Source: Streptomyces sp. NBC_00102
GTDB lineage: Bacteria; Actinomycetota; Actinomycetes; Streptomycetales; Streptomycetaceae
Assembly: GCF_026343115.1 (NCBI RefSeq)
Contig: NZ_JAPEMC010000001.1
Span: 5,559,001-5,623,000 of the forward strand
Reading direction: 5' to 3'
Length of the DNA stretch: 64,000 nt
Part shown: piece by piece, positions 1-64,000 of the stretch
Numbering within the stretch: the first letter of the stretch is position 1
How the letters are laid out: each line of letters starts with the position of its first letter
Position numbers and translations under genes: made by a program
The notes under the pieces: model-generated
What the model saw: the letters and a program-made list of their open reading frames with translations, nothing else
What the model was told of the DNA's origin: nothing
Database searches by the model: none

Positions 1-1
1 G

Positions 2-1444
2 CTGGAGCGCGGCGGCCCCGGCAAGACGCGGAGCGCGGCCAACGACGTGGTCGTCGCCTCGCTGACGAACGTGTTCACGGAGTTCAAGGTCGACGCCGCC
101 GTCACCGGCTTCACCCGGGGCCCGACGGTCACCCGGTACGAGGTGGAGCTCGGCCCGGCGGTGAAGGTCGAGCGGATCACCGCGCTCACCAAGAACATCG
201 CCTACGCCGTCGCCAGCCCCGACGTCCGGATCATCTCGCCGATCCCCGGCAAGTCGGCGGTCGGCATCGAGATCCCCAACTCCGACCGGGAGATGGTCAA
301 CCTCGGCGACGTGCTCCGGCTCGCGGACGCGGCCGAGGACGACCACCCGATGCTGGTCGCGCTCGGAAAGAACGTCGAGGGCGGCTACGAGATGGCCAAC
401 CTCGCGCAGATGCCGCACGTGCTGGTCGCCGGTGCGACCGGCTCCGGCAAGTCGTCCTGCATCAACTGCCTGATCACCTCGATCATGGTCCGGGCCACCC
501 CGGACGACGTACGCATGGTCCTCGTCGACCCCAAGCGGGTCGAGCTGACCGCGTACGAGGGCATCCCGCACCTGATCACACCGATCATCACCAACCCGAA
601 GAAGGCCGCCGAGGCGCTCCAGTGGGTGGTGCGGGAGATGGACCTGCGCTACGACGACCTCGCCGCGTACGGCTTCCGGCACATCGACGACTTCAACCAC
701 GCGGTGCGCGACGGCAAGGTGAAGGCGCCCGAGGGCAGCGAGCGGGAGCTGTCGCCGTACCCGTACCTGCTGGTCATCGTCGACGAGCTGGCGGACCTGA
801 TGATGGTCGCGCCGCGTGACGTGGAGGACTCGATCGTCCGTATCACCCAGCTGGCCCGGGCCGCCGGTATCCATCTGGTGCTCGCCACGCAGCGGCCCTC
901 CGTCGACGTCGTCACCGGACTGATCAAGGCCAATGTGCCCTCCCGCCTCGCGTTCGCGACCTCCTCGCTCGCGGACAGCCGGGTCATCCTGGACCAGCCG
1001 GGCGCCGAGAAGCTCATCGGAAAGGGTGACGGTCTGTTCCTTCCGATGGGGGCGAACAAGCCGACCCGCATGCAGGGGGCCTTCGTCACCGAGGACGAGG
1101 TCGCCGCCGTCGTCCAGCACTGCAAGGACCAGATGACCCCGGTCTTCCGGGACGACGTGGTGGTCGGGACGAAGCAGAAGAAGGAGATCGACGAGGACAT
1201 CGGCGACGACCTCGACCTGCTCTGCCAGGCCGCGGAACTCGTCGTCTCGACGCAGTTCGGCTCGACCTCGATGCTCCAGCGGAAGTTGAGGGTCGGCTTC
1301 GCCAAGGCGGGAAGGCTCATGGACCTGATGGAGTCACGGAACATCGTCGGCCCCAGCGAGGGGTCGAAGGCCCGCGACGTGATGGTGAAGCCCGACGAGC
1401 TCGACGGTGTGTTGGCCGTGATCCGCGGGGAAACAGCTCCCTGA
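2..1444 (+). CDS. ftsK: DNA translocase FtsK/SpoIIIE, C-terminal part (5' end outside window)
   Basis: Membrane-anchored ATP-driven DNA pump that moves chromosomes through closing septa; in Streptomyces it acts at sporulation septation. The open frame runs to the left edge, so only the last 480 codons are present and the N-terminal membrane and linker domains are missing. Visible are the alpha/beta motor with Walker A (GATGSGKSS, about residue 145), Walker B ([13 protein letters not shown]) and the arginine-rich segment [12 protein letters not shown]. The last 70 residues form the gamma winged helix ([19 protein letters not shown]) that reads KOPS-type polarity sequences. A strong hairpin follows the stop. 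Identification is very secure. Confidence 0.97.
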
Positions 1445-1479
1445 CGGTCACGGAATCATCGCGAAACCACTTCCCGTGA

Positions 1480-1506
1480 GACCGGGGGCAACCGTTGCCC
1501 CCGGTC
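1480..1506. terminator. Hairpin terminator after ftsK
   Basis: Perfect inverted repeat with 12-bp arms (GACCGGGGGCAA / TTGCCCCCGGTC) and a 3-base loop, 36 bases after the ftsK stop. No U-tract follows, as is usual in Streptomyces. Confidence 0.75.
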
Positions 1507-1632
1507 GTACGTCAAGTTCAAGTGGAGGGTGCGGCCGTGGCCGCTCCCGCCATACGGCCCAAGGGGTTGTCCGTCGGACCCGATGGCGTACAAGTCGTCG
1601 CGCCCGGTTGCCCCACCCTTTCGCACCCCCCC

Positions 1633-1638
1633 TAGACT
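1633..1638 (+). promoter_or_regulatory. Candidate -10 element of the rodZ-like gene
   Basis: TAGACT lies about 40 bases before the GTG start. A weak TTGCCC is found 19 bases further upstream (1608-1613). It fits the Streptomyces housekeeping -10 pattern, but spacing is long. Confidence 0.4.
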
Positions 1639-1677
1639 GAACATCCAGCAGGTGGCTCACGCTCGAAAGGCGCCCCC

Positions 1678-2478
1678 GTGTCCATCGGCAACTCCCCCGA
1701 AGACGACCGGCCTTCGATCGGTCGTGTGCTTCAGCAGGCTCGTATCGCCGCAGGTCTGACGGTCGACGAAGTCAGCGGCTCCACCCGGGTGCGCATCCCC
1801 ATCGTGCACGCGATCGAGGACGACGACTTCTCGCGCTGCGGCGGCGATGTCTACGCGCGCGGTCACATCCGTACCGTGGCCCGCGCCGTCGGCATCGATC
1901 CCGAACCTCTGGTCGAGCAGTACGACGCCGAACACGGCGGCCGTCCTGTGCCCACGCCCGCGGCTCCGCTCTTCGAAGCGGAACGCATCCGGTCGGAACC
2001 CCGGCGGCCCAACTGGACCGCGGCCATGGTCGCGGCCATCGTCGCCGTCGTCGGTTTCGTCGGCTTCACCCTCTTCAACGGTGAGGACGAGGGAACCAGC
2101 ACCGCACACGTGGCCGAGGGCTCCACGCCCCAGAAGGCCACCGCCAAACCGACCCCCACCAAGCCCGCCGACCCCAAGCCCGTGCCGTCGGAGAGCGCCA
2201 TCGCCGCGGCTCCGCTGGACAAGGTGACGGTCAAGCTCAGCGCCACCGAGGGCAAGAGCTGGATCTCCGCCAAGGACCACAGCGGGCAGATCCTCTTCGA
2301 CGGACTGCTCCTCCAGGGCCAGTCGAAGACGTTCCAGGACGAGGAGCGCGTCGACCTCGTCCTCGGCAACGCCGGATCCATCGACCTCTTCGTGAACGGC
2401 AAGAAGGTCCAGGACCAGTTCCAGCCCGGACAGGTCGAACGGCTTTCCTTCCCGAAGGGCGACCCCGAAGCGGGCTGA
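1678..2478 (+). CDS. RodZ-like helix-turn-helix membrane protein
   Basis: Bitopic membrane protein of 266 residues. The N-terminal 75 residues form an XRE-like helix-turn-helix of the HTH_25 type (IGRVLQQARIAAGLTVDEV). A single transmembrane helix is at about 118-137 (AAMVAAIVAVVGFVGFTLF). A Pro/Thr/Lys linker and a C-terminal beta domain of the DUF4115 type follow (VKLSATEGKSWISAKD). This is the architecture of RodZ, the cytoskeletal partner of MreB that links cell shape to wall synthesis. The position directly after ftsK is conserved in actinobacteria. The GTG start fits the beginning of the HTH domain. DNA binding is not established. Confidence 0.85.
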   Translation: MSIGNSPEDDRPSIGRVLQQARIAAGLTVDEVSGSTRVRIPIVHAIEDDDFSRCGGDVYARGHIRTVARAVGIDPEPLVEQYDAEHGGRPVPTPAAPLFEAERIRSEPRRPNWTAAMVAAIVAVVGFVGFTLFNGEDEGTSTAHVAEGSTPQKATAKPTPTKPADPKPVPSESAIAAAPLDKVTVKLSATEGKSWISAKDHSGQILFDGLLLQGQSKTFQDEERVDLVLGNAGSIDLFVNGKKVQDQFQPGQVERLSFPKGDPEAG

Positions 2479-2540
2479 GAGAAAGCCCCGCTTCCCGCAC
2501 CACCGCCCGACCTGTCCGCCCGGACAGGCACCCCGATCAC

Positions 2541-2576
2541 CGACGAGCGCCCGGCCCTGCTGCCGGGCGCTCGTCG
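2541..2576. terminator. Hairpin terminator after the rodZ-like gene
   Basis: Arms CGACGAGCGCCCGG / CCGGGCGCTCGTCG are perfect over 14 bp with an 8-base loop, 63 bases after the preceding stop. A smaller hairpin (CCTGTCCG/CGGACAGG) precedes it. It separates the rodZ-like gene from rimO. Confidence 0.75.
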
Positions 2577-2708
2577 CGTTCCGTGCCCGCACCGCAGCCC
2601 GGACGCTCGCCGAGGCCGACGGTGACGCGACCGTCGTCTCTGCGGGTGGACGGCAGTGACTGCGGGTAGCGGGCAACCCTGCGCGGCGGGAGGCCCGCCA
2701 CGACGAAG

Positions 2709-2714
2709 TAGTCT
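2709..2714 (+). promoter_or_regulatory. -10 element for a leaderless rimO transcript
   Basis: TAGTCT is followed by 7 bases and then the ATG of rimO, so transcription would begin at or next to the start codon. No convincing -35 is seen. Confidence 0.5.
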
Positions 2715-2721
2715 TGATTCC

Positions 2722-4200
2722 ATGCCCGAACGCCGTACCGTCGCCCTCGTCACTCTTGGCTGCGCCCGTAACGAGGTGGACTCGGAGGAGCTTGCAGGCC
2801 GCTTGGCAGCGGACGGCTGGGAGCTCGTCGAGGACGCCTCCGACGCGGATGTCGCCGTCGTCAACACCTGCGGCTTCGTCGAAGCCGCCAAGAAGGACTC
2901 CGTCGATGCCCTCCTCGAAGCCAACGATCTGAAGGATCACGGCAGGACCCAGGCCGTCGTCGCGGTCGGCTGCATGGCCGAGCGCTACGGCAAGGACCTC
3001 GCCGAGGCCCTGCCGGAGGCGGACGGAGTCCTCGGATTCGACGACTACGCCGACATCTCCGACCGCCTCCAGACCATCCTCAACGGTGGTATCCACGCCT
3101 CGCACACCCCGCGCGACCGGCGCAAGCTCCTCCCGATCAGCCCCGCCGAACGGCAGGACACCGCGGTGGCCCTGCCCGGGCACGCGCAGGAGATCGCCCC
3201 GGCCCCCGCCGACCTCCCGGACGGCGTCGCCCCGGTCTCCGGACCGCGCGCCCCGCTGCGCCGCCGGCTCGGCACCAGCCCCGTCGCCTCGGTGAAGCTG
3301 GCCTCCGGCTGCGACCGCCGGTGCTCCTTCTGCGCCATCCCGTCCTTCCGCGGCTCCTTCATCTCCCGCCGCCCCTCCGACGTGCTGGGCGAGACGCGCT
3401 GGCTGGCCGAGCAGGGCGTCAAGGAGGTCATGCTGGTCTCCGAGAACAACACCTCGTACGGCAAGGACCTCGGCGACATCCGCCTGCTGGAGACCCTGCT
3501 GCCCGAGCTCGCCGACGTCGACGGCATCGAGCGCATCCGGGTCAGCTATCTCCAGCCCGCCGAGATGCGCCCCGGCCTGATCGACGTCCTGACCTCCACG
3601 CCGAAGGTCGCCCCGTACTTCGACCTGTCGTTCCAGCACTCCGCCCCCGGCGTGCTGCGCGCCATGCGCCGCTTCGGCGACACCGACCGCTTCCTGGAAC
3701 TCCTGGACACCATCCGTTCCAAGGCCCCGCAGGCCGGCGTCCGGTCCAACTTCATCGTCGGGTTCCCCGGCGAGACCGAGGCCGACCTCGCCGAGCTGGA
3801 GCGTTTCCTCACCGGTGCCCGGCTCGACGCCATCGGCGTCTTCGGCTACTCGGACGAGGAGGGCACCGAAGCGGTCGGCTACGAGAACAAGCTCGACGCC
3901 GACACCATCGCCGAGCGGCTCGCCCACATCTCCCAGCTCGCCGAGGAACTCACCTCCCAGCGCGCCGAGGAACGGGTCGGCGAGACCCTGCAGGTGCTGG
4001 TGGAGTCCGTGGAGTCGGAGGACGACGGTCAGGTCGCGATCGGCCGCGCCGCCCACCAGGCCCCGGAAACGGACGGCCAGGTGGTCTTCACCACACGCGA
4101 AGGGCTCGCCCCCGGCCTTATGGTCGAGGCGAAGGCAGTGGGCACCGAGGGAGTCGACCTGGTGGCCGAACATCTCGCACTCTCGGAGGCGGCCAGATGA
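2722..4200 (+). CDS. rimO: Ribosomal protein S12 methylthiotransferase RimO
   Basis: Radical-SAM enzyme that adds a methylthio group to the conserved Asp of ribosomal protein S12. It has 492 residues. The N-terminal UPF0004 domain carries three cluster cysteines ([27 protein letters not shown]). The radical-SAM core has [11 protein letters not shown], and a C-terminal TRAM domain follows. RimO rather than MiaB is indicated by the [12 protein letters not shown] start, by [12 protein letters not shown], and because a separate MiaB is encoded at 34.6 kb. An upstream in-frame ATG at 2656 exists, but homology begins at [14 protein letters not shown]. The stop overlaps the pgsA start (ATGA). Confidence 0.95.
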
Positions 4201-5069
4201 CGGAAGCCCCGGCATCCGCGACAGGCGGTTCCGGCGCGACGCCGGTCCGCGGCGGCAAGCTGGGCACCGCGGCCGTGAACCAGGCCGGCCTGTGGAACAT
4301 CGCGAACATCCTCACCATGATCCGGCTGCTCCTGGTGCCCGGCTTCGTGCTGCTGCTGCTGGCCGACGGCGGGTACGACCCCGCCTGGCGGTCCGTCGCG
4401 TGGGCGGCCTTCGCCATCGCGATGATCACCGACCTGTTCGACGGCCACCTCGCGCGGACGTACAACCTGGTCACCGACTTCGGCAAGATCGCCGACCCCA
4501 TCGCCGACAAGGCGATCATGGGGGCGGCGCTGATCTGCCTGTCGTGGCTGGGCGACCTGCCGTGGTGGATCACCGGAGTGATCCTCTTCCGTGAGCTGGG
4601 CATCACGCTCATGCGGTTCTGGGTGATCCGGCACGCGGTGATCCCGGCCAGCCGGGGCGGCAAGATGAAGACGCTGGCCCAGGGAACGGCCGTCGGGATG
4701 TACGTCCTGGCGCTCACCGGCCCCCTGGCCACCTTCCGCTTCTGGGTGATGATGGTCGCCGTCGTGCTGACGGTGGTCACCGGACTCGACTACGTACGCC
4801 AGGCGGTCGTGGCGCGTCGCAAGGGGCTCGCCGCCGAGCGGGTCGCGGCGCGGGAGGCCGTCGCCCTCGCGCTCGACCCGGACGCGGACGTCGTCAGGGT
4901 CGCGCCCACGGCGGTGCCGGAGGGAGCCGGAGTCGCGGTCACCGGGGCGAGCACCATGCCCGGTACGGCTGCCGCCGGAGGCGAAAGCCTTCCCGGCGCC
5001 GCCGCGCGGGCCGAGGGGGACTCGCTCCCCGCTGCCGCGGTGGGCGACCCCGCCGAGGCGGAGAGGTGA
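4197..5069 (+). CDS. pgsA: CDP-diacylglycerol--glycerol-3-phosphate 3-phosphatidyltransferase
   Basis: Integral membrane enzyme that makes phosphatidylglycerol phosphate, the first committed step to phosphatidylglycerol and cardiolipin. The 290-residue protein has several transmembrane helices and the CDP-alcohol phosphotransferase signature with its Asp residues (DLFDGHLAR ... [10 protein letters not shown]). A C-terminal tail of about 90 residues is Ala/Gly-rich, hydrophilic and probably disordered. The start overlaps the rimO stop and the stop overlaps the cinA GTG, so the three genes are translationally coupled. Confidence 0.92.
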
Positions 5070-5575
5070 CCGTCGCGGCCCGGGTGCTGCGGCAGCTGAC
5101 CGAGCGGGGGGAGACCCTCGCCGTGGCCGAGTCGCTGACCGGGGGCCTGGTCGCGGCGGAGATCACCGCCGTGCCGGGAGCCTCCCGCTCCTTCCGCGGA
5201 TCGGTGACCGCCTACGCGACCCCGCTCAAGCACGAGCTGCTGGGGGTCGACCCGACCTTGCTCGCGGAGCGCGGAGCGGTGGACGCCGAAGTCGCGCGCG
5301 GTATGGCCGCCGGCGTGCGCCGGGCGCTCGGCGCCGACTGGGGGATCGCCACCACCGGAGTCGCCGGCCCCGAACCCCAGGACGGTCAGCCGGTGGGAAC
5401 CGTCTTCGCCGCGGTCGCGGGACCGCTCGGGGTCGGTAAAGTCGCGGCACTGCGGTTGAACGGCGAGCGGGCGGACATCCGTAGAGAGAGCGTGCTCGCC
5501 GTCCTTGAGCTGCTCTCCGGCGAACTCGCGGAAAATGCGCGGGCACAGGATACGGAACAGAACGGGGGGAATTGA
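5066..5575 (+). CDS. CinA C-terminal-domain nicotinamide-nucleotide amidohydrolase
   Basis: Stand-alone CinA C-terminal domain (PncC type), which deamidates NMN to nicotinate mononucleotide in pyridine nucleotide recycling. The 169-residue protein shows the family signatures AESLTGGLVAAEIT, SFRGSVTAYA and ATTGVAGPEPQDGQPVGTVF. The N-terminal MoaB-like domain of full CinA is absent. The GTG start overlaps the pgsA stop (GTGA), so it is the third gene of the rimO-pgsA operon. Family assignment is secure; the exact in vivo role is inferred. Confidence 0.9.
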   Translation: MTVAARVLRQLTERGETLAVAESLTGGLVAAEITAVPGASRSFRGSVTAYATPLKHELLGVDPTLLAERGAVDAEVARGMAAGVRRALGADWGIATTGVAGPEPQDGQPVGTVFAAVAGPLGVGKVAALRLNGERADIRRESVLAVLELLSGELAENARAQDTEQNGGN

Positions 5576-5684
5576 TGTTTGCAGCCCTGAGAGAACACGA
5601 CATCACTCCCCGCACGGCCGCAGCGCTAAGCGGTACGGTGGGGCGTGAAGGATGCGGCTACGCGGTCCGAGGAGGGAGCCACCG

Positions 5685-6068
5685 ATGATTCTGCTCCGTC
5701 GCCTGCTGGGTGACGTGCTGCGTCGGCAGCGCCAGCGCCAAGGCCGTACTCTGCGCGAAGTCTCCTCGTCCGCCCGGGTCTCGCTCGGCTATCTCTCCGA
5801 GGTGGAGCGGGGGCAGAAGGAGGCATCCTCCGAGCTGCTCTCCGCGATTTGCGACGCGCTTGACGTACGGATGTCCGAGCTCATGCGTGAAGTGAGCGAT
5901 GAGCTGTCACTCGCCGAACTCGCCGAGTCGGCGGCAGCCACCGATCCGGTCCACGTACCGGTGCGCCCCATGCTCAACTCCGTCTCCGTGGCATCGGTGG
6001 CGGGTGTACCGGCGGGACGGGTGACGATCAAGGCGCCCGCGGAAGCGGTGGATGTCGTCGCCGCCTGA
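5685..6068 (+). CDS. clgR: Clp/Lon protease gene activator ClgR
   Basis: XRE-family helix-turn-helix regulator of 127 residues. In Streptomyces and Corynebacterium it activates clpP, clpC and lon genes. The DNA-binding domain covers about residues 10-65 ([37 protein letters not shown]). The start ATG has a good ribosome site (GGAGGG) and matches the family length; an upstream in-frame ATG at 5652 is not needed. The protein ends in ...VDVVAA. A terminal Ala-Ala is the known ClpP degradation signal of this regulator, which implies feedback control by the protease it induces. Confidence 0.9.
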
Positions 6069-6090
6069 CCCGTACGGTCCGGTGTGACAG

Positions 6091-6130
6091 CGAACCCCGG
6101 TCGGCCCTCACGAGGGCGGGCCGGGGTTCG
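6091..6130. terminator. Hairpin terminator after clgR
   Basis: A long inverted repeat begins CGAACCCCGG and ends CCGGGGTTCG, with further pairing of the inner GGCCCTC/GAGGGCGGGCC segments. It starts 22 bases after the clgR stop. Confidence 0.75.
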
Positions 6131-6355
6131 CTCGTGCGCGGGGGTGTGCGGGGTACGGGGTGTACGCACTGCGGGGTGTGGGGGACGGTTCTCGGGGCAC
6201 ACGGAGAGCGAGGCTGCGGATGGTCGCTTTGTCAGCTTCTGTGCCATCGTGGATGGCGTGCTGACTGCGGCTGACGAACCAGCCGACGAAACCGTCGGCG
6301 CGACGGGACAGGGGCTTCGACGCCCGGTCCACCGCCGACAGAACGGAGAGAGTGC

Positions 6356-6826
6356 ATGTCTGTCGTGAAGAGCCCGCTTTCCGATGCCGACCTCAAGACG
6401 GTGGGCGAGGCGCTCCAAGGTGCGCTGGTCGACCTGGTCGACCTCTCGCTGGCCGCGAAGCAGGTCCACTGGAACGTCGTCGGCCCGCGCTTCCGCTCCG
6501 TGCACCTTCAGCTCGACGAGGTCGTGGACACCGCGCGCCAGCACTCCGACACGGTGGCCGAGCGTGCCTCGGCCATCGGCGTCAACCCGGACGGACGGTC
6601 CGCGACCATCGCCCGGACGACCGCGATCGACGTCGTGCCGGACGGCTGGATCAAGGATGTCGACGCGGTGAAGGTCCTGGTGGACGCGCTGGGGATCGTG
6701 ATCGGCCGGATGCGTGAGCGCATCGACGCCACCGGCGACCCCGACCCGGTGAGCCAGGACATCCTGATCGCCGTGGCAGCCGACCTCGAGAAGCACGCGT
6801 GGATGTTCCAGGCGGAGAGCGCCTGA
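6356..6826 (+). CDS. dpsB: Dps family ferritin-like DNA-protection protein (DpsB type)
   Basis: Miniferritin of 156 residues expected to form a dodecamer that oxidises and stores iron and protects DNA. The Dps ferroxidase signature is present: KQVHWNVVGPRFRSVHLQLDEVVD. The protein lacks the long N- and C-terminal tails of Streptomyces DpsA and DpsC and its locus after clgR matches DpsB of S. coelicolor; the paralogue assignment rests on that recollection. A ribosome site (GGAGAG) lies 7 bases before ATG, and a 19-bp stem terminator follows. Confidence 0.88.
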   Translation: MSVVKSPLSDADLKTVGEALQGALVDLVDLSLAAKQVHWNVVGPRFRSVHLQLDEVVDTARQHSDTVAERASAIGVNPDGRSATIARTTAIDVVPDGWIKDVDAVKVLVDALGIVIGRMRERIDATGDPDPVSQDILIAVAADLEKHAWMFQAESA

Positions 6827-6891
6827 GCCTCTGTGCGGCCGTGCGGCGCGGAGCGCCGCAGCCCCCGGCCGTGAGTGGCCCCACGACCTCG

Positions 6892-6948
6892 GTACGCCCG
6901 TCGGCCCCGCACCCGGATCATCGTCCGGAGCGGGGCCGACGGGCGTAC
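6892..6948. terminator. Long-stem terminator after dps
   Basis: Two perfect 19-bp arms (GTACGCCCGTCGGCCCCGC and its complement) are separated by 19 bases. This is the first part of a 465-base gap (6827-7291) which otherwise holds only the GNAT remnant and the region before the next gene. Confidence 0.8.
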
Positions 6949-7002
6949 GCGCGCGTGTTCCTGGTGGTGGTCGCTCCGTGCGCGTCAGCCTCCGTAGGCG
7001 TG

Positions 7003-7068
7003 TCACCCGCCGAGGAAGGAATGGCTGCGGCCGATCTCGGTGAAGCCGCGGCGGGCGTACCACTTTCG
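7003..7068 (-). pseudogene. Remnant of a GNAT acetyltransferase C-terminus
   Basis: Read on the minus strand, the last 20 codons before a TGA give WYARRGFTEIGRSHSF, which is typical of the final beta strands of GNAT acetyltransferases. Upstream in the same frame (above about 7090) the translation loses all resemblance to the family and becomes low-complexity Arg/Pro sequence, so only the tail of a gene appears to remain. It is probably non-functional. The assignment rests on one short motif. Confidence 0.45.
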
Positions 7069-7291
7069 TCCCGCCGTACACCGGTGGGCAAGGCAGACGG
7101 GGCGGCTCACCGGCGCTCGCGGATGCGGGCCGCCGCACCGGGTCTCGTACGGAGGCGGCGGGGGGCCGAGCCGGCCCGGTGCAGCCTCTGGATGCAGTGC
7201 GGCCCGTCCCGGGGCAGACTGCCGGACAGGGCAGGAGGGCCCCGTCCGCGCCGCGATCCGACGGTCCGGACATCGGCCGGAGGAGGCCGCA

Positions 7292-7642
7292 GTGATACGG
7301 AGACGGGTGCGGCCGGTCCTGATATCCACCGGCCTCCTGGTGTGCGGCGGGCTGTGGTGGTGGGCCGTGCTGCGGCTCGCTCTGGTCCCGGGACGGTCCG
7401 GGGCACTGGAGGGCGCGGTGGTGGCGGGCGGCTGGGGACTGAGCCTGCTGCCGGTCCACGTGACCTCGGCCGGGACGAGCGGCCGGACCCCCCGGTACGA
7501 GGGCTCCATATCCGGCCGGCCGTTCCTCCGGTACGCGCGCCGGTGGCAGGAGCGTGGCATACGGAACGGGGGACGGCCGGGCATCGGGCTGCGCGTGCTC
7601 CGACGGTACCGGGGCCTCCGGCGGGGGCGCACCGACCGGTGA
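7292..7642 (+). CDS. Small membrane protein of unknown function
   Basis: The predicted 116-residue protein starts at GTG behind a perfect AGGAGG (7281-7286). It has a basic N-terminus and two hydrophobic segments (about 9-31, VLISTGLLVCGGLWWWAVLRLAL, and about 42-60), followed by a basic Arg/Gly-rich tail. I do not recognise a family. The start signal and hydrophobic profile make it more believable than random GC-rich frames here. It ends about 60 bases before the convergent nei gene. Confidence 0.55.
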   Translation: MIRRRVRPVLISTGLLVCGGLWWWAVLRLALVPGRSGALEGAVVAGGWGLSLLPVHVTSAGTSGRTPRYEGSISGRPFLRYARRWQERGIRNGGRPGIGLRVLRRYRGLRRGRTDR

Positions 7643-7705
7643 GGCCGGGCAGGTGGGGCCGGGGCCGGCGTGAGTCGTCCGCCGGACGCGATCGGGCAGG
7701 GCGGT

Positions 7706-8509
7706 TCAGTGCGGGGCGGGGCCCGACTGGCAGTGGGGACACCAGTACGTGGGGCGGTCGACCTGGTCCGCTTTGCGGACGGGAGTGCGGCAGCGGAGGC
7801 AGGGGCGGCCCGCACGGCCGTAGACGTACACCGGCTCACGGGCGCGGCTGAGGGCCGCGACGCGGCCTGTGGTGGTGCGGGTGGTGCGGTCGCGGTTCGC
7901 GTCCAGCAGCCGCGCTGCGGCGCCCACCAGCCGGGGGAGGAGGGACTCGGGCAGCTCGCCCACCGGGAGCCAGGGGGTGACGCGGGCCAGGAAGCAGAGC
8001 TCGCACTTGTAGACGTTGCCGATACCGGCCAGATTGCGCTGGTCGAGCAGGGCCTCGCCGAGCGGACGGTCGGACTCGGCCAGCAGGTTCGCGAGGGCCC
8101 TGTCCGCGTCCCAGTCGGGCCCCAGCAGGTCGGGACCCAGATGGCCGACCACCTTCTCCTCGTCCGGGGTGCGCAGAAGCTCCAGTACCGGGAGCCGGTA
8201 GCCGACCGCGGTGTGATCGGTGTTGCCGAGGACCGCCCGGATCTCGTACGCCGGACCGCCGCGCCACCGCTCCCCGGGGGCGAAGATCCGCCAGGCGCCG
8301 TCCATCCGCAGATGGCTGTGGAGCGTGAGGCCGCCCTCCAGCCGGGTGAGGAGGTGCTTGCCCCTCGGGGTCACGTCGAGGACGGTGCGGCCGGTCAGAT
8401 CCGCGGTGGCGAATCGCGGCACCCGCAGATCGGCGTGGGTGAGCACCCTTCCGGCGAGGGCGGCGTGCAGATGCTTCGCCGTCCGCGCGACGGTGTCTCC
8501 TTCGGGCAT
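7706..8509 (-). CDS. nei: Endonuclease VIII-like DNA glycosylase (Fpg/Nei family)
   Basis: Base-excision repair glycosylase/AP lyase for oxidised pyrimidines. The mature N-terminus is Pro-Glu (MPEGDTVARTAKHL), where Pro is the Schiff-base nucleophile and Glu the general acid. The helix-two-turn-helix region follows (LLDQRNLAGIGNVYKCELCFLA) and a C-terminal zinc finger closes the 267-residue protein (CLRCRTP ... YWCPHCQ). The start at MPEGD is obligatory for catalysis. An upstream in-frame start is ruled out because it would bury the catalytic Pro. It lies just downstream of lhr; the same pairing is found in mycobacteria. Confidence 0.93.
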   Translation of the reverse strand: MPEGDTVARTAKHLHAALAGRVLTHADLRVPRFATADLTGRTVLDVTPRGKHLLTRLEGGLTLHSHLRMDGAWRIFAPGERWRGGPAYEIRAVLGNTDHTAVGYRLPVLELLRTPDEEKVVGHLGPDLLGPDWDADRALANLLAESDRPLGEALLDQRNLAGIGNVYKCELCFLARVTPWLPVGELPESLLPRLVGAAARLLDANRDRTTRTTTGRVAALSRAREPVYVYGRAGRPCLRCRTPVRKADQVDRPTYWCPHCQSGPAPH

Positions 8510-8549
8510 GCCTCCATCATGCGCCGACGCGCGGGCTCGCGCGGGGGGG

Positions 8550-8611
8550 CGCCGCGGCGGGCAGCGGACCACGGGCGGGGCGCCGCGGCGGGCAGCGGAC
8601 CACGGGTGGGG
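8550..8611. repeat. Tandem 31-bp duplication between lhr and nei
   Basis: Two adjacent copies (8550-8580 and 8581-8611) of a unit beginning CGCCGCGGCGGGCAGCGG differ at one base. They fill most of the gap between the two genes. Confidence 0.85.
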
Positions 8612-8620
8612 GCCACCGGG

Positions 8621-11600
8621 TCAGGCGCGCAGCCGCATCCCCTTCGGGGTGGCCAGGAACCCCGCCGCTTCCAGCACGCGGCCCACCGGCGAGGTCAGCG
8701 AGGACACGCCGTTGGTGCGCTCCACCGTGACCGTGCCGAGCGCGCCGGCCTTCGCCGCGGCCGCGAGCGCCTCGGCCGCCGCGCGCAGCACGGGGTCCTC
8801 GGGGTCGGAGGGCCAGGCCAGCAGGGACTTGCCGCCGCGCTCCATGTACAAGGTCAGCTCCCCGTCGACCAGGACCACCAGGGCGCCCGCCTTGCGGCCC
8901 GGTTTGTGACCGGCACCGTCCGGGGACTCCGGCCAGGGCAGCGCCGCGCCGTAGGCGTTGGCAGGGTCGGCCGCCGCCAGTACCACGGCGCGCGGCACGA
9001 TCCCCGGGTCCCGGCGGTCCCGGGCGGTCGACGCCGCCCGCAGCCGGTCCACCGCACCGTCCATCGCGAACTGTGCGGCCCCGAGCCCCTCCACGACGTA
9101 ACCGCGCCTCGCCTGACCGTTGTCCTCGAAGGCGGCGAGGATCCGGTACGTCGCCGAGAAGCCGCCCTCCACCCCCTCCGCCTGCACCGCGCCCCGGGTG
9201 ACCACACCGTGCCGGTCCAGCAGGGTGCGGGCCAGTGCGTGGGCACGGTGGGTGGGTTCGGGTTCGCTCGCGGGCAGCAGCGCCCACCGGCCGGAGACCG
9301 TGGGCGGGCCCGTCCGCGAGGCCGGGCGGGCGGAGGCGGTCAGCGAGCCGTACCGGCCGCGCGGCACCGAACGCCGGGCCCGGTGCGCGGTCGCCCCGGC
9401 CGTACGCCCCGACCCGAGGAGCGAGCGCAGCGGCGCCAGCGTGTCGTTGGTGAGCCGCCCCGACCAGGCGAGGTCCCAGAGGGCGTCCGCCAGCTGGGCG
9501 TCCGAGGCGGACGGGTGCGTGGTGGCGCGGACCTGATCGGCGATCTGGCGGAAGAAGAGGCCGTACCCGCCCCGGAGCGCGGTCAGGACCGACTCGTGCA
9601 GCGCGGTCAGCTCCAGCGGATGGGGCGGCGGCAGCAGGAGCGGGGCGTTGTCCGCCGGATAGAGGGAGAGCCAGCCGTCCTTGCCCGGGAGGGCGCCCGC
9701 CCCGGCCCAGACGACCTCGCCGGTCGTGGTCAGCTCGTCCAGCAGGGCCGGGGTGTACCCGGCGACCCGGCTCGGCAGGATCAGCCGCTCCAGCGCGGAG
9801 GCGGGCACCGGCGCGCCCTGCAACTGCTCGATGGCGCGGGCCAGCCCGTCGATGCCGCGCAGCCCGTGGCCGTCCAGGTGCTGCCACTGGGGCAGGAAGG
9901 TCGCCAGGGCGGCGGGCGGCACCGGCTCCAGCTCGTGGCGGAGCGCCGCGAGCGAGCGGCGCCGCAGTCGGCGCAGCACGGTGGCGTCGCACCACTCCTG
10001 TCCGATGCCCGCCGGATGGAATTCGCCGAGCACGACCCGCCCGGAGGCGGACAGCCGCTGCAGGGCGCCCTCGGTCACCGCCGGGCCGAGCCCGAAGCGC
10101 TCCGCCGCCCGCGCCGAGGTGAACGGGCCGTGCGTGCGGGCGTACCGGGCGAGGAGGTCGCCCAGCGGGTCCTTCACGGGTTCGGTGAACGCCTCGGGCA
10201 CGCCGACGGGGAGGGCGGTGCCCAGCGCGTCGCGCAGCCGGCCCGCGTCCTCAACGGCGGCCCAGTGGTCGGCGCCCGCGATCCGGACCCGCAGGGCCCG
10301 GCGGGACATCTCCAGCTCGGGGGCCCAGGACGGCTCCGCGCCGCGCTCGGCCAGCTCCGCCGGGGTGAGGGGGCCGAGGACCCGCAGCAGGTCGGCGACG
10401 CCCTCGACGTCCTTGATCCGCCGTTCCTCGGTCAGCCACTGGAGCTCCCGCTCCAGTTCGGTCAGCACGTCGGCGTCGAGCAGTTCGCGGAGTTCCGCCT
10501 GGCCGAGCAGTTCCGCCAGCAGGTGCGAGTCGAGGGAGAGGGCGGCGGCGCGCCGCTCGGCGAGCGGGGAGTCGCCCTCGTACAGGAACTGTGCGACGTA
10601 ACCGAAGAGCAGGGAACGGGCGAAGGGGGAGGGCTCGGTGGTGGTGACCTCCACGAGCCGGATGCGGCGCGCTTCGAGGTCTCCCATGAGTTCGGTCAGC
10701 CCGGGTACGTCGAACACGTCCTGGAGACACTCGCGGACGGCTTCGAGGACGATCGGGAACGACCCGAACTCGGAGGCCACCTGGAGCAGCTGGGCGGCGC
10801 GCTGGCGCTGCTGCCACAGCGGGGTGCGCTTTCCGGGGCTCCGCCGGGGCAGCAGCAGTGCCCTCGCCGCGCACTCCCGGAAGCGCGAGGCGAACAGGGC
10901 GGATCCGCCGACCTGGTCGGTGACGATCTGCTGGACCTCGCCCTTGTCGAAGACGACGTCGGCGGCGCCCACCGGTGCCTGCCCGCTGTCGTAGGCGGCG
11001 TCCGGGAGCATGAGGCCCCGGTCGGTGTCCGTACCGCCGCCGCCGGAGCCGCCGGAATCACGAGGCGCGTCGAAGTCGAGCAGGTCGAGGCTCATCAGGT
11101 CCGCGTCCGGCAGCCTCAGCACGATGCCGTCGTCGGCGTGCATGACCTGCGCGTCCATGCCGTACCGCTCGGCGAGGCGGGCGGAGAGGGCGAGCGCCCA
11201 CGGGGCGTGCACCTGGGCGCCGAACGGTGAGTGCACCACCACCCGCCAGTCGCCCAGCTCGTCCCGGAAACGCTCGACGAGGATCGTGCGGTCGTCCGGG
11301 ACATGGCCGCAGGCCCGCCGCTGCTCGTCGAGGTAGGAAAGGATGTTGCCGGCCGCCCAGGCGTCCAGACCGGCCGCGAGCAGCCGGAGCCGGGCGTCCT
11401 CCTCGGAGAGCCCCCCGATCTCCCGCAGGAACGCACCCAGCGCACGCCCCAGCTCCAGCGGGCGCCCCAGCTGGTCGCCCTTCCAGAACGGCAGCCGCCC
11501 CGGCACCCCCGGGGCGGGCGAGACCAGCACCCGGTCCCGGGTGATGTCCTCGATCCGCCAGGACGTGGTGCCGAGGGTGAAGACGTCCCCGACCCGGGAC

Positions 11601-13300
11601 TCGTACACCATCTCCTCGTCCAGCTCGCCGACCCGGCCGCCGCCCTTCTTGGGGTCCGACCCGGCGAGGAAGACGCCGAACAGCCCCCGGTCCGGAATGG
11701 TGCCGCCGGAGGTGACGGCGAGCCGCTGCGCCCCCGGGCGCCCGGTCACCGTGCCCGCCACCCGGTCCCAGACCACGCGCGGGCGCAGCTCCGCGAACGC
11801 GTCGGACGGATAACGGCCCGCCAGCATGTCGAGCACCGCCGTGAACGCCGACTCGGGCAGCGAGGCGAACGGCGCGGCGCGGCGGACCAGCGCCAGCAGG
11901 TCGTCCGCCTGCCGGGTGTCCAGCGCCACGATCGCCACCAACTGCTGCGCCAGCACGTCCAGCGGGTTCGACGGGACGCGCAGCGCCTCGATGGCCCCCT
12001 CGCGCATCCGCTCGGTGACCACCGCCGCCTGCACGAGGTCGCCCCGGTACTTCGGGAAGACCACGCCCGTCGACACGGCCCCCACCTGGTGGCCCGCCCG
12101 GCCCACCCGCTGGAGGCCGGAGGCCACCGAGGGCGGCGACTCGACCTGGATCACCAGGTCCACGGCGCCCATGTCGATACCGAGCTCCAGGCTGGAGGTG
12201 GCGACGACGGCGGGCAGCCGGCCCGCCTTGAGGTCCTCCTCCACCTGGGCCCGCTGCTCCTTGGAGACCGAGCCGTGGTGGGCGCGGGCCAGCAGGGCGG
12301 GCGCGCCCTTCGCCCCGCCCGACTGCGCCATGAGCTCGGCGGGGGAGTGCGCCTCCGGCATGGCCTCGCCGGTGGCGCGTTCGTACGCGATCTCGTTGAG
12401 CCGGTTGCAGAGCCGCTCGGCGAGGCGGCGGGAGTTGGCGAAGACGATCGTCGAGCGGTGCGCCTGCACGAGGTCGGCGATCCGCTCCTCCACCTGCGGC
12501 CAGATCGACGGCTTGTCGGACTGGTCGGAACCGCTGTCGGGGGCCGGTGAACCGCCCAGCTCGCCGAGGTCCTCCACCGGTACGACGACGGAGAGGTCGA
12601 ACTCCTTGGCCGAGGCGGGCTGCACGATCTCCACCCGGCGCTGCGGCGACAGGAACCGGGCCACCTCGTCGACCGGCCGGACCGTGGCGGACAGCCCGAT
12701 CCGGCGGGCGGGGCGCGGCAGCAGCTCGTCGAGCCGCTCCAGGCTCAGCGCGAGGTGGGCGCCGCGTTTCGTGCCGGCGACGGCGTGCACCTCGTCCAGG
12801 ATCACCGTCTCCACCCCGGCGAGGGCGTCCCGCGCCGAGGAGGTCAGCATCAGGAAGAGCGACTCGGGGGTCGTGATCAGGATGTCCGGGGGCTTCGTCA
12901 CCATGCTCCGGCGCTCGGCCGGAGGCGTGTCACCGGACCGGATGCCCACCCGGACCTCCGGCTCCGGCAGCCCCAGCCGCACGGATTCCTGACGGATGCC
13001 GGTCAGCGGCGAGCGGAGGTTGCGCTCCACGTCCACGGCGAGGGCCTTCAGCGGGGAGATGTACAGCACCCGGCAGCGCTTCTTCGCCTCGGCGGGGGGC
13101 GGTACGGCGGCCAGCTGGTCGAGGGACGCCAGGAAGGCGGCCAGCGTCTTGCCGGAGCCGGTCGGCGCCACGACCAGCACGTCCGATCCCTCCGCGATCG
13201 CCGACCAGGCGCCCTCCTGCGCCGCAGTGGGCGCGTGGAAGGCACCCGCGAACCAGCTGCGGGTCGCGGGCGAGAAGGAATCCAGGGCAGAGCCGACCAT
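8621..13300 (-). CDS. lhr: Large ATP-dependent helicase Lhr
   Basis: Superfamily 2 helicase of about 1559 residues, the length typical of actinobacterial full-length Lhr. It is a 3'-5' translocase implicated in DNA repair. Motor motifs near the N-terminus are VVAPTGSGKTLAAF (Walker A), ILDEVHAVAGTKRG (DEVH) and ATSSLELGIDMGAVD, followed by the motif VI segment GLQRVGRAGH. A winged-helix/Lhr-core and the long C-terminal extension follow. I chose ATG at 13300 (MVGSALDSFSPATRSWF); in-frame ATGs at 13309 and 13330 are alternatives. The lhr-nei order suggests a shared repair operon. Confidence 0.93.
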   Translation of the reverse strand: MVGSALDSFSPATRSWFAGAFHAPTAAQEGAWSAIAEGSDVLVVAPTGSGKTLAAFLASLDQLAAVPPPAEAKKRCRVLYISPLKALAVDVERNLRSPLTGIRQESVRLGLPEPEVRVGIRSGDTPPAERRSMVTKPPDILITTPESLFLMLTSSARDALAGVETVILDEVHAVAGTKRGAHLALSLERLDELLPRPARRIGLSATVRPVDEVARFLSPQRRVEIVQPASAKEFDLSVVVPVEDLGELGGSPAPDSGSDQSDKPSIWPQVEERIADLVQAHRSTIVFANSRRLAERLCNRLNEIAYERATGEAMPEAHSPAELMAQSGGAKGAPALLARAHHGSVSKEQRAQVEEDLKAGRLPAVVATSSLELGIDMGAVDLVIQVESPPSVASGLQRVGRAGHQVGAVSTGVVFPKYRGDLVQAAVVTERMREGAIEALRVPSNPLDVLAQQLVAIVALDTRQADDLLALVRRAAPFASLPESAFTAVLDMLAGRYPSDAFAELRPRVVWDRVAGTVTGRPGAQRLAVTSGGTIPDRGLFGVFLAGSDPKKGGGRVGELDEEMVYESRVGDVFTLGTTSWRIEDITRDRVLVSPAPGVPGRLPFWKGDQLGRPLELGRALGAFLREIGGLSEEDARLRLLAAGLDAWAAGNILSYLDEQRRACGHVPDDRTILVERFRDELGDWRVVVHSPFGAQVHAPWALALSARLAERYGMDAQVMHADDGIVLRLPDADLMSLDLLDFDAPRDSGGSGGGGTDTDRGLMLPDAAYDSGQAPVGAADVVFDKGEVQQIVTDQVGGSALFASRFRECAARALLLPRRSPGKRTPLWQQRQRAAQLLQVASEFGSFPIVLEAVRECLQDVFDVPGLTELMGDLEARRIRLVEVTTTEPSPFARSLLFGYVAQFLYEGDSPLAERRAAALSLDSHLLAELLGQAELRELLDADVLTELERELQWLTEERRIKDVEGVADLLRVLGPLTPAELAERGAEPSWAPELEMSRRALRVRIAGADHWAAVEDAGRLRDALGTALPVGVPEAFTEPVKDPLGDLLARYARTHGPFTSARAAERFGLGPAVTEGALQRLSASGRVVLGEFHPAGIGQEWCDATVLRRLRRRSLAALRHELEPVPPAALATFLPQWQHLDGHGLRGIDGLARAIEQLQGAPVPASALERLILPSRVAGYTPALLDELTTTGEVVWAGAGALPGKDGWLSLYPADNAPLLLPPPHPLELTALHESVLTALRGGYGLFFRQIADQVRATTHPSASDAQLADALWDLAWSGRLTNDTLAPLRSLLGSGRTAGATAHRARRSVPRGRYGSLTASARPASRTGPPTVSGRWALLPASEPEPTHRAHALARTLLDRHGVVTRGAVQAEGVEGGFSATYRILAAFEDNGQARRGYVVEGLGAAQFAMDGAVDRLRAASTARDRRDPGIVPRAVVLAAADPANAYGAALPWPESPDGAGHKPGRKAGALVVLVDGELTLYMERGGKSLLAWPSDPEDPVLRAAAEALAAAAKAGALGTVTVERTNGVSSLTSPVGRVLEAAGFLATPKGMRLRA

Positions 13301-13356
13301 GCCCACCATCGTGCACCCGGCCACTGACATCGGCCGGTGAACACGGTCGGACCTGC

Positions 13357-13362
13357 GAGAAT
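13357..13362 (+). promoter_or_regulatory. -10 element for a leaderless araC-type gene
   Basis: GAGAAT followed by 6 bases and then the ATG. The spacing fits a leaderless transcript. Confidence 0.35.
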
Positions 13363-13368
13363 CCCGGT

Positions 13369-14244
13369 ATGGCGGCAGGCGGGGAGCGCGACGGAGCGAC
13401 GGGGGAATGGGCGCGGCACTGGCAGTACGCCGCCCTGCCCGGCATCGACCTGCTCCGGGCCCATTACGTCCGCCACGCCTTCTCCCGCCACAGCCACGAG
13501 GGGTACGTCCTCGGGGCGGTCACCCGGGGCGTCGAGGACGTCGGGCTGCCCGGCGGCACCCTGCACGCCGGACCCGGCACCGTGGTGATGATCAACCCCG
13601 AGGTCCCGCACACCGCTCGCGCCGGGGTTCCGGAAGGCTGGGCGTACGCCACCCTCTACCCGTCCGCCCGGGCCGTGCACGCCGTGGCGGCCGAGGTCAC
13701 GAACCTGCGGGGCACGGTCGGCTTCGACACCTCCTGCACCGCCGACCCCGAGGCGGGCCGGCTGATCCACGAGGTGCACCGGGCCGCCGAACAGGGCGAC
13801 GCCCTCGCGGCCGACACCCTGCTGCGGGTCGTGCTCGCCCGCCTGCTCCGCCGCCACGGCGGCCTGCTGTCGCCCGCCCCCTCGCTCACCGCCGGCGCCC
13901 GCGCGGCGGGTCTCGCCCGGGCCGTACTGGAGGACCGGCTGAGCGGTCCGCCCACCCTGGAAGCGCTCGCGGCCGAGGTCGGCGCCACCCCCTTCGCGCT
14001 GCTGCGCGCCTTCAAGAAGCGGTACGGAATGCCCCCGCACGCCTGGCTCACCAACGCCCGGGTGCGGCGGGCGCGCGAGCTGCTCGACGCGGGGGTGGCT
14101 CCCGCCACCGCGGCGGCCTCGGTGGGCTTCACCGACCAGCCCCACCTCAACCGGCACTTCACCCGGATCGTGGGCGTGCCACCCGGCGCCTACCAGCGCG
14201 AACGCGCAAGAACGTACAAGACCGGGGCCGACCCGCGCCGGTAG
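13369..14244 (+). CDS. AraC family transcriptional regulator
   Basis: The protein has 291 residues. The N-terminal half is a cupin-like AraC ligand-binding domain (YVRHAFSRHSHEGYVLGAV ... GPGTVVMINPEVPHTAR). The C-terminal 100 residues hold two AraC helix-turn-helix motifs (LEALAAEVGATPFALLRAFKKRYG and AAASVGFTDQPHLNRHFTRIVGVPPGAYQ). It precedes azlCD by 10 bases, so it is probably the local regulator of that amino-acid exporter. It is divergent from lhr with a gap of only about 70 bases. Confidence 0.9.
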   Translation: MAAGGERDGATGEWARHWQYAALPGIDLLRAHYVRHAFSRHSHEGYVLGAVTRGVEDVGLPGGTLHAGPGTVVMINPEVPHTARAGVPEGWAYATLYPSARAVHAVAAEVTNLRGTVGFDTSCTADPEAGRLIHEVHRAAEQGDALAADTLLRVVLARLLRRHGGLLSPAPSLTAGARAAGLARAVLEDRLSGPPTLEALAAEVGATPFALLRAFKKRYGMPPHAWLTNARVRRARELLDAGVAPATAAASVGFTDQPHLNRHFTRIVGVPPGAYQRERARTYKTGADPRR

Positions 14245-14247
14245 GTT
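14242..14247 (+). promoter_or_regulatory. -10 element for leaderless azlC
   Basis: TAGGTT overlaps the araC stop codon (TAG) and is followed by 7 bases and the GTG of azlC. The exporter may therefore have its own leaderless promoter as well as read-through. Confidence 0.45.
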
Positions 14248-14254
14248 CGCGGAC

Positions 14255-15106
14255 GTGGCAGAACAGACGACACCCCTCATAACCGCCGGCCCGGACGGCG
14301 GAACCGGGCCCTCGGACCTACCCGACGGCCCCGGTGCGAAGACCGGTGCGAAGACCGGTGCGAAGACCGGCGCGACGAACGGGAACGGTGCGACGAAGAC
14401 CGACGCGGCCGTGGTCCGGGACGCGCTCGGTGTCGGCGTGGCCGTCGGACTCTCCGGATTCGCCTTCGGAGTCACCTCCGCCGGCTCCGGACTCACCCTG
14501 CTCCAGACCTGCGCGCTCAGCCTCCTGGTCTTCACCGGCGCCTCGCAGTTCGCCCTCGTCGGAGCCCTCGCGGCCGGCGGCAACCCGTACACCGCGGCGG
14601 CCGGGGCCTTCTTCCTCGGCGTACGCAACGCCTTCTACGGGCTCCGCCTCTCCCAGCTGCTCTCCCTGCCCCGCGCGCTGCGCCCGCTCGCCGCGCACTG
14701 GGTGATCGACGAGAGCACCGCCGTCACGCTGGCCCAGCCCACCCGCCGGGCCGCCCGCCTCGGGTTCACCGTCACCGGCGCCTCGCTCTACGTGCTCTGG
14801 AACCTCACCACGCTCGCGGGGGCGCTCGGCGCCCAGCGGCTCGGCGACACCGACGCCTGGGGGCTGGACGCCGCCGGGCCCGCGGTGTTCCTGGCACTGC
14901 TCGCGCCGATGCTGACCAGCACCACGGAACGCGTCACCGCGGCGCTCGCCGTCGTCCTCGCCCTCGGCCTGCTGCCCGTCCTGCCCGCGGGGGTGCCGGT
15001 CCTGCTCGCCGGGCTCTCCGCCCCGGCCGTGCTCTTCCTGAAGGGGCGCGCCAGGCCCGGCCCCGTGGACGCCGACACCACCACCTCCCCGGGAGCGGAC
15101 CGATGA
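14255..15106 (+). CDS. azlC: AzlC family amino-acid exporter subunit
   Basis: Large subunit of the AzlCD branched-chain amino-acid (and azaleucine) exporter of the cytoplasmic membrane. The 283-residue protein has about seven hydrophobic segments and AzlC signatures (VFTGASQFALVGALAAGG, FFLGVRNAFYGLRLS, HWVIDESTAVTL). The first 50 residues are a hydrophilic, repetitive tail unusual for the family. The stop overlaps the azlD start (ATGA). Confidence 0.9.
   Translation: MAEQTTPLITAGPDGGTGPSDLPDGPGAKTGAKTGAKTGATNGNGATKTDAAVVRDALGVGVAVGLSGFAFGVTSAGSGLTLLQTCALSLLVFTGASQFALVGALAAGGNPYTAAAGAFFLGVRNAFYGLRLSQLLSLPRALRPLAAHWVIDESTAVTLAQPTRRAARLGFTVTGASLYVLWNLTTLAGALGAQRLGDTDAWGLDAAGPAVFLALLAPMLTSTTERVTAALAVVLALGLLPVLPAGVPVLLAGLSAPAVLFLKGRARPGPVDADTTTSPGADR
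14333..14368 (+). repeat. 12-bp tandem repeat coding for GAKT in azlC
   Basis: Three perfect copies of GGTGCGAAGACC in frame within the N-terminal tail of AzlC, followed by a degenerate copy. Confidence 0.9.
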
Positions 15107-15408
15107 ACGTCTGGATCGCCGTCGCGCTCACCGCGGCGGGCTGCTACCTCGCCAAGCTCCTCGGGCTCCTCGTCCCCGCCGGTGTCCTGGAACGGCCGCT
15201 CGTCCAGCGGCTGGCGGCGCTGCTCCCGGTGGCCCTGCTCGCCGCGCTCACCGCGCAGCAGACGTTCGGCGACGGCGCCCGCCTCCTCCTCGACGCCCGC
15301 GCGGCCGGGCTCGGGGCTGCGGCGCTCGCCCTCGTCCTGCGCGCCCCGTTCCTGGTCGTCGTGGCCGCGGCCGTCGTCGTCACCGCCGGGGTGCGGGCGC
15401 TCGGGTAG
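15103..15408 (+). CDS. azlD: AzlD family amino-acid exporter subunit
   Basis: Small membrane partner of AzlC. The 101-residue protein is almost wholly hydrophobic, with about four helices and the typical start MNVWIAVALTAAGCYLAKLLG. It overlaps the azlC stop by four bases, which indicates coupled translation. It ends 14 bases before a convergent gene. Confidence 0.88.
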   Translation: MNVWIAVALTAAGCYLAKLLGLLVPAGVLERPLVQRLAALLPVALLAALTAQQTFGDGARLLLDARAAGLGAAALALVLRAPFLVVVAAAVVVTAGVRALG

Positions 15409-15422
15409 GGGGCGCACGGCCG

Positions 15423-16337
15423 TCACCCCAGGTCACGGCCGTGCGCCCGCAGGATCTGGAGGGCCCGCAGGGTGACGAGGGGGCGCCCCTCCAGAGCCGT
15501 ACCGGGAGCCCACCGCCGCCAGGTGAGCGGCCAGCCGCCGTCCTCCCGCTGCTCGGCCGCGAGGTGGTCGAGGGAGTCCGACAGCTCCTCCTCGGTGAAC
15601 CAGCCGCAGGCCAGCGAGGCGGGCGTACGGGCGTAGTCGTACGGGAAGTGGTACTCACCGGGCGCGTATCCCGGGGCCAGCGGGTACTCCTCGCGCCGCC
15701 GGGGGTCCAGTACCGCGAGGCGCTGGTCCCGCACCAGCCGGCCGAGCCGTTCCGCCGCCGCCCGCGCCCGCTCCTGGTCCGGAGCGCCGTCCAGGAAGGC
15801 GACCGCCGCCTCGATCTCGTACGGATGCGAGACGGTCAGCGACTCCACCGCCGACCAGCAGAAGTCCGTCGCCCGGAACAACCACGCGTGCCAGACCTGG
15901 TTGCGGTGCAGCAGACCGACGACCGGCCCCGTGGTCAGCAGCTCGGCGGGGGGATCGTCGACGATCGGGATGAAGGGCGCGGCGGGGTATCCGCGCTGGG
16001 TGGGGCGGAGCGCGGGCAGCGCCCCCTCCTCGGTGGAGACGGCCGTCAGATAGCGGCAGATCCGGTCGACCCGGGGGCCGTGGCAGAGGCCGACGGAGTC
16101 CAGGACGCTCAGCGCGTGCGCGGTGTGCAGGGGCTGGCTCACCGGGCCGCGCAGGTCGGGTTCGAGGGCGTGGCCGTAACCGCCGTCCCTGTTGAGATAG
16201 GCGGCGAGCGCGGTCTCGACCGCGTCCGCGTCTCCGTCGAGAAAGTCGTGGGCGAATCTCCGCTGTTCGAGTACGCGGGCCGTGAGCCAGATGAACTGCT
16301 CGGCGCGGGCGAGGGGACGTGCTGCGGTTCCGGGCAT
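15423..16337 (-). CDS. Conserved protein with terpenoid cyclase/prenyltransferase-like toroid repeats
   Basis: The predicted cytoplasmic protein has 304 residues. The segment NRDGGYGHALEPDLRGPVSQ and a later REDGGWPLTW resemble the QW-type turns of alpha/alpha toroid proteins (squalene cyclase and prenyltransferase beta-subunit folds). No DXDD or other cyclase catalytic motif is visible, so an enzymatic role cannot be claimed. The ATG lies 6 bases after TACGGT on the minus strand, which fits a leaderless transcript. Confidence 0.7.
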   Translation of the reverse strand: MPGTAARPLARAEQFIWLTARVLEQRRFAHDFLDGDADAVETALAAYLNRDGGYGHALEPDLRGPVSQPLHTAHALSVLDSVGLCHGPRVDRICRYLTAVSTEEGALPALRPTQRGYPAAPFIPIVDDPPAELLTTGPVVGLLHRNQVWHAWLFRATDFCWSAVESLTVSHPYEIEAAVAFLDGAPDQERARAAAERLGRLVRDQRLAVLDPRRREEYPLAPGYAPGEYHFPYDYARTPASLACGWFTEEELSDSLDHLAAEQREDGGWPLTWRRWAPGTALEGRPLVTLRALQILRAHGRDLG

Positions 16338-16404
16338 GGACCGACCGTAGAGCGCAAAGCGCCGGGAGAGGTCTCCGGCGGCGGGACCGCACCCTCAGGA
16401 GCGG

Positions 16405-16410
16405 GATACT
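16405..16410 (+). promoter_or_regulatory. -10 element for leaderless DUF3046 gene
   Basis: GATACT followed by 6 bases and then ATG. Confidence 0.35.
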
Positions 16411-16416
16411 GGAGTC

Positions 16417-16611
16417 ATGCGGTTGACGATTTTCTGGGAGCGGATGGCCGACCACTTCGGTGCCGGATACGCGGACTCCTTCGCGCGTGACCATGTCATG
16501 GCCGAGCTGGGCGGTCTCACGGTCCATCAGGCACTCGACGCGGGGTGGGAGACGAAGGACGTCTGGCGTGCCGTCTGCACGGCGATGGGCGTCCCCGCCG
16601 AGCGGCGCTGA
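16417..16611 (+). CDS. DUF3046 family protein
   Basis: Small protein of 64 residues (MRLTIFWERMADHFG ... ALDAGWETKDVWRAVC) that matches the actinobacterial DUF3046 family. In mycobacteria its gene stands directly upstream of recA. Here it is 4 kb away, separated by a permease gene and the TetR/monooxygenase pair. Function is unknown. No signal peptide or membrane segment is seen. Confidence 0.85.
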   Translation: MRLTIFWERMADHFGAGYADSFARDHVMAELGGLTVHQALDAGWETKDVWRAVCTAMGVPAERR

Positions 16612-16745
16612 GCCGACCGGGGGCCGCTGCCGCTCGGCGCGGCGGTCCCACGGGTCGCTGTGGTCGCAAGGGTCACTCCGGTCGCACCGGTCGGGAGCGC
16701 CGGGGACGCCCGGGGCAGGGGGTGTCCCACCCGTAGGCGAGACTG

Positions 16746-18077
16746 GTGGGCGTGGCCCCGACAGACCAGACCGTGCAGAACCCTCAGCGCTCCGCCGCGC
16801 CTCCCGTTCCCCCGGCCGTACCGCCGGAGCCCCCGGTGGACGGCGGACCCGCGCGCATGCCCCAGTGGCTGCCGCGCGCCGTGGTCATGGCGCTGGCGCT
16901 CTACGCCTGCTTCCGCCTCGGCAGCTGGGCGTTCGACCAGCTCATCGGCCTGCTCATCAACATCCTCATCGCCTTCTTCCTCGCGCTGGCCATAGAGCCC
17001 GCGGTCGGCCGCATGGCCGGACGGGGCATGCGGCGGGGCCTGGCGACCTTCCTCGTCTTCACCGTCGTGTTCATCCTGAGCATCGGGTTCATCGTCCTGC
17101 TGGGCTCGATGCTCGCCGGACAGATCGTGGACATGTTCGACGAGTTCCCGAAGTACCTCGATTCGGTGATCAAGTGGGTCAACCAGACGTTCCACACGGA
17201 ACTCTCCCGGGTCGACGTCCAGGACAGCCTGCTGCACTCGGACTGGCTCCAGAGGTACGTGCAGAACAGCGCGACCGGCGTGCTCGACGTCTCCACCACC
17301 GTGCTCGGGGGCCTCTTCCGGCTGCTGACGATCTTCCTGTTCTCCTTCTACTTCGCCGCCGACGGACCCCGGCTGCGCCGCGCGCTCTGCTCCGTACTGC
17401 CGCCCTCGCGCCAGGCCGAGGTGCTGCGCGCCTGGGAGATCGCGGTCGACAAGACCGGCGGGTACCTCTACTCGCGCGGGCTGATGGCGCTCATCTCCGG
17501 CATCGCGCACTACATCCTGCTCGTCGTGCTCGGAGTGCCCTACGCACCGGCGCTCGCCGTCTGGGTCGGCCTGGTCTCCCAGTTCATCCCGACCATCGGC
17601 ACGTACCTCGCGGGCGCCCTGCCGATGCTGATCGCGTTCACCGTCGACCCCTGGTACGCGCTCTGGGTGCTCGGCTTCGTCGTGATCTACCAGCAGTTCG
17701 AGAACTACGTGCTCCAGCCCAAGCTGACCTCGAAGACCGTCGACATCCACCCCGCGGTGGCCTTCGGGTCGGTGATCGCCGGTACGGCCCTGCTCGGCGC
17801 GGTCGGCGCGCTGATCGCGATCCCGGCGGTGGCCACGCTCCAGGCGTTCCTCGGTGCGTACGTGAAGCGGTACGCGGTCACCGACGACCCCCGGGTGGGC
17901 GGCGGCAGCAGCCGGCAGCGCGCGGAACCGGTCTGGTCACGGGTACGCCGCCTGACACGGGGGCACGGCCCGCACGCCGGCGACGGCGAGCGAGCGGACG
18001 AACCGCGCGGCTCCGGCGGTACGGGCGGCTCCGGCGAGGGCGGCGGTACGGGGCACGGGGGCCCGGACCAGCGGTAG
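16746..18077 (+). CDS. AI-2E family transporter (PerM-like permease)
   Basis: Integral membrane protein of 443 residues with about eight transmembrane segments in two clusters (residues about 40-125 and 190-380). Family signatures are LALAIEPAVG near the N-terminus and QFIPTIGTYLAGALPMLIAF and QQFENYVLQPKL in the second half. Members export small molecules or ions; substrate cannot be told from sequence. N- and C-terminal tails are Pro/Gly/Arg-rich and probably disordered. A second GTG two codons downstream is an alternative start. Confidence 0.88.
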   Translation: MGVAPTDQTVQNPQRSAAPPVPPAVPPEPPVDGGPARMPQWLPRAVVMALALYACFRLGSWAFDQLIGLLINILIAFFLALAIEPAVGRMAGRGMRRGLATFLVFTVVFILSIGFIVLLGSMLAGQIVDMFDEFPKYLDSVIKWVNQTFHTELSRVDVQDSLLHSDWLQRYVQNSATGVLDVSTTVLGGLFRLLTIFLFSFYFAADGPRLRRALCSVLPPSRQAEVLRAWEIAVDKTGGYLYSRGLMALISGIAHYILLVVLGVPYAPALAVWVGLVSQFIPTIGTYLAGALPMLIAFTVDPWYALWVLGFVVIYQQFENYVLQPKLTSKTVDIHPAVAFGSVIAGTALLGAVGALIAIPAVATLQAFLGAYVKRYAVTDDPRVGGGSSRQRAEPVWSRVRRLTRGHGPHAGDGERADEPRGSGGTGGSGEGGGTGHGGPDQR

Positions 18078-18169
18078 CCGGGGACACGTGCGGGAGACCG
18101 TGACCGGGAAAGCCCCTTCCTGATCCGCGTCGAAGACTGATCCGGCGGGAGGGGACGGCTGGATTCGCG

Positions 18170-18212
18170 GCGGTCCGCCGGCCACCGCCCGGCACGGCGG
18201 CCGGCGGACCGC
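18170..18212. terminator. Bidirectional terminator between convergent genes
   Basis: Perfect 14-bp arms (GCGGTCCGCCGGCC and complement) with a 15-base loop lie in the gap between the AI-2E permease and the monooxygenase, whose stops face each other. Confidence 0.75.
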
Positions 18213-18271
18213 GCCCGGTGGAGCTTTTGCCCGCGATCGCATGCGCCGGCCACCGCCGACGCGCCTTGCCC

Positions 18272-19567
18272 CTACCGGCCCCGGGCCTCGGTACCCGCCT
18301 CCGCGGCAGTGTTCCGCGGTACCGGGCTCTGTGGGAGCTGCCAGCCGCCGCCGCGGTCCTCCTTCGACCACCGGGCGACCAGGCCGGGGACGTGCAGCTT
18401 GCAGGCCAGAGCGGTGGCGGACAGGAAGGCGTCGATCGCCCGCCGGGTCGTCGGCAGGCCTACGCGCAGGACGCGAGGGTTCACCTCGGCCTGGATCTCG
18501 TCGACGAAGGGCCGCAGCACGGTGTCGTAGTTCGCCAGCGCGGTCGGCAGGTCGTCCGGGTGCCGGTTGATCTCGCCGGCCAGGACGTAGGCGCCGACCA
18601 GACCGCCGGAGACGCCCATGCCGCTGTACGGGGAGGCACAGTGCGCGGCGTCGCCGGCCAGCACCACGCGGCCCTCGGACCAGGTGCCGGTGCGTACCTG
18701 GAGGATCTCCTGGGAGTAGAAGAAGGGGCTCTCCTTCATGCCCGCGACGAAACGTTCCGTCTGCCATCCCGCGTCGCGGAATCTGTCGGCCCAGAAATCC
18801 TGCCGGCGCTCGACGGGCTCCCGGTGGACCGCCGATGCCTCCTCGGACTCCTCCCGGAGCACGAAGTACACCTGCGTCTCGGTCGGGTTGTGACTGCGGC
18901 GCATGATCTGGCGGCCGCCCGGGACCATGTAGGTGTCCCGGACGTCGCTGTCGGAGGCGATGCGGGGGACGAACCAGTAGGCCATGTGGATGCCGACCCG
19001 CCAGTACGGGTCGGAGCCTTCCGGGAGGATCGCCCGCCGGATGCGTGAGCCCTGCCCGTCCGCGCCGACCAGGAGGTCGAACTCTCCGGTCGATCCGTCG
19101 GAGAACCGCGCGACGACCTTGTGCTCGTCCTGCTCGAAGCCGTCCACGCTCAGGCCGAAGACCTGACGCACGCCGCCTTTCGCCGCGTCGGCGAGTATGC
19201 GCACCAGATCCCCGCGCATGATCTCGTACTCGGACGTCAGGGTCTGCCGGCCCCGGCCGGAGGTGTTGGCCATGATCGTCGCCCTGGCCCGGCCGCGGGA
19301 GTCCACGAAGGCGACCCCCGGCTCGTCCACCAACTCGGCGCGGACCGCGTCGAGGAGCCCCATCCGCTCGATCGCCTCGATGCCCTGGCCGCGGAGGTCC
19401 ACCTGGGCGCCGGTGGACCGCAGGGCCGGGAAGCGTTCGGCGACGGTCACCCGGTGGCCGCCCCGGGCGAGCCAGTAGGCGACCGCCTGCCCCGCGACCC
19501 CGCCACCGGCGACCAGGATCCGCAGGACCCGTGCCCCCGATCCGCGCTCCATGGACGTCACGGTCAT
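18272..19567 (-). CDS. TetX-like FAD-dependent monooxygenase
   Basis: Group A flavoprotein monooxygenase of 431 residues. It shows the Rossmann FAD motif (LVAGGGVAGQAVAYWLARGG), a DG motif (LLVGADGQGSRIR) and the GD motif with downstream loop (LAGDAAHCASPYSGMGVSGG). The stretch TGAQVDLRGQGIEAIERMGLL followed by RGDLVRIL resembles tetracycline destructases of the TetX type. The start at 19567 has GAGG 8 bases upstream; the in-frame ATG at 19615 would run through both operator sites. It is divergent from a TetR-class repressor with tet-like operators between, so it is probably an inducible drug- or polyketide-modifying enzyme. Substrate is not provable here. Confidence 0.85.
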   Translation of the reverse strand: MTVTSMERGSGARVLRILVAGGGVAGQAVAYWLARGGHRVTVAERFPALRSTGAQVDLRGQGIEAIERMGLLDAVRAELVDEPGVAFVDSRGRARATIMANTSGRGRQTLTSEYEIMRGDLVRILADAAKGGVRQVFGLSVDGFEQDEHKVVARFSDGSTGEFDLLVGADGQGSRIRRAILPEGSDPYWRVGIHMAYWFVPRIASDSDVRDTYMVPGGRQIMRRSHNPTETQVYFVLREESEEASAVHREPVERRQDFWADRFRDAGWQTERFVAGMKESPFFYSQEILQVRTGTWSEGRVVLAGDAAHCASPYSGMGVSGGLVGAYVLAGEINRHPDDLPTALANYDTVLRPFVDEIQAEVNPRVLRVGLPTTRRAIDAFLSATALACKLHVPGLVARWSKEDRGGGWQLPQSPVPRNTAAEAGTEARGR

Positions 19568-19584
19568 GGCCGATACCTCAAAAT

Positions 19585-19597
19585 CTATCAGTGAATG
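19585..19597. promoter_or_regulatory. tetO-like operator, proximal to the monooxygenase
   Basis: CTATCAGTGAATG matches the tet operator core CTATCAGTGATAG of Tn10 at 11 of 13 positions; the left half-site is exact. It lies 18 bases before the monooxygenase ATG. Its centre is 31 bp from the centre of the second operator, close to the spacing of the two Tn10 operators. Confidence 0.6.
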
Positions 19598-19602
19598 GTT
19601 CT

Positions 19603-19644
19603 TCGCCAGAGTCATCTATCGGCGATAGATTGTCAACGTGACAA
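19603..19644 (+). promoter_or_regulatory. Divergent promoter region of tetR and the monooxygenase
   Basis: Rightward: TAGATT (19626-19631) sits 6 bases before the GTG of tetR, so this transcript is probably leaderless. Leftward: a perfect TTGACA is read on the minus strand at 19636-19631, with the 17-bp operator exactly filling the following spacer; the -10 (GACTCT) is poor. A further palindrome, TTGTCA-ACG-TGACAA (19630-19644), covers the tetR start. Confidence 0.5.
19614..19630. promoter_or_regulatory. tetO-like operator between the divergent promoters
   Basis: ATCTATCGGCGATAGAT is a palindrome with perfect 8-bp arms around one central base. Its core CTATCGGCGATAG keeps the CTATC/GATAG arms of the tet operator and changes only the inner A/T pair to G/C. 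It lies immediately upstream of tetR and occupies the spacer after the leftward TTGACA. Confidence 0.8.
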
Positions 19645-20261
19645 AGATGAACCGCGAGACCGTGGTCGCCGAGGCGCTCGGTCTGCTCGACGAAGTCGGA
19701 CTGGACGCTGTCAGTACCCGGCGGCTGGCGAAGCGGCTGGGCGTCGAGCAGCCCTCGCTCTACTGGCACTTCCGCACCAAGCGAGAACTCCTCGACGCCA
19801 TGGCGGCGGCCGCCATGGCGCCCCACGCGACTGCTCCGCTGCCCGAGCGCGGGGACGACTGGCGGGCCTGGTTCCTCGACAACACGCGCAGCTTCCGGCG
19901 TGCCCTGCTGGCGCGCCGCGACGGGGCGCGGCTGCATGCGGGCAGCACCCCCGTCGGTGACCTCGACCGGATTCGCCGCAAGATGGACTTCCTGACGGCT
20001 TCGGGCGTCCCGGAGCGGGACGCGCAGATGGCGATGCTGGCCGCGAGCCGCTTCACGGTCGGCAGTGTGCTGGAGGAGCAGGCGGACAGTGCCGCCGGCG
20101 CTACCGATGTGGCCGGTCCTTCCGGTGCCTCCGGTGCTTCCGGTGCTTCCGGGGAGGGTGCGGGGCTTCCGGCCGACGTGCCCGAGATCGGTCACGAGTC
20201 GGCCTTCGAGGCCGGGCTCGCCCTCATCCTCGACGGCCTCTCGCGCCGCACGGCGGAGTAG
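19638..20261 (+). CDS. TetR-class transcriptional repressor (tetracycline repressor-like)
   Basis: Helix-turn-helix repressor of 207 residues. Unlike most TetR-superfamily proteins it resembles TetR itself along its whole length. The DNA-reading segment LGVEQPSLYWHFRTKRELLDA keeps Gln38, Pro39, Tyr42 and His44. In the effector domain, SFRRALLARRDGARLH keeps Phe86 and the magnesium ligand His100, Asn82 is present, and the second metal-binding Glu is kept in FTVGSVLEEQ. His64 of TetR is Ala here. A Gly/Ala/Ser repeat is inserted near 155-170. It probably controls the divergent monooxygenase through the tetO-like sites. Confidence 0.9.
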   Translation: MTKMNRETVVAEALGLLDEVGLDAVSTRRLAKRLGVEQPSLYWHFRTKRELLDAMAAAAMAPHATAPLPERGDDWRAWFLDNTRSFRRALLARRDGARLHAGSTPVGDLDRIRRKMDFLTASGVPERDAQMAMLAASRFTVGSVLEEQADSAAGATDVAGPSGASGASGASGEGAGLPADVPEIGHESAFEAGLALILDGLSRRTAE

Positions 20262-20281
20262 GGCGCGGGTCGGGTCGCCCC

Positions 20282-20314
20282 CACCGGCCGCGCGGGGGCG
20301 CCGCGCGGCCGGTG
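20282..20314. terminator. Hairpin terminator after tetR
   Basis: Perfect 14-bp arms (CACCGGCCGCGCGG and complement) around a 5-base loop, 20 bases after the tetR stop. It opens the 355-base gap before recA. The gap also contains the recA promoter and SOS box; nothing else is recognised in it. Confidence 0.8.
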
Positions 20315-20450
20315 CTTCCGCCCGGGCTGCTCCATGACTTCGGTCACGGTCCTCCGGCGCCCGGAAGGTCCCGGTGTGCACCATGGGTGTGGCGGTATTC
20401 GGGGGTGCGAGGCCTTCCCCGGCCGTGGGCGGGCAGGCGGCGTGGTGCGC

Positions 20451-20480
20451 TTGACACCAAAATCGAACATCCATTCTCAT
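20451..20480 (+). promoter_or_regulatory. recA promoter
   Basis: TTGACA (20451-20456), an 18-base spacer and TCTCAT (20475-20480). The same arrangement, TTGACA-N18-TCTTAT-like, is the known recA promoter of other Streptomyces. The leader to the recA ATG is about 130 bases. Confidence 0.75.
20465..20476. promoter_or_regulatory. LexA (SOS) box of recA
   Basis: GAACATCCATTC differs from the Gram-positive SOS consensus GAAC-N4-GTTC at one base. It sits within the promoter spacer and touches the -10, where LexA would block RNA polymerase. LexA itself is encoded at 55.8 kb. Confidence 0.75.
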
Positions 20481-20616
20481 GGCATCCGGGTCCGGGTTTC
20501 CCGGGCTCGGCCGTGGAGTTATCCACAGGCCGGGAGGACGTCGAGGCCCATTGTCAGTGGCAGGGGTTAGCGTCTTTGACGTGAAGCGATCGACTCAAGC
20601 AAATCGGGTGGAACCC

Positions 20617-21756
20617 ATGGCAGGTAACGACCGCGAGAAGGCGCTGGACGCCGCTCTCGCACAAATCGAGCGCCAATTCGGCAAGGGCGCGGTCATGCGC
20701 CTCGGCGAGCGGCCGAACGAGCCCATCGAGGTGATCCCCACCGGGTCCACCGCGCTCGACGTGGCCCTCGGCGTCGGCGGTCTGCCGCGCGGCCGTGTGG
20801 TGGAGGTGTACGGCCCGGAGTCCTCCGGCAAGACGACCCTGACCCTGCACGCCGTGGCCAACGCGCAGCGGCTCGGCGGCCAGGTGGCGTTCATCGACGC
20901 CGAGCACGCGCTCGACCCGGAGTACGCCAAGAAGCTCGGCGTCGACATCGACAACCTGATCCTCTCCCAGCCGGACAACGGCGAGCAGGCGCTGGAAATC
21001 GTGGACATGCTGGTCCGCTCCGGCGCGCTCGACCTGATCGTCATCGACTCCGTGGCGGCCCTGGTGCCCCGTGCGGAGATCGAGGGCGAGATGGGTGATT
21101 CCCACGTGGGTCTCCAGGCCCGTCTGATGAGCCAGGCGCTCCGCAAGATCACCAGCGCGCTCAACCAGTCCAAGACCACCGCGATCTTCATCAACCAGCT
21201 CCGCGAGAAGATCGGCGTGATGTTCGGTTCGCCGGAGACCACGACCGGTGGCCGCGCGCTGAAGTTCTACGCCTCGGTGCGTCTGGACATCCGCCGCATC
21301 GAGACGCTCAAGGACGGCACCGACGCGGTCGGCAACCGTACCCGCGTCAAGGTCGTCAAGAACAAGGTCGCGCCGCCGTTCAAGCAGGCCGAGTTCGACA
21401 TCCTCTACGGCCAGGGCATCAGCCGCGAGGGCGGTCTGATCGACATGGGCGTGGAGCACGGCTTCGTCCGCAAGGCCGGCGCCTGGTACACGTACGAGGG
21501 CGACCAGCTCGGCCAGGGCAAGGAGAACGCCCGCAACTTCCTCAAGGACAACCCCGACCTCGCCAACGAGATCGAGAAGAAGATCCTGGAGAAGCTCGGC
21601 GTCGGAGTCCGCCCGGAGAGCGACGCTCCGGCGGCCGGTACGGACACGGCGGACGCCGCGACCGCAGGGGCGGCCGACAGCGCCGCGAAGCCGGCGACCA
21701 CGGCTGCGGCGGCCAAGGCCAAGGCCGCCAAGACCGCCGCGGCGGCCAAGAGCTAG
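20617..21756 (+). CDS. recA: Recombinase RecA
   Basis: Strand-exchange ATPase and co-protease for LexA cleavage. The 379-residue protein has Walker [10 protein letters not shown], Walker [11 protein letters not shown], the L2-region [19 protein letters not shown] and a lysine/alanine-rich C-terminal tail, typical of Streptomyces. The start is [27 protein letters not shown]; earlier in-frame codons from 20479 lie in the leader downstream of the promoter and are not conserved. recX follows after 4 bases. Confidence 0.99.
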
Positions 21757-21760
21757 TCCC

Positions 21761-22522
21761 GTGACGCGGCGTACGGAATGGTCCGAGCCGGCTCCCGGAT
21801 TCGGCGCGGAGCCCCACCCGTGGCAGGCGGGCGGCTTCGCGGACGGACCGGAGAGCGGGCCGGAGTCGGAGACCGAAGCGGAATTTCGTTCCGGAGCCCG
21901 TCGGGGGGCGGGCCCGGGGACGGGATTCGGCGGCGGTGCGGGATTCGGCGAGGGGGCGAGCCGTCGCTCCCGTTCCAGAAGCAGCGGCTCCCCTTCCTCG
22001 TCGAGGGCCGAGAAAGGGGAGCCGCGAGATCCGGTCGAGCAGGCGCGCAACATCTGTCTGCGCCTGCTCACCGGGACCCCGCGGACGCGCAAGCAGCTCG
22101 CGGACGCTCTGCGCAAGAGGGAGATCCCCGACGAGGCGGCAGAGGAGGTGCTCTCCCGCTTCGAGGACGTGGGCCTGATCGACGACGCGGCGTTCGCGGA
22201 CTCCTGGGTGGAGTCCAGGCACCACGGCCGGGGTCTGGCCCGCCGGGCGCTCGCCCGTGAGCTCCGCACGAAGGGCGTCGACTCCGCGGTGATCGACGAG
22301 GCGGTCGGGCAGCTCGACCCCGAGCGGGAAGAGGAGACCGCCCGCGAACTGGTCGAGCGAAAACTCCGCTCCACGCGAGGTCTCGACCGGGACAAGCGCC
22401 TGCGTCGCCTCGCGGGAATGCTCGCCCGCAAGGGATACGGAGAAGGCATGGCGCTGCGCGTGGTGCGTCAGGCGCTGGAGGCCGAGGGGGAAGACACCGA
22501 GGGCTTGGACGAGCCGTTCTGA
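21761..22522 (+). CDS. recX: RecA regulator RecX
   Basis: Modulator that binds and limits RecA filaments. The 253-residue protein has the three-helix RecX repeats in its C-terminal 165 residues (ARNICLRLLTGTPRTRKQLADALRKREIPDEAAEEVLSRF, FADSWVESRHHGRGLARRALARELRTKGV). The first 85 residues are a Gly/Glu/Arg-rich extension without recognisable fold. The GTG start is 4 bases after the recA stop, so the two are co-transcribed and read-through from recA sets its level. Confidence 0.93.
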   Translation: MTRRTEWSEPAPGFGAEPHPWQAGGFADGPESGPESETEAEFRSGARRGAGPGTGFGGGAGFGEGASRRSRSRSSGSPSSSRAEKGEPRDPVEQARNICLRLLTGTPRTRKQLADALRKREIPDEAAEEVLSRFEDVGLIDDAAFADSWVESRHHGRGLARRALARELRTKGVDSAVIDEAVGQLDPEREEETARELVERKLRSTRGLDRDKRLRRLAGMLARKGYGEGMALRVVRQALEAEGEDTEGLDEPF

Positions 22523-22539
22523 CCTGCCTCGCGGGGCGG

Positions 22540-22563
22540 ATCGTTGGTGGCATCGTTGGTGGC
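22540..22563. repeat. 12-bp tandem repeat beside the palindrome
   Basis: Two perfect copies of ATCGTTGGTGGC, 17 bases after recX, directly before the large palindrome. Confidence 0.85.
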
Positions 22564-22569
22564 TGTGTC

Positions 22570-22734
22570 CAGTGCCGCGTCAGCCAGGGTTTGCCCTGTC
22601 GCGACGCCCGGCACGCACTCTTGCCGCGCCGGCCGAAAGCCCGAGTACGTCCAGTACGGGGGCTTCCGGCCGACGCACCGAGAGCACGCACCTGACGCCG
22701 CTCCTTGGCGGGCAAACCTTGGCTGACGCGGCAC
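22570..22734. repeat. 165-base imperfect palindrome downstream of recX
   Basis: Outer arms of 26 bases (22570-22595 and 22709-22734, AGTGCCGCGTCAGCC... ) are complementary except for one position. Inside, the halves remain alignable up to the centre near 22652, where GTAC-GTCCA-GTAC forms the tip. No gene of believable quality lies in it. It could be a transcript-end hairpin, a non-autonomous mobile or REP-like element, or a structured RNA. Confidence 0.75.
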
Positions 22735-22757
22735 TAGCAGCCTTCGGGAGCGACGGC

Positions 22758-23480
22758 TCAGTGGCCGGCCAGAGAGGCGCGTCGGATGGTGGCGTCGATC
22801 AGGGCGAGAGCCTCGGAGGCGGTACGGCCGGGGGCCCGGTTCCAGGGGCCGATCAGATCGGTCCAGCCCTGCGAGCGCAGCTCCGTGATCATCCACGCCC
22901 CGGCCCGGTCCACGGTTTCGGCCGAGCCGTAGCCGAGACGGTGCGCCGTGAGCATGGCCCCGCACACGCAGCGGGCGCCGCGGGCGTCGCGCAGCCGGTA
23001 CGGCGTGTTCTGCCAGCCCCATTCCGTCAGGATCTGCCGCGCGTAGGCCAGGTGGACCGAGGGCCGTACGTCGCTCCGGCCGATGCGCCGCCAGGAGTGG
23101 AGCCGGTCCGGCAGCATCGCGCCGAGCCGTCCTGGCAGGCGTCGCTCGGCGGGGGAGGCGGCGGGCAGCGAGCGCAGGGAGTCCGCGATCAGTTGGTCGA
23201 CGGGAACGGAGAGCAGCCCGCGCCAGTGTTCCGGCGAGCGAGCCGGGAGCGTGTCGGCGGGACCCGTTCCGACGGGGGCGGCGGGACCGGTGTCGGCGGG
23301 GCGGAGCCGTACGGGTTCCGGGGCCGAGCGGGCCCACCCGGTCACGATCCGCTGCCAGGCATCCGATTCCTGCAGGCGGGACGCCTGGAGGTCGAGTCCG
23401 TCCGGGGTGAGGACGGGGGAGTCCAGGGAGTCCATGTCCATCAGCGCGCCATCTCCGTACACATCGGCCTCGTGGTGCAT
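22758..23480 (-). CDS. Conserved hypothetical protein (DUF6197-like C-terminus)
   Basis: Predicted soluble protein of 240 residues. The C-terminal half, with LAYARQILTEWGWQNTPYRL, a Cys pair in GARCVCGAMLTA and WNRAPGRTASEALALIDATI, resembles the DUF6197 family, which has no known activity. The N-terminus (MHHEADVYGDGALMDMDSLD) is acidic. The start is uncertain: ATG at 23438 is an alternative, and longer upstream readings are low-complexity Arg/Pro. It ends just after the palindromic element. Function unknown. Confidence 0.65.
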   Translation of the reverse strand: MHHEADVYGDGALMDMDSLDSPVLTPDGLDLQASRLQESDAWQRIVTGWARSAPEPVRLRPADTGPAAPVGTGPADTLPARSPEHWRGLLSVPVDQLIADSLRSLPAASPAERRLPGRLGAMLPDRLHSWRRIGRSDVRPSVHLAYARQILTEWGWQNTPYRLRDARGARCVCGAMLTAHRLGYGSAETVDRAGAWMITELRSQGWTDLIGPWNRAPGRTASEALALIDATIRRASLAGH

Positions 23481-23686
23481 GAGGCGAATGTCCGGCCTGC
23501 GCCGGGACCGCTCCACCGGGGAGCGGCCGTTCGGGTAGCTCCGGGGAAGGTGTGCCTGCGAACGGGGCCGGCGCGGGGTGGGCGTGCCTCGGAACGGGGC
23601 AGGCGACGGAGCGCGGCGCACCGAGGCGGGGTCGGGAACCCGACGGCAGCGGTGCGTGGGAGCGGCCCACCGGCGTCGGGTCGCTC

Positions 23687-24313
23687 TCAGGCCGAAGGGT
23701 CCACGTTCCAGACCATCGGCAGCTCGCCGTCACAGAAGACGCAGACGAAGTGGCTCTCGCGGACGATGTTGTGTTCCTGACAGCCGGGACAGCGACGGAA
23801 TATCACCTCGTGGGTGAAACCGTCCGACCGGGCGAGCTCCGCGCGGTCCAGCGCCCGTGCGACGGCGGGCCAGGAGCTGACATCGGGGCAGTAGCCGGTC
23901 GACTGGTTGCTGATGTGGTCCACGGTCCACCCGCCCGCATCGCGGGCGAAGCCGATCTCGCCCGCACTCAGTACGGCCTCCCCGCCGGCGCAGGCCACGT
24001 GTTCACTGCGGCGCGGGGCCAGTCGCAGCGCGCCGTCCCCGCCGACGACGAAGGTGAACGGCTCCCGCAGCTCCGACGCCGGGCGCAGGGTCACCCAGTC
24101 GCCGAAGGCGGCCGCCGAGGCGATCCGATGGCCGGAGCCGCGGTACAAGCCGCCTCCGGGCAGGCCGCCTCCGGGCAGGCCGCCTCCGGGCAGGCCGCCT
24201 CCGGACGAAACGCTTCCCGCTGGACCCCCGCCGGACGGACCGCCACCGGCCCGGGCCGGTGCCAACAGCCCGGGCGGCCCCACGTAGCGGTAACTCCGCG
24301 AGAACGCGTTCAC
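23687..24313 (-). CDS. Conserved hypothetical protein with C-terminal zinc ribbon
   Basis: The 208-residue protein begins MNAFSRSYRYVGPPGLLAP, then has a Gly/Pro linker made of LPGGG repeats. The middle contains a beta-rich segment (FGDWVTLRPASELREPFTFVV). The C-terminus has CPGCQEHNIV ... FVCVFCDGELPMVWN, a CxxC-x12-CxxC pattern that should bind zinc. The last block is reminiscent of actinobacterial hypothetical proteins near cysteine dioxygenase. It follows the rhodanese gene by 34 bases on the same strand and may share its transcript. Function unknown. Confidence 0.7.
   Translation of the reverse strand: MNAFSRSYRYVGPPGLLAPARAGGGPSGGGPAGSVSSGGGLPGGGLPGGGLPGGGLYRGSGHRIASAAAFGDWVTLRPASELREPFTFVVGGDGALRLAPRRSEHVACAGGEAVLSAGEIGFARDAGGWTVDHISNQSTGYCPDVSSWPAVARALDRAELARSDGFTHEVIFRRCPGCQEHNIVRESHFVCVFCDGELPMVWNVDPSA
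24150..24204. repeat. 15-bp tandem repeat coding LPGGG
   Basis: Three perfect copies of CCGCCTCCGGGCAGG plus a partial fourth, in frame in the linker of the zinc-ribbon protein. Confidence 0.9.
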
Positions 24314-24347
24314 GAGGAACCGGTCCTGGCGGGCGAGCGGGAGGCCG

Positions 24348-24785
24348 TCACGGAGAAGCGGCCACCACTGGAAGCCCGGCCGCCCGCCAGGCCTGGAAGC
24401 CGCCGGTCAGGTCGGTGGCGCGGGCCAGGCCCAGCCGGTGCAGGGAGGCCACCGCGAGACTGGAGGCGTACCCCTCGTTGCAGACGACCACGATCCGCAG
24501 GTCGTGGCCGACCGCCTGCGCCGCGCGGTGGCTGCCCCATGGGTCGAGCCGCCACTCCAGTTCGTTGCGTTCCACGACGAGCGCGCCCGGGATCAGGCCG
24601 TCGCGCTCGCGCAGCGCGGCGTAGCGGATGTCGACCAGCAGGGCGCCCTCGGCGGCCTCCGCGGCGGCTTCCTCCGGGCCGACCCGCTCGTAGCCTTCCC
24701 GCACGCGGTCGAGGAATTCATCGATGCCGACAGGCCCGGACGCGGGATCGCCACCCGTCGTGCGGACGGTGTGGTGCTCGCTCAC
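24348..24785 (-). CDS. Rhodanese-like sulfurtransferase domain protein
   Basis: Single-domain rhodanese of 145 residues, predicted cytoplasmic. The domain runs from ALLVDIRYAALRERDGLIPGALVV to the active-site loop VVVCNEGYASSLAV, where the Cys would carry a persulfide, and ends with LTGGFQAWRAAGLPV. Its GTG overlaps the stop of cysteine dioxygenase (GTGA) and has a GGAGG 8 bases upstream, so the pair is translationally coupled. The association suggests handling of sulfur released in cysteine catabolism. Confidence 0.88.
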   Translation of the reverse strand: MSEHHTVRTTGGDPASGPVGIDEFLDRVREGYERVGPEEAAAEAAEGALLVDIRYAALRERDGLIPGALVVERNELEWRLDPWGSHRAAQAVGHDLRIVVVCNEGYASSLAVASLHRLGLARATDLTGGFQAWRAAGLPVVAASP

Positions 24786-25480
24786 TGCCAGTCCTCCGGA
24801 ACCTCGGTCTGCTCCAGCCGCAGCACCGCTCCCGTGCGGCTGTAGCGGCGGATGCGGGGAAGCGGCGGGTAGTAGGCGTGTACGGAGACGGCGTGCTCGG
24901 TGGTGGATTCGTTCAGCACCTCGTGCACGTGGTGCCGGCCGAACGCCCGCCCCTGACCCGTCGTCAACTCTCGGCTCCGGTCGAGGTCTTCGGTCAGCTC
25001 CAGCGTCTTCCACCCGTCGGTGGGCAGCCGGGCGGCCAGCGAGTGCTCCTTCAGCGTCCCGGAAGCGGTCAGGAACGCGCCGACCGAGTCCGCGTGGTCG
25101 TGCCAGCCGGTTCCGGTACCCGGCGGCCATCCGATCAGCCAGGCCTCGCTGCCCGCGGGTCCCTCCAGCCGCACCCAGGTGCGGCCCTCCGGATCGAGTG
25201 GCAGAGAGGCGATCAACTCGGCGTCGGCCGCGGTCCGGCGGGCGAATGCGAGCAGCTCCGCCACGGTTGGAGCTGCCGGGTCCGTCCGGGCGGACGGTGC
25301 CGCCTCGGCGGGTACGGCCCCGGCGGGTACGGCCCCGGCGGGTACGGCCCCGGCGGGTACGGCCCCGGCGGGTACGGCCTCGACGGACACGTCATTGACG
25401 GACACGTCATTGACGGTGGCGAAAGGTGCCAGAGGCTCGAGGGAGGGCGCGGGCACGGGAGAAGCGGGAAGGGCAGACAC
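24782..25480 (-). CDS. Cysteine dioxygenase type I
   Basis: Non-heme iron enzyme that oxidises L-cysteine to cysteine sulfinate, the entry to cysteine catabolism. The cupin has the iron ligands His-x-His (GWHDHADSVGAF) and the third His in the GRHHVHEVLNES segment; the C-terminal VHAYYPPL carries the conserved Tyr region. The catalytic domain occupies about residues 65-232. The first 60 residues are an Ala/Val/Pro extension made of tandem repeats, unusual for the family. Start is GTG with AGGACGG upstream. It is preceded by a Cys-rich leader peptide and followed by a coupled rhodanese. Confidence 0.9.
   Translation of the reverse strand: MSALPASPVPAPSLEPLAPFATVNDVSVNDVSVEAVPAGAVPAGAVPAGAVPAGAVPAEAAPSARTDPAAPTVAELLAFARRTAADAELIASLPLDPEGRTWVRLEGPAGSEAWLIGWPPGTGTGWHDHADSVGAFLTASGTLKEHSLAARLPTDGWKTLELTEDLDRSRELTTGQGRAFGRHHVHEVLNESTTEHAVSVHAYYPPLPRIRRYSRTGAVLRLEQTEVPEDWQ
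25306..25411. repeat. 15-bp tandem repeats in the cysteine dioxygenase N-terminus
   Basis: Five copies of CGGCGGGTACGGCCC (25306-25380) code for the PAGAV repeat. A second 15-bp unit (GACGGACACGTCATT) is duplicated at 25382-25411. Both keep the frame. Confidence 0.9.
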
Positions 25481-25556
25481 GATGACCGTCCTGAGAGTTC
25501 GCGTGAGGGCGCGTACCGGTGCACGGGCGGCACCACGGCACGGCGGGGAAGGCGAG

Positions 25557-25646
25557 TCAGCAGGAAGGGCGACACACGCAGCCCGCGTAGCGGACGAGGT
25601 CCATGTGGACCCTCCGCCACAGGCGTACGCAGGTGTCGTCGGTCAT
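25557..25646 (-). CDS. Cysteine-rich leader peptide upstream of cysteine dioxygenase
   Basis: A 29-codon frame begins MTDDTCVRLWRRVHMDLV and ends GCVCRPSC, with four Cys codons, three of them in the last seven. The CVRLWRRVHMDLVRYAG core and Cys-rich end match small actinobacterial leader peptides annotated next to sulfur genes. It begins directly at the predicted transcription start (see promoter), so it would be leaderless. It ends 77 bases before the cysteine dioxygenase GTG. Translation through Cys codons could sense charged tRNA-Cys and control the downstream gene, as reported for leader ORFs in mycobacteria. Mechanism here is inferred. Confidence 0.75.
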   Translation of the reverse strand: MTDDTCVRLWRRVHMDLVRYAGCVCRPSC

Positions 25647-25653
25647 GTTCTGG

Positions 25654-25682
25654 AGTACACCACGCGTGTCCACGCGGGTCAA
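25654..25682 (-). promoter_or_regulatory. Promoter of the leader peptide-cysteine dioxygenase operon
   Basis: On the minus strand TTGACC (25682-25677), 17 bases, then TGTACT (25659-25654), then 7 bases to the ATG of the leader peptide. The spacer contains a palindrome, CGCGTG-TC-CACGCG (25663-25676), a possible operator. The -35 overlaps the stop of the upstream monooxygenase gene. Confidence 0.7.
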
Positions 25683-27322
25683 TTGACCGTGGCGGCCCTT
25701 TCGGAGCGCGCGGAGGCGCGCGGGGCGGGGTCGTCGTCCGCGCGGGAAGCGCCGGGCGGGCCTCCCCGCGCCGCGTCCGCGGCGGCGAAGAGCTCCGCCG
25801 GCCGCACCCCGGCGAACGAGGCCACCAGATGTCCGTCCGGCCTGATCAGCAGGACCGTGTGGGCCGCCGCGCCCGGATAACTCTCCGTGACGAGGAGTTC
25901 GCTCTCCACGGGAAGGGCGTTCACGGCCTCCGCGAGACGGGGCATCACGCCCGCCGTCATCCAGTGCCGCCGGTCCCAGACACCCGTGCCGGGGGCGACC
26001 AGCACCACCAGGAACCGGCCGCGCCCCAGCCGGGCCCGGAGTCGTACGGACGTTCCGTCCGGAGCGGTCGCCCACGCCTCGGTGACCGGCGCGCCGGGGG
26101 GCGTACCGACCGCGATGTGCGCCTGGGCGTGCTGTGGTGCGAGGGGGGAGTGCGCGTACGAGGGGGGCGCACCGAGGGGGCCGTAGCCGAGATGTGCGTC
26201 GAAGAGCAGCGTGTCGTGCCCGCGTGCGCCGCCCGCCACCAGGGTCCGCAGTCCTCCGCCGCCGCGCAGTATCGGCAGCGACTGGTCGGCAGCGCGCAGC
26301 CGGGCGGCGACGGCGGTCCGGCGCTCGGCCTGGTAGCTGTCGAGCAGCAGTTCGGAGGCTCCGTGGTGCCAGGCGTGGGCCAGTTTCCACGCGAGGTTCT
26401 CGGCGTCCCGCAGGCCCTCGTCCACGCCCTGGGTGCCCAGTGCGCCCAGCAGATGGGCGGCGTCCCCGGCGAGGAACGCCCGCTTCACCCGCCAGCGCAG
26501 TGCCAGCCGGTGGTGGACCGTGTAGACGCCGGTGTCCAGCAGTTCGTACGGCGGGGTCTCCCCGCACCAGCCTGCCAGCGTCTCCCGGATGCGGGCGATC
26601 AGCGCCTCGGGCGTAACCAGTTCGCCGCTCGGCGGGAGCAGCCAGTCGAGCCGCCAGACCCCGCCCGGCAGGGGGCGGGCCGTCACTTCGGGTCCCACCG
26701 CCCGCCATGGCGGCTGACGATGCAGCACGGCCTCTCCGGGCCAAGGGAGTTCCACCCGCAGGGCGGCGACGGCGTGCCGTTCCACGGCGGTCCGGCCCGG
26801 GAACCTGATGTCCAGGAGCTTGCGCACGGTGGAACGGGCTCCGTCGCACCCGACCAGGTAACTCCCCCGCCACCACGTCGCGTCGGGGTCCTTGGTGTGC
26901 ACGGTGACCCCGGAGGCGTCCTGCTCCAGGGTGTCGACCCGGCTCAGCGGCACCAGCCTGATCAAGTCGTGCGCGGCCACGGCGGCCCGCAGGCCCCGGG
27001 TGAGCGCGTGCTGCGGCAGGTGGACGGGGGCGGGCGGCGAGCCGCTTTCCGGTCCCTCGCCGAGTGGCACGTCACGGACCAGCTGGTTCCGGCGGAGCGA
27101 ACGCCAGCCGGACCAGCTCAGCGCCGCGCGGTCCGGAGTCGCGCAGCCGAGACGCATGACCAGGCCCGCGGTGTCCTCGCGCAGCACCACCGTGCGGGCG
27201 GGGCGCGGCTCGTCCTTGCCGAGCCCCTCGTCGAGGAGCACGGAGGGAACGCCGTGCGCCGCCAGGGCGAGGGCGAGCGTCAGGCCGACGGGCCCGGCGC
27301 CGACGACGATCACCGGGTCCAC
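25679..27322 (-). CDS. FAD-dependent aromatic monooxygenase (phenol hydroxylase/MhpA type)
   Basis: Group A flavin hydroxylase of 547 residues. The FAD motif is VIVVGAGPVGLTLALALAAHG at the very N-terminus; a DG motif (YLVGCDGARSTVRKLL) and GD motif (FLAGDAAHLLGALGTQGVDEGLRDAENLAWKLA) follow. The C-terminal 150 residues form a thioredoxin-like domain, as in the PheA/TfdB and PgaE families that act on phenols or aromatic polyketides. The GTG at 27322 begins the FAD motif. No neighbouring catabolic or biosynthetic genes reveal its substrate. It sits between the sulfur and glutamate operons on the same strand. Confidence 0.88.
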   Translation of the reverse strand: MDPVIVVGAGPVGLTLALALAAHGVPSVLLDEGLGKDEPRPARTVVLREDTAGLVMRLGCATPDRAALSWSGWRSLRRNQLVRDVPLGEGPESGSPPAPVHLPQHALTRGLRAAVAAHDLIRLVPLSRVDTLEQDASGVTVHTKDPDATWWRGSYLVGCDGARSTVRKLLDIRFPGRTAVERHAVAALRVELPWPGEAVLHRQPPWRAVGPEVTARPLPGGVWRLDWLLPPSGELVTPEALIARIRETLAGWCGETPPYELLDTGVYTVHHRLALRWRVKRAFLAGDAAHLLGALGTQGVDEGLRDAENLAWKLAHAWHHGASELLLDSYQAERRTAVAARLRAADQSLPILRGGGGLRTLVAGGARGHDTLLFDAHLGYGPLGAPPSYAHSPLAPQHAQAHIAVGTPPGAPVTEAWATAPDGTSVRLRARLGRGRFLVVLVAPGTGVWDRRHWMTAGVMPRLAEAVNALPVESELLVTESYPGAAAHTVLLIRPDGHLVASFAGVRPAELFAAADAARGGPPGASRADDDPAPRASARSERAATVN

Positions 27323-27437
27323 GAGGCGTACCCTCCGGCTCGAACGGTCGTGCGGAACCTGGCAGTCGAAGCGGTCGAAGTCCGGTGCGTGATCACAGAA
27401 CGTATGCAACCCACTGGGGGTGCCCGCGTCAAGCGAG

Positions 27438-27467
27438 CGAGGCAGCGGCGCACGCGCCGCTGCCTCG
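27438..27467. terminator. Terminator of the glu operon
   Basis: Perfect 14-bp arms (CGAGGCAGCGGCGC and complement) with a 2-base centre, 26 bases after the gluD stop on the minus strand. Confidence 0.85.
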
Positions 27468-27492
27468 AATGCTCCCCGCTCCGAGTCGCCCG

Positions 27493-28479
27493 TTACGGCG
27501 TCTTGGCGGTCCCGGTGTCCCCTCCGGGCTCTCCGGTCCCGTCGGTCGCGACCGTACCGGTGGCCGGCGGAAGGTCCGCGCCCCCTGCGCCCCCCGGCCG
27601 CTGGGCCGGGACGCCGAGTGCCGCGACAGGCGCGTCGATGCCCGCGGCGGGGGCGGCCGAGGCGACCGCGATGCCGGTCTTCGCCCGCCTGCCGCGCTTC
27701 TCGATCCAGGTCGCGAGCGCCGACAGCAGCAGACACATCGTCACGTAGATCGTGCCGATGACGACGATCGTGGAGACGTACGGGTACTTGCCGTCCACCA
27801 GGGTGTTGGAGGCGATCAGGCGCGCGGTCTGGAGCAGCTCCGGGTACAGGATGATGTAGCCGAGCGAGGTGTCCTTGAGGGTCACCACCAGCTGGCTGAT
27901 GATCGTCGGCAGCATCGCACGCACGGCCTGCGGCATCAGCACGCCGAGCATCACCTGCGTCTTGCTCATGCCCAGCGCGTACGCTGCCTCGCTCTGGCCC
28001 CGGGGGACGGAGTTGATCCCGGCCCGCAGCACCTCGGCCTGGACGCAGCCGTTGTAGACGGAGAGGCCCAGCGCCAGCGCCCACATCGAGTAGTCGGTCA
28101 GGAAGCCGACCCAGATCGCGTAGATCGTGATGAGCAGCGGGATCGAGCGGAACAGCTCGATGAACGTGGTGGCGAGCCAGCGCACCGGCCGGTGGTCGGA
28201 GAGACGGCCGACCGCGAGCACCACGCCGAGGACGACCGAGCCGACCGCGGCCAGGCCGAAGACCTTGAGCGTGGCCAGCACCGCGTCGGCGATGTTCTGC
28301 CGGATGCCCGCGTAGTTGAAGATGTCCCACATGCCGGCGTCGAGGTTGCCGGTGTCCGACAGCCGCTTGATGGCGAAGACGATCAGCGCCACGATGGCGG
28401 CGCCACCGACGACCGCGTAGACGCGGTTGCGGACGACGGCCTTCGGGCCCGGCGCGTCGTAGAGAACGCTGGCACTCAT
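27493..28479 (-). CDS. gluD: Glutamate ABC transporter permease GluD
   Basis: One of two membrane subunits of the glutamate importer. The 328-residue protein has about five or six helices in a HisM-type permease domain (ADAVLATLKVFGLAAVGSVVLG) with the EAA loop GQSEAAYALGMSKTQVMLGVLMPQAVR that docks on the ATPase. The last 60 residues are a Pro/Gly/Ala-rich cytoplasmic tail. Its ATG overlaps the gluC stop. It is the last gene of gluABCD. Confidence 0.93.
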   Translation of the reverse strand: MSASVLYDAPGPKAVVRNRVYAVVGGAAIVALIVFAIKRLSDTGNLDAGMWDIFNYAGIRQNIADAVLATLKVFGLAAVGSVVLGVVLAVGRLSDHRPVRWLATTFIELFRSIPLLITIYAIWVGFLTDYSMWALALGLSVYNGCVQAEVLRAGINSVPRGQSEAAYALGMSKTQVMLGVLMPQAVRAMLPTIISQLVVTLKDTSLGYIILYPELLQTARLIASNTLVDGKYPYVSTIVVIGTIYVTMCLLLSALATWIEKRGRRAKTGIAVASAAPAAGIDAPVAALGVPAQRPGGAGGADLPPATGTVATDGTGEPGGDTGTAKTP

Positions 28480-29123
28480 CGGGCGACCTCCATACGGCGC
28501 TCCAGCAGCCGGAAGAGACCGCTGATGACAAAGGTGACGACCAGGTAGCCGAGGGCGACCCAGATGAAGACGGGGGTGATCGAGTAGCCCCGGTCGCTCA
28601 TGAGCTTCTGCCAGCCGAAGAGTTCGGCGACGCTGAAGGCTCCGGCGATGGCCGAGTTCTTCGTGAGCGCGATGAAGATGCTGCTCAGCGGTGGGATCAC
28701 GGAGCGGGTCGCCTGCGGGAGGATGACGAGCCGCAGTGTCTGCGGGAACGACATGCCGATCGAGCGCGCGGCTTCGGCCTGGCCGAGCGGCACGGTGTTG
28801 ATGCCGGAGCGGACGGCCTCGCAGACGAACGACGAGGTGTAGAAGCCCAGTGCCAGCGAGCCGAGGACGAACGGGCTCAGGCCGGAGAAGAACACCTGCG
28901 GCACGACGAAGAAGAAGATCAGGAAGAGCAGCGTCAGAGGGGTGTTGCGCAGCAGCGTCACCCAGGCCGTGCCGAAGAACCGCAGGGGCGGCACCGGTGA
29001 GACCCGCATGCCGGCGAGGACGACGCCGAGCACCAGCGCGATGACCGAGCTGACGGCCGTGATCGACACCGTGCCTATGAAGCCGTCGCGGAACTCCGGG
29101 AAATTGTCGAGCAGTACGTTCAT
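28476..29123 (-). CDS. gluC: Glutamate ABC transporter permease GluC
   Basis: Second membrane subunit of the importer, 215 residues with about five helices. It has the same HisM-type fold, beginning GFIGTVSITAVSSVIALVLG, and the EAA loop GQAEAARSIGMSFPQTLRLVILPQATR. It is shorter than GluD and lacks a tail. Start and stop overlap gluD by four bases, so the two subunits are made together. Confidence 0.93.
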   Translation of the reverse strand: MNVLLDNFPEFRDGFIGTVSITAVSSVIALVLGVVLAGMRVSPVPPLRFFGTAWVTLLRNTPLTLLFLIFFFVVPQVFFSGLSPFVLGSLALGFYTSSFVCEAVRSGINTVPLGQAEAARSIGMSFPQTLRLVILPQATRSVIPPLSSIFIALTKNSAIAGAFSVAELFGWQKLMSDRGYSITPVFIWVALGYLVVTFVISGLFRLLERRMEVAR

Positions 29124-29172
29124 GAGGTCTCCGCGTCGGCTGTCAGCGGCATCGGGGCGGTGGCGTCGCGCA

Positions 29173-29264
29173 CGCCGCCGCCCCCGCTGGGCGGCGGCGG
29201 CATGCGTACGGGACGGGTCGGGCGGGCGGGGCCGCCCGGCGTCGGGGAAGTGACGCCGGGCGGC
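29173..29264. terminator. Two hairpins between gluB and gluC
   Basis: The first hairpin met by the transcript has 13-bp arms (GCCGCCCGGCGTC and complement, 29231-29264), only 7 bases after the gluB stop. The second is CGCCGCCGCCC/GGGCGGCGGCG (29173-29199). They would cause partial termination or mRNA stabilisation, so that binding protein exceeds the permeases. Confidence 0.7.
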
Positions 29265-29270
29265 GTGCCG

Positions 29271-30194
29271 TCAGTAGCGCTCGATGGCCGGCGGGGCGGT
29301 GTACGCCGAGCCGGACAGACCGAGGGTCGCGTCGTAGATCTTCTTGTACGAGCCGTCCTGGATGTGCTTCTCCAGCGAGTCGTTGATCGCGTCCCGCAGG
29401 ACCTTGTCGTCCTTGTTCAGGCCGACGCCGTAGGGCTCCTCGGTGAAGGGCTTGCCGATGACCCTCAGCTTCTCGGGGTTCTGCGCGGCGTAACCCTTGA
29501 GGATCGAGTCGTCGGTGGTGACGGCGTCGACCTGGTTGGTCAGCAGCTGCTGCACGCAGTCCGAGTACTTGGCCAGCTCGACGACGCTCGCCCCGTACTC
29601 GGGCTTCTTGATCTCCTGGAGCGGGGTGGAGCCCACGATCGAGCAGACCTTCTTGCCCTTCAGCGTGTCCGTGCCGGTGATGGCCTTCTCGTCCTTGCGG
29701 ACGAGCAGGTCGGCGCCGGCCTTGTAGTACGGACCGGCGAAGCCGACCAGCTGCTTGCGCTTGTCGTTGATCGTGTACGTACCGACGAAGTAGTCGACCT
29801 GGCCCTTGGAGATGGCCGTCTCACGGATGCCGGAGTCGACGGTCTTCCACTCGATCTGCTTCTCCGAGAAGCCGAGGTCGGCGGCGACCATCTTGGCGAT
29901 CTCGATGTCGAAGCCGGACCGCTCCTTCGTGGACTGGTCCTCGAAGCCCAGGTACGGCTGGTCGGCCTTGGCGCCGATGATCAGCTTGCCGCGCGACTTC
30001 GCCTCCTTGAAGGCCGGCGAGTCCAGGTCGACCCCGGTGGCGACGGTGTACGTGGGCAGGGCGGGCGCGTCGGAGGCACCGGGCTTGGTGCCGGCGGGCT
30101 TGTCCCCGGCCGAGCCTTCCTTGCCCCCACAGGCGGTGGCGGTCAGAGCGATGACGGCGATGGCCGCGAGGGCGGCCGACTTGCGGAGCTGCAT
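29271..30194 (-). CDS. gluB: Glutamate-binding lipoprotein GluB
   Basis: Extracellular solute-binding lipoprotein of the glutamate importer, 307 residues. It has a basic signal peptide (MQLRKSAALAAIAVIALTA) and a lipobox ending in Cys at about residue 22 (TATAC). The family 3 binding fold is clear (GKLIIGAKADQPYLGFEDQ, RSGFDIEIAKMVAADLG, VDYFVGTYTINDKRKQLVGFAGPYY). The start is supported by a GAAAG site and the signal peptide; longer upstream readings are shadows of gluA. Confidence 0.94.
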   Translation of the reverse strand: MQLRKSAALAAIAVIALTATACGGKEGSAGDKPAGTKPGASDAPALPTYTVATGVDLDSPAFKEAKSRGKLIIGAKADQPYLGFEDQSTKERSGFDIEIAKMVAADLGFSEKQIEWKTVDSGIRETAISKGQVDYFVGTYTINDKRKQLVGFAGPYYKAGADLLVRKDEKAITGTDTLKGKKVCSIVGSTPLQEIKKPEYGASVVELAKYSDCVQQLLTNQVDAVTTDDSILKGYAAQNPEKLRVIGKPFTEEPYGVGLNKDDKVLRDAINDSLEKHIQDGSYKKIYDATLGLSGSAYTAPPAIERY

Positions 30195-30226
30195 CTGAAC
30201 TTTCCTTCTGTCGTAGGTCGTTGTCG

Positions 30227-31012
30227 TCAGTGGTGGAGGATCTTCGACAGGAAGTCCTTGGCCCGGTCGCTGCGGGGGTTGCTGAAGAACTGCTCGGGCG
30301 CGGCCTCTTCGACGATCTTTCCGTCCGCCATGAAGACGACGCGGTTCGCGGCGGAGCGGGCGAAACCCATCTCGTGGGTGACGACGATCATCGTCATGCC
30401 GTCCCGGGCCAGCTGCTGCATGACCTCGAGAACCTCGTTGATCATCTCCGGGTCGAGCGCCGACGTGGGCTCGTCGAAGAGCATGACCTTCGGGTCCATC
30501 GCCAACGCCCGCGCGATGGCCACGCGTTGCTGCTGACCACCGGAGAGCTGAGCCGGATACTTGTCCGCCTGCGCGCCCACGCCCACCCGGTCGAGCAGCG
30601 TCCGGGCCTTCTCCTCCGCGACCTTCTTGTCGATCTTGCGGACCTTTACCTGGCCCAGCACGACGTTCTCCAGCACGGTCTTGTGCGCGAAGAGATTGAA
30701 CGACTGGAAGACCATGCCCACATCGGCGCGCAGCCGGGCGAGTTCCTTGCCCTCCTGGGGCAGTGGCCTGCCGTCGATCGTGATCGATCCCGAATCGATC
30801 GTCTCCAGGCGGTTGATCGTGCGGCACAGCGTGGACTTGCCGGACCCGGAGGGCCCGATGACGACCACGACCTCGCCCCGGGCGATGGTCAGATCGATGT
30901 CCTGGAGCACATGCAGCGCGCCGAAGTGCTTGTTGACGTCGCTCAGTACGACAAGGTCGCTCGCCTCGGGTATCGCGTCCTCGGCGGCCTTCGTCACTGA
31001 AACTCCGCTCAT
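30227..31012 (-). CDS. gluA: Glutamate ABC transporter ATP-binding protein GluA
   Basis: ATPase of the importer, 261 residues. All ABC motifs are intact: Walker [11 protein letters not shown]-loop VFQSFNLF, signature LSGGQQQR, Walker [13 protein letters not shown] and H-loop [10 protein letters not shown]. It belongs to the polar amino acid (GlnQ/HisP) branch. A strong ribosome site (GGAGGACGG) precedes the ATG. It is the first gene of gluABCD and is divergent from gluR. Confidence 0.95.
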
Positions 31013-31397
31013 CGGCTCTAGCTCCGTCCTCCTCGGGTGGCTAGGACACTAGTGACGCAGCGCGATGACCGTCAGCAGATCTGAGCGAGAATTGAGGATA
31101 ACGATCCGGCATTCCCCGGTCGCGCGCCGTGAAGCGCGACGGCTGCCCGGTGCGCGGGGCGTACCGGGTGCGTAACGGAAACCCCGTCGTAACGGGCCAG
31201 GACTTGACTCGGGACCCGGGCGTCGGCGTTGATGCCCGGAGGGACGGAGCGCCGGACCGGAGGCCGGCGGTACGTCCCGCACGCGTACCGGGGAGCGCGA
31301 ACGGCGTCTATCGTCTCCCCCTGGGGGTGACGCCCTGTAATGCCGCGAAGCGACCGCCGACGGTACCGGAACCGTCGGAACACGGAGAGGAGGGCCA
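31013..31397. promoter_or_regulatory. Divergent gluA-gluR control region
   Basis: A 385-base gap without a gene must hold promoters for both the importer and its two-component system. CGTAACGG occurs twice in direct orientation (31171-31178 and 31188-31195, 17 bases apart), and an inverted TCGCGC/GCGCGA pair is nearby. These are candidate GluR sites, but nothing is decisive. No clear -35/-10 pair was found. Confidence 0.4.
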
Positions 31398-32090
31398 GTG
31401 AGACTGCTGCTCGTCGAGGACGACAACCACGTCGCCGCGGCCCTGTCCGCCGTGCTCGCCCGCCACGGCTTCCGGGTCGTGCACGCCCGCGGTGGCGAGG
31501 AGGCCCTGCGGGCCCTGCTCACCGCCGAGCGGGACCCCTTCGGGGTCATCCTGCTGGACCTCGGGCTGCCGGACCAGGACGGTTACGAGGTGTTCGGCCG
31601 GATCCGCAAGCGCACCACCACTCCGGTCATCATGGTCACCGCCCGCGCCGACGTGCGCTCACGCATCCACGGGCTCAACCTCGGCGCCGACGACTACGTC
31701 ACCAAGCCCTACGACACCGGCGAACTGCTGGCCCGCATCCATGCCGTCGCCCGCCGCACCACCAGCAACGAGGACACCGCGCCGATCCCGCTCGCCGCGC
31801 TGCTGCTCGGGGCCGTACGGGTCGAACTGCCCACCCGTCGGGTCAGCGTCGACGGCACCGAAGTCCAGCTCACCCGCAAGGAGTTCGACCTCCTCGCCCT
31901 CCTCGCCCAGCGTCCCGGAGTGGTGTTCCGGCGCGAGCAGATCATCAGTGAGGTGTGGCAGACCAGTTGGGAAGGGACGGGCCGGACGCTGGAGGTGCAC
32001 GTCGCCTCGCTCCGCGCCAAGCTGGGGCTGCCCGCGTTCATCGAGACCGTGCGAGGAGTCGGCTACCGACTCGTCCCGCCGGCCGTCTGA
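31398..32090 (+). CDS. gluR: Response regulator GluR (OmpR family)
   Basis: Two-component regulator of 230 residues. The receiver domain has the acidic pocket (LLVEDDNH), phospho-accepting Asp in VILLDLGLPDQDGYEVF, the conserved Thr (MVTARAD) and Lys (YVTKPYDTGELLARI). The C-terminal winged helix is OmpR-type (QLTRKEFDLLALLAQRPGVVFRREQII ... TVRGVGYRLV). The GTG is preceded by GAGAGGAGGG. Position beside gluABCD matches the GluR-GluK glutamate-sensing system described in S. coelicolor. gluK follows after 15 bases. Confidence 0.9.
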   Translation: MRLLLVEDDNHVAAALSAVLARHGFRVVHARGGEEALRALLTAERDPFGVILLDLGLPDQDGYEVFGRIRKRTTTPVIMVTARADVRSRIHGLNLGADDYVTKPYDTGELLARIHAVARRTTSNEDTAPIPLAALLLGAVRVELPTRRVSVDGTEVQLTRKEFDLLALLAQRPGVVFRREQIISEVWQTSWEGTGRTLEVHVASLRAKLGLPAFIETVRGVGYRLVPPAV

Positions 32091-32105
32091 GGATCCGCCG
32101 CTCCG

Positions 32106-33500
32106 GTGCGTACCCGCCTGCTGCCCCTGCTCATCGTGCTCATGGCCGCCGTGCTGCTCGCGCTCGGCTTTCCCCTCGCGATCAGCGTGGCCCGCGCCGA
32201 GCAGCAGCAGGTCGTCATCGACCGCATCGACGACACCGCGCGCTTCGCCGCGCTCGCCCAGTTCATCAGCGAACCGGTCGCCCCCGACGACGAACGCCGC
32301 CGGACCCTCCAGGCGGACCTCGACGCCTACGCCGACGTGTACGGAATCAGGGCCGGGATCTTCTACCGCGACGACCGCTACCTCGCCAAGGCGCCGTCCG
32401 CCTGGAACCTGCCCCGGGAGGGCGAGGGGCGCGCCGCCTTCCAGGAGGCGCTGCTCGGCCGCCGCTCCCACGACCCGCCCCAGGTCTGGCCCTGGCAGCG
32501 CGGCCGGATCGTCGTGGCCTCACCCGTCGTGCGCGACGGGGACGTGGTCGCCGTCGTGGTCATCGACTCGCCCACCGACGAGATGCGGGCCCGCGTCCTG
32601 CACGGCTGGCTGATCATCGCCCTCGGTGAGGCCGCGGCGATGCTGGTGGCGGTAGGGGCCGCGATCAGGCTCACCGGCTGGGTGCTGCTCCCGGTACGCA
32701 CGCTGGACGCCGCCACCCACGACATCGCGCGCGGCCGGATGCGCTCCCGGGTGGTGGAGGGCGGCGGTCCGCCCGAACTCCGCAGGCTGGCACGCTCGTT
32801 CAACGAGATGGCCGACAACGTCGAGGAAGTCCTTGAACAGCAGCGGGCGTTCGTCGCGGACGCCTCCCACCAGCTGCGCAATCCGCTCTCCGCACTGCTG
32901 CTGAGGATCGAGCTGCTCGCCCTCGAACTCCCCGACGGGAACGAGGAGATCGCCTCGGTACGTTTGGAGGGGAAGCGGCTGGCCCAGGTCCTCGACGACC
33001 TGCTGGACCTGGCGCTCGCCGAGCACGCCGAAGCCGACCTGGCCCTCACCGACGTCGCCGCCCTCACCGCCGAACGCGTCGCCGCCTGGCATCCGGTCGC
33101 CGACGGGAAGGGGGTGGGCCTCACCCAGGACGGTGCCCCCGCCGTCACCGCCTGGGCCGATCCGATAGCCCTCTCCAGCGCGCTGGACGCGGTGATCGAC
33201 AACGCGCTGAAGTTCACCCCGCCCGGCCAGGACGTGACGGTGTCGGTCGCCGTGGAGGGCGCCGTCTCCACCGTCGTCGTCGCCGACCGGGGCCCCGGCC
33301 TCACCGACGAGGAGCTGGCACGGGTGGGCGACCGCTTCTGGCGCAGCAACCGTCACCAGAACGTACGGGGCTCCGGCCTCGGGCTGTCCATCTCCCGGGT
33401 GCTGCTCGCGGCGGGCGGCGCCACGATCGGCTACGGCCGCAACGACCCCCACGGACTGCGGGTCACGGTCTCCGTACCCCGCGACGCCCCGCACGACTGA
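32106..33500 (+). CDS. gluK: Sensor histidine kinase GluK
   Basis: Membrane kinase of 464 residues. Two transmembrane helices (about 6-27 and 168-190) flank an extracellular sensor of about 140 residues. HAMP, HisKA with phospho-His in FVADASHQLRNPLSALLLRI, and an ATPase domain follow (N-box DNALKFTPPGQ, G1 DRGPGLTDEE, G2 GSGLGLSIS). It is expected to sense extracellular glutamate and phosphorylate GluR. Start GTG gives a short cytoplasmic MRTRLL before the first helix. Confidence 0.9.
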   Translation: MRTRLLPLLIVLMAAVLLALGFPLAISVARAEQQQVVIDRIDDTARFAALAQFISEPVAPDDERRRTLQADLDAYADVYGIRAGIFYRDDRYLAKAPSAWNLPREGEGRAAFQEALLGRRSHDPPQVWPWQRGRIVVASPVVRDGDVVAVVVIDSPTDEMRARVLHGWLIIALGEAAAMLVAVGAAIRLTGWVLLPVRTLDAATHDIARGRMRSRVVEGGGPPELRRLARSFNEMADNVEEVLEQQRAFVADASHQLRNPLSALLLRIELLALELPDGNEEIASVRLEGKRLAQVLDDLLDLALAEHAEADLALTDVAALTAERVAAWHPVADGKGVGLTQDGAPAVTAWADPIALSSALDAVIDNALKFTPPGQDVTVSVAVEGAVSTVVVADRGPGLTDEELARVGDRFWRSNRHQNVRGSGLGLSISRVLLAAGGATIGYGRNDPHGLRVTVSVPRDAPHD

Positions 33501-33515
33501 CGGGCCCCCGGCCGA

Positions 33516-34514
33516 TCAGGGCTTGACCGAGCGGTAGTACTGCTGGGCGCCGTCGTGGAGCGGCAGCGGATCGGTGTAGATGGCCGTCCGCAGGTCCACC
33601 AGCTGCGCCGAGTGCACCTCCCGCCCGATCCGGTCCCGGCTGTCGATGACGGTACGGGTGAACGCCTCGGTCATCGCCGCGTCCGTCCGGTCCGTGGTCA
33701 CCAGCAGGTTGGCGACGGCGACCGTGGGCACGGACTGCCCCCGCTGCATCTCCGGGTAGGCGTCCGCGGGCATGACGGCGGCGCGGTAGTAGCGGGTCGA
33801 GCCCCCCGCCGCCTGGAGCCGGCGGATCAGCTCGTCCTGCAACGGAACCAGCCGGACGTCGGTCCGCCGCGACAACTGCTGGACCGCGTTGGTCGGCAGC
33901 CCGCCGGACCAGAAGAAGGCGTCGAGCTTCCCCTCCACCAGCAGCGACGGCATGGTGTCGATCCCCGCCGTCACCGGGGTGACACCCTTCGCCGGATCGA
34001 CCCCCGCGGCGGTCATCAGCCGGTCGGCGACCAGCTTCACCCCGGACCCGAGCTGCCCGACGCCCACCCGCTTGCCGCGCAGGTCGGCGACGGTGCGCAC
34101 GGAGGAGGAACGGGGCACGATCAGCTGCACGTAGTCGTCGTAGAGGCGCACACAGCCCCGCAGCCGCCGGGCACCGGGCCTGCCCCCGCGCAGGTACGTC
34201 GCCACCGCGTCGGCGGTGGCGATGGTGAAGTCCGCCTCACCCGCCGCGACCCGCTCGATGTTCTGCTGCGAGCCCTGGCTGGTGCGCAGCTGTATGGACA
34301 CCCCCGGCATGTCCGTGGCGAGCGCGCCGTCGAGCCGCTCCCCGTAGAGCTGGTACACCCCGGTCCGCACCCCGGTGGAGAAGACCAGGGAGCCGCGGGG
34401 CGACGGGCTGTCGAGCGGCAGCACCCACCAGAGCAGGAGCCCCAGCGAGACCGCCGAGGCGGCGCCCGCGCGCAGCAGGCGGCGGCGGGTGGGGGACGGG
34501 CCGGTCGGGGACAT
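33516..34514 (-). CDS. TAXI family TRAP-type solute-binding protein, orphan
   Basis: Exported binding protein of 332 residues. The N-terminus has an Arg-rich region (RRRLLRAGAASAVSLGLLLWW) that could be a signal anchor or Tat-like signal. The body is TAXI family: STGVRTGVYQLYGERL, ADFTIATADAVATYL, RVGVGQLGSGVKLVADRLM and FFWSGGLPTNAVQQL. These normally feed TRAP permeases, yet no permease gene lies in the window. It converges on gluK with only 15 bases between stops. The start at 34514 is clear; longer readings are shadows. Confidence 0.87.
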   Translation of the reverse strand: MSPTGPSPTRRRLLRAGAASAVSLGLLLWWVLPLDSPSPRGSLVFSTGVRTGVYQLYGERLDGALATDMPGVSIQLRTSQGSQQNIERVAAGEADFTIATADAVATYLRGGRPGARRLRGCVRLYDDYVQLIVPRSSSVRTVADLRGKRVGVGQLGSGVKLVADRLMTAAGVDPAKGVTPVTAGIDTMPSLLVEGKLDAFFWSGGLPTNAVQQLSRRTDVRLVPLQDELIRRLQAAGGSTRYYRAAVMPADAYPEMQRGQSVPTVAVANLLVTTDRTDAAMTEAFTRTVIDSRDRIGREVHSAQLVDLRTAIYTDPLPLHDGAQQYYRSVKP

Positions 34515-34595
34515 GGCCGCGATCCTGCCAGCCTGGAGCCCGCGCTGACCAGAGCCGGCCGCGACGGGCGGGGGAGGGGTCTTTCCCGGAGCGCC

Positions 34596-34601
34596 TACCC
34601 T
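34596..34601 (+). promoter_or_regulatory. -10 element for leaderless miaB
   Basis: TACCCT, then 6 bases, then the ATG of miaB. Confidence 0.4.
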
Positions 34602-34607
34602 TGAGGG

Positions 34608-36137
34608 ATGACCAGCAGCAGCGACCGGAGCCTCGCAGTGGACGTTCAAGAACTCAAGAGCTACGAAATCCGTACGTACGGATGCCAGATGAACGTCCAC
34701 GACTCGGAGCGGCTGTCGGGCCTGCTGGAGGACGCCGGTTACGTCCGCGCACCCGAGGACGCGGACGGCGACGCCGACGTCGTGGTCTTCAACACCTGCG
34801 CGGTCCGTGAGAACGCCGACAACAAGCTCTACGGCAACCTCGGCCGGCTCGCCCCGATGAAGACCAAGCGCCCCGGCATGCAGATCGCCGTCGGCGGCTG
34901 CCTCGCGCAGAAGGACCGCGACACCATCGTGAAGCGGGCCCCGTGGGTCGACGTGGTCTTCGGCACGCACAACATCGGCAAGCTCCCGGTCCTGCTGGAG
35001 CGCGCCCGCGTCCAGGAGGAGGCGCAGATCGAGATCGCCGAGTCCCTGGAGGCGTTCCCCTCCACGCTCCCCACCCGCCGCGAGTCCGCCTACGCGGCGT
35101 GGGTCTCCATCTCGGTCGGCTGCAACAACACCTGCACCTTCTGCATCGTGCCCGCCCTGCGCGGCAAGGAGAAGGACCGCCGCACCGGCGACATCCTGGC
35201 CGAGATCGAGGCCCTGGTCGACGAGGGCGTCTCCGAGATCACGCTGCTCGGCCAGAACGTCAACGCCTACGGCTCCGACATCGGCGACCGCGAGGCGTTC
35301 TCCAAGCTGCTGCGGGCCTGCGGGAAGATCGAGGGCCTGGAGCGCGTCCGCTTCACCTCGCCGCACCCCCGCGACTTCACCGACGACGTGATCGCCGCGA
35401 TGGCCGAGACGCCGAACGTCATGCCCCAGCTCCACATGCCGATGCAGTCCGGCTCGGACACGATCCTGAAGGCCATGCGCCGCTCCTACCGGCAGGAACG
35501 CTTCCTCGGCATCATCGAGAAGGTGCGCGCCGCGATGCCCGACGCCGCCATCTCCACCGACATCATCGTGGGCTTCCCCGGCGAGACCGAGGAGGACTTC
35601 CAGCAGACCATGCACGCGGTGCGCGAGGCCCGCTTCGCCAACGCCTTCACCTTCCAGTACTCCAAGCGCCCCGGGACCCCGGCCGCCGACATGGAGGGGC
35701 AGATCCCCAAGGAGGTCGTGCAGGAGCGCTACATGCGCCTCTCCGCCCTCCAGGAGGAGATCTCCTGGGAGGAGAACAAGAAGCAGGTCGGCCGCGTCCT
35801 GGAGGTCATGGTCGCGGAGGGCGAGGGCCGCAAGGACGGCTCCACCCACCGGCTCTCCGGCCGCGCCCCCGACAACCGCCTGGTCCACTTCACCAAGCCG
35901 GAGGGCACCGTGCGCCCCGGCGACGTGGTGACCGTCGAGATCACCTACGCCGCCCCGCACCACCTGCTCGCCGAGGGCGCCACGCTCGCCGTGCGCTCCA
36001 CCCGGTCCGGCGACGCCTGGGAGAAGCGGACCGCCGCGGCGGCGGCCAAGCCCGCGGGCGTGATGCTGGGCCTGCCCACCATCGGCGCCCCCGCCCCCCT
36101 GGCCGCAGCCTCCGCACCGGGCTGCGGCTGCGACTGA
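34608..36137 (+). CDS. miaB: tRNA-2-methylthio-N6-isopentenyladenosine synthase MiaB
   Basis: Radical-SAM methylthiotransferase that modifies A37 of tRNAs after MiaA has isopentenylated it. The 509-residue protein has N-terminal cluster Cys in [16 protein letters not shown] and GGCLAQKD, the SAM-cluster motif [11 protein letters not shown] and a C-terminal TRAM domain. The extra Ala-rich tail ends GCGCD. MiaB is distinguished from RimO by the YGCQMN start and [13 protein letters not shown]. It belongs to the conserved miaB-miaA-dapF neighbourhood. Confidence 0.96.
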
Positions 36138-36185
36138 CCACCCGGCGTCACGGGACGGGCCGCCGCTCGCGCGAGGGGCGGCCAG

Positions 36186-36191
36186 TACGCT
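36186..36191 (+). promoter_or_regulatory. -10 element for the leaderless downstream gene
   Basis: TACGCT, 7 bases, then ATG at 36199. Confidence 0.4.
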
Positions 36192-36198
36192 GACCGGC

Positions 36199-36918
36199 AT
36201 GCTTGTCGCCGCCGCCGTGAGCCCCTGCCCGCCCCTGCTGGTCCCCGAGGTCGCCGCCGGGGCCGCCCCCGAGCTCGATCCGGTCCGGGCAGCCTGTGCC
36301 GAAGCCCTCGCCGTCCTGGCACGGGCCCGCCCCGATCTGCTGATCGTGGTCGGGCCCGCCGAAGAGGGCGGGCGGGGCGCTTTCCCCTCGGGGAGCGCCG
36401 GGGACTTCCTCGGGTTCGGCGTGGACCTCGGCGTCCGGCTGGGTCCGGAGGCTCCTGACGGCGACGCGTCCTCCCGGCCGCTGCCCGCCTCGCTCACCGT
36501 CGGCGCCTGGCTGCTCGCGGAGGCCGGCTGGACCGCCTCCCCCGTCGAGGGGCTCGGCGTCGGCGAACCCCTCTCCCCGGAGCGCTGCGCCGAGGCCGGC
36601 CGGGGGCTCGCGGAGCGCGAGGGCCGGGTGGCTCTGCTGGTGATGGGCGACGGCAGCGCCTGCCGTACCGTCAAGGCGCCCGGCTATCTGGACCCCCGCG
36701 CCGAAGGGTTCGACGCCGTCGCCTTCCGTGCCCTGGGCGAGGCGGACGTGCGGGCCCTCGCGGAACTCGACGCCCCCCTGGCGTACGCACTGAAGGCGGC
36801 GGGCCGGGCCCCCTGGCAGGTACTGGCCGGCGCCGCGGACGGGGCGGGCCTCGCGGGCCGGTCGCTGTACGAGGACGCGCCGTACGGAGTGGGCTACACG
36901 GTCGCCGCCTGGTCATGA
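36199..36918 (+). CDS. Class III extradiol dioxygenase-like protein
   Basis: The 239-residue protein is related to LigB/MEMO-type proteins (start MLVAAAVSPCPPLLVPEVA, later LLVMGDGSACRTVKAPGYLDPRAEGFD). It is the counterpart of the alanine-rich protein found between miaB and miaA in mycobacteria. The typical iron-binding His pair of extradiol dioxygenases is not obvious in the translation, so catalytic activity is doubtful. No signal peptide. Confidence 0.75.
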   Translation: MLVAAAVSPCPPLLVPEVAAGAAPELDPVRAACAEALAVLARARPDLLIVVGPAEEGGRGAFPSGSAGDFLGFGVDLGVRLGPEAPDGDASSRPLPASLTVGAWLLAEAGWTASPVEGLGVGEPLSPERCAEAGRGLAEREGRVALLVMGDGSACRTVKAPGYLDPRAEGFDAVAFRALGEADVRALAELDAPLAYALKAAGRAPWQVLAGAADGAGLAGRSLYEDAPYGVGYTVAAWS

Positions 36919-37032
36919 GCCCGCGCGGCCGTCGTCCGCGGCCGCCGTCCGGGCAGCCGCCTCACCCGAACGGGTGCCGGCCGCGGAGTCGGGCCCCGCG
37001 GCCGTCCCTGCGGATACGAGTGCCGACCGGCC

Positions 37033-37329
37033 TCAGTGGGCCGGCGGCGGAGGCGTACCGCCGGTGCCGCCCGTGCCGTCGAAGCCTGTCGGCCCCTGGC
37101 CGTGCGCGTCCTTGTGACCCAGGCGGTCCACCGTGTCCTTGGCCTTCTGCGTACCGCTCTGGATCTTGTCGCTGTACTTGCCCTTGGTCTTCTCGTCGAC
37201 CGTGCGTGCGGCCTTGTCCAGGCCCTGCCCGATCTTGCCCCCGTGCTGCTGCGCGAGGTCGCCGACCTTGTCGCCGACCTTGTCCTTGGCCGGTCCCAGC
37301 CGGGCCTTCAGATTGTCCAGGAACCCCAT
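37033..37329 (-). CDS. Rv0909-type antitoxin-like protein, orphan
   Basis: Small, lysine-rich, helical protein of 98 residues (MGFLDNLKARLGPAKDKVGDKVGDLAQQHGG ... KYSDKIQSGTQKAKDTVDRLG) with a flexible Gly/Pro tail. It matches the MT0933/Rv0909 antitoxin family, whose Mycobacterium member pairs with a polyketide-cyclase-like toxin. No toxin gene stands next to it. The family is abundant in Streptomyces without partners, so another role (for example CsbD-like stress protein) is possible. GAAGGTGACCC gives a ribosome site. Confidence 0.75.
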   Translation of the reverse strand: MGFLDNLKARLGPAKDKVGDKVGDLAQQHGGKIGQGLDKAARTVDEKTKGKYSDKIQSGTQKAKDTVDRLGHKDAHGQGPTGFDGTGGTGGTPPPPAH

Positions 37330-37489
37330 GGGTCACCTTCCGTGCCGTGGTCGGTCGGGCCGAACCTGCTCCCGCACCGTCACTCCTGTCCGGTGCCGCC
37401 GATTTTACTCGTCAGGAACAAAAGGTGCGCAATCCTACAAAGGGGACGGTCGGGTCGGCGGGGTGCGAGAGGTTTGGGAGACTGGGGCG

Positions 37490-38428
37490 GTGAGCAGACC
37501 AGTTCCCGCCCCCCGCGTCATCACCGTCGTCGGCCCCACCGCGGCAGGCAAGTCCGATCTGGGGGTCTTCCTCGCCCAGCAGCTCGGCGGCGAGGTGGTC
37601 AACGCCGACTCCATGCAGCTCTACCGGGGCATGGACATCGGTACCGCGAAACTGACCCTTCCCGAACGGGACGGCGTACCGCACCATCTGCTGGACATCT
37701 GGGACGTGACCCGTACCGCCAGCGTCGCGGAGTACCAGCGCCTCGCGCGCACGGAGATCGACCGGCTGCTCTCCGAAGGCCGTACCCCGATCCTGGTCGG
37801 CGGCTCGGGGCTGTACGTGAAGGGCACCATCGACGCCCTGGAGTTCCCGGGCACCGACCCCGAGGTGCGCGCCCGGCTCGAACGGGAACTGGACGAGCGG
37901 GGCCCCGGCGCCCTCCACGAGCGGCTCGCCGCCGCCGATCCGGGTGCGGGCCGGGCGATCCTGCCCAGCAACGGGCGCCGCATCGTCCGCGCCCTCGAAG
38001 TCATCGAGATCACCGGCAAGCCGTTCACCGCCAACCTCCCGGGCGACGAACCGGTCTACGACGCCCTGCAGATCGGGGTGGACGTCGAGCGCCCCGAGCT
38101 CGACGCCCGGATCGCCCTGCGCGTCGACCGGATGTGGGAGGCGGGCCTGGTGGACGAGGTCCGGGCGCTGGAGGCCCAGGGGCTGCGCGAAGGACTCACC
38201 GCCTCCCGCGCGCTGGGCTACCAGCAGGTGCTGGCGGTCCTGGCCGGCGAGTGCACCGAGGACGAGGCCCGCGCCGAGACCGTGCGCGCCACCAAGCGTT
38301 TCGCGCGACGCCAGGATTCCTGGTTCCGCCGTGATCCCCGGGTCAACTGGCTCGGCGGCGGCGAGCTCGACCGGGAGGAACTCCCGGACCGCGCCCTGAC
38401 GTTGGTCGAACGAGCGGTCACACTCTGA
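37490..38428 (+). CDS. miaA: tRNA dimethylallyltransferase MiaA
   Basis: Transfers the dimethylallyl group to A37 of tRNAs reading UNN codons, the step before MiaB. The 312-residue protein has P-loop VVGPTAAGKSDLG, the catalytic Asp region VNADSMQLYRGMDIGTAKL, HHLLDIWD and LVGGSGLYVK. The GTG at 37490 is at the family start; upstream codons back to 37133 are shadows of the antitoxin-like gene. Confidence 0.95.
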   Translation: MSRPVPAPRVITVVGPTAAGKSDLGVFLAQQLGGEVVNADSMQLYRGMDIGTAKLTLPERDGVPHHLLDIWDVTRTASVAEYQRLARTEIDRLLSEGRTPILVGGSGLYVKGTIDALEFPGTDPEVRARLERELDERGPGALHERLAAADPGAGRAILPSNGRRIVRALEVIEITGKPFTANLPGDEPVYDALQIGVDVERPELDARIALRVDRMWEAGLVDEVRALEAQGLREGLTASRALGYQQVLAVLAGECTEDEARAETVRATKRFARRQDSWFRRDPRVNWLGGGELDREELPDRALTLVERAVTL

Positions 38429-38529
38429 TCACGTGATGGCATCGGGACGCCCCGCGCGTCCTTTCCGCCCGTGCGGGCGTGCCATCATCGAGCATCGATC
38501 GATACAGCAAGTCCGAGTCGGGAGGGCGC

Positions 38530-38973
38530 GTGGCGATGGAGGCCGGCCCTCGTGACACGGAGCGGGAGGCGGCGGAGAGGCGGCTCGCCGCCGATCCGCT
38601 CAACTCGGACCTGCCCGACGACAGCGTGATGACGCCCGAGGTCGAGGTCGAGCTCAGGCCGGCCCGCAGGCTGCGGATCTGGCAGCTCGCCCCGATCGTG
38701 GTGCTCGCCGCGATCGGCTCGCTGATGTTCGCGTTCCCGCTCGCCTTCGAGTTCGGCGACGGCGGAGCCGTCGTCGCCATGCTCGGCCTGCTGATCAGCG
38801 GCTGCGCCGCGGGCTGGGGCATGATGGCCGCCCGCCGCGTCGGGCACATCTGGCCCGGTCTGCCCGCCAGGGGCTCCGGCACCCGCCCCGACTGGCGCGT
38901 GATCGCGCTCTACGGGGTGCTCATCCTCGCCCTCGTCGGCCTGGCCGTCTGGCGCGTGGCCCGGCTGCGCTGA
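38530..38973 (+). CDS. Small conserved membrane protein
   Basis: The 147-residue protein has an acidic N-terminal region (about 1-58) and three hydrophobic segments at about 62-82, 88-110 and 125-145 (LAPIVVLAAIGSLMFAFPLAF; VVAMLGLLISGCAAGWGMMAA; VIALYGVLILALVGLAVW). Family unknown to me; proteins of this form occur between miaA and dapF in Streptomyces. GGAGG lies 4 bases before the chosen GTG; the ATG two codons later is equally possible. Confidence 0.7.
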   Translation: MAMEAGPRDTEREAAERRLAADPLNSDLPDDSVMTPEVEVELRPARRLRIWQLAPIVVLAAIGSLMFAFPLAFEFGDGGAVVAMLGLLISGCAAGWGMMAARRVGHIWPGLPARGSGTRPDWRVIALYGVLILALVGLAVWRVARLR

Positions 38974-38994
38974 CCGCGCGCGTCCCGGCGCCCG

Positions 38995-39000
38995 TACAGT
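38995..39000 (+). promoter_or_regulatory. -10 element for leaderless dapF
   Basis: TACAGT, 6 bases, then the GTG of dapF. Confidence 0.45.
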
Positions 39001-39006
39001 TGCCCT

Positions 39007-39882
39007 GTGAGCACCGAGCAGATCACCTTCTTCAAGGGTCACGGCACCGAGAACGACTTCGTGATCATTCCGGACCCGGACAACGCCCTCGACCTGCCCC
39101 CGGCGGCCGTCGCGCGGCTCTGCGACCGCAGGGCGGGCATCGGCGGCGACGGGCTGCTGCACGTCGTGCGCTCCGCGGCCCACCCCGAGGCGCGGGCCAT
39201 GGCGGACGAGGCCGAGTGGTTCATGGACTACCGCAACGGCGACGGTTCGATCGCCGAGATGTGCGGCAACGGCGTCCGCGTCTTCGCCCGCCACCTCCAG
39301 CGCGCCGGGCTCGTCGAGGAGGGCGACCTGGCGGTCGCGACCCGCGGCGGAGTCAAGCGGGTGCACCTCGCCAAGAACGGTGACATCACCGTCTCCATGG
39401 GGCGGGCCGAGCTGCCCGCCGAGTCGGCCACCGTCTCCGTCGACGGCCGCAGCTGGGAAGCGCGCAACGTCAACATGGGCAACCCGCACGCCGTCGCCTT
39501 CGTGGACGATCTGGCGCACGCCGGAAACCTCTTCGCCGAGCCCGCGTACACCCCCGCGGCGGTGTACCCCGAGGGCGTCAACATCGAGTTCGTCGTCCGC
39601 CGGGGCACCCGCCACGTCGCGATGCGCGTGCACGAGCGCGGTTCCGGCGAGACCCGGTCCTGCGGCACCGGCGCCTGCGCCGTCGCCGTGGCCTCCGCCC
39701 GCCGGGACGGCATCGACCCCGCGGTGACCGGCACACCCGTCGAGTACACCGTCGACCTGCCCGGCGGCACGCTGGTGATCACCGAACACCCGCACGGCGC
39801 CGTCGAGATGACCGGTCCGGCCGTCATCGTCGCCGAAGGAGTCCTCGACGCGGACTGGCTCGAACCGGTGCTCGGTCGATAA
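39007..39882 (+). CDS. dapF: Diaminopimelate epimerase
   Basis: Converts LL- to meso-diaminopimelate in lysine and cell-wall synthesis. Streptomyces walls contain LL-DAP, but the meso form is needed for lysine. The 291-residue protein has both catalytic Cys: EMCGNGVRVFAR and ETRSCGTGACAVAVA. The start KGHGTENDFVIIPD is typical. Likely leaderless, with a -10 element 6 bases upstream. Confidence 0.96.
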   Translation: MSTEQITFFKGHGTENDFVIIPDPDNALDLPPAAVARLCDRRAGIGGDGLLHVVRSAAHPEARAMADEAEWFMDYRNGDGSIAEMCGNGVRVFARHLQRAGLVEEGDLAVATRGGVKRVHLAKNGDITVSMGRAELPAESATVSVDGRSWEARNVNMGNPHAVAFVDDLAHAGNLFAEPAYTPAAVYPEGVNIEFVVRRGTRHVAMRVHERGSGETRSCGTGACAVAVASARRDGIDPAVTGTPVEYTVDLPGGTLVITEHPHGAVEMTGPAVIVAEGVLDADWLEPVLGR

Positions 39883-40030
39883 CCCGACCGCTTTTCGCTC
39901 GAACGGGTGATCCGCTTCACGCTGCGCGAGAGGCGGACTGCCGTACGTGGTGGGGTCGGTAGCATCAAGCACCGGCCCGGGGACATCAAGGTCTGCCTCT
40001 CACCGCCGGTCGACGTCGCCGGAGGTGCCC

Positions 40031-42019
40031 ATGAGTGCAGAGGCCGCCAGTCCAGGTGTCCCCGTCCGCAAACGCTCCCGCCCCCGGATCGATCTGCGCA
40101 GACTCGGCCGGGTGGCACTCCTCGGCCCGGTCTCCCGGGGAAGACTGCCGGACGCCATCGGCCATGTGGCGGAGGCGCACCGCGCACATCACCCGGACGC
40201 CGACCTCTCCGTGCTGAGCCGGGCCTACGTCCTCGCCGAGTCCTCCCACCGCGGCCAGATGCGCAAGAGCGGTGAGCCCTACATCACCCACCCGCTCGCG
40301 GTGACCCTGATCCTCGCCGAACTCGGCGCGGAGACAACGACCCTGACGGCGTCTCTGCTCCACGACACCGTCGAGGACACCGAGGTGACGCTCGATCAGG
40401 TGCGCGAGGAATTCGGAGAGGAGGTCAGCTATCTCGTCGACGGCGTCACGAAGTTGGAGAAGGTCGACTACGGCGACGCCGCGGAGCCCGAGACCTTCCG
40501 CAAGATGCTCGTCGCCACCGGCAACGACGTGCGGGTCATGTCGATCAAACTCGCCGACCGGCTGCACAACATGCGCACCCTCGGTGTGATGCGGCCCGAG
40601 AAGCAGGCGAGGATCGCCAAGGTCACCCGGGACGTGCTGATCCCGCTCGCCGAACGCCTCGGCGTACAGGCCCTCAAGACCGAGCTGGAAGACCTCGTCT
40701 TCGCCATCCTCCGCCCGGAGGAGTACGCGCACACCCAGACTCTGATCGCCGAGTCGGAGAGCGGGCAAAGCCCCCTCGACACCATCGCGCAGAATGTCCG
40801 CGGCACCCTGCGCGAGGCCGGCATCACCGCCGAAGTCCTGATCAGACCACGCCACTTCGTCTCCGTGCACCGGGTCCGGATGAAACGCGGAGAGCTGCGC
40901 GGCACCGACTTCGGCAGGCTCCTCGTACTGGTCGGCGAGGACGCGGACTGTTACGCGGTCCTCGGTGAACTCCACACCTGTTTCACCCCCGTGATCTCCG
41001 AGTTCAAGGACTTCGTCGCCGCCCCCAAGTTCAACCTGTACCAGTCGCTGCACACCGCGGTCGTCGGTCCGGGCGGCGCGGTCGCCGAAGTCCTCATCCG
41101 TACGCACCGGATGCACAAGGTCGCCGAGGCGGGCGTGGTCGCCCTCGGCAACCCGTACGCGCCGGACGCCACCGCCCCCGCCGGGGACGAACCGGCCGAC
41201 GGCGAACGCGCCGACCCCACCCGGCCCGGCTGGCTCTCCCGGCTGCTCGACTGGCAGGAGTCCGCCCCGGATCCGGACACCTTCTGGAGCACACTCCGCG
41301 CCGATCTCGCGGAGGACCGCGAGATCACCGTCTTCCGCACCGACGGCCGCACCGTTGTCCTCCCCGCGGGCGCCAGCTGCGTGGACGCGGCGTACGCGCA
41401 GTACGGCGACGGGGCGCACCGCTGCATCGGCGCACGGGTCAACGGACGCCTCGCCACCCTCGCCACCGCCCTCGGCGACGGCGACACCGTGCAACTGCTG
41501 CTCGCCCGCGACACCGTCTCGGGGCCCTCCCGGGAGTGGCTCGACCACGCCCGTACCCCCGCCGCGCGCATCGCGATCGCCGGCTGGTTCGACGCCCACC
41601 CGGAGGACGCCGCCTCGCAGGACGCCGAGGACGCCCGGTACGCCCCGTACGCCGAAGGACAGGCCGGGGCCGAGACCGGTGGCGACGGGGAGGTCGGCGG
41701 GCTCGACTGGCCCCAGGCGCACCCGGGCCGGCCCGGGACGGACCTTCGCCCTCACGACGCCGGTGACCCGGGCGGCGATGCCACCGAATGCCTGGTCACC
41801 CTCGTCGCGGAGTCCTTCGGGCGCCCCCGGCTCCTCGCCGACCTCACCGAGGCGATCGCGACCGCCGACGCGGCCATCGTCTCCGCCACCGTCGAGCCGC
41901 CCAGCGAGCAACGGGTACGCCACACCTACACGTTGCAGCTCACCGACGTGGACAGGCTGCCCGCCCTCGTGCGGGCCATGCGGGACGTCGCGGGCGTCTA
42001 CGACGTCAGCCGCGCCTGA
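40031..42019 (+). CDS. rshA: RelA/SpoT homologue RshA
   Basis: Stringent-response protein of 662 residues, the second RSH besides RelA in Streptomyces. The hydrolase domain is intact: HRGQMRKSGEPYITHPL, LLHDTVEDTEVT (HD/ED) and KLADRLHNMRTL. The synthetase-like domain (RPRHFVSVHRVRMKRG ... FKDFVAAPKFNLYQSLH) is divergent: the usual DLRA(V/I)R is DFGRLL and NGYQSLH is NLYQSLH. A TGS domain (about 440-500) and a C-terminal ACT domain follow. The ATG has GGAGGTG 7 bases upstream. It may act mainly as a (p)ppGpp hydrolase. Confidence 0.88.
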   Translation: MSAEAASPGVPVRKRSRPRIDLRRLGRVALLGPVSRGRLPDAIGHVAEAHRAHHPDADLSVLSRAYVLAESSHRGQMRKSGEPYITHPLAVTLILAELGAETTTLTASLLHDTVEDTEVTLDQVREEFGEEVSYLVDGVTKLEKVDYGDAAEPETFRKMLVATGNDVRVMSIKLADRLHNMRTLGVMRPEKQARIAKVTRDVLIPLAERLGVQALKTELEDLVFAILRPEEYAHTQTLIAESESGQSPLDTIAQNVRGTLREAGITAEVLIRPRHFVSVHRVRMKRGELRGTDFGRLLVLVGEDADCYAVLGELHTCFTPVISEFKDFVAAPKFNLYQSLHTAVVGPGGAVAEVLIRTHRMHKVAEAGVVALGNPYAPDATAPAGDEPADGERADPTRPGWLSRLLDWQESAPDPDTFWSTLRADLAEDREITVFRTDGRTVVLPAGASCVDAAYAQYGDGAHRCIGARVNGRLATLATALGDGDTVQLLLARDTVSGPSREWLDHARTPAARIAIAGWFDAHPEDAASQDAEDARYAPYAEGQAGAETGGDGEVGGLDWPQAHPGRPGTDLRPHDAGDPGGDATECLVTLVAESFGRPRLLADLTEAIATADAAIVSATVEPPSEQRVRHTYTLQLTDVDRLPALVRAMRDVAGVYDVSRA

Positions 42020-42120
42020 GGCCCTGGCTCCCGCCGCCCGGCCCGCCCGGCCACCTCGTTCGGGTGGCCCGGCAGCGCGTCGCCCCCCGCCGGGACGGAG
42101 GGCGCTGATAGCGGTGATCC

Positions 42121-43635
42121 ATGCCGCCCACCTCCCGCCGCCTGCGCACCGTCCTGCTGGCCGCCGCGTCGGCCGGCCTGATCGCCGCCGCCCCGCCCGC
42201 CCCTGTGGAGAGCGGCCCCCTCGGCATCGGGGACCGGCTCTTCCCCACGCTCGGCAACCCGGGCTACGACGTCCTCTCGTACGACATCGCCCTCGACTAC
42301 GGCGGCCGCAACACCGATCCGCTGGAGGCCGTGACCGTCATCAGGGCGCGGACCACCGAGCCCCTGGACCGGATCAACCTCGACTTCGCCGGCGGCGAGG
42401 TCCGCTCGGTCGCCGTCAACGGGCTGACCGCGCGGTTCACCGGCGAGGACGAGGACCTGATCGTCACCCCGGCCGCACGGCTGCCGGCCGGGGTACCGGT
42501 ACGCATCACCGTCCGGCACACCAGCGACCCCGACCAGGGCGCGGACAGCGGCGGCTGGGTCCGCACCGCTGACGGCCTCGCCCTCGCCGGTCAGGCCGAC
42601 GCCGCCCACCGGGTCTTCCCCTGCAACGACCACCCCTCCGACAAGGCGTACTTCACCTTCCGGATCACCACCCCCGAGCAGCTCACGGCCGTCGCCAACG
42701 GACTGCCGGCCGGTCTCGGCCACCGGGGCGCCACGGTCACCCGGACCTTCCGTACCGAGCACCCGATGGCCACCGAGCTCGCGCAGGTCTCCATCGGCAC
42801 CTCCGAGGTCCTCCACCGGAGCGGCCCCGGCGGCCTGCCCCTGCGCGACGTCGTCCCGGCGGCCGACGCGGCGGCCCTGGAGCCCTGGCTGAGCAGGACC
42901 CCCGCCCAGATGGAGTGGATGGAACGCCAGGTCGGCCCGTACCCCTTCGAAACGTACGGGCTGCTGGTCGCCGACACCGTCACCGGCTTCGAGCTGGAGA
43001 CCCAGACCCTGTCGCTCTTCGAACGCCGGCTCTTCACCGGGGACACCCACCCCGAGTGGTACGTCGACTCCGTGATGGTCCACGAACTGGCGCACCAGTG
43101 GTTCGGCGACAGCGTCTCCCCGGCTTCCTGGTCCGACCTCTGGCTCAACGAGGGGCACGCGAGCTGGTACGAGGCCCGCTACGCGCAGGAGCGGGGCGGC
43201 CCCAGCCTGGAACGGCGCATGCGGGACGCGTACACCCGGTCCGACGCCTGGCGGGAGGCCGGCGGACCGCCCGCCCGCCCCGCCCCGCCGGCGGCCGGGC
43301 ACAAGCTAGACCTGTTCCGGCCGGTGGTCTACGACGGCAGCGCCCTGGTCCTCTACGCGCTGCGCCAGGAGATCGGCGAGGAGGCCTTCGACCGGCTGGA
43401 GCGGGCCTGGGTGCGCGGGCACCGCGACGGGTCCGCCACCACGGCCGATTTCGTCGAGCTCGCCTCGCGCGAGGCCGGACGCGACCTTTCGGCGTTCCTC
43501 GACGGCTGGCTGTACGGGGCGAAGACCCCCGCCATGCCCGGCCACCCGGACTGGCGCGGCGCCGCGCCGAAGAAGGCGGCCCCGGCCGCCCCGGCCCCGC
43601 ACCCGGTCCCCGGCGCCACGGGGAAACCCGCATGA
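42121..43635 (+). CDS. Secreted M1 family zinc aminopeptidase
   Basis: Predicted exported metallopeptidase of 504 residues. A signal peptide covers about the first 26 residues (RRLRTVLLAAASAGLIAAAPP). The N-terminal beta-sandwich is followed by the gluzincin domain with zinc site HELAHQWFG and third ligand in WLNEGHASWYE. The GAMEN loop of true aminopeptidases appears replaced by GFELETQ, as in several actinobacterial M1 proteins. It ends with an Ala/Pro/Lys tail. No clear partner genes. Confidence 0.88.
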   Translation: MPPTSRRLRTVLLAAASAGLIAAAPPAPVESGPLGIGDRLFPTLGNPGYDVLSYDIALDYGGRNTDPLEAVTVIRARTTEPLDRINLDFAGGEVRSVAVNGLTARFTGEDEDLIVTPAARLPAGVPVRITVRHTSDPDQGADSGGWVRTADGLALAGQADAAHRVFPCNDHPSDKAYFTFRITTPEQLTAVANGLPAGLGHRGATVTRTFRTEHPMATELAQVSIGTSEVLHRSGPGGLPLRDVVPAADAAALEPWLSRTPAQMEWMERQVGPYPFETYGLLVADTVTGFELETQTLSLFERRLFTGDTHPEWYVDSVMVHELAHQWFGDSVSPASWSDLWLNEGHASWYEARYAQERGGPSLERRMRDAYTRSDAWREAGGPPARPAPPAAGHKLDLFRPVVYDGSALVLYALRQEIGEEAFDRLERAWVRGHRDGSATTADFVELASREAGRDLSAFLDGWLYGAKTPAMPGHPDWRGAAPKKAAPAAPAPHPVPGATGKPA

Positions 43636-43763
43636 CGGGCGCGGAGGGCGCATGCCACTATCAGGGGTCGGCAAAGCGGCCGGCCCGGGAATCCTTCGGG
43701 AATCATCCGGGGACGTGACGCGTTGTGACAGTCACTACGAGAAATCTTCGACGTAAGGATCCA

Positions 43764-45284
43764 ATGACCTCCTCTTCTTCCCTTCCCCAGGACGCGCAGG
43801 ACGCGCAGAGCGCCACGGAGTCCGCCTCCGCACGTGCCACCGAGAGCCTTCGGGCCGACGCCCTGATGGAAGAGGACGTCGCCTGGAGCCACGAGATCGA
43901 CGGAGAGCGGGACGGCGAGCAGTTCGACCGCTCCGAGCGCGCCGCGCTGCGACGCGTGGCCGGCCTCTCCACCGAGCTCGAGGACGTCACCGAGGTCGAG
44001 TACCGCCAGCTCCGCCTGGAGCGTGTGGTGCTCGTCGGTGTGTGGACCTCCGGGACCGTGCACGACGCGGAGATCTCCCTCGCGGAGCTGGCCGCCCTCG
44101 CCGAGACGGCGGGCGCCCAGGTGCTCGACGCCGTGTACCAGCGGCGCGACAAGCCGGACCCGGCCACCTACATCGGCTCCGGCAAGGCGCTGGAGCTGCG
44201 CGACATCGTGCTCGAATCCGGCGCCGACACCGTCGTCTGCGACGGTGAGCTCAGCCCCGGCCAGCTCATCCACCTCGAAGACGTCGTCAAGGTCAAGGTG
44301 GTCGACCGGACCGCGCTGATCCTCGACATCTTCGCCCAGCACGCCAAGTCGCGAGAGGGCAAGGCGCAGGTCTCCCTGGCGCAGATGCAGTACATGCTGC
44401 CGCGCCTGCGAGGCTGGGGTCAGTCGCTCTCCCGGCAGATGGGTGGCGGTGGTTCCAGCGGCGGTGGCGGCATGGCCACGCGTGGTCCCGGTGAGACCAA
44501 GATCGAGACCGACCGGCGCCGCATCCGCGAGAAGATGGCGAAGATGCGCCGGGAGATCGCGGAGATGAAGACCGGCCGCGAGATCAAGCGGCAGGAGCGC
44601 AAGCGCAACAAGGTGCCCTCGGTCGCCATCGCCGGTTACACCAACGCCGGCAAGTCGTCCCTGCTCAACCGTCTGACCGGGGCCGGTGTCCTGGTGGAGA
44701 ACTCCCTGTTCGCCACCCTGGACCCGACCGTCCGCCGGGCCGAGACGCCCAGCGGCCGGCTGTACACCCTGGCCGACACGGTCGGGTTCGTGCGCCACCT
44801 CCCGCACCACCTGGTCGAGGCGTTCCGCTCCACCATGGAGGAGGTCGGCGACTCCGACCTCATCCTGCACGTGGTGGACGGCTCGCACCCCGTCCCGGAG
44901 GAGCAGCTCGCCGCCGTGCGCGAAGTGATCCGGGAGGTCGGCGCCACCGGTGTCCCCGAGATCGTCGTGATCAACAAGGCGGACGCCGCGGACCCGCTGG
45001 TCCTCCAGCGACTGCTGCGCGCGGAGCCGCACGCCATCGCCGTCTCGGCCCGTACCGGCGCCGGGATCGACGAGCTGCTCGCGCTGGTCGACGCCGAACT
45101 GCCCAGGCCGTCCGTGGAGATCGAGGCCCTGGTCCCGTACATCCAGGGCGCCCTGGTCTCGCGGGTGCACGCCGACGGCGAGGTGATCTCCGAGGAGCAC
45201 ACGGCGGAGGGCACCCTGCTCAAGGCCCGGGTCCACGAGGAACTCGCCGCGGAGCTCGCGGTGTTCGTCCTCGCGGCCCACTGA
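43764..45284 (+). CDS. hflX: Ribosome-associated GTPase HflX
   Basis: Ribosome-splitting GTPase used in stress and antibiotic exposure. The 506-residue protein has the N-terminal glycine-rich HflX domain (PATYIGSGKALELRDIV, the GGGGSSGGGGMATRGPGETKIETDRRRI linker region) and a G domain with GYTNAGKSSLLN, DTVGFVRHLPHHLVEAF and NKAD. ATG at 43764 has AAGGA 5 bases upstream; a GTG at 43725 in frame is an alternative. The final codons and stop lie inside a 14-bp tandem repeat. Confidence 0.93.
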   Translation: MTSSSSLPQDAQDAQSATESASARATESLRADALMEEDVAWSHEIDGERDGEQFDRSERAALRRVAGLSTELEDVTEVEYRQLRLERVVLVGVWTSGTVHDAEISLAELAALAETAGAQVLDAVYQRRDKPDPATYIGSGKALELRDIVLESGADTVVCDGELSPGQLIHLEDVVKVKVVDRTALILDIFAQHAKSREGKAQVSLAQMQYMLPRLRGWGQSLSRQMGGGGSSGGGGMATRGPGETKIETDRRRIREKMAKMRREIAEMKTGREIKRQERKRNKVPSVAIAGYTNAGKSSLLNRLTGAGVLVENSLFATLDPTVRRAETPSGRLYTLADTVGFVRHLPHHLVEAFRSTMEEVGDSDLILHVVDGSHPVPEEQLAAVREVIREVGATGVPEIVVINKADAADPLVLQRLLRAEPHAIAVSARTGAGIDELLALVDAELPRPSVEIEALVPYIQGALVSRVHADGEVISEEHTAEGTLLKARVHEELAAELAVFVLAAH

Positions 45285-45328
45285 TCGCGGCCCACTGATC
45301 GCGGCCCACTGATCGCGGCCCACTGATC
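45273..45328. repeat. 14-bp tandem repeat across the hflX stop
   Basis: Four perfect copies of GCGGCCCACTGATC. The first contains the last codons (Ala-His) and TGA of hflX; the other three are downstream. Confidence 0.97.
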
Positions 45329-45340
45329 GCGCTGGACGCG

Positions 45341-45396
45341 CTCGTGCCGGAGGCCCGGCCGTTTCCCACGGGGAACGGCCGGGCCTCCGGCACGAG
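45341..45396. terminator. Bidirectional terminator between hflX and the protease gene
   Basis: Arms of 26-27 bases (CTCGTGCCGGAGGCCCGGCC... ) pair perfectly except for one bulged T around a 3-base loop. The stops of two convergent genes lie on either side. Confidence 0.92.
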
Positions 45397-45398
45397 GG

Positions 45399-46622
45399 TC
45401 ACTGCCCCGCGTACTTCTTGCTCACCCCGTCGTAGACCGCCTCGGCCTCCTTGCCCAGGCGCGGTCCCGCGAGCCAGCCCGCCGTGACCGGGCCGATCGA
45501 GGTGTTGGAGAACAGAGCGGGCTTGCCGTCGGCGCCCTCACCGACCCAGCCTCCGCCCGAGGCGCCCCCGGTCATCGAGCAGCCGATGCGGTACATCGTG
45601 GGCTGGTCCTGGAAGACCGAGAGCCTGCCCGGGGTGTCGTCGCACTGGAACGCCTTCTGCCCGTCGTACGGGGGAGCGGCCGGGTAACCGGTCGCCGTCA
45701 GCGAGGAGATCCCGGACACCGCGGGGGCGTCGAAGTCGACCGGCAGCGCGTAACCGACCGTCTCCTCCAGCGACTTGCCCGACGCTCCGGTCTCCGGCGT
45801 CACGTGCAGCACGGCGAAGTCGTACGGGGCGCCCTGGCCACCCGTGGACGCGCCCTGCGCGATCCACTGGTCCGAGGTGGAGGCCCAGTCGCTCCACCAC
45901 ACGCCGTACGGAGCGATCTCCTCCTTGGAAGCGGTCTCCAGCTTCGAGGTCTCCATGGCGCTGTCGTTGTACCCGGGGACGAAGGCGATGTTGCGGTACC
46001 AGCCGCCGTCCTTGCCCGCGTGCACGCAGTGCCCGGCCGTCCACACCAGGTTCGACTTGCCCGGGTGCGCCGGGTCCTTCACCACGGTGGCGGAGCAGAC
46101 CATCGAGCCCTCCGGCCCGTCGAACAGCAGCTTGCCGCTCTCCGGAACACTGTCGTGGTACGGGGCGTGCGCCTCGGTGGCCTCCCGTACGGCGGGGGTC
46201 GGGTCCGTCACCCCCTCGTCGCCCGAGATGTCGTCCGCGACGGGCTGTTCCGGGGAATTGTCGGCGTCCCGCATCCGCTCCGGGTTCCAGAGGTTCTCGA
46301 TGATCGGGTTGACGTAGTCCTTGGCCTCACGGAGCCACTGGTCCTTGTCCCAGTTCTTCCATTCGCCGTTCCGCCACTTGTCGAGATCGATCCCGTGTTC
46401 CTTGAGCCGGTCCTTCAGCTCGTCGGGGATGACGATCTTCCCGTCCGAGGAAGCCGCGGCCGAACTCGTGGGCTCCTTGGCCGCGCCGTCGTCCTCGGGC
46501 CCGCAGGCGGTCGCCGTCAGGGCGAGTGCCGTCGCGAGCGCGGCGGCCGCCAGCACGGACGAGGCCCTGCGGCGCCCGCCCCTCCCGTTCCGGGTGGCAT
46601 CGATCGGGTGAATGGGTCGCAT
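45399..46622 (-). CDS. Trypsin-like serine protease, lipoprotein
   Basis: Predicted surface lipoprotein of 407 residues. It has a signal peptide with lipobox ending at Cys (ALTATAC, about residue 40) and a chymotrypsin/glutamyl-endopeptidase-like domain from about residue 150. The catalytic triad is visible: His in VWTAGHCVHAG, Asp in APYDFAVLHV and Ser in MTGGASGGGWVG. The middle region (about 60-135) is acidic and rich in Trp/Lys/Asp. No neighbouring gene reveals the substrate. Confidence 0.9.
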   Translation of the reverse strand: MRPIHPIDATRNGRGGRRRASSVLAAAALATALALTATACGPEDDGAAKEPTSSAAASSDGKIVIPDELKDRLKEHGIDLDKWRNGEWKNWDKDQWLREAKDYVNPIIENLWNPERMRDADNSPEQPVADDISGDEGVTDPTPAVREATEAHAPYHDSVPESGKLLFDGPEGSMVCSATVVKDPAHPGKSNLVWTAGHCVHAGKDGGWYRNIAFVPGYNDSAMETSKLETASKEEIAPYGVWWSDWASTSDQWIAQGASTGGQGAPYDFAVLHVTPETGASGKSLEETVGYALPVDFDAPAVSGISSLTATGYPAAPPYDGQKAFQCDDTPGRLSVFQDQPTMYRIGCSMTGGASGGGWVGEGADGKPALFSNTSIGPVTAGWLAGPRLGKEAEAVYDGVSKKYAGQ

Positions 46623-47025
46623 CTGGTGATCCCCCTGGGACTTCGTCGTTCGTCGCTGCGTGCGGCACCCCGGTCGCCCGGTGCGCCATGCCTGTCCGCC
46701 CCGCGGCGCCGTGCCGCGCGGTGCGGTCGGGCGGCGTGAATGCCCCTTTTCCCGCGCCCGGTTGGGCGACGCCCCTATGCTGAGCGGCCTCTACTATGCC
46801 GTTGCCGTCGGAGACCGTGCCGGGCAGGTCCGTGGTTCCGCTCCGTCAGGTACCGCCGCCGCAAGGATCTTCCGATTTACCCGTGATCTCCGGCGCGTTG
46901 GCTCGTTGGTCCGTACGGGGGACACGTGCTCGGAGTTCACCCGCGCACTCCGCCGCCGGGAGAACGTACTCCGGGACGACGCAACTACGTGCAACGCAAC
47001 CGTGAGCGCAGGAGGATCAACAGCC
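46623..47025. other. Gap upstream of the siderophore locus
   Basis: This 403-base divergent gap should hold promoters for the protease and the siderophore genes. No DmdR/IdeR iron box resembling TTAGGTTAGGCTAACCTAA was found by eye, and no strong -35/-10 pair. An in-frame extension of the aminotransferase to 46660 has no family resemblance. Confidence 0.5.
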
Positions 47026-48405
47026 GTGGCCGTGACCGAATCAGCACCGGCGGCCCCGCCCGCGGCGCACGAGGGCATTCTCCGCCGCCAGTCGCTGCGC
47101 GAGTCCGCGGCACGCACCTACGCACGCTCCCTGCCGATCGTGCCCGTCCGGGCGCGCGGGCTGACCATCGAGGGCGCGGACGGACGCAGATACCTCGACT
47201 GCCTCTCCGGCGCGGGCACTCTGGCGCTCGGCCACAACCACCCCGTGGTGCTGGAGGCCATCCGCAAGGTCATCGACTCCGGTGCGCCGCTGCACGTGCT
47301 CGACCTCGCCACTCCCGTGAAGGACGCCTTCACCACCGAGCTGTTCGCCACGCTCCCCGGCGAACTCGCCCGCGACGCCCGCATCCAGTTCTGCGGACCC
47401 GCCGGGACGGACGCCGTCGAGGCCGCCTTCAAGCTGGTCCGCGCGGCCACCGGCCGCACCGGACTGCTCGCCTTCACCGGCGCCTACCACGGCATGACCT
47501 CCGGGGCGCTCGACGCCTCCGGCGGCGCGAAGGACGTCCGCGTGACGCGCCTGCCCTTCCCGCAGGACTACCGCTGCCCCTTCGGGATCGGCGGGGACCG
47601 GGGAGCCGAGATCGCCGCCCACTGGACCCGGCACCTGCTGGACGATCCCAAGGGCGGCGTACCCGCCCCGGCCGGCATGATCCTCGAACCCGTCCAGGGC
47701 GAAGGAGGGGTCAACCCCGCGCCCGACGCCTGGCTGCGCCGGATGCGCGAGATCACCGCCGAGCGGTCCATCCCCCTGATCGCCGACGAGGTGCAGACCG
47801 GAGTCGGCAGGACCGGCCGGTTCTGGGCCGTCGAGCACAGTGGGGTGGTGCCGGACGTGATGGTGCTCTCCAAGGCCATCGGCGGCTCGCTGCCACTCGC
47901 CGTGATCGTCTACCGCTCCTCCCTCGACCTCTGGCGGCCCGGCGCCCACGCCGGCACCTTCCGCGGCAACCAGCTCGCCATGGCGGCCGGCGCGGCCACC
48001 CTCGCGTACGTCCGCGAGAACGGCCTCGCCGAACGCGCCGCCGAACTCGGGGAGCGCATGCTCGGCCGGCTCCGCGAACTGGCCGCGCACCACCCCTCCA
48101 TCGGGAACGTCCGGGGACGTGGCCTGATGATCGGCGTCGAACTCGTCGACCCCGAGGCCGCCCCCGAGCACGACGGCGGCGCACCCCCCGCCGACCCGGC
48201 CTTCGCCGTCGCCGTGCAGCAGGAATGCCTGCGCCGCGGCCTCATCGTCGAACTCGGAGGACGGCACGACGCCGTCGTCCGGCTGCTGCCGCCCCTCACC
48301 CTCACCGACGAACAGGCGACGGCGGTCCTGGACCGCCTCGCCGACGCGCTGCAAGCCGCAGAAGGCTCGCCGCACCGGCGGGCCGCCGCCGGGTCGCTCC
48401 GCTGA
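47026..48405 (+). CDS. Diaminobutyrate--2-oxoglutarate aminotransferase-like enzyme (siderophore)
   Basis: PLP-dependent class III aminotransferase of 459 residues, likely to make L-2,4-diaminobutyrate from aspartate semialdehyde for the siderophore backbone. Signatures are FCGPAGTDAVEAAFKLVR, LIADEVQTGVGRTGRFWA and the PLP Lys in VLSKAIGGSLPLAV. The GTG is 10 bases after a perfect AGGAGG. It is first in a run of four same-strand genes with two IucA/IucC synthetases. RhbA/Dat-type function is inferred from similarity and context. Confidence 0.85.
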   Translation: MAVTESAPAAPPAAHEGILRRQSLRESAARTYARSLPIVPVRARGLTIEGADGRRYLDCLSGAGTLALGHNHPVVLEAIRKVIDSGAPLHVLDLATPVKDAFTTELFATLPGELARDARIQFCGPAGTDAVEAAFKLVRAATGRTGLLAFTGAYHGMTSGALDASGGAKDVRVTRLPFPQDYRCPFGIGGDRGAEIAAHWTRHLLDDPKGGVPAPAGMILEPVQGEGGVNPAPDAWLRRMREITAERSIPLIADEVQTGVGRTGRFWAVEHSGVVPDVMVLSKAIGGSLPLAVIVYRSSLDLWRPGAHAGTFRGNQLAMAAGAATLAYVRENGLAERAAELGERMLGRLRELAAHHPSIGNVRGRGLMIGVELVDPEAAPEHDGGAPPADPAFAVAVQQECLRRGLIVELGGRHDAVVRLLPPLTLTDEQATAVLDRLADALQAAEGSPHRRAAAGSLR

Positions 48406-48433
48406 CCCCGCAACCCCTCACAAGGAAGACGCC

Positions 48434-50305
48434 GTGAACCCCACCCCCGCGCCCGAGGCCGACACCCCCCTCACCAGCCAGCTCCGAGGACAGGACGCGC
48501 CGCTCGGCCCGCGTACGGCCGAGACGACGACCGTTCCCCGCCAGAAGGCCGGGCACCACGAGGACGGCGGCGCTCCGGCCCCGCACGCGGACCCGCTGGA
48601 CGATCCGGACCCGTACCGGGCGGCCGACGTCGCGGGCGCCGAGAGCCTGCTGCGCTGCTGGGCGCGCGAGAACGACCTGCCCCGCCCCGAGCGGGACACC
48701 CTGCGCATCCCCCTCCCCGCCAGCGGCACCGCCCTCCTCGTGCCGGTGCTGTACTGGTCGCCGACCGGCCACCACCGCTTCGGACCCGCCGCCCTCGAAG
48801 GCGCCCCCGCGGGAGCCCCGGTCACCGACGCGGTCACCGTCGCCGCCCTGCTCTGCCGCGAGGGCGACCGGCACGCCGCCGCCGAACTCGTGGGCCGCGT
48901 CGCCGACTCCGTACGCCACACCACCGGGTTCCTCACCCAGCGCCGACGCACGCCCGAGGAGCCTCCCGGCACCGACCCCTTCCTCGCCGCCGAGCAGTCC
49001 CTGCTGCACGGGCACCCGCTCCACCCCACGCCCAAGAGCCGCGAAGGGCTCTCCGACTCGGAGGCCCGGCTCTACTCGCCCGAACTCCACGGCAGCTTCC
49101 CGCTCCACTGGATGGCCGTCGACCGCGGCGTCCTCGCCACCGACTCCGCCTGGACCCGCGACGGCCGCCAGGTCACCGCCCAGCAACTGCTCGCCCCGCA
49201 CACCGAAGGGCTGCGGCTGCCCGAGGGCACGGTCGCGCTGCCGGTCCACCCCTGGCAGGCCGAAGAGCTGCTGCGGCGCACCGAGGTCACCGAACTCCTC
49301 GACGCCGGACTCCTCCACGACCTCGGCCCCGCGGGCGGCCGCTGGCACCCCACCTCCTCGGTCCGCACCGTGTACCGGCCGGGCGCGGGCGTCATGCTCA
49401 AGCTCTCGCTGGGCGTACGCATCACCAACTCCCGCCGGGAGAACCTCCGCAAGGAACTCCACCGGGGGGCGGAGGTGCACCGGCTCCTCAGCGGCGGCCT
49501 GTCCACCGAGTGGCACCGGGCCCACCCCGGGTTCGACATCGTCCGCGACCCGGCCTGGCTCGCCGTCGACACCAAGGACGGCACCCCGGTCCAGGGCCTC
49601 GACGTGGTCCTGCGGAACAACCCGTTCGGCCCGGACGACGACGCCGTCTGTGTCGCGGGCCTCACCGCGGTACGCCCCCGGCGCGGGCGCGCCGCGATGC
49701 GCTCACGGCTGGCGGAGACCGTCTCCCGCCTCGCCGAGCGCACCGGGCGCACCGCCGGCGCCGTCTGCGCCGAGTGGTTCCTGCGCTACCTCGACCGCGT
49801 CGTACGCCCCGTCCTCTGGCTCGACGCCCACGCCGGGGTGGCCCTGGAGGCGCACCAGCAGAACACCCTCGTGCTGCTCGACGCGGACGGCTGGCCCGTG
49901 GGCGGCCGGTACCGCGACAACCAGGGGTACTACTTCCGCGAATCCCACCGGGAGGCGCTCGACCGGCGGCTGCCCGGCATCGGCGCGGCGAGCGACACCT
50001 TCGTCTCCGACGCCGTCACCGACGAACGGTTCGCCTACTACCTCGGCATCAACAACGTCCTCGGTCTGATCGGTGCCTTCGGCTCCCAGCGCCTGGCCGA
50101 CGAACACCTCCTGCTCGACGCCTTCCGCCGCTTCCTGCGCTCCGTCGCCCCGATGGGCTCGCCCCTTCCGGCGTACCTGCTGGAAACCACCCGGCTGCGC
50201 TGCAAGGCCAACCTGCTGACCCGGCTGAACGGCATGGACGAACTCGTCGGACCCGTCGACACCCAGTCCGTCTACGTGACCATCGCCAATCCGCTGAATT
50301 CCTGA
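48434..50305 (+). CDS. IucA/IucC family siderophore synthetase 1
   Basis: NRPS-independent siderophore (NIS) synthetase of 623 residues that joins a carboxylate such as citrate to an amine with ATP. The IucA/IucC domain starts at about residue 190 (FPLHWMAVDRGV, LPVHPWQAEELLRR) and holds the nucleotide-binding motif region HPTSSVRTVYRPGAGVMLKLSLGVRITNSRREN in pieces; the FhuF-like C-terminal half contains LEAHQQNTLVLLDADGWP and YYFRES. The first 60 residues are disordered. The GTG has AAGGA 9 bases upstream and lies 28 bases after the aminotransferase. Confidence 0.92.
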   Translation: MNPTPAPEADTPLTSQLRGQDAPLGPRTAETTTVPRQKAGHHEDGGAPAPHADPLDDPDPYRAADVAGAESLLRCWARENDLPRPERDTLRIPLPASGTALLVPVLYWSPTGHHRFGPAALEGAPAGAPVTDAVTVAALLCREGDRHAAAELVGRVADSVRHTTGFLTQRRRTPEEPPGTDPFLAAEQSLLHGHPLHPTPKSREGLSDSEARLYSPELHGSFPLHWMAVDRGVLATDSAWTRDGRQVTAQQLLAPHTEGLRLPEGTVALPVHPWQAEELLRRTEVTELLDAGLLHDLGPAGGRWHPTSSVRTVYRPGAGVMLKLSLGVRITNSRRENLRKELHRGAEVHRLLSGGLSTEWHRAHPGFDIVRDPAWLAVDTKDGTPVQGLDVVLRNNPFGPDDDAVCVAGLTAVRPRRGRAAMRSRLAETVSRLAERTGRTAGAVCAEWFLRYLDRVVRPVLWLDAHAGVALEAHQQNTLVLLDADGWPVGGRYRDNQGYYFRESHREALDRRLPGIGAASDTFVSDAVTDERFAYYLGINNVLGLIGAFGSQRLADEHLLLDAFRRFLRSVAPMGSPLPAYLLETTRLRCKANLLTRLNGMDELVGPVDTQSVYVTIANPLNS

Positions 50306-50538
50306 CGCCCCGGCACACGTCCGGGGCCGTTCCGTCCGGACCGCGTCGGACCCGCGTGGCGGCCCGGCCGCCGCACCTCGTGGCCGGGACGGAGGACGCC
50401 GACGCCTCCGGCCCGCCGCCCGCCCCGGTGGTCCGGCCCGTCCCGGACGCGAGCCCCGGCCGGGGGCCCACCCGCCCCCGGCCGGGCACCGGCCCGGTGC
50501 GCCGGATCCGTCGGCACCCAGAAGAGGAGAACGTCGTT

Positions 50539-51498
50539 GTGCCACCCGTCGACACGCCCGGGAACCCGGCGACCGGACCGGTTTCGCGGAAGGCCGCGGG
50601 CGGACAAGATCCCAGGATGACGAGAGCGGAAGACCTCAGGCCGAGCGGCGGGGCTTCCCGGGCGCACCGCCCGGCCACCGCCGTCGAGGACACCCTGGAC
50701 CTGCGTCTGACCGAGGAACTGCTGACCCTGTTCGCAGCCGGACCGGAGAGCACGGGGGACGCCCGTCCCCCGGCGGGGAGTTCACGGAGCACGGGGAGCA
50801 CGGGGAGCCCCGCGCGTACGGGGGACACGGGGGACACCGCGGGCCGGGGGGACACCGCGGCCATCGGGATCCACGACGCAACCCCGCCGTTACCCGGCCG
50901 GACACCTTCGGGCGGTCCCGGGTCCTCCACGCTGCTGGACGCTCCCGGCACCTGGCGGCCCGCCACCACGCCCGCCGGGGTGTTCCGACTGGTGCCCGTA
51001 CGACTCGAACGTGATCTCGCCGTCCTCACCCGCTGGATGAACGATCCGGCTGTCGCCGCCTTCTGGGAACTCGCGGGGCCCGAAGAGGTCACCGCCCGTC
51101 ATGTCGCCGCGCAGCTCGACGGTGACGGCCGGAGTGTCCCGTGCCTCGGCGTTCTCGACGGCAAGGCGATGAGCTACTGGGAGATCTACCGGGCCGACCT
51201 CGATCCGCTCGCCCGCCACTATCCCGCCCGCCCCCACGACACCGGGGTGCACCTGCTGATCGGCCCGGTCACCGACCGGGGACGGCGGGTCGGCACCACC
51301 CTGCTGCGCGCGGTGGCCGACCTGGTCCTCGACCACCGGCCCTCGTGCGCACGTGTGGTCGCCGAACCCGACCTGCGTAACACCCCCTCCGTCTCGGCCT
51401 TTCTGAGCGCGGGATTCCGCTTCTCCGCCGAACTCGAACTGCCCGGGAAGAAGGCCGCCCTGATGATCCGCGACCGAGCACACCGAGACCACCTGTGA
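50539..51498 (+). CDS. Siderophore-type GNAT acyltransferase
   Basis: The 319-residue protein has a C-terminal GNAT domain from about residue 145 (RLERDLAVLTRWMNDPAVAAFWELAGPEEVT ... HLLIGPVTDRGRRVGTTLLRAVADLVL). This is the IucB/AlcB/MbtK-like family that acylates siderophore amines, usually hydroxylated ones. The first 140 residues are low-complexity Gly/Ser/Thr/Asp and do not look folded. The start at GTG 50539 is supported by AGGAG 9 bases before; ATG 50617 is an alternative. It lies between the two synthetases and probably decorates the same product. Confidence 0.85.
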   Translation: MPPVDTPGNPATGPVSRKAAGGQDPRMTRAEDLRPSGGASRAHRPATAVEDTLDLRLTEELLTLFAAGPESTGDARPPAGSSRSTGSTGSPARTGDTGDTAGRGDTAAIGIHDATPPLPGRTPSGGPGSSTLLDAPGTWRPATTPAGVFRLVPVRLERDLAVLTRWMNDPAVAAFWELAGPEEVTARHVAAQLDGDGRSVPCLGVLDGKAMSYWEIYRADLDPLARHYPARPHDTGVHLLIGPVTDRGRRVGTTLLRAVADLVLDHRPSCARVVAEPDLRNTPSVSAFLSAGFRFSAELELPGKKAALMIRDRAHRDHL

Positions 51499-51558
51499 AG
51501 AACACGCCGAAGCACGCACACCGCTCGAACCCCATCGGTTCCGTCCCCAGGAGTCCCC

Positions 51559-53445
51559 GTGCAGAAATATCCCGTGAGCCCTGAATCCGCGGGGCGTCAG
51601 CAGCTGTCGGACCGTCCGGAACTGAACAGAGCCGTCTGGGACCGGGTCACGGCCCAGCTGCTCGCGAAGATGCTCGGCGAGTTCGCGTACGAGGAGATTC
51701 TCCGGCCGCTCCCGCAGCAGCCGCCCGTCACCACGGACGGCACCGGCGAACCGTACGCGCTGCTCCTCGACGACGGGGCGACGCTCGCCTTCCGGGCCCG
51801 CCGCGGGGTGTACGGCAGCTGGCGCGTCGACCCCGCCTCCGTCCGCGAGACCGCCCCACCCGCGCCGGACGGGGACGGCGACGGGCCGCCGCAGGGGCGG
51901 CCGTTCCATGATCCGCTGCTCTTCCTCACCCGCGCCCGCCGCCTCCTCGGCCTGGACGGCGCCACCCTCGGTCACCTCGTGCGCGAACTCACCCGCACCC
52001 TGGCCTCCGACGCCCACCTCGCCCACACCGCCCTCGCCGCGGCCCGGCTCGCCGACCTCGACTACGCCGAGCTGGAGGGCCACCAGACCGGCCACCCCTG
52101 GCTCGTCGCCAACAAGGGGCGCCTCGGGTTCTCCGCCGCCGACGCCGCCCGCTTCGCCCCGGAGGCGCGCGCTGCCACCACCCTGCCGTGGATCGCCGTC
52201 AGCACCCGGATCGCCGGCTACCGCGGCGTAGCCGCGCTCGCCACCCCCGACCAGCTGTACGCCCGCGAACTCGACCCCGCCGTACGGGAGGCCTTCGCGG
52301 CCCGGCTCGCCGAGCGTGGGCTCGACGCCCGGGAGTACGTCTACCTGCCCGTCCACCCCTGGCAGTGGGACGAATGGATCGTGCCGCTCTACGCCCCCGC
52401 CATCGCCGGGAACGACATCGTCCCCCTGCACGCCGACGACGACCTCAGGCTGCCGCAGCAGTCGATCCGCACCTTCGCCAACGTGGGGCGCCCCGACCGC
52501 TTCACGGTGAAGCTTCCGCTGTCGATCCTCAACACCCTCGTCTGGCGCGGACTGCCGACCGAGCGCACCCTCGCCGCGCCCGCCGTCACCGGCTGGGTGC
52601 AGGGGCTGTGCGACACCGACCCGTTCCTGCGCGACACCTGCGCGGTGATCCTGCTCGGCGAGGTCGCCTCCGTGACGGTGGAGCACCCGCTCTACGACCG
52701 GGTGCCCGAGGTGCCCTACCAGTTCAAGGAGATCCTCGGCGCGATCTGGCGCGAGCCGCTGCCGCCGAGACTGGCGGCGGGCGAGCGGGCGCGTACCCTC
52801 GCCTCCCTCCTGCACACCGACCCCGACGGCCGCGCCTTGACCGCCGAACTGGTCGAGCGCTCGGGCCTCGCCCCCCGCGACTGGCTGGTCCGGCTCTTCG
52901 CCGCCCTGCTCCCGCCGCTCCTGCACTTCCTCTACCAGTACGGGACCGTCTTCTCGCCGCACGGCGAGAACGCCATCGTGGTCTTCGACGAACGGGACGT
53001 ACCCGTGCGCCTCGCGATCAAGGACTTCGTCGACGACGTCAACGTCAGCGCCCACCCGTTGCCCGAACACGACACCATGCCCGCGGACGTGCGCGCCGTG
53101 CTGCTGACCGAGGCGCCCTCCTTTCTCACCCAGTTCATCCACTCCGGGCTCTTCGTCGGTGTCTTCCGCTATCTGTCGCCGCTCTGCGAGGAGCAACTGG
53201 GTGTTCCGGAGGGCGAATTCTGGTCACTCGTGAGGGCCGAGATCCTGCGCCACCATGCCCGGTTCCCGGAGCTGAAGGACCGGTTCGAGATGTTCGACAT
53301 GCTGACGCCCGAGATCGAGAGGCTCTGCCTCAACCGGAACCGGCTGCTCGTGGACGGCTACCGGGACCGTCCTGACCGCCCGCACGCGGTCGTCCACGGC
53401 TCCGTCCCGAACCCCCTGCACTTCGCCGGATCCGTCCCGGAGTGA
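51559..53445 (+). CDS. IucA/IucC family siderophore synthetase 2
   Basis: Second NIS synthetase, 628 residues, probably closing or extending the molecule begun by synthetase 1. Family motifs are GHPWLVANKGRLGFSAAD, LPVHPWQWDEWIVPLY, PQQSIRTFANVGRPDRFTVKLPLSILNT in pieces, and SPHGENAIVVFDERDVPVRLAIKDFVDDVN. Two divergent synthetases suggest an asymmetric citrate-type product. GTG start with AGGAG 6 bases upstream; 60 bases after the acyltransferase gene. Confidence 0.92.
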   Translation: MQKYPVSPESAGRQQLSDRPELNRAVWDRVTAQLLAKMLGEFAYEEILRPLPQQPPVTTDGTGEPYALLLDDGATLAFRARRGVYGSWRVDPASVRETAPPAPDGDGDGPPQGRPFHDPLLFLTRARRLLGLDGATLGHLVRELTRTLASDAHLAHTALAAARLADLDYAELEGHQTGHPWLVANKGRLGFSAADAARFAPEARAATTLPWIAVSTRIAGYRGVAALATPDQLYARELDPAVREAFAARLAERGLDAREYVYLPVHPWQWDEWIVPLYAPAIAGNDIVPLHADDDLRLPQQSIRTFANVGRPDRFTVKLPLSILNTLVWRGLPTERTLAAPAVTGWVQGLCDTDPFLRDTCAVILLGEVASVTVEHPLYDRVPEVPYQFKEILGAIWREPLPPRLAAGERARTLASLLHTDPDGRALTAELVERSGLAPRDWLVRLFAALLPPLLHFLYQYGTVFSPHGENAIVVFDERDVPVRLAIKDFVDDVNVSAHPLPEHDTMPADVRAVLLTEAPSFLTQFIHSGLFVGVFRYLSPLCEEQLGVPEGEFWSLVRAEILRHHARFPELKDRFEMFDMLTPEIERLCLNRNRLLVDGYRDRPDRPHAVVHGSVPNPLHFAGSVPE

Positions 53446-53468
53446 TCGCTCCTGTCACCGCCGCGCCG

Positions 53469-53474
53469 TAGGCT
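53469..53474 (+). promoter_or_regulatory. -10 element of dinG
   Basis: TAGGCT, 9 bases, then ATG. A very short leader or leaderless mRNA is implied. No SOS box was found near it. Confidence 0.4.
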
Positions 53475-53483
53475 GGTGCGGCT

Positions 53484-55454
53484 ATGACGAAGCCATCCCT
53501 CACCGAGCTCCTCCACGCCGCCGTCTCCGCCGTCGGCGGCACGGAACGGCCCGGCCAGGCCGCGATGGCCGAGGCCGTCGCCGGGGCCGTGGACGACAAC
53601 GCCCACCTTCTCGTCCAGGCCGGCACCGGCACGGGCAAGTCCCTCGGCTATCTCGTCCCCGCGCTGGCGCACGGGGAGCGCGTCGTGGTCGCCACGGCCA
53701 CCCTCGCCCTCCAGCGCCAGCTCGTGGAGCGGGACCTGCCGCGCACCGTGGAGGCGCTGCACCCGCTGCTGCGCCGCCGCCCCCAGTTCGCGATGCTCAA
53801 GGGCCGCTCGAACTACCTCTGCCTGCACCGCCTCCACGAGGGAGTCCCGCAGGACGAGGAGGAGGGGCTCTTCGACCAGTTCGAGGCGGCGGCGCCCTCC
53901 AGCAAGCTGGGCCAGGACCTGCTGCGGCTGCGGGACTGGTCGGACGAGACCGAGTCCGGTGACCGCGACGACCTGACCCCCGGCGTCTCGGACCGCGCCT
54001 GGGGCCAGGTCTCCGTCTCCTCCCGGGAGTGCCTCGGCGCCTCGAAGTGCGCGTACGGCGCCGAGTGCTTCGCGGAGGCCGCCCGCGAGCGGGCCAAGCT
54101 GGCCGACGTCGTGGTCACCAACCACGCCCTGCTCGCCATCGACGCCATCGAGGGCGCACCCGTGCTCCCGCCGCACGAGGTGCTGATCGTCGACGAGGCG
54201 CACGAGCTGGTCTCCCGAGTCACGGGCGTGGCGACCGGCGAGCTCACCCCCGGCCAGGTCGGCCGCGCGGTGCGCCGCGCCGCCAAGCTGGTCAACGAGA
54301 AGGCGGCCGACGCGCTGCAGACCGCTTCGGAGGGCTTCGAGCGGGTCATGGAACTGGCCCTGCCCGGCCGGCTCGAAGAGGTCCCCGAGGACCTCGGCTA
54401 CGCCCTGATGGCGCTGCGCGACGCCGCCCGCACGGTGATCTCCGCGCTCGGCTCCACCCGGGACAAGCCCGTCACGGACGAGGACGCGGTGCGCAAGCAG
54501 GCGATGGCCTCCGTGGAGTCGGTCCACGCGGTGGCCGAGCGGATCACCCAGGGCTCCGAATGGGACGTCGTCTGGTACGAACGCCACGACCGGTTCGGCG
54601 CGTCCGTGCGGGTGGCCCCGCTCTCCGTCTCCGGGCTGCTGCGCGAGAAGCTCTTCACGGAGCGCTCGGTGGTGCTCACCTCGGCCACCCTGAAGCTCGG
54701 CGGGGACTTCAACGGCGTAGGCGCCTCCCTGGGGCTCGCCCCGGAGGGCACCGCGGGGGAGGACGTCCCGCAGTGGAAGGGGCTCGACGTCGGCTCGCCC
54801 TTCGACTACCCGAAGCAGGGCATCCTCTACGTCGCCCGCCACCTGGCCACCCCCGGCCGGGAGGGATCGCGCACCGACATGCTGGACGAGCTGGCCGAGC
54901 TGATGGAGGCCGCGGGCGGGCGCACGCTCGGGCTGTTCTCCTCGATGCGCGCGGCGCAGGCGGCGGCGGAGGTGCTGCGCGAGCGGCTGGACAAGCCGAT
55001 CCTGCTCCAGGGGGAGGAGACCCTCGGCGAGCTGATCAAGAACTTCGCGGCCGACCCGGAGACCTGTCTCTTCGGCACCCTGTCGCTCTGGCAGGGCGTC
55101 GACGTGCCGGGCGCGAGCTGCCAGCTCGTGGTCATGGACCGCATCCCCTTCCCCCGGCCCGACGACCCGCTGATGAGCGCCCGCTCGAAGGCGGTCGAGC
55201 AGGCGGGCGGGAACGGCTTCATGGCGGTCGCCGCCACCCACGCCGCACTGCTGATGGCGCAGGGCGCGGGCCGGCTCGTCCGGGCCACCGGGGACAAGGG
55301 CGTGGTGGCGGTCCTGGACCCCCGCCTCGCAACCGCCCGGTACGGCAGCTACCTGCGGGCCTCGCTGCCCGACTTCTGGTACACCACGGACCCCAACCAG
55401 GTCCGGCGCTCCCTGGCGGCGATCGACGCCGCGGCGAAGGCCGAGGGCCGCTGA
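53484..55454 (+). CDS. dinG: DinG-like ATP-dependent DNA helicase
   Basis: XPD/DinG-family 5'-3' helicase of 656 residues. Motifs are Walker A QAGTGTGKSLGYLVPAL, DEAH box LIVDEAHEL, and ATPase motifs SLWQGVDVPGASCQLVVMDRIPFP and QGAGRLVRATGDKG in the C-terminal half. Candidate Fe-S cluster Cys are in NYLCLHRLH, RECLGASKCAYGAECF. It converges on lexA. The name follows the E. coli SOS helicase; family assignment is safe, SOS control is not shown. Confidence 0.9.
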   Translation: MTKPSLTELLHAAVSAVGGTERPGQAAMAEAVAGAVDDNAHLLVQAGTGTGKSLGYLVPALAHGERVVVATATLALQRQLVERDLPRTVEALHPLLRRRPQFAMLKGRSNYLCLHRLHEGVPQDEEEGLFDQFEAAAPSSKLGQDLLRLRDWSDETESGDRDDLTPGVSDRAWGQVSVSSRECLGASKCAYGAECFAEAARERAKLADVVVTNHALLAIDAIEGAPVLPPHEVLIVDEAHELVSRVTGVATGELTPGQVGRAVRRAAKLVNEKAADALQTASEGFERVMELALPGRLEEVPEDLGYALMALRDAARTVISALGSTRDKPVTDEDAVRKQAMASVESVHAVAERITQGSEWDVVWYERHDRFGASVRVAPLSVSGLLREKLFTERSVVLTSATLKLGGDFNGVGASLGLAPEGTAGEDVPQWKGLDVGSPFDYPKQGILYVARHLATPGREGSRTDMLDELAELMEAAGGRTLGLFSSMRAAQAAAEVLRERLDKPILLQGEETLGELIKNFAADPETCLFGTLSLWQGVDVPGASCQLVVMDRIPFPRPDDPLMSARSKAVEQAGGNGFMAVAATHAALLMAQGAGRLVRATGDKGVVAVLDPRLATARYGSYLRASLPDFWYTTDPNQVRRSLAAIDAAAKAEGR

Positions 55455-55761
55455 GCCCCTGAGCCGCGCGGGGGCCCGACCCACGCAGGGGCCCCACGCG
55501 GCAGGTCCCGTACGGCCGGTCCGGTCGGCCGGGTCCGCCACGTCGGGCCGGGTCGGGCCGAGTCCGGCGTGGCACGTCCCGTACGGCCCGTGAGAGCCCG
55601 CACGCAGCACGGAGCCCCGGCGGGTCCACCCGTACGTCGTCGGGGCGGTCGCCGGGGCTCTGAGCGCCAGGGCTGGTCTTCCGGGGTGGGGCTGTCCGGG
55701 GGTCCCGGGGGTCCCGGGGGTCCCGGGGCGGAGCCGCGGTCGCGTCCGCCGCTTCCGGGGG
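55455..55761. terminator. Convergent dinG-lexA gap with hairpin and 9-bp repeat
   Basis: The 307-base gap has an inverted repeat GAGCCCCGGCG/CGCCGGGGCTC (55612-55622 and 55650-55660) that could end both transcripts. A 9-bp unit (GGGTCCCGG) is repeated three times near 55700-55727. No gene recognised. Confidence 0.55.
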
Positions 55762-56559
55762 TCAGACGCGGCGCAGTACGGCCACGACCTTGCCGAGGAT
55801 GGTCGCCTCGTCACCGGGGATCGGCTGGTACGCGGAGTTGTGCGGGAGCAGCCATACGTGGCCGTCCTCGCGGCGGAACCGCTTCACCGTGGCCTCGCCC
55901 TCCAGCATGGCCGCGACGATGTCGCCGTTCTCGGCGACCGGCTGGCGGCGTACAGTGACCCAGTCGCCGTCACAGATGGCGGCCTCGATCATGGAATCGC
56001 CGACCACCTTGAGTACGAACAGCTCTCCGTCACCCACCAGTTGGCGCGGGAGCGGGAAGACGTCCTCCACCGATTCCTCGGCGAGGATCGGACCACCGGC
56101 CGCGATCCGGCCGACCAGCGGGACGTACGAGGCGGCGGGCTTGCCCGTCGTGTCCGTCTGCTGCGAAATGGGCTGGTCCGAGCCCCGGACCTCGTAGGCC
56201 CGGGGACGGTGCGGGTCCCTGCGCAGGAAACCCTTGCGCTCCAGGGCCATCAGCTGGTGGGCCACCGACGAGGTGCTGGACAGGCCCACGGCCTGCCCGA
56301 TCTCCCGCATCGACGGTGGGTACCCCCGGCGCTGCACCGAGTCGCGGATGACCTCGATGACCCGCCGCTGCCGGTCGGTGAGGCCCGAGCTGTCGGCCCG
56401 GATGCCAGGGGGGCGCCCGGGCATGGAGCGCGTGGCCCTGGGGGGCTCCGGCCCGTCCGGGTTCGTGACAGAGTCATTCATTGCATGCACCGGCTCAGGT
56501 CGGCTCGGAGAGCGGTGGTCCCGGGCAGTGATCGTGGCACTGTCGGCGCTGGTGGTCAC
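55762..56559 (-). CDS. lexA: SOS repressor LexA
   Basis: Represses SOS genes until RecA filaments provoke its self-cleavage. The 265-residue protein has a winged helix ([36 protein letters not shown]), cleavage site Ala-Gly in RIAAGGPI, nucleophile Ser in [15 protein letters not shown] and base Lys in [14 protein letters not shown] at 56559 has GAGAGGGG upstream and agrees with the Streptomyces LexA N-terminus. The first 70 residues form a Streptomyces-type extension. Its promoter has a perfect SOS box, so it is autoregulated. Confidence 0.97.
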
Positions 56560-56595
56560 ATCGGCCCCTCTCGAAATGTTCTCCCTGGCTGGACA

Positions 56596-56625
56596 ACGGT
56601 AGTAGCTTTCGAAAGGTTGCGCCAA
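56596..56625 (-). promoter_or_regulatory. lexA promoter
   Basis: On the minus strand TTGGCG (56625-56620), 18 bases, TACCGT (56601-56596). The SOS box overlaps the -35. Confidence 0.5.
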
Positions 56626-56636
56626 ACACACGTTCG
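56623..56636. promoter_or_regulatory. LexA (SOS) box of lexA
   Basis: On the minus strand CGAACGTGTGTTTG fits the actinobacterial consensus CGAAC-RNRY-GTTYG at every position. It overlaps the lexA -35, giving autorepression. Confidence 0.88.
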
Positions 56637-56976
56637 AGTGAAAAACGAATAAAGGCCTGCACGGCCTTTGTGACCGGGTGTATGCGCCCGAGTGCGGGCG
56701 GCTCGCGAATTCGGTTCATAACGGTACCGTCGCTCTTTTCTCGTGACGGCACCGGCCCTCCTCGCGCCCGCCGTCCCCCCCCGCTCCCTTGGCGCGCCCG
56801 GGACGGGCGCGCGGGAGTCGTCCGCGGAGCCCGCGCCGCCCTCGGGGAGGGGGTCGCGGGAGCGTCCCCCGGCGTCCCGGAGCGCGGGCGTTTCCCGTAC
56901 CCTCGTGCCTTGGCCGTGCGCGGCCCGGGCGTCCCGGGCCGGTCCGACACGCCTGGGGCCGAAACCGAGTGAAACC

Positions 56977-57017
56977 CTAGATCTAGTGGTTGGATGGCCC
57001 GGGTCGCCCAGAAGTTG
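56977..57017. promoter_or_regulatory. Paired NrdR boxes of the nrdRJ operon
   Basis: Box 1 is CTAGATCTAG (56977-56986), a perfect 10-bp palindrome matching 8 of 10 positions of the NrdR core CWATATATWG, followed by TGG. Box 2 is CCAGAAGTTG (57008-57017), also followed by TGG, matching 6 of 10. Their starts are 31 bp apart, three helical turns, the usual spacing for NrdR. Confidence 0.75.
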
Positions 57018-57051
57018 TGGTCCCCGGTCCGAACAAGCGCCGGGAATCCCC

Positions 57052-57057
57052 TATGCT
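57052..57057 (+). promoter_or_regulatory. Candidate -10 element of nrdR
   Basis: TATGCT lies 35 bases after NrdR box 2 and 75 bases before the nrdR start. No convincing -35. Confidence 0.45.
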
Positions 57058-57131
57058 GGTGACTGCTTCGAAGGGCCCCGGCGGGGCGCTGTGAGGCTTA
57101 TTACTCGTGCCGTGAAGGAGGCTTGGGAACC

Positions 57132-57638
57132 ATGCACTGCCCCTTCTGCAGGCACCCCGACAGCAGGGTCGTCGACAGTCGCACGACGGACGACGGCACG
57201 TCGATCCGGCGCCGCCGGCAGTGCCCCGACTGCTCCCGCCGGTTCACCACGGTGGAGACCTGCTCGCTCATGGTCGTCAAGCGCAGCGGTGTGACCGAGC
57301 CTTTCAGCCGCACCAAGGTCATCTCGGGCGTCCGCAAGGCGTGTCAGGGGCGGCCGGTCACCGAGGACGCCCTCGCCAAGCTCGGCCAGCGGGTCGAGGA
57401 GGCGGTGCGCGCCACCGGAAGCGCCGAACTGACGACCCACGACGTGGGGCTCGCCATACTCGGCCCCCTGCGGGAACTCGACCTCGTCGCGTACCTGCGT
57501 TTCGCGTCCGTGTACCGGGCGTTCGATTCGCTCGAAGACTTCGAAGCCGCCATCGCGGAACTGCGCGAACGGCGGCTTCCCGCCGGAGAGGTCGGGGAGA
57601 CCGTAGAGGTCCCCGCTCCCTCCGTTCCCGCCCACTGA
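57132..57638 (+). CDS. nrdR: Ribonucleotide reductase repressor NrdR
   Basis: Zinc-ribbon and ATP-cone repressor that shuts off ribonucleotide reductase genes when dATP is high. The 168-residue protein has four zinc Cys ([13 protein letters not shown] ... [14 protein letters not shown]) and an ATP cone ([29 protein letters not shown]). ATG at 57132 is 11 bases after AAGGAGG. It heads an operon with nrdJ and has NrdR boxes in its own promoter, so the operon is autoregulated. Confidence 0.97.
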
Positions 57639-57647
57639 GTGGTACAC

Positions 57648-57675
57648 GCCGTCCGGCTGAGGTCTGCCGGACGGC
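57648..57675. terminator. Hairpin between nrdR and nrdJ
   Basis: Perfect 10-bp arms (GCCGTCCGGC/GCCGGACGGC) with an 8-base loop, 9 bases after nrdR. Probably partial termination or mRNA processing inside the operon. Confidence 0.6.
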
Positions 57676-57798
57676 GACAGGGTGGTCCACAGACCTGCTT
57701 CCGGCGCCGAGGGCGGCGTCCGGAGCACCAGACACAGCACCGTGCCCCGGGAAGAACTGGGCACTTCAGGGCGTTTTTGCCCACATATGGGAGGCGGC

Positions 57799-60696
57799 AT
57801 GACAGAGACGGCGAGCGGCCCGGCACGGAGTTCCCGCACCAAGGGAGCCAAGCCGAGCAAGGGTCTGCGTATCGAGCGCATCCACACCACCCCCGGCGTG
57901 CATCCGTACGACGAGGTGGCGTGGGAGTCCCGTGACGTCGTCATGACCAACTGGCGCGACGGCTCGATCAACTTCGAGCAGCGTGGCGTCGAGTTCCCCG
58001 ACTTCTGGTCGGTGAACGCGGTCAACATCGTCACCAGCAAGTACTTCCGCGGAGCTGTCGGCACGCCGCAGCGCGAGACCGGTCTGCGTCAGCTGATCGA
58101 CCGGATCGTGACGACCTACCGCAAGGCCGGCGAGGAGCACCAGTACTTCGCCTCCCCCGCGGACGCCGAGATCTTCGAGCACGAGCTGGCGTACGCCCTC
58201 CTGCACCAGATCTTCAGCTTCAACTCGCCGGTCTGGTTCAACGTCGGCACCCCCCAGCCGCAGCAGGTCTCCGCCTGCTTCATCCTGGCCGTCGACGACT
58301 CCATGGAGTCGATCCTCGACTGGTACAAGGAAGAGGGAATGATCTTCAAGGGCGGTTCCGGAGCAGGCCTGAACCTGTCCCGCATCCGTTCCTCCAAGGA
58401 ACTCCTCTCCTCCGGCGGCAACGCCTCCGGCCCGGTCTCCTTCATGCGCGGTGCCGACGCCTCCGCCGGAACCATCAAGTCCGGTGGCGCCACCCGCCGC
58501 GCGGCCAAGATGGTCATCCTCGACGTCGACCACCCCGACATCGAGAACTTCATCGAGACCAAGGTGAAGGAGGAGGAGAAGATCCGCGCCCTGCGCGACG
58601 CGGGCTTCGACATGGACCTGGGCGGCGACGACATCACGTCCGTCCAGTACCAGAACGCCAACAACTCCGTCCGCGTGAACGACGAGTTCATGAAGGCCGT
58701 GGAGTCCGGCGGCACGTTCGGTCTGCGCGCCCGCATGACCGGCGAGGTCATCGAAGAGGTCGAGGCGAAGTCCCTCTTCCGCAAGATGGCCGAGGCTGCC
58801 TGGGCCTGCGCCGACCCGGGCATCCAGTACGACGACACCATCAACGCCTGGCACACCTGCCCGGAGTCCGGCCGCATCAACGGCTCGAACCCGTGCAGCG
58901 AGTACATGCACCTGGACAACACCTCGTGCAACCTCGCCTCGCTGAACCTCATGAAGTTCCTCAAGGACGACGGCGAGGGCCACCAGTCCTTCGAGTCCGA
59001 GCGCTTCGCCAAGGTCGTCGAGCTGGTCATCACCGCGATGGACATCTCGATCTGCTTCGCGGACTTCCCGACGGAGAAGATCGGCGAGAACACCCGCGCC
59101 TTCCGCCAGCTCGGCATCGGCTACGCCAACCTCGGCGCCCTGCTGATGGCGACCGGCCACGCGTACGACAGCGACGGCGGCCGCGCGCTCGCCGGCGCCA
59201 TCACCTCGCTGATGACCGGTACCTCCTACCGCCGCTCCGCCGAGCTCGCCGCGGTCGTCGGCCCGTACGACGGCTACGCCCGCAACGCGGAGCCCCACCA
59301 GCGCGTCATGCAGCAGCACGCCGACGCCAACACCAAGGCCGTCCACGTGGACGACCTGGACTCGCCGATCTGGGCCGCCGCCACGGAGGCCTGGCAGGAC
59401 GTGATCCGTCTCGGCGCGAAGAACGGATTCCGCAACGCCCAGGCGTCCGTCATCGCCCCGACCGGCACCATCGGCCTGGCGATGTCCTGCGACACCACCG
59501 GCCTGGAGCCCGACCTCGCCCTGGTCAAGTTCAAGAAGCTGGTCGGCGGCGGCTCGATGCAGATCGTCAACGGCACCGTGCCGCAGGCGCTGCGCCGCCT
59601 CGGCTACCAGCCGGAGCAGATCGAGGCGATCGTCGCCCACATCGCGGAGAACGGGAACGTCATCGACGCCCCGGCTCTGAAGACCGAGCACTACGAGGTC
59701 TTCGACTGCGCCATGGGTGAGCGTTCCATCTCGGCCATGGGCCACGTCCGGATGATGGCGGCCATCCAGCCGTGGATCTCCGGCGCGCTCTCCAAGACCG
59801 TGAACCTGCCGGAGACGGCCACGGTCGAGGACGTCGAAGAGGTCTACTTCGAGGCGTGGAAGATGGGCGTCAAGGCGCTCGCCATCTACCGCGACAACTG
59901 CAAGGTCGGTCAGCCCCTCTCCGCCAAGACCAAGGAGAAGGAGAAGGAGGCGGTCACCGCCAAGGCCGAGGAGACCATCCGCACCGCGGTCGAGAAGGTC
60001 GTCGAGTACCGCCCGGTCCGCAAGCGTCTGCCCAAGGGCCGCCCGGGGATCACCACCTCCTTCACGGTCGGTGGCGCCGAGGGTTACATGACCGCCAACT
60101 CCTACCCGGACGACGGTCTCGGCGAGGTCTTCCTGAAGATGTCGAAGCAGGGCTCCACCCTCGCGGGCATGATGGACGCCTTCTCCATCGCCGTCTCGGT
60201 CGGTCTGCAGTACGGCGTCCCGCTGGAGACGTACGTCTCGAAGTTCACCAACATGCGCTTCGAGCCGGCCGGCATGACGGACGACCCGGACGTGCGGATG
60301 GCGCAGTCGATCGTCGACTACATCTTCCGTCGCCTGGCGCTCGACTTCCTGCCGTTCGAGACCCGTTCCGCCCTCGGCATCCACTCCGCCGAGGAGCGTC
60401 AGCGTCACCTCGACACCGGCTCCTACGAGCCGGCCGAGGAGGACGAGGACCTGCACACCGAGTCGCTGGCCCAGTCGGCCCCGCTGCACGTGGAGCCGCT
60501 GAAGGCCGTCGCCGCCCCGGTGGAGGCCGCCGAGAAGCCGGCGCCGCGGACGGCGCACACCTCGGCCGAACTGGTCGAGATGCAGCTCGGCATCAGCGCC
60601 GACGCCCCGCTCTGCTTCTCCTGCGGGACGAAGATGCAGCGCGCCGGTTCCTGCTACATCTGCGAGGGCTGCGGCTCGACCAGCGGCTGCAGCTGA
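57799..60696 (+). CDS. nrdJ: Class II (B12-dependent) ribonucleotide reductase NrdJ
   Basis: Adenosylcobalamin-dependent reductase of 965 residues that supplies dNTPs independent of oxygen. Active-site residues are in GSNPCSEYMHLDNTSCNLASLN (Asn, Cys, Glu) with the partner Cys in VSACFILAVDD and the dNTP-site loop around GGSGAGLNLSRIR. The C-terminus carries redox and metal Cys in CFSCGTKMQRAGSCYICEGCG. ATG at 57799 has GGGAGG 5 bases upstream; longer readings are not conserved. Confidence 0.97.
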   Translation: MTETASGPARSSRTKGAKPSKGLRIERIHTTPGVHPYDEVAWESRDVVMTNWRDGSINFEQRGVEFPDFWSVNAVNIVTSKYFRGAVGTPQRETGLRQLIDRIVTTYRKAGEEHQYFASPADAEIFEHELAYALLHQIFSFNSPVWFNVGTPQPQQVSACFILAVDDSMESILDWYKEEGMIFKGGSGAGLNLSRIRSSKELLSSGGNASGPVSFMRGADASAGTIKSGGATRRAAKMVILDVDHPDIENFIETKVKEEEKIRALRDAGFDMDLGGDDITSVQYQNANNSVRVNDEFMKAVESGGTFGLRARMTGEVIEEVEAKSLFRKMAEAAWACADPGIQYDDTINAWHTCPESGRINGSNPCSEYMHLDNTSCNLASLNLMKFLKDDGEGHQSFESERFAKVVELVITAMDISICFADFPTEKIGENTRAFRQLGIGYANLGALLMATGHAYDSDGGRALAGAITSLMTGTSYRRSAELAAVVGPYDGYARNAEPHQRVMQQHADANTKAVHVDDLDSPIWAAATEAWQDVIRLGAKNGFRNAQASVIAPTGTIGLAMSCDTTGLEPDLALVKFKKLVGGGSMQIVNGTVPQALRRLGYQPEQIEAIVAHIAENGNVIDAPALKTEHYEVFDCAMGERSISAMGHVRMMAAIQPWISGALSKTVNLPETATVEDVEEVYFEAWKMGVKALAIYRDNCKVGQPLSAKTKEKEKEAVTAKAEETIRTAVEKVVEYRPVRKRLPKGRPGITTSFTVGGAEGYMTANSYPDDGLGEVFLKMSKQGSTLAGMMDAFSIAVSVGLQYGVPLETYVSKFTNMRFEPAGMTDDPDVRMAQSIVDYIFRRLALDFLPFETRSALGIHSAEERQRHLDTGSYEPAEEDEDLHTESLAQSAPLHVEPLKAVAAPVEAAEKPAPRTAHTSAELVEMQLGISADAPLCFSCGTKMQRAGSCYICEGCGSTSGCS

Positions 60697-60706
60697 GACC
60701 GGGCGG

Positions 60707-60798
60707 GGTCACCGCGGACGTCACGTCTGCGGTGACCGGAGCGCGTAGCTGATCAACAGCCCGAGAAGGGGACCGGCGGACGGCCGGTCCCCTTCTCG
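60707..60798. terminator. Double hairpin after nrdJ
   Basis: Hairpin 1 (60707-60737) has 14-bp arms with one G-T pair (GGTCACCGCGGACG). Hairpin 2 (60762-60798) has perfect 16-bp arms (CGAGAAGGGGACCGGC) followed by a T-rich stretch, a good intrinsic terminator. Confidence 0.88.
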
Positions 60799-60847
60799 CG
60801 TTCTTCCGTTTCCGGGGTTCTCGGCCTCTCCGTGGCACGAGGCCCCT

Positions 60848-61396
60848 TCAGGCGGACGGCCCGTCCGCTCCCATCTCGGCGGCGAAGGTGCTCGGGTCGC
60901 CGTCGAAGCCCCGCAGGGTGGAGTGGAAGGTCCAGACACCCGAGCCGTCCCGGGTGAACTCGGCCACGACCGCCGCCGTCGCCGAGGCGACGCGCGAGAA
61001 GTCGTCCTCGCCGAGTTCGGTGTAGCCCTCGCGGATCTGCACGCCGGTGCGGGCGATCGCGCCGAACGTCTTGCGGCCGTCGCGCTGCTGGATCGCCACG
61101 CCCACGACGACCCGTACGTACCGCTCCGCGAGCCGGTCGAGCTCCAGGGTCATCACCTCGTCGAACCCGAGTCCCTGACCGGTCCGGCTGTCCCGGTTGA
61201 GGGTGATCGTGCCGTCGGGGGAGCGGCTGTCGTGGTGCACGAGATAGTCGGGGCCGCCGAACGGTGCGTCGGCGAGGTAGGTGCCCGCGATGAGGTCCAG
61301 GTCGTTGGGAGGTTCACCGAGTTCGCTGGGGTCCCACTTGAGCCGTACTTCGACCTTCTCGATGTCCTTGTTGGGGTTGCTGCTGGGGGTGCTCAT
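60848..61396 (-). CDS. TerD family stress/tellurium resistance protein
   Basis: Calcium-binding beta-sandwich protein of the TerD/CABP family, 182 residues. Family motifs are VEVRLKWDPSE, NDLDLIAGTYL, LVHHDSRSPDGTITLNRDSRTGQG (in pieces) and VVVGVAIQQ. Such proteins are associated with membrane stress, phage or tellurite tolerance and with development in Streptomyces. Start ATG has GGAAGGGA upstream. No other ter genes are nearby. Confidence 0.88.
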   Translation of the reverse strand: MSTPSSNPNKDIEKVEVRLKWDPSELGEPPNDLDLIAGTYLADAPFGGPDYLVHHDSRSPDGTITLNRDSRTGQGLGFDEVMTLELDRLAERYVRVVVGVAIQQRDGRKTFGAIARTGVQIREGYTELGEDDFSRVASATAAVVAEFTRDGSGVWTFHSTLRGFDGDPSTFAAEMGADGPSA

Positions 61397-61593
61397 CGGA
61401 CTTCCCTTCCTACCGCTGCGCCACCGGTCCGGTCCTACAACCTGATGATGGCTATAACTCTCGTCGGATCCAACCGCGTTGGCTCCGGGCGGCCGGATCG
61501 GGCCACGCCCGGCCCGAAGTGGCGCGAAGCGGTCCGTGAGCCGGGCGTTGGGCGTCACCCGGCCCCTTCGTGCGTACCCGCCTCGTCCCGGGC

Positions 61594-61701
61594 GGCTTCG
61601 GTGCGGGACGCGGCCTCAGTTCGGGACGTGGCCTCAGTGCGGGATGCGGCCTCAGTGCGGGATACGGCTTCAGTGCGGGATGTGGCTTCAGTGCGGGATG
61701 C
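61594..61701. repeat. 18-bp tandem repeat, six copies, over the DUF1152 stop
   Basis: Six units of consensus GGCCTCAGTGCGGGATGC in direct order. The left-most units lie between genes; the last one contains the end and TGA of the DUF1152 gene on the minus strand. With the flanks it fills a 291-base gap together with the terD upstream region. Confidence 0.95.
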
Positions 61702-62653
61702 GGAGAGGCGGGCGCTGGACTATCTCCTCGCGGAACTGCTCGATCCGGCTGCTGACCTGGCGCAGGAGATGGGTCTCCTCGATGCGGTCGAGGTAAAGGC
61801 AGTTACGGGCCACGCCTTCCAGTTCGAAGGCGAAGCAGAGCGACATCAGGGGGTTGATGAAGAGTTCACTGCCCTTGGTGCGCGAGGTGAACCGTACGTC
61901 CCCGAACGAGCCACGGACCGCTGCGGCGATTGACCCGTTGACGATGCTGGGATGGTCCGGGGTGCTCTCCTGCGCATGCGCCACGGCGTCGAGATAGAGG
62001 GCGCCCTCCCGCGTCGAACGGGAGAGGGAGAACGCGCCCAGGTAAGCCCCGTCCCGCTCCAGGGCGGCGATGTTCTCCAGTACGAGCCCGTGGCTGACTC
62101 CGTGATACGCGTCGACCCCGAAGCCGACGGAGACGATCAGCCGCTCCGGCACGTCGATTCCGGCGAGCGCGGCGACGGAGGCGAGGTCCTCCTCCGGAGT
62201 GCCGAGACCGGACTCGTCGCCCCGCATGAGGATGTCCGTACCGCCGTCGACGAGGACGACCGCGTCTATGTCGTACCGCTCGATCAGTGCCCGGTACGCC
62301 TCACGCAGGGGCTGGACCCCCACCCGCGCGAGGGCGTGGACGGTGCTCGGATACCCGTGCAGCGCGAGCCACTGGGCGAGAGTGCGCTCCGGGAAGTACG
62401 TCTGGTGCAGGGAGCTCTCGGGGGTGACGGCCGCGACGTCCGGCGCGACCCAGTCGTCGAGGGGGAGGCCCTCGACCGAGCTGAAGGTGAGGTTGGCCAG
62501 CGTGACGTCCTTCCCCCCGTGCAGGAGGGAGAGCGCGATCGGCAGGCCGGCGTAGATGTCGAAGCCGCCGCCTGCCCCGGCGACGAGTATGCGCCGGGCG
62601 GATTCCAGCCGGGAGAACAGGGGATGGGCGTGCAGAGCGGTCATGGAGATCAT
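61688..62653 (-). CDS. DUF1152 family protein
   Basis: Predicted cytoplasmic protein of 321 residues with a nucleotide-binding-like start (RRILVAGAGGGFDIYAGLPIALSL). Later signatures are VVLVDGGTDILMRGDESGLGTPEEDL and FGDVRFTSRTKGSELFINPLMS. The family is widespread and uncharacterised. ATG 62653 has GGAG 8 bases upstream; ATG 62644 is an alternative. The C-terminus ends inside an 18-bp tandem repeat. Confidence 0.8.
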   Translation of the reverse strand: MISMTALHAHPLFSRLESARRILVAGAGGGFDIYAGLPIALSLLHGGKDVTLANLTFSSVEGLPLDDWVAPDVAAVTPESSLHQTYFPERTLAQWLALHGYPSTVHALARVGVQPLREAYRALIERYDIDAVVLVDGGTDILMRGDESGLGTPEEDLASVAALAGIDVPERLIVSVGFGVDAYHGVSHGLVLENIAALERDGAYLGAFSLSRSTREGALYLDAVAHAQESTPDHPSIVNGSIAAAVRGSFGDVRFTSRTKGSELFINPLMSLCFAFELEGVARNCLYLDRIEETHLLRQVSSRIEQFREEIVQRPPLRIPH

Positions 62654-62732
62654 TCTGGGTACTCCGTAACCGGCTACGGAAGGAGTTCGGACGTTCTCCC
62701 GAGGAGAGTGACGCGCGACACGCCCGGAGCCG

Positions 62733-62738
62733 TACGAT
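62733..62738 (+). promoter_or_regulatory. -10 element for leaderless ydbC-like gene
   Basis: TACGAT, 6 bases, then GTG. Confidence 0.5.
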
Positions 62739-62744
62739 GGCGCG

Positions 62745-63353
62745 GTGCTGGTCAAGTGGATGCGTTGCGCCGTGGTGGACCGTCATGGGTTCGAACAGGG
62801 CCGGCGACAGGGGGCGGGGCTGCTCGATGAGCCGGGGTTCCGAGGGCAGGGCGGCGGGTGGAGCCGGGGACGGCCGGACGTCGCCCACGTCTTCGCGTTC
62901 TGGGAGAACCGGGTCTTCTACGACTCCTACATGGCGCGGGCCGGGGACGGCGCGGACGCGGGGCGGCCGGGCGCCTACCGGGACGTGCAGGTCAAGCTGT
63001 TCGAGCACCGCTTCGACGTGAAGACGGGCTTCGAACCGGACTTCACCGACGTCGATGTCGTCCGGGTGGCCCACAGCAAGGTTCGCGAGGACCGGGTGGA
63101 ACACTTCGCGCTCATGCAGTACCGGGTCTGGAACCCGGCCATGGCGGGGTCCCCGGGCATGCTGCGGGGAGTCTTCGGCGAAGCGCCGGGCAACGAGTTC
63201 CTGGTGCTCTCGATGTGGCAGTCGAGCGCGGAGCGCGGAAAATACCGCGTCCAGAGCGCGGAGCGGCTGTCGGAACGGGCCGAGACCGAGACGGACGTAC
63301 TGGCCCTGACCGGGGACGTGGTCCAGCTGGAACCGTCCTGGACGGTCGCCTGA
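62745..63353 (+). CDS. YdbC-like DUF4937 protein
   Basis: Protein of 202 residues beginning MLVKWMRCAVVDRHGFEQGRRQG, the hallmark of the YdbC/DUF4937 family. It resembles a duplicated antibiotic-biosynthesis-monooxygenase (ABM) ferredoxin-like fold; the second half (ALMQYRVWNPAMAG ... FLVLSMWQSSAERGKYR) reads like the second repeat. Function unknown. It is divergent from the DUF1152 gene across 91 bases. Confidence 0.75.
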   Translation: MLVKWMRCAVVDRHGFEQGRRQGAGLLDEPGFRGQGGGWSRGRPDVAHVFAFWENRVFYDSYMARAGDGADAGRPGAYRDVQVKLFEHRFDVKTGFEPDFTDVDVVRVAHSKVREDRVEHFALMQYRVWNPAMAGSPGMLRGVFGEAPGNEFLVLSMWQSSAERGKYRVQSAERLSERAETETDVLALTGDVVQLEPSWTVA

Positions 63354-63461
63354 CCGGTCGCGCCGCCCGGGGCGCACGGGCTGGGGTCTTCGCGGTGCGT
63401 GGACCCGGTCCAGGCGGCTTGGTGCCATGCGGGTCGGTGACGTGCCGCCCGGTTTCCGCGC

Positions 63462-63509
63462 GCTGCCCGGTGTCTGCGCTGCCCGGTGTCTGCGCCGCCC
63501 GGTGTCCGT
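63462..63509. repeat. 16-bp tandem repeat, three copies
   Basis: Two perfect copies of GCTGCCCGGTGTCTGC and one degenerate copy in the 205-base gap before the phosphatase gene. Confidence 0.9.
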
Positions 63510-63513
63510 GCTG

Positions 63514-63552
63514 TCGTTCGAACGAGGCGTATGCGTGCGCAGCATTTAGGGT
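63514..63552 (+). promoter_or_regulatory. Palindrome and -10 upstream of the phosphatase gene
   Basis: TCGTTCGAACGA (63514-63525) is a perfect 12-bp palindrome. TAGGGT (63547-63552) follows at a distance typical of -35/-10 and is 6 bases before the ATG, so the transcript is probably leaderless with an operator at the -35. Confidence 0.5.
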
Positions 63553-63558
63553 CGTCCC

Positions 63559-64000
63559 ATGGCACGACCCCAGCGCATCGTCCTCGTACGGCACGGAGAG
63601 TCCGAGGGCAATGTGGACGACACGGTGTACGAACGTGAGCCCGATCATGCCCTGCGGCTGACGCACACCGGGTTCCAGCAGGCGGCGGCGGCCGGATTCC
63701 GGTTGCGCGAGCTGTTCGGCGAGGAACGGGTGAGCGTGTACGTCTCCCCCTACCGCCGCACCCACGAGACCTTCCGCGCGCTCGACCTCGACCTCACCCG
63801 GGTAAGGGTGCGCGAGGAGCCCCGGCTGCGCGAGCAGGACTGGGGAAACTGGCAGGACCCGGACGACGTGCGGCTCCAGAAGGCGTACCGGGACGCCTAC
63901 GGCCACTTCTTCTACCGCTTCGCCCAGGGCGAGTCCGGCGCCGACGTCTACGACCGCGTCGGGGCCTTCCTGGAGAGCCTCCACCGCAGTTTCCAGGCTC
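63559..64000 (+). CDS. Histidine phosphatase family protein, 5' part
   Basis: Phosphoglycerate-mutase-like phosphatase cut by the window end after 147 codons. The catalytic RHG motif is at the start (RIVLVRHGESEGNVDD), a second Arg is in VYVSPYRRTHETF and the Glu region in REEPRLREQDWGNW. The C-terminal catalytic His is outside. The family includes small-metabolite phosphatases; substrate unknown. Confidence 0.88.
   Translation, partial: MARPQRIVLVRHGESEGNVDDTVYEREPDHALRLTHTGFQQAAAAGFRLRELFGEERVSVYVSPYRRTHETFRALDLDLTRVRVREEPRLREQDWGNWQDPDDVRLQKAYRDAYGHFFYRFAQGESGADVYDRVGAFLESLHRSFQA

Follow-up and report, generated by a model that had tools for sequence, protein, structure and literature searches.

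What does a TetR-type repressor sense when it faces a monooxygenase instead of an efflux pump? This question is raised by two divergent genes of Streptomyces sp. NBC_00102, located in a window of 64,000 nucleotides (the whole stretch of DNA that was analysed). TetR is a model ligand-controlled repressor, and relatives with the same DNA code and another ligand would show how drug specificity shifts while the DNA specificity is retained. A sequence-only reading of the window had proposed a tetracycline-type switch, composed of a genuine TetR, paired tet operators and a TetX-like monooxygenase. The sequence observation behind it (repressor, paired operators and divergent monooxygenase) was confirmed; the kinship and the ligand required a closer definition.

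Gene organization of the locus

The monooxygenase and tetR genes are divergent, and the 70-bp gap between them holds two tet-operator-like sites. The features of this module are as follows (window positions; the operator rows are defined below).

18272..19567, minus strand: FAD-dependent class A monooxygenase, 431 aa, ATG at 19567; PF01494, 84.4 bits
19575..19579, minus strand: likely ribosome-binding site GAGGT of the monooxygenase, 7 nt upstream of the ATG at 19567
19585..19597, unstranded: putative operator O2, CTATCAGTGAATG, one half-site altered and the other intact; at least 8/10 specified bases in 47/48 rows
19608..19613, minus strand: candidate -10 element GACTCT of the monooxygenase promoter, weak; 17-bp spacer, columns moderately conserved
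19616..19628, unstranded: putative operator O1, CTATCGGCGATAG, perfect half-sites; at least 9/10 specified bases in 48/48 rows, all of them in 46
19626..19631, plus strand: candidate -10 element TAGATT of tetR, overlapping O1; conserved columns
19631..19636, minus strand: putative -35 element TTGACA of the monooxygenase promoter, with O1 within the spacer, a layout also seen in tetR-tetA units
19638..20261, plus strand: TetR-type repressor, 207 aa, GTG start; PF00440 and PF02909

The mechanical ORF of the monooxygenase (447 aa, from 19615) would cross O2, and the ATG at 19567 was taken as the start. The gene pair is flanked by an AI-2E-type transporter gene on one side and by recA on the other.

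Operators and promoter elements in the gap

Both operator sequences named in the sequence-only reading are present at 19616-19628 and 19585-19597, with the claimed 31 bp between their centres. The conservation of the gap was analysed in 48 rows, the window and 47 loci, which are related sequences and were counted unweighted; L015 and L016 were dropped as repeats of L063 and L065. In 41 of the 48 rows the two centres are spaced by exactly 31 bp. O2 is the more variable site: it forms the full palindrome in only 10/48 rows, and the lowest fit is that of L064 (7/10). O2 takes the form CTATCAGTGATAG in four loci, two from rhizobia and two from Nocardia; this is the core of the Tn10 operator to which the earlier reading had compared these sites.

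Behind the leftward TTGACA (the complement of 19631-19636), the operator does lie within the next 17 bp (19614-19630), and TGTCA stands close behind O1 in 45/48 rows. A sigma-70 consensus scan of the gap returned no promoter; the candidate promoter elements were picked by eye. The tetR message may be leaderless, since the start codon lies only 6 nt past the candidate -10 element TAGATT.

When the 75 bp preceding tetR were shuffled 20,000 times by dinucleotides, one perfect site appeared in 2 shuffles and an equally good pair in 0. In the whole window, 2.11 motif matches with at most two mismatches are expected by chance, so that the two matches are at the chance level; in the 8.6-Mb genome the motif occurs with at most one mismatch at 2 places, which is not above the reversed control. 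The operator motif is therefore weak when taken alone, and the case for the operators is carried by their position and conservation. A second genomic site (G000:C1:1988604), a perfect motif near GntR-type ORFs, was rejected as no more than the control expects.

Distribution of the gene pair

A protein search of genome contigs revealed 48 loci, and in 47 of them the monooxygenase is divergent from tetR and adjoins it, in agreement with the proposed divergent switch of a TetR-like repressor over a monooxygenase. The loci counted are related sequences and not independent events. The 48th locus (L091) is a fragment with a 98-residue match, which was excluded from the residue and operator counts. 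Some of the monooxygenase genes are irregular, as described from their separate matches: only 96 residues were matched in L065/L016, and L072 and L076 were matched in two frames. A different target gene was considered for the irregular loci and rejected.

The family genomes contained 16 further loci, 10 with a TetR differing from the earlier ones and 6 identical over the stretch compared. Both operators and Lys116 (see below) are present in 10/10 of the added loci with a different TetR. The divergent monooxygenase is nearly full-length in eight of these; in the other two a different target gene was likewise rejected, as L165 has a partial monooxygenase (78 matched residues) and L168 keeps a remnant (28 matched residues).

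Clustering of the flanking ORFs of 47 loci and the window gave no gene family common to more than six, and a wider conserved operon was rejected on this ground. The larger flank-ORF groups look like shadow frames over the monooxygenase. The module is a moving two-gene cassette, since the two operators are present in almost all rows and none of the flanking genes is widespread among the loci. Of the 297 Streptomycetaceae genomes searched, 17 have a match that reaches 301 bits or more, after which the score drops to 227.5 bits for the following match. Copies of the cassette were also found in Rhizobium, Neorhizobium and on Streptomyces plasmids.

The surroundings of the window's copy are consistent with mobility. 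In 29 Streptomyces relatives with the transporter locus, the start of recA lies 141-776 bp beyond the matched part (13 relatives) or 1.1-1.3 kb beyond it (6 relatives), while in the remaining 10 recA lies outside the stretch. The distance from the transporter to recA is about 2.5 kb in the window. Because the gaps in the relatives are too short for two genes, the gene pair probably arrived here by insertion beside recA.

Phylogenetic position of the repressor

The best match of the repressor is the NCBIfam TetR model NF010319, with 209.1 bits, under the cut-off of 265. This model is above its cut-off in none of the 396 genomes of the phylum, the window's own genome included. The nearest solved chain is 3fiw, followed by TetR(A) and TetR(G). 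The 3fiw protein, a putative TetR-family regulator which we take to be SCO0253 from S. coelicolor, is by its sequence one of the module clade, matching along nearly the entire protein with 303.6 bits; no function for it was found in the open-access literature.

Phylogenetic trees were reconstructed on chosen rows, 67 of 106 (39 omitted) in the first tree and 37 of 116 in the second. Both trees separate the module rows from all others by a single branch (100/99). The resistance TetRs form one side of another branch, supported by 96/86 (7 rows) and, in the second tree, by 99/95 (8 rows). The two groups are joined against the other TetR_C_1 rows with 89/95, and then with 98/90 in the second tree. 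The resistance clade in these trees represents seven resistance classes and one chromosomal TetR; classes E, H, J, 30, 39 and 41 were not among the rows. By the branch pattern of both trees, and for the classes included, the module clade is the sister of the tetracycline-resistance TetRs and does not lie within them. The trees place sister groups side by side, not an ancestor and its descendants, and so do not show the module to be an ancestral form of clinical tet control, as had been suggested.

DNA-reading and pocket residues

MSA analysis covered 50 module rows: the window, L044-L090, one Frondihabitans copy and one copy from an S. anthocyanicus plasmid. The DNA-reading residues Thr27, Arg28, Gln38, Pro39, Tyr42 and Lys48 are found in 50/50 rows. 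The EQPSLYWH segment pointed out earlier is present in the repressor, and its Asn82, Phe86, His100 and Glu147 align with those of TetR(B), as had been claimed; these four and Pro105 are also invariant (50/50). The key induction residue Thr103 is replaced by Ser in 37/50 rows; Thr itself remains in 10, and the other 3 carry Val, Asn or Cys. The fold, the DNA-reading residues and the Mg-site residues are shared with TetR(A, B, C, D, G, Z, 33).

The other end of the pocket is different. At position 64, 45/50 module rows, including the window's repressor, have Ala and none has His; at position 116 all 50 rows have Lys and none has Gln, whereas 7/7 resistance TetRs have both His64 and Gln116. Position 109 is Asp in 49/50 and position 131 is Gln in 47/50 module rows. 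Membership in TetR proper therefore fails on the score, on the clade and on two drug contacts. The term "genuine TetR" stands for the close kinship (sister clade, 98/90), and it does not hold in the narrow sense (209 versus 265 bits, a position outside the resistance clade) or for the pocket without His64 and Gln116. In the 27 more distant TetR_C_1 relatives compared, Gln38, Asn82, Phe86 and His100 are found in none, and Ala38 in 26.

As described in a study of TetR(G) from Acinetobacter (PMC8326586), His64, Asn82 and Phe86 are the most important residues for tetracycline binding, with His100 as the Mg ligand and water contacts to Thr103 and Glu147'. According to the same study, the His64Ala variant was still partly stabilised by tetracyclines other than minocycline, and the Gln116Ala variant still bound minocycline (PMC8326586). 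Losing His64 and Gln116 does not exclude tetracyclines, because these TetR(G) variants still bind some of them. The changed pocket thus favours a different ligand but is no proof of one.

Properties of the monooxygenase

The enzyme was assigned to the class A FAD monooxygenases by PF01494 (84.4 bits, gathering score 22). The sequence contains GGGVAG and GDAAH, presumably the FAD motifs. Its closest solved enzymes are type-2 tetracycline destructases, at about 30-33% identity. The family profile detected six chains among the solved structures at E ≤1e-30 (211-226 bits), all of them destructases by title or molecule name. Two of the six carry the molecule name 6-hydroxynicotinate 3-monooxygenase under entry titles that name Tet(56-2) and Tet(56-3).

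The window's enzyme has 196.1 bits against tet_destruct (NF033476), below the cut-off of 550, and 220.4 bits against PRK07588, below the cut-off of 454; PRK07588 beats tet_destruct by best E-value in 20/20 module enzymes. Against the Tet(X) model NF033111 it has only 44.9 bits (cut-off 750), and a Tet(X) kinship was rejected. The label "TetX-like" was thus loose, the nearest solved enzymes being type-2 destructases.

The identity to the module enzyme is 35-41% for uncharacterised plasmid relatives, 33% for Tet(51) and 30% for Tet(55). In the enzyme tree, which holds just two destructases as partial segments and has weak deep branches (82/88 and 84/55), the module joins five uncharacterised plasmid relatives (82/88, weak), apart from Tet(51)/Tet(55). 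With regard to the second C-terminal (gatekeeper) helix of type-2 destructases, the model of the enzyme shows further C-terminal helices, where the pLDDT is mostly below 50. The first 16 rows of a Foldseek search with this model are destructases; these rows bear little weight, since the model is poor (mean pLDDT 58.1). A destructase-like chemistry of the enzyme is plausible.

Comparison with known regulatory systems

The resistance tetR units resemble the module in having two CTATC/TTATC-type operators in the divergent gap, so the tandem-operator layout noted in the earlier reading is also that of the tetR-tetA units compared. In classes A, B, C, D and G, the gap between tetR and tetA has TATC-type palindromes, and TGTCAA directly follows the tetR-proximal one, in the same order as in the module. 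The TTGACA element with the operator as its spacer is therefore common to both. The resistance TetRs differ in having His64 and Gln116 and TetA as their target; the module repressor, of the separate sister clade, lacks His64, has Lys116 and is directed to a monooxygenase. The efflux pump opposite the resistance TetR is replaced by the monooxygenase in 47/48 module loci.

Tet(50), Tet(51), Tet(55) and Tet(56) belong to the same FAD monooxygenase class as the module enzyme. The differences are an identity of about 30-33%, a score below the family cut-off and the lack of a firm joining branch. In the available parts of PMC5988894 and PMC7229144 no TetR is named beside the type-2 destructases, and "TetR" does not occur as a whole word.

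A divergent layout of a TetR regulator and an oxidoreductase is noted generally for Streptomyces in PMC3511530. The Streptomyces TetR_C_1 regulators with other FAD monooxygenases are also similar to the module: the genes are divergent, the gap has two palindromes, and TGTCAA stands beside the tetR-proximal palindrome in most rows printed. These systems differ in their CTTAAC-GTTAAG operators, in Ala38 (26/27) and in the absence of the Mg-site residues, and their monooxygenases are 25-28% identical to the module enzyme. No publication on the cassette itself was found in the open-access literature; subscription journals are mostly outside this scope.

Proposed working of the switch and alternative explanations

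The gene pair, the operators and their conservation, the sister placement and the residue pattern are observations, on which the following model is built. A TetR-type dimer on O1 and O2 would shut off its own gene and the monooxygenase gene. Bound at O1, it would mask the spacer of the monooxygenase promoter as well as the candidate -10 element of tetR; O2 would fall in the presumed monooxygenase leader. The dimer would be freed from the DNA by a small molecule that occupies the C-terminal pocket, bound via Mg2+ (His100, Glu147) and against Asn82 and Phe86, and the monooxygenase then made would oxidise this ligand or a close relative. The repressor very likely binds DNA, and it represses the monooxygenase with nearly the same probability. 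That the ligand is not a classical tetracycline is likely. A Mg-dependent ligand is fairly likely, and the oxidation of the inducer by the monooxygenase has a similar, moderately good probability.

The switch probably senses and destroys a tetracycline-related compound. The best-known relatives of both components handle tetracyclines, so that a chelating, tetracycline-shaped polyketide is the first guess; the re-tooled pocket end makes a classical tetracycline less likely. The loss of His64 and the Lys in place of Gln116 suggest a different ring-A end of the ligand. The ligand most probably belongs to the aromatic polyketides, with a keto-enol edge that chelates Mg and a ring-A end unlike that of the tetracyclines. 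As a whole, the chances lie slightly in favour of an inducible, self-contained detoxification switch for a Mg-chelating aromatic polyketide, likely no classical tetracycline.

An unlikely alternative is a tetracycline switch proper, with tetracycline as the ligand that frees the repressor and a tetracycline destructase as the enzyme. The sister position to the tetracycline repressors and the retained Mg site, Asn82 and Phe86 (50/50) would fit this explanation, as would the solved destructases as closest enzymes (211-226 bits), with which the Foldseek rows from the poor model agree. However, His64 and Gln116 are found in 0/50 rows each, against 7/7 in the resistance TetRs; the tet_destruct score reaches 196 of 550 bits, and the enzyme joins uncharacterised monooxygenases (82/88, weak) and not Tet(51)/Tet(55). 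It is still a little less probable that the repressor is a broad, Mg2+-independent sensor of small aromatics or quinones with a housekeeping oxygenase. Many Streptomyces TetR_C_1 regulators without the Mg-site residues do face FAD monooxygenases, which are of other lineages (25-28% identity); but these relatives lack Asn82, Phe86 and His100 in 27/27, whereas the module has all three in 50/50.

The enzyme might also serve in tailoring or turnover of the host's own product and not act on an incoming compound, which we regard as very improbable. Some carriers produce aromatic polyketides, for example Kitasatospora aureofaciens (L046), the famed chlortetracycline producer. The lack of a flank family in more than six of the 47 loci and the window, the presence in only 17/297 Streptomycetaceae genomes, and the copies in rhizobia and on plasmids argue against a link to a host pathway. 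Under the preferred explanation, a detoxification switch, the ligand, once found, would point to a compound encountered so frequently by soil bacteria that they keep an enzyme dedicated to its destruction.

Evolutionary relationships and pocket types

A possible evolutionary scheme, which is put forward tentatively and is rather less probable than the detoxification switch, is that a single switch exists with two kinds of pocket and two kinds of output gene, for a pump or for an oxygenase. In the sister branch the operators, the Mg site and the layout of the promoter would be retained, the pocket end would be re-tooled (His64 lost, Lys116, Asp109, Gln131) for another Mg-chelating polyketide, and the switch would be wired to a destroying enzyme. 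The oxygenase form would be mobile among the actinomycetes and into the rhizobia. The cassette represents a natural series, in which the operators and the Mg site are constant and the pocket end and the output gene are changed. The module repressor could also give a tool repressor with a new inducer.

The three best foreign matches from a TetR(A) search of 394 genomes of the class have different pockets. L189 is a TetR with the full tetracycline pocket (His64, Gln116), facing an MFS pump that resembles TetA. L192 belongs to the module, with Ala64 and Lys116 in the repressor and the monooxygenase opposite it. The pocket of L190 is of a third type, and the gene opposite encodes another MFS protein. 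With the tetracycline pocket of L189 opposite an MFS pump, the pocket type tracks the target gene in the rows seen.

Repressor residue 44 and the state of operator O2

Two positions in the window were compared among the TetR-monooxygenase cassettes:
19769-19771 (+), TetR codon 44, a DNA-reading position
19593-19597, the part of the operator-like site O2 compared with residue 44

The residue count in the TetR alignment gave Tyr44 in 30 of the 50 module rows. Residue 44 and O2 were both readable in 48 rows; all 10 rows with a full O2 carry His44, O2 is altered in all 29 rows with Tyr44, and His44 is combined with an altered O2 in nine rows. Common descent of the rows may explain this association.

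The cassette was also found outside the actinomycetes, in Neorhizobium and Rhizobium (L070, L076), where O2 is the perfect CTATCAGTGATAG. The monooxygenase is reduced to a partial or remnant form in the loci L165, L168 and L065; the tetR gene and the operators are apparently intact there, despite the incomplete enzyme.

One additional operator-like site was located in the window's own genome (G000):
G000:C1:1988604-1988616 (locus L001), CTATCRNYGATAG site near GntR-type ORFs

This is the sole further match with at most one mismatch, and its occurrence is at chance level.

Related regulators and the pAG1 gene pair

The loci L133-L145 encode Ala38 regulators of the TetR_C_1 family opposite FAD monooxygenases, and carry CTTAAC-GTTAAG palindromes upstream of tetR. 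Among the rows printed, the operator type co-varies with residue 38. The TetR of locus L190, encoded opposite an MFS protein gene, has Gln38, His100 and Gln116, yet Leu64, Asp82 and Lys86; it is a third pocket type close to the module branch.

A regulator-monooxygenase pair is present on the tet(Z) plasmid pAG1:
L097:13746-16049, second TetR-family gene and adjacent FAD monooxygenase gene

This pair directly adjoins tetR(Z). The monooxygenase shares 34% identity with that of the window, and clusters in the tree with a Kitasatospora enzyme whose gene faces a TetR-type gene; the TetR encoded beside the pAG1 enzyme is dissimilar to the module TetR.

The window's repressor also contains an additional segment:
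about 20093-20170 (+), Ala/Ser/Gly-rich stretch GASGASGASGEGA, 3' of the GSVLEEQ helix

This stretch is absent from 3fiw, the nearest solved repressor chain. The DNA encoding it is a short repeat.
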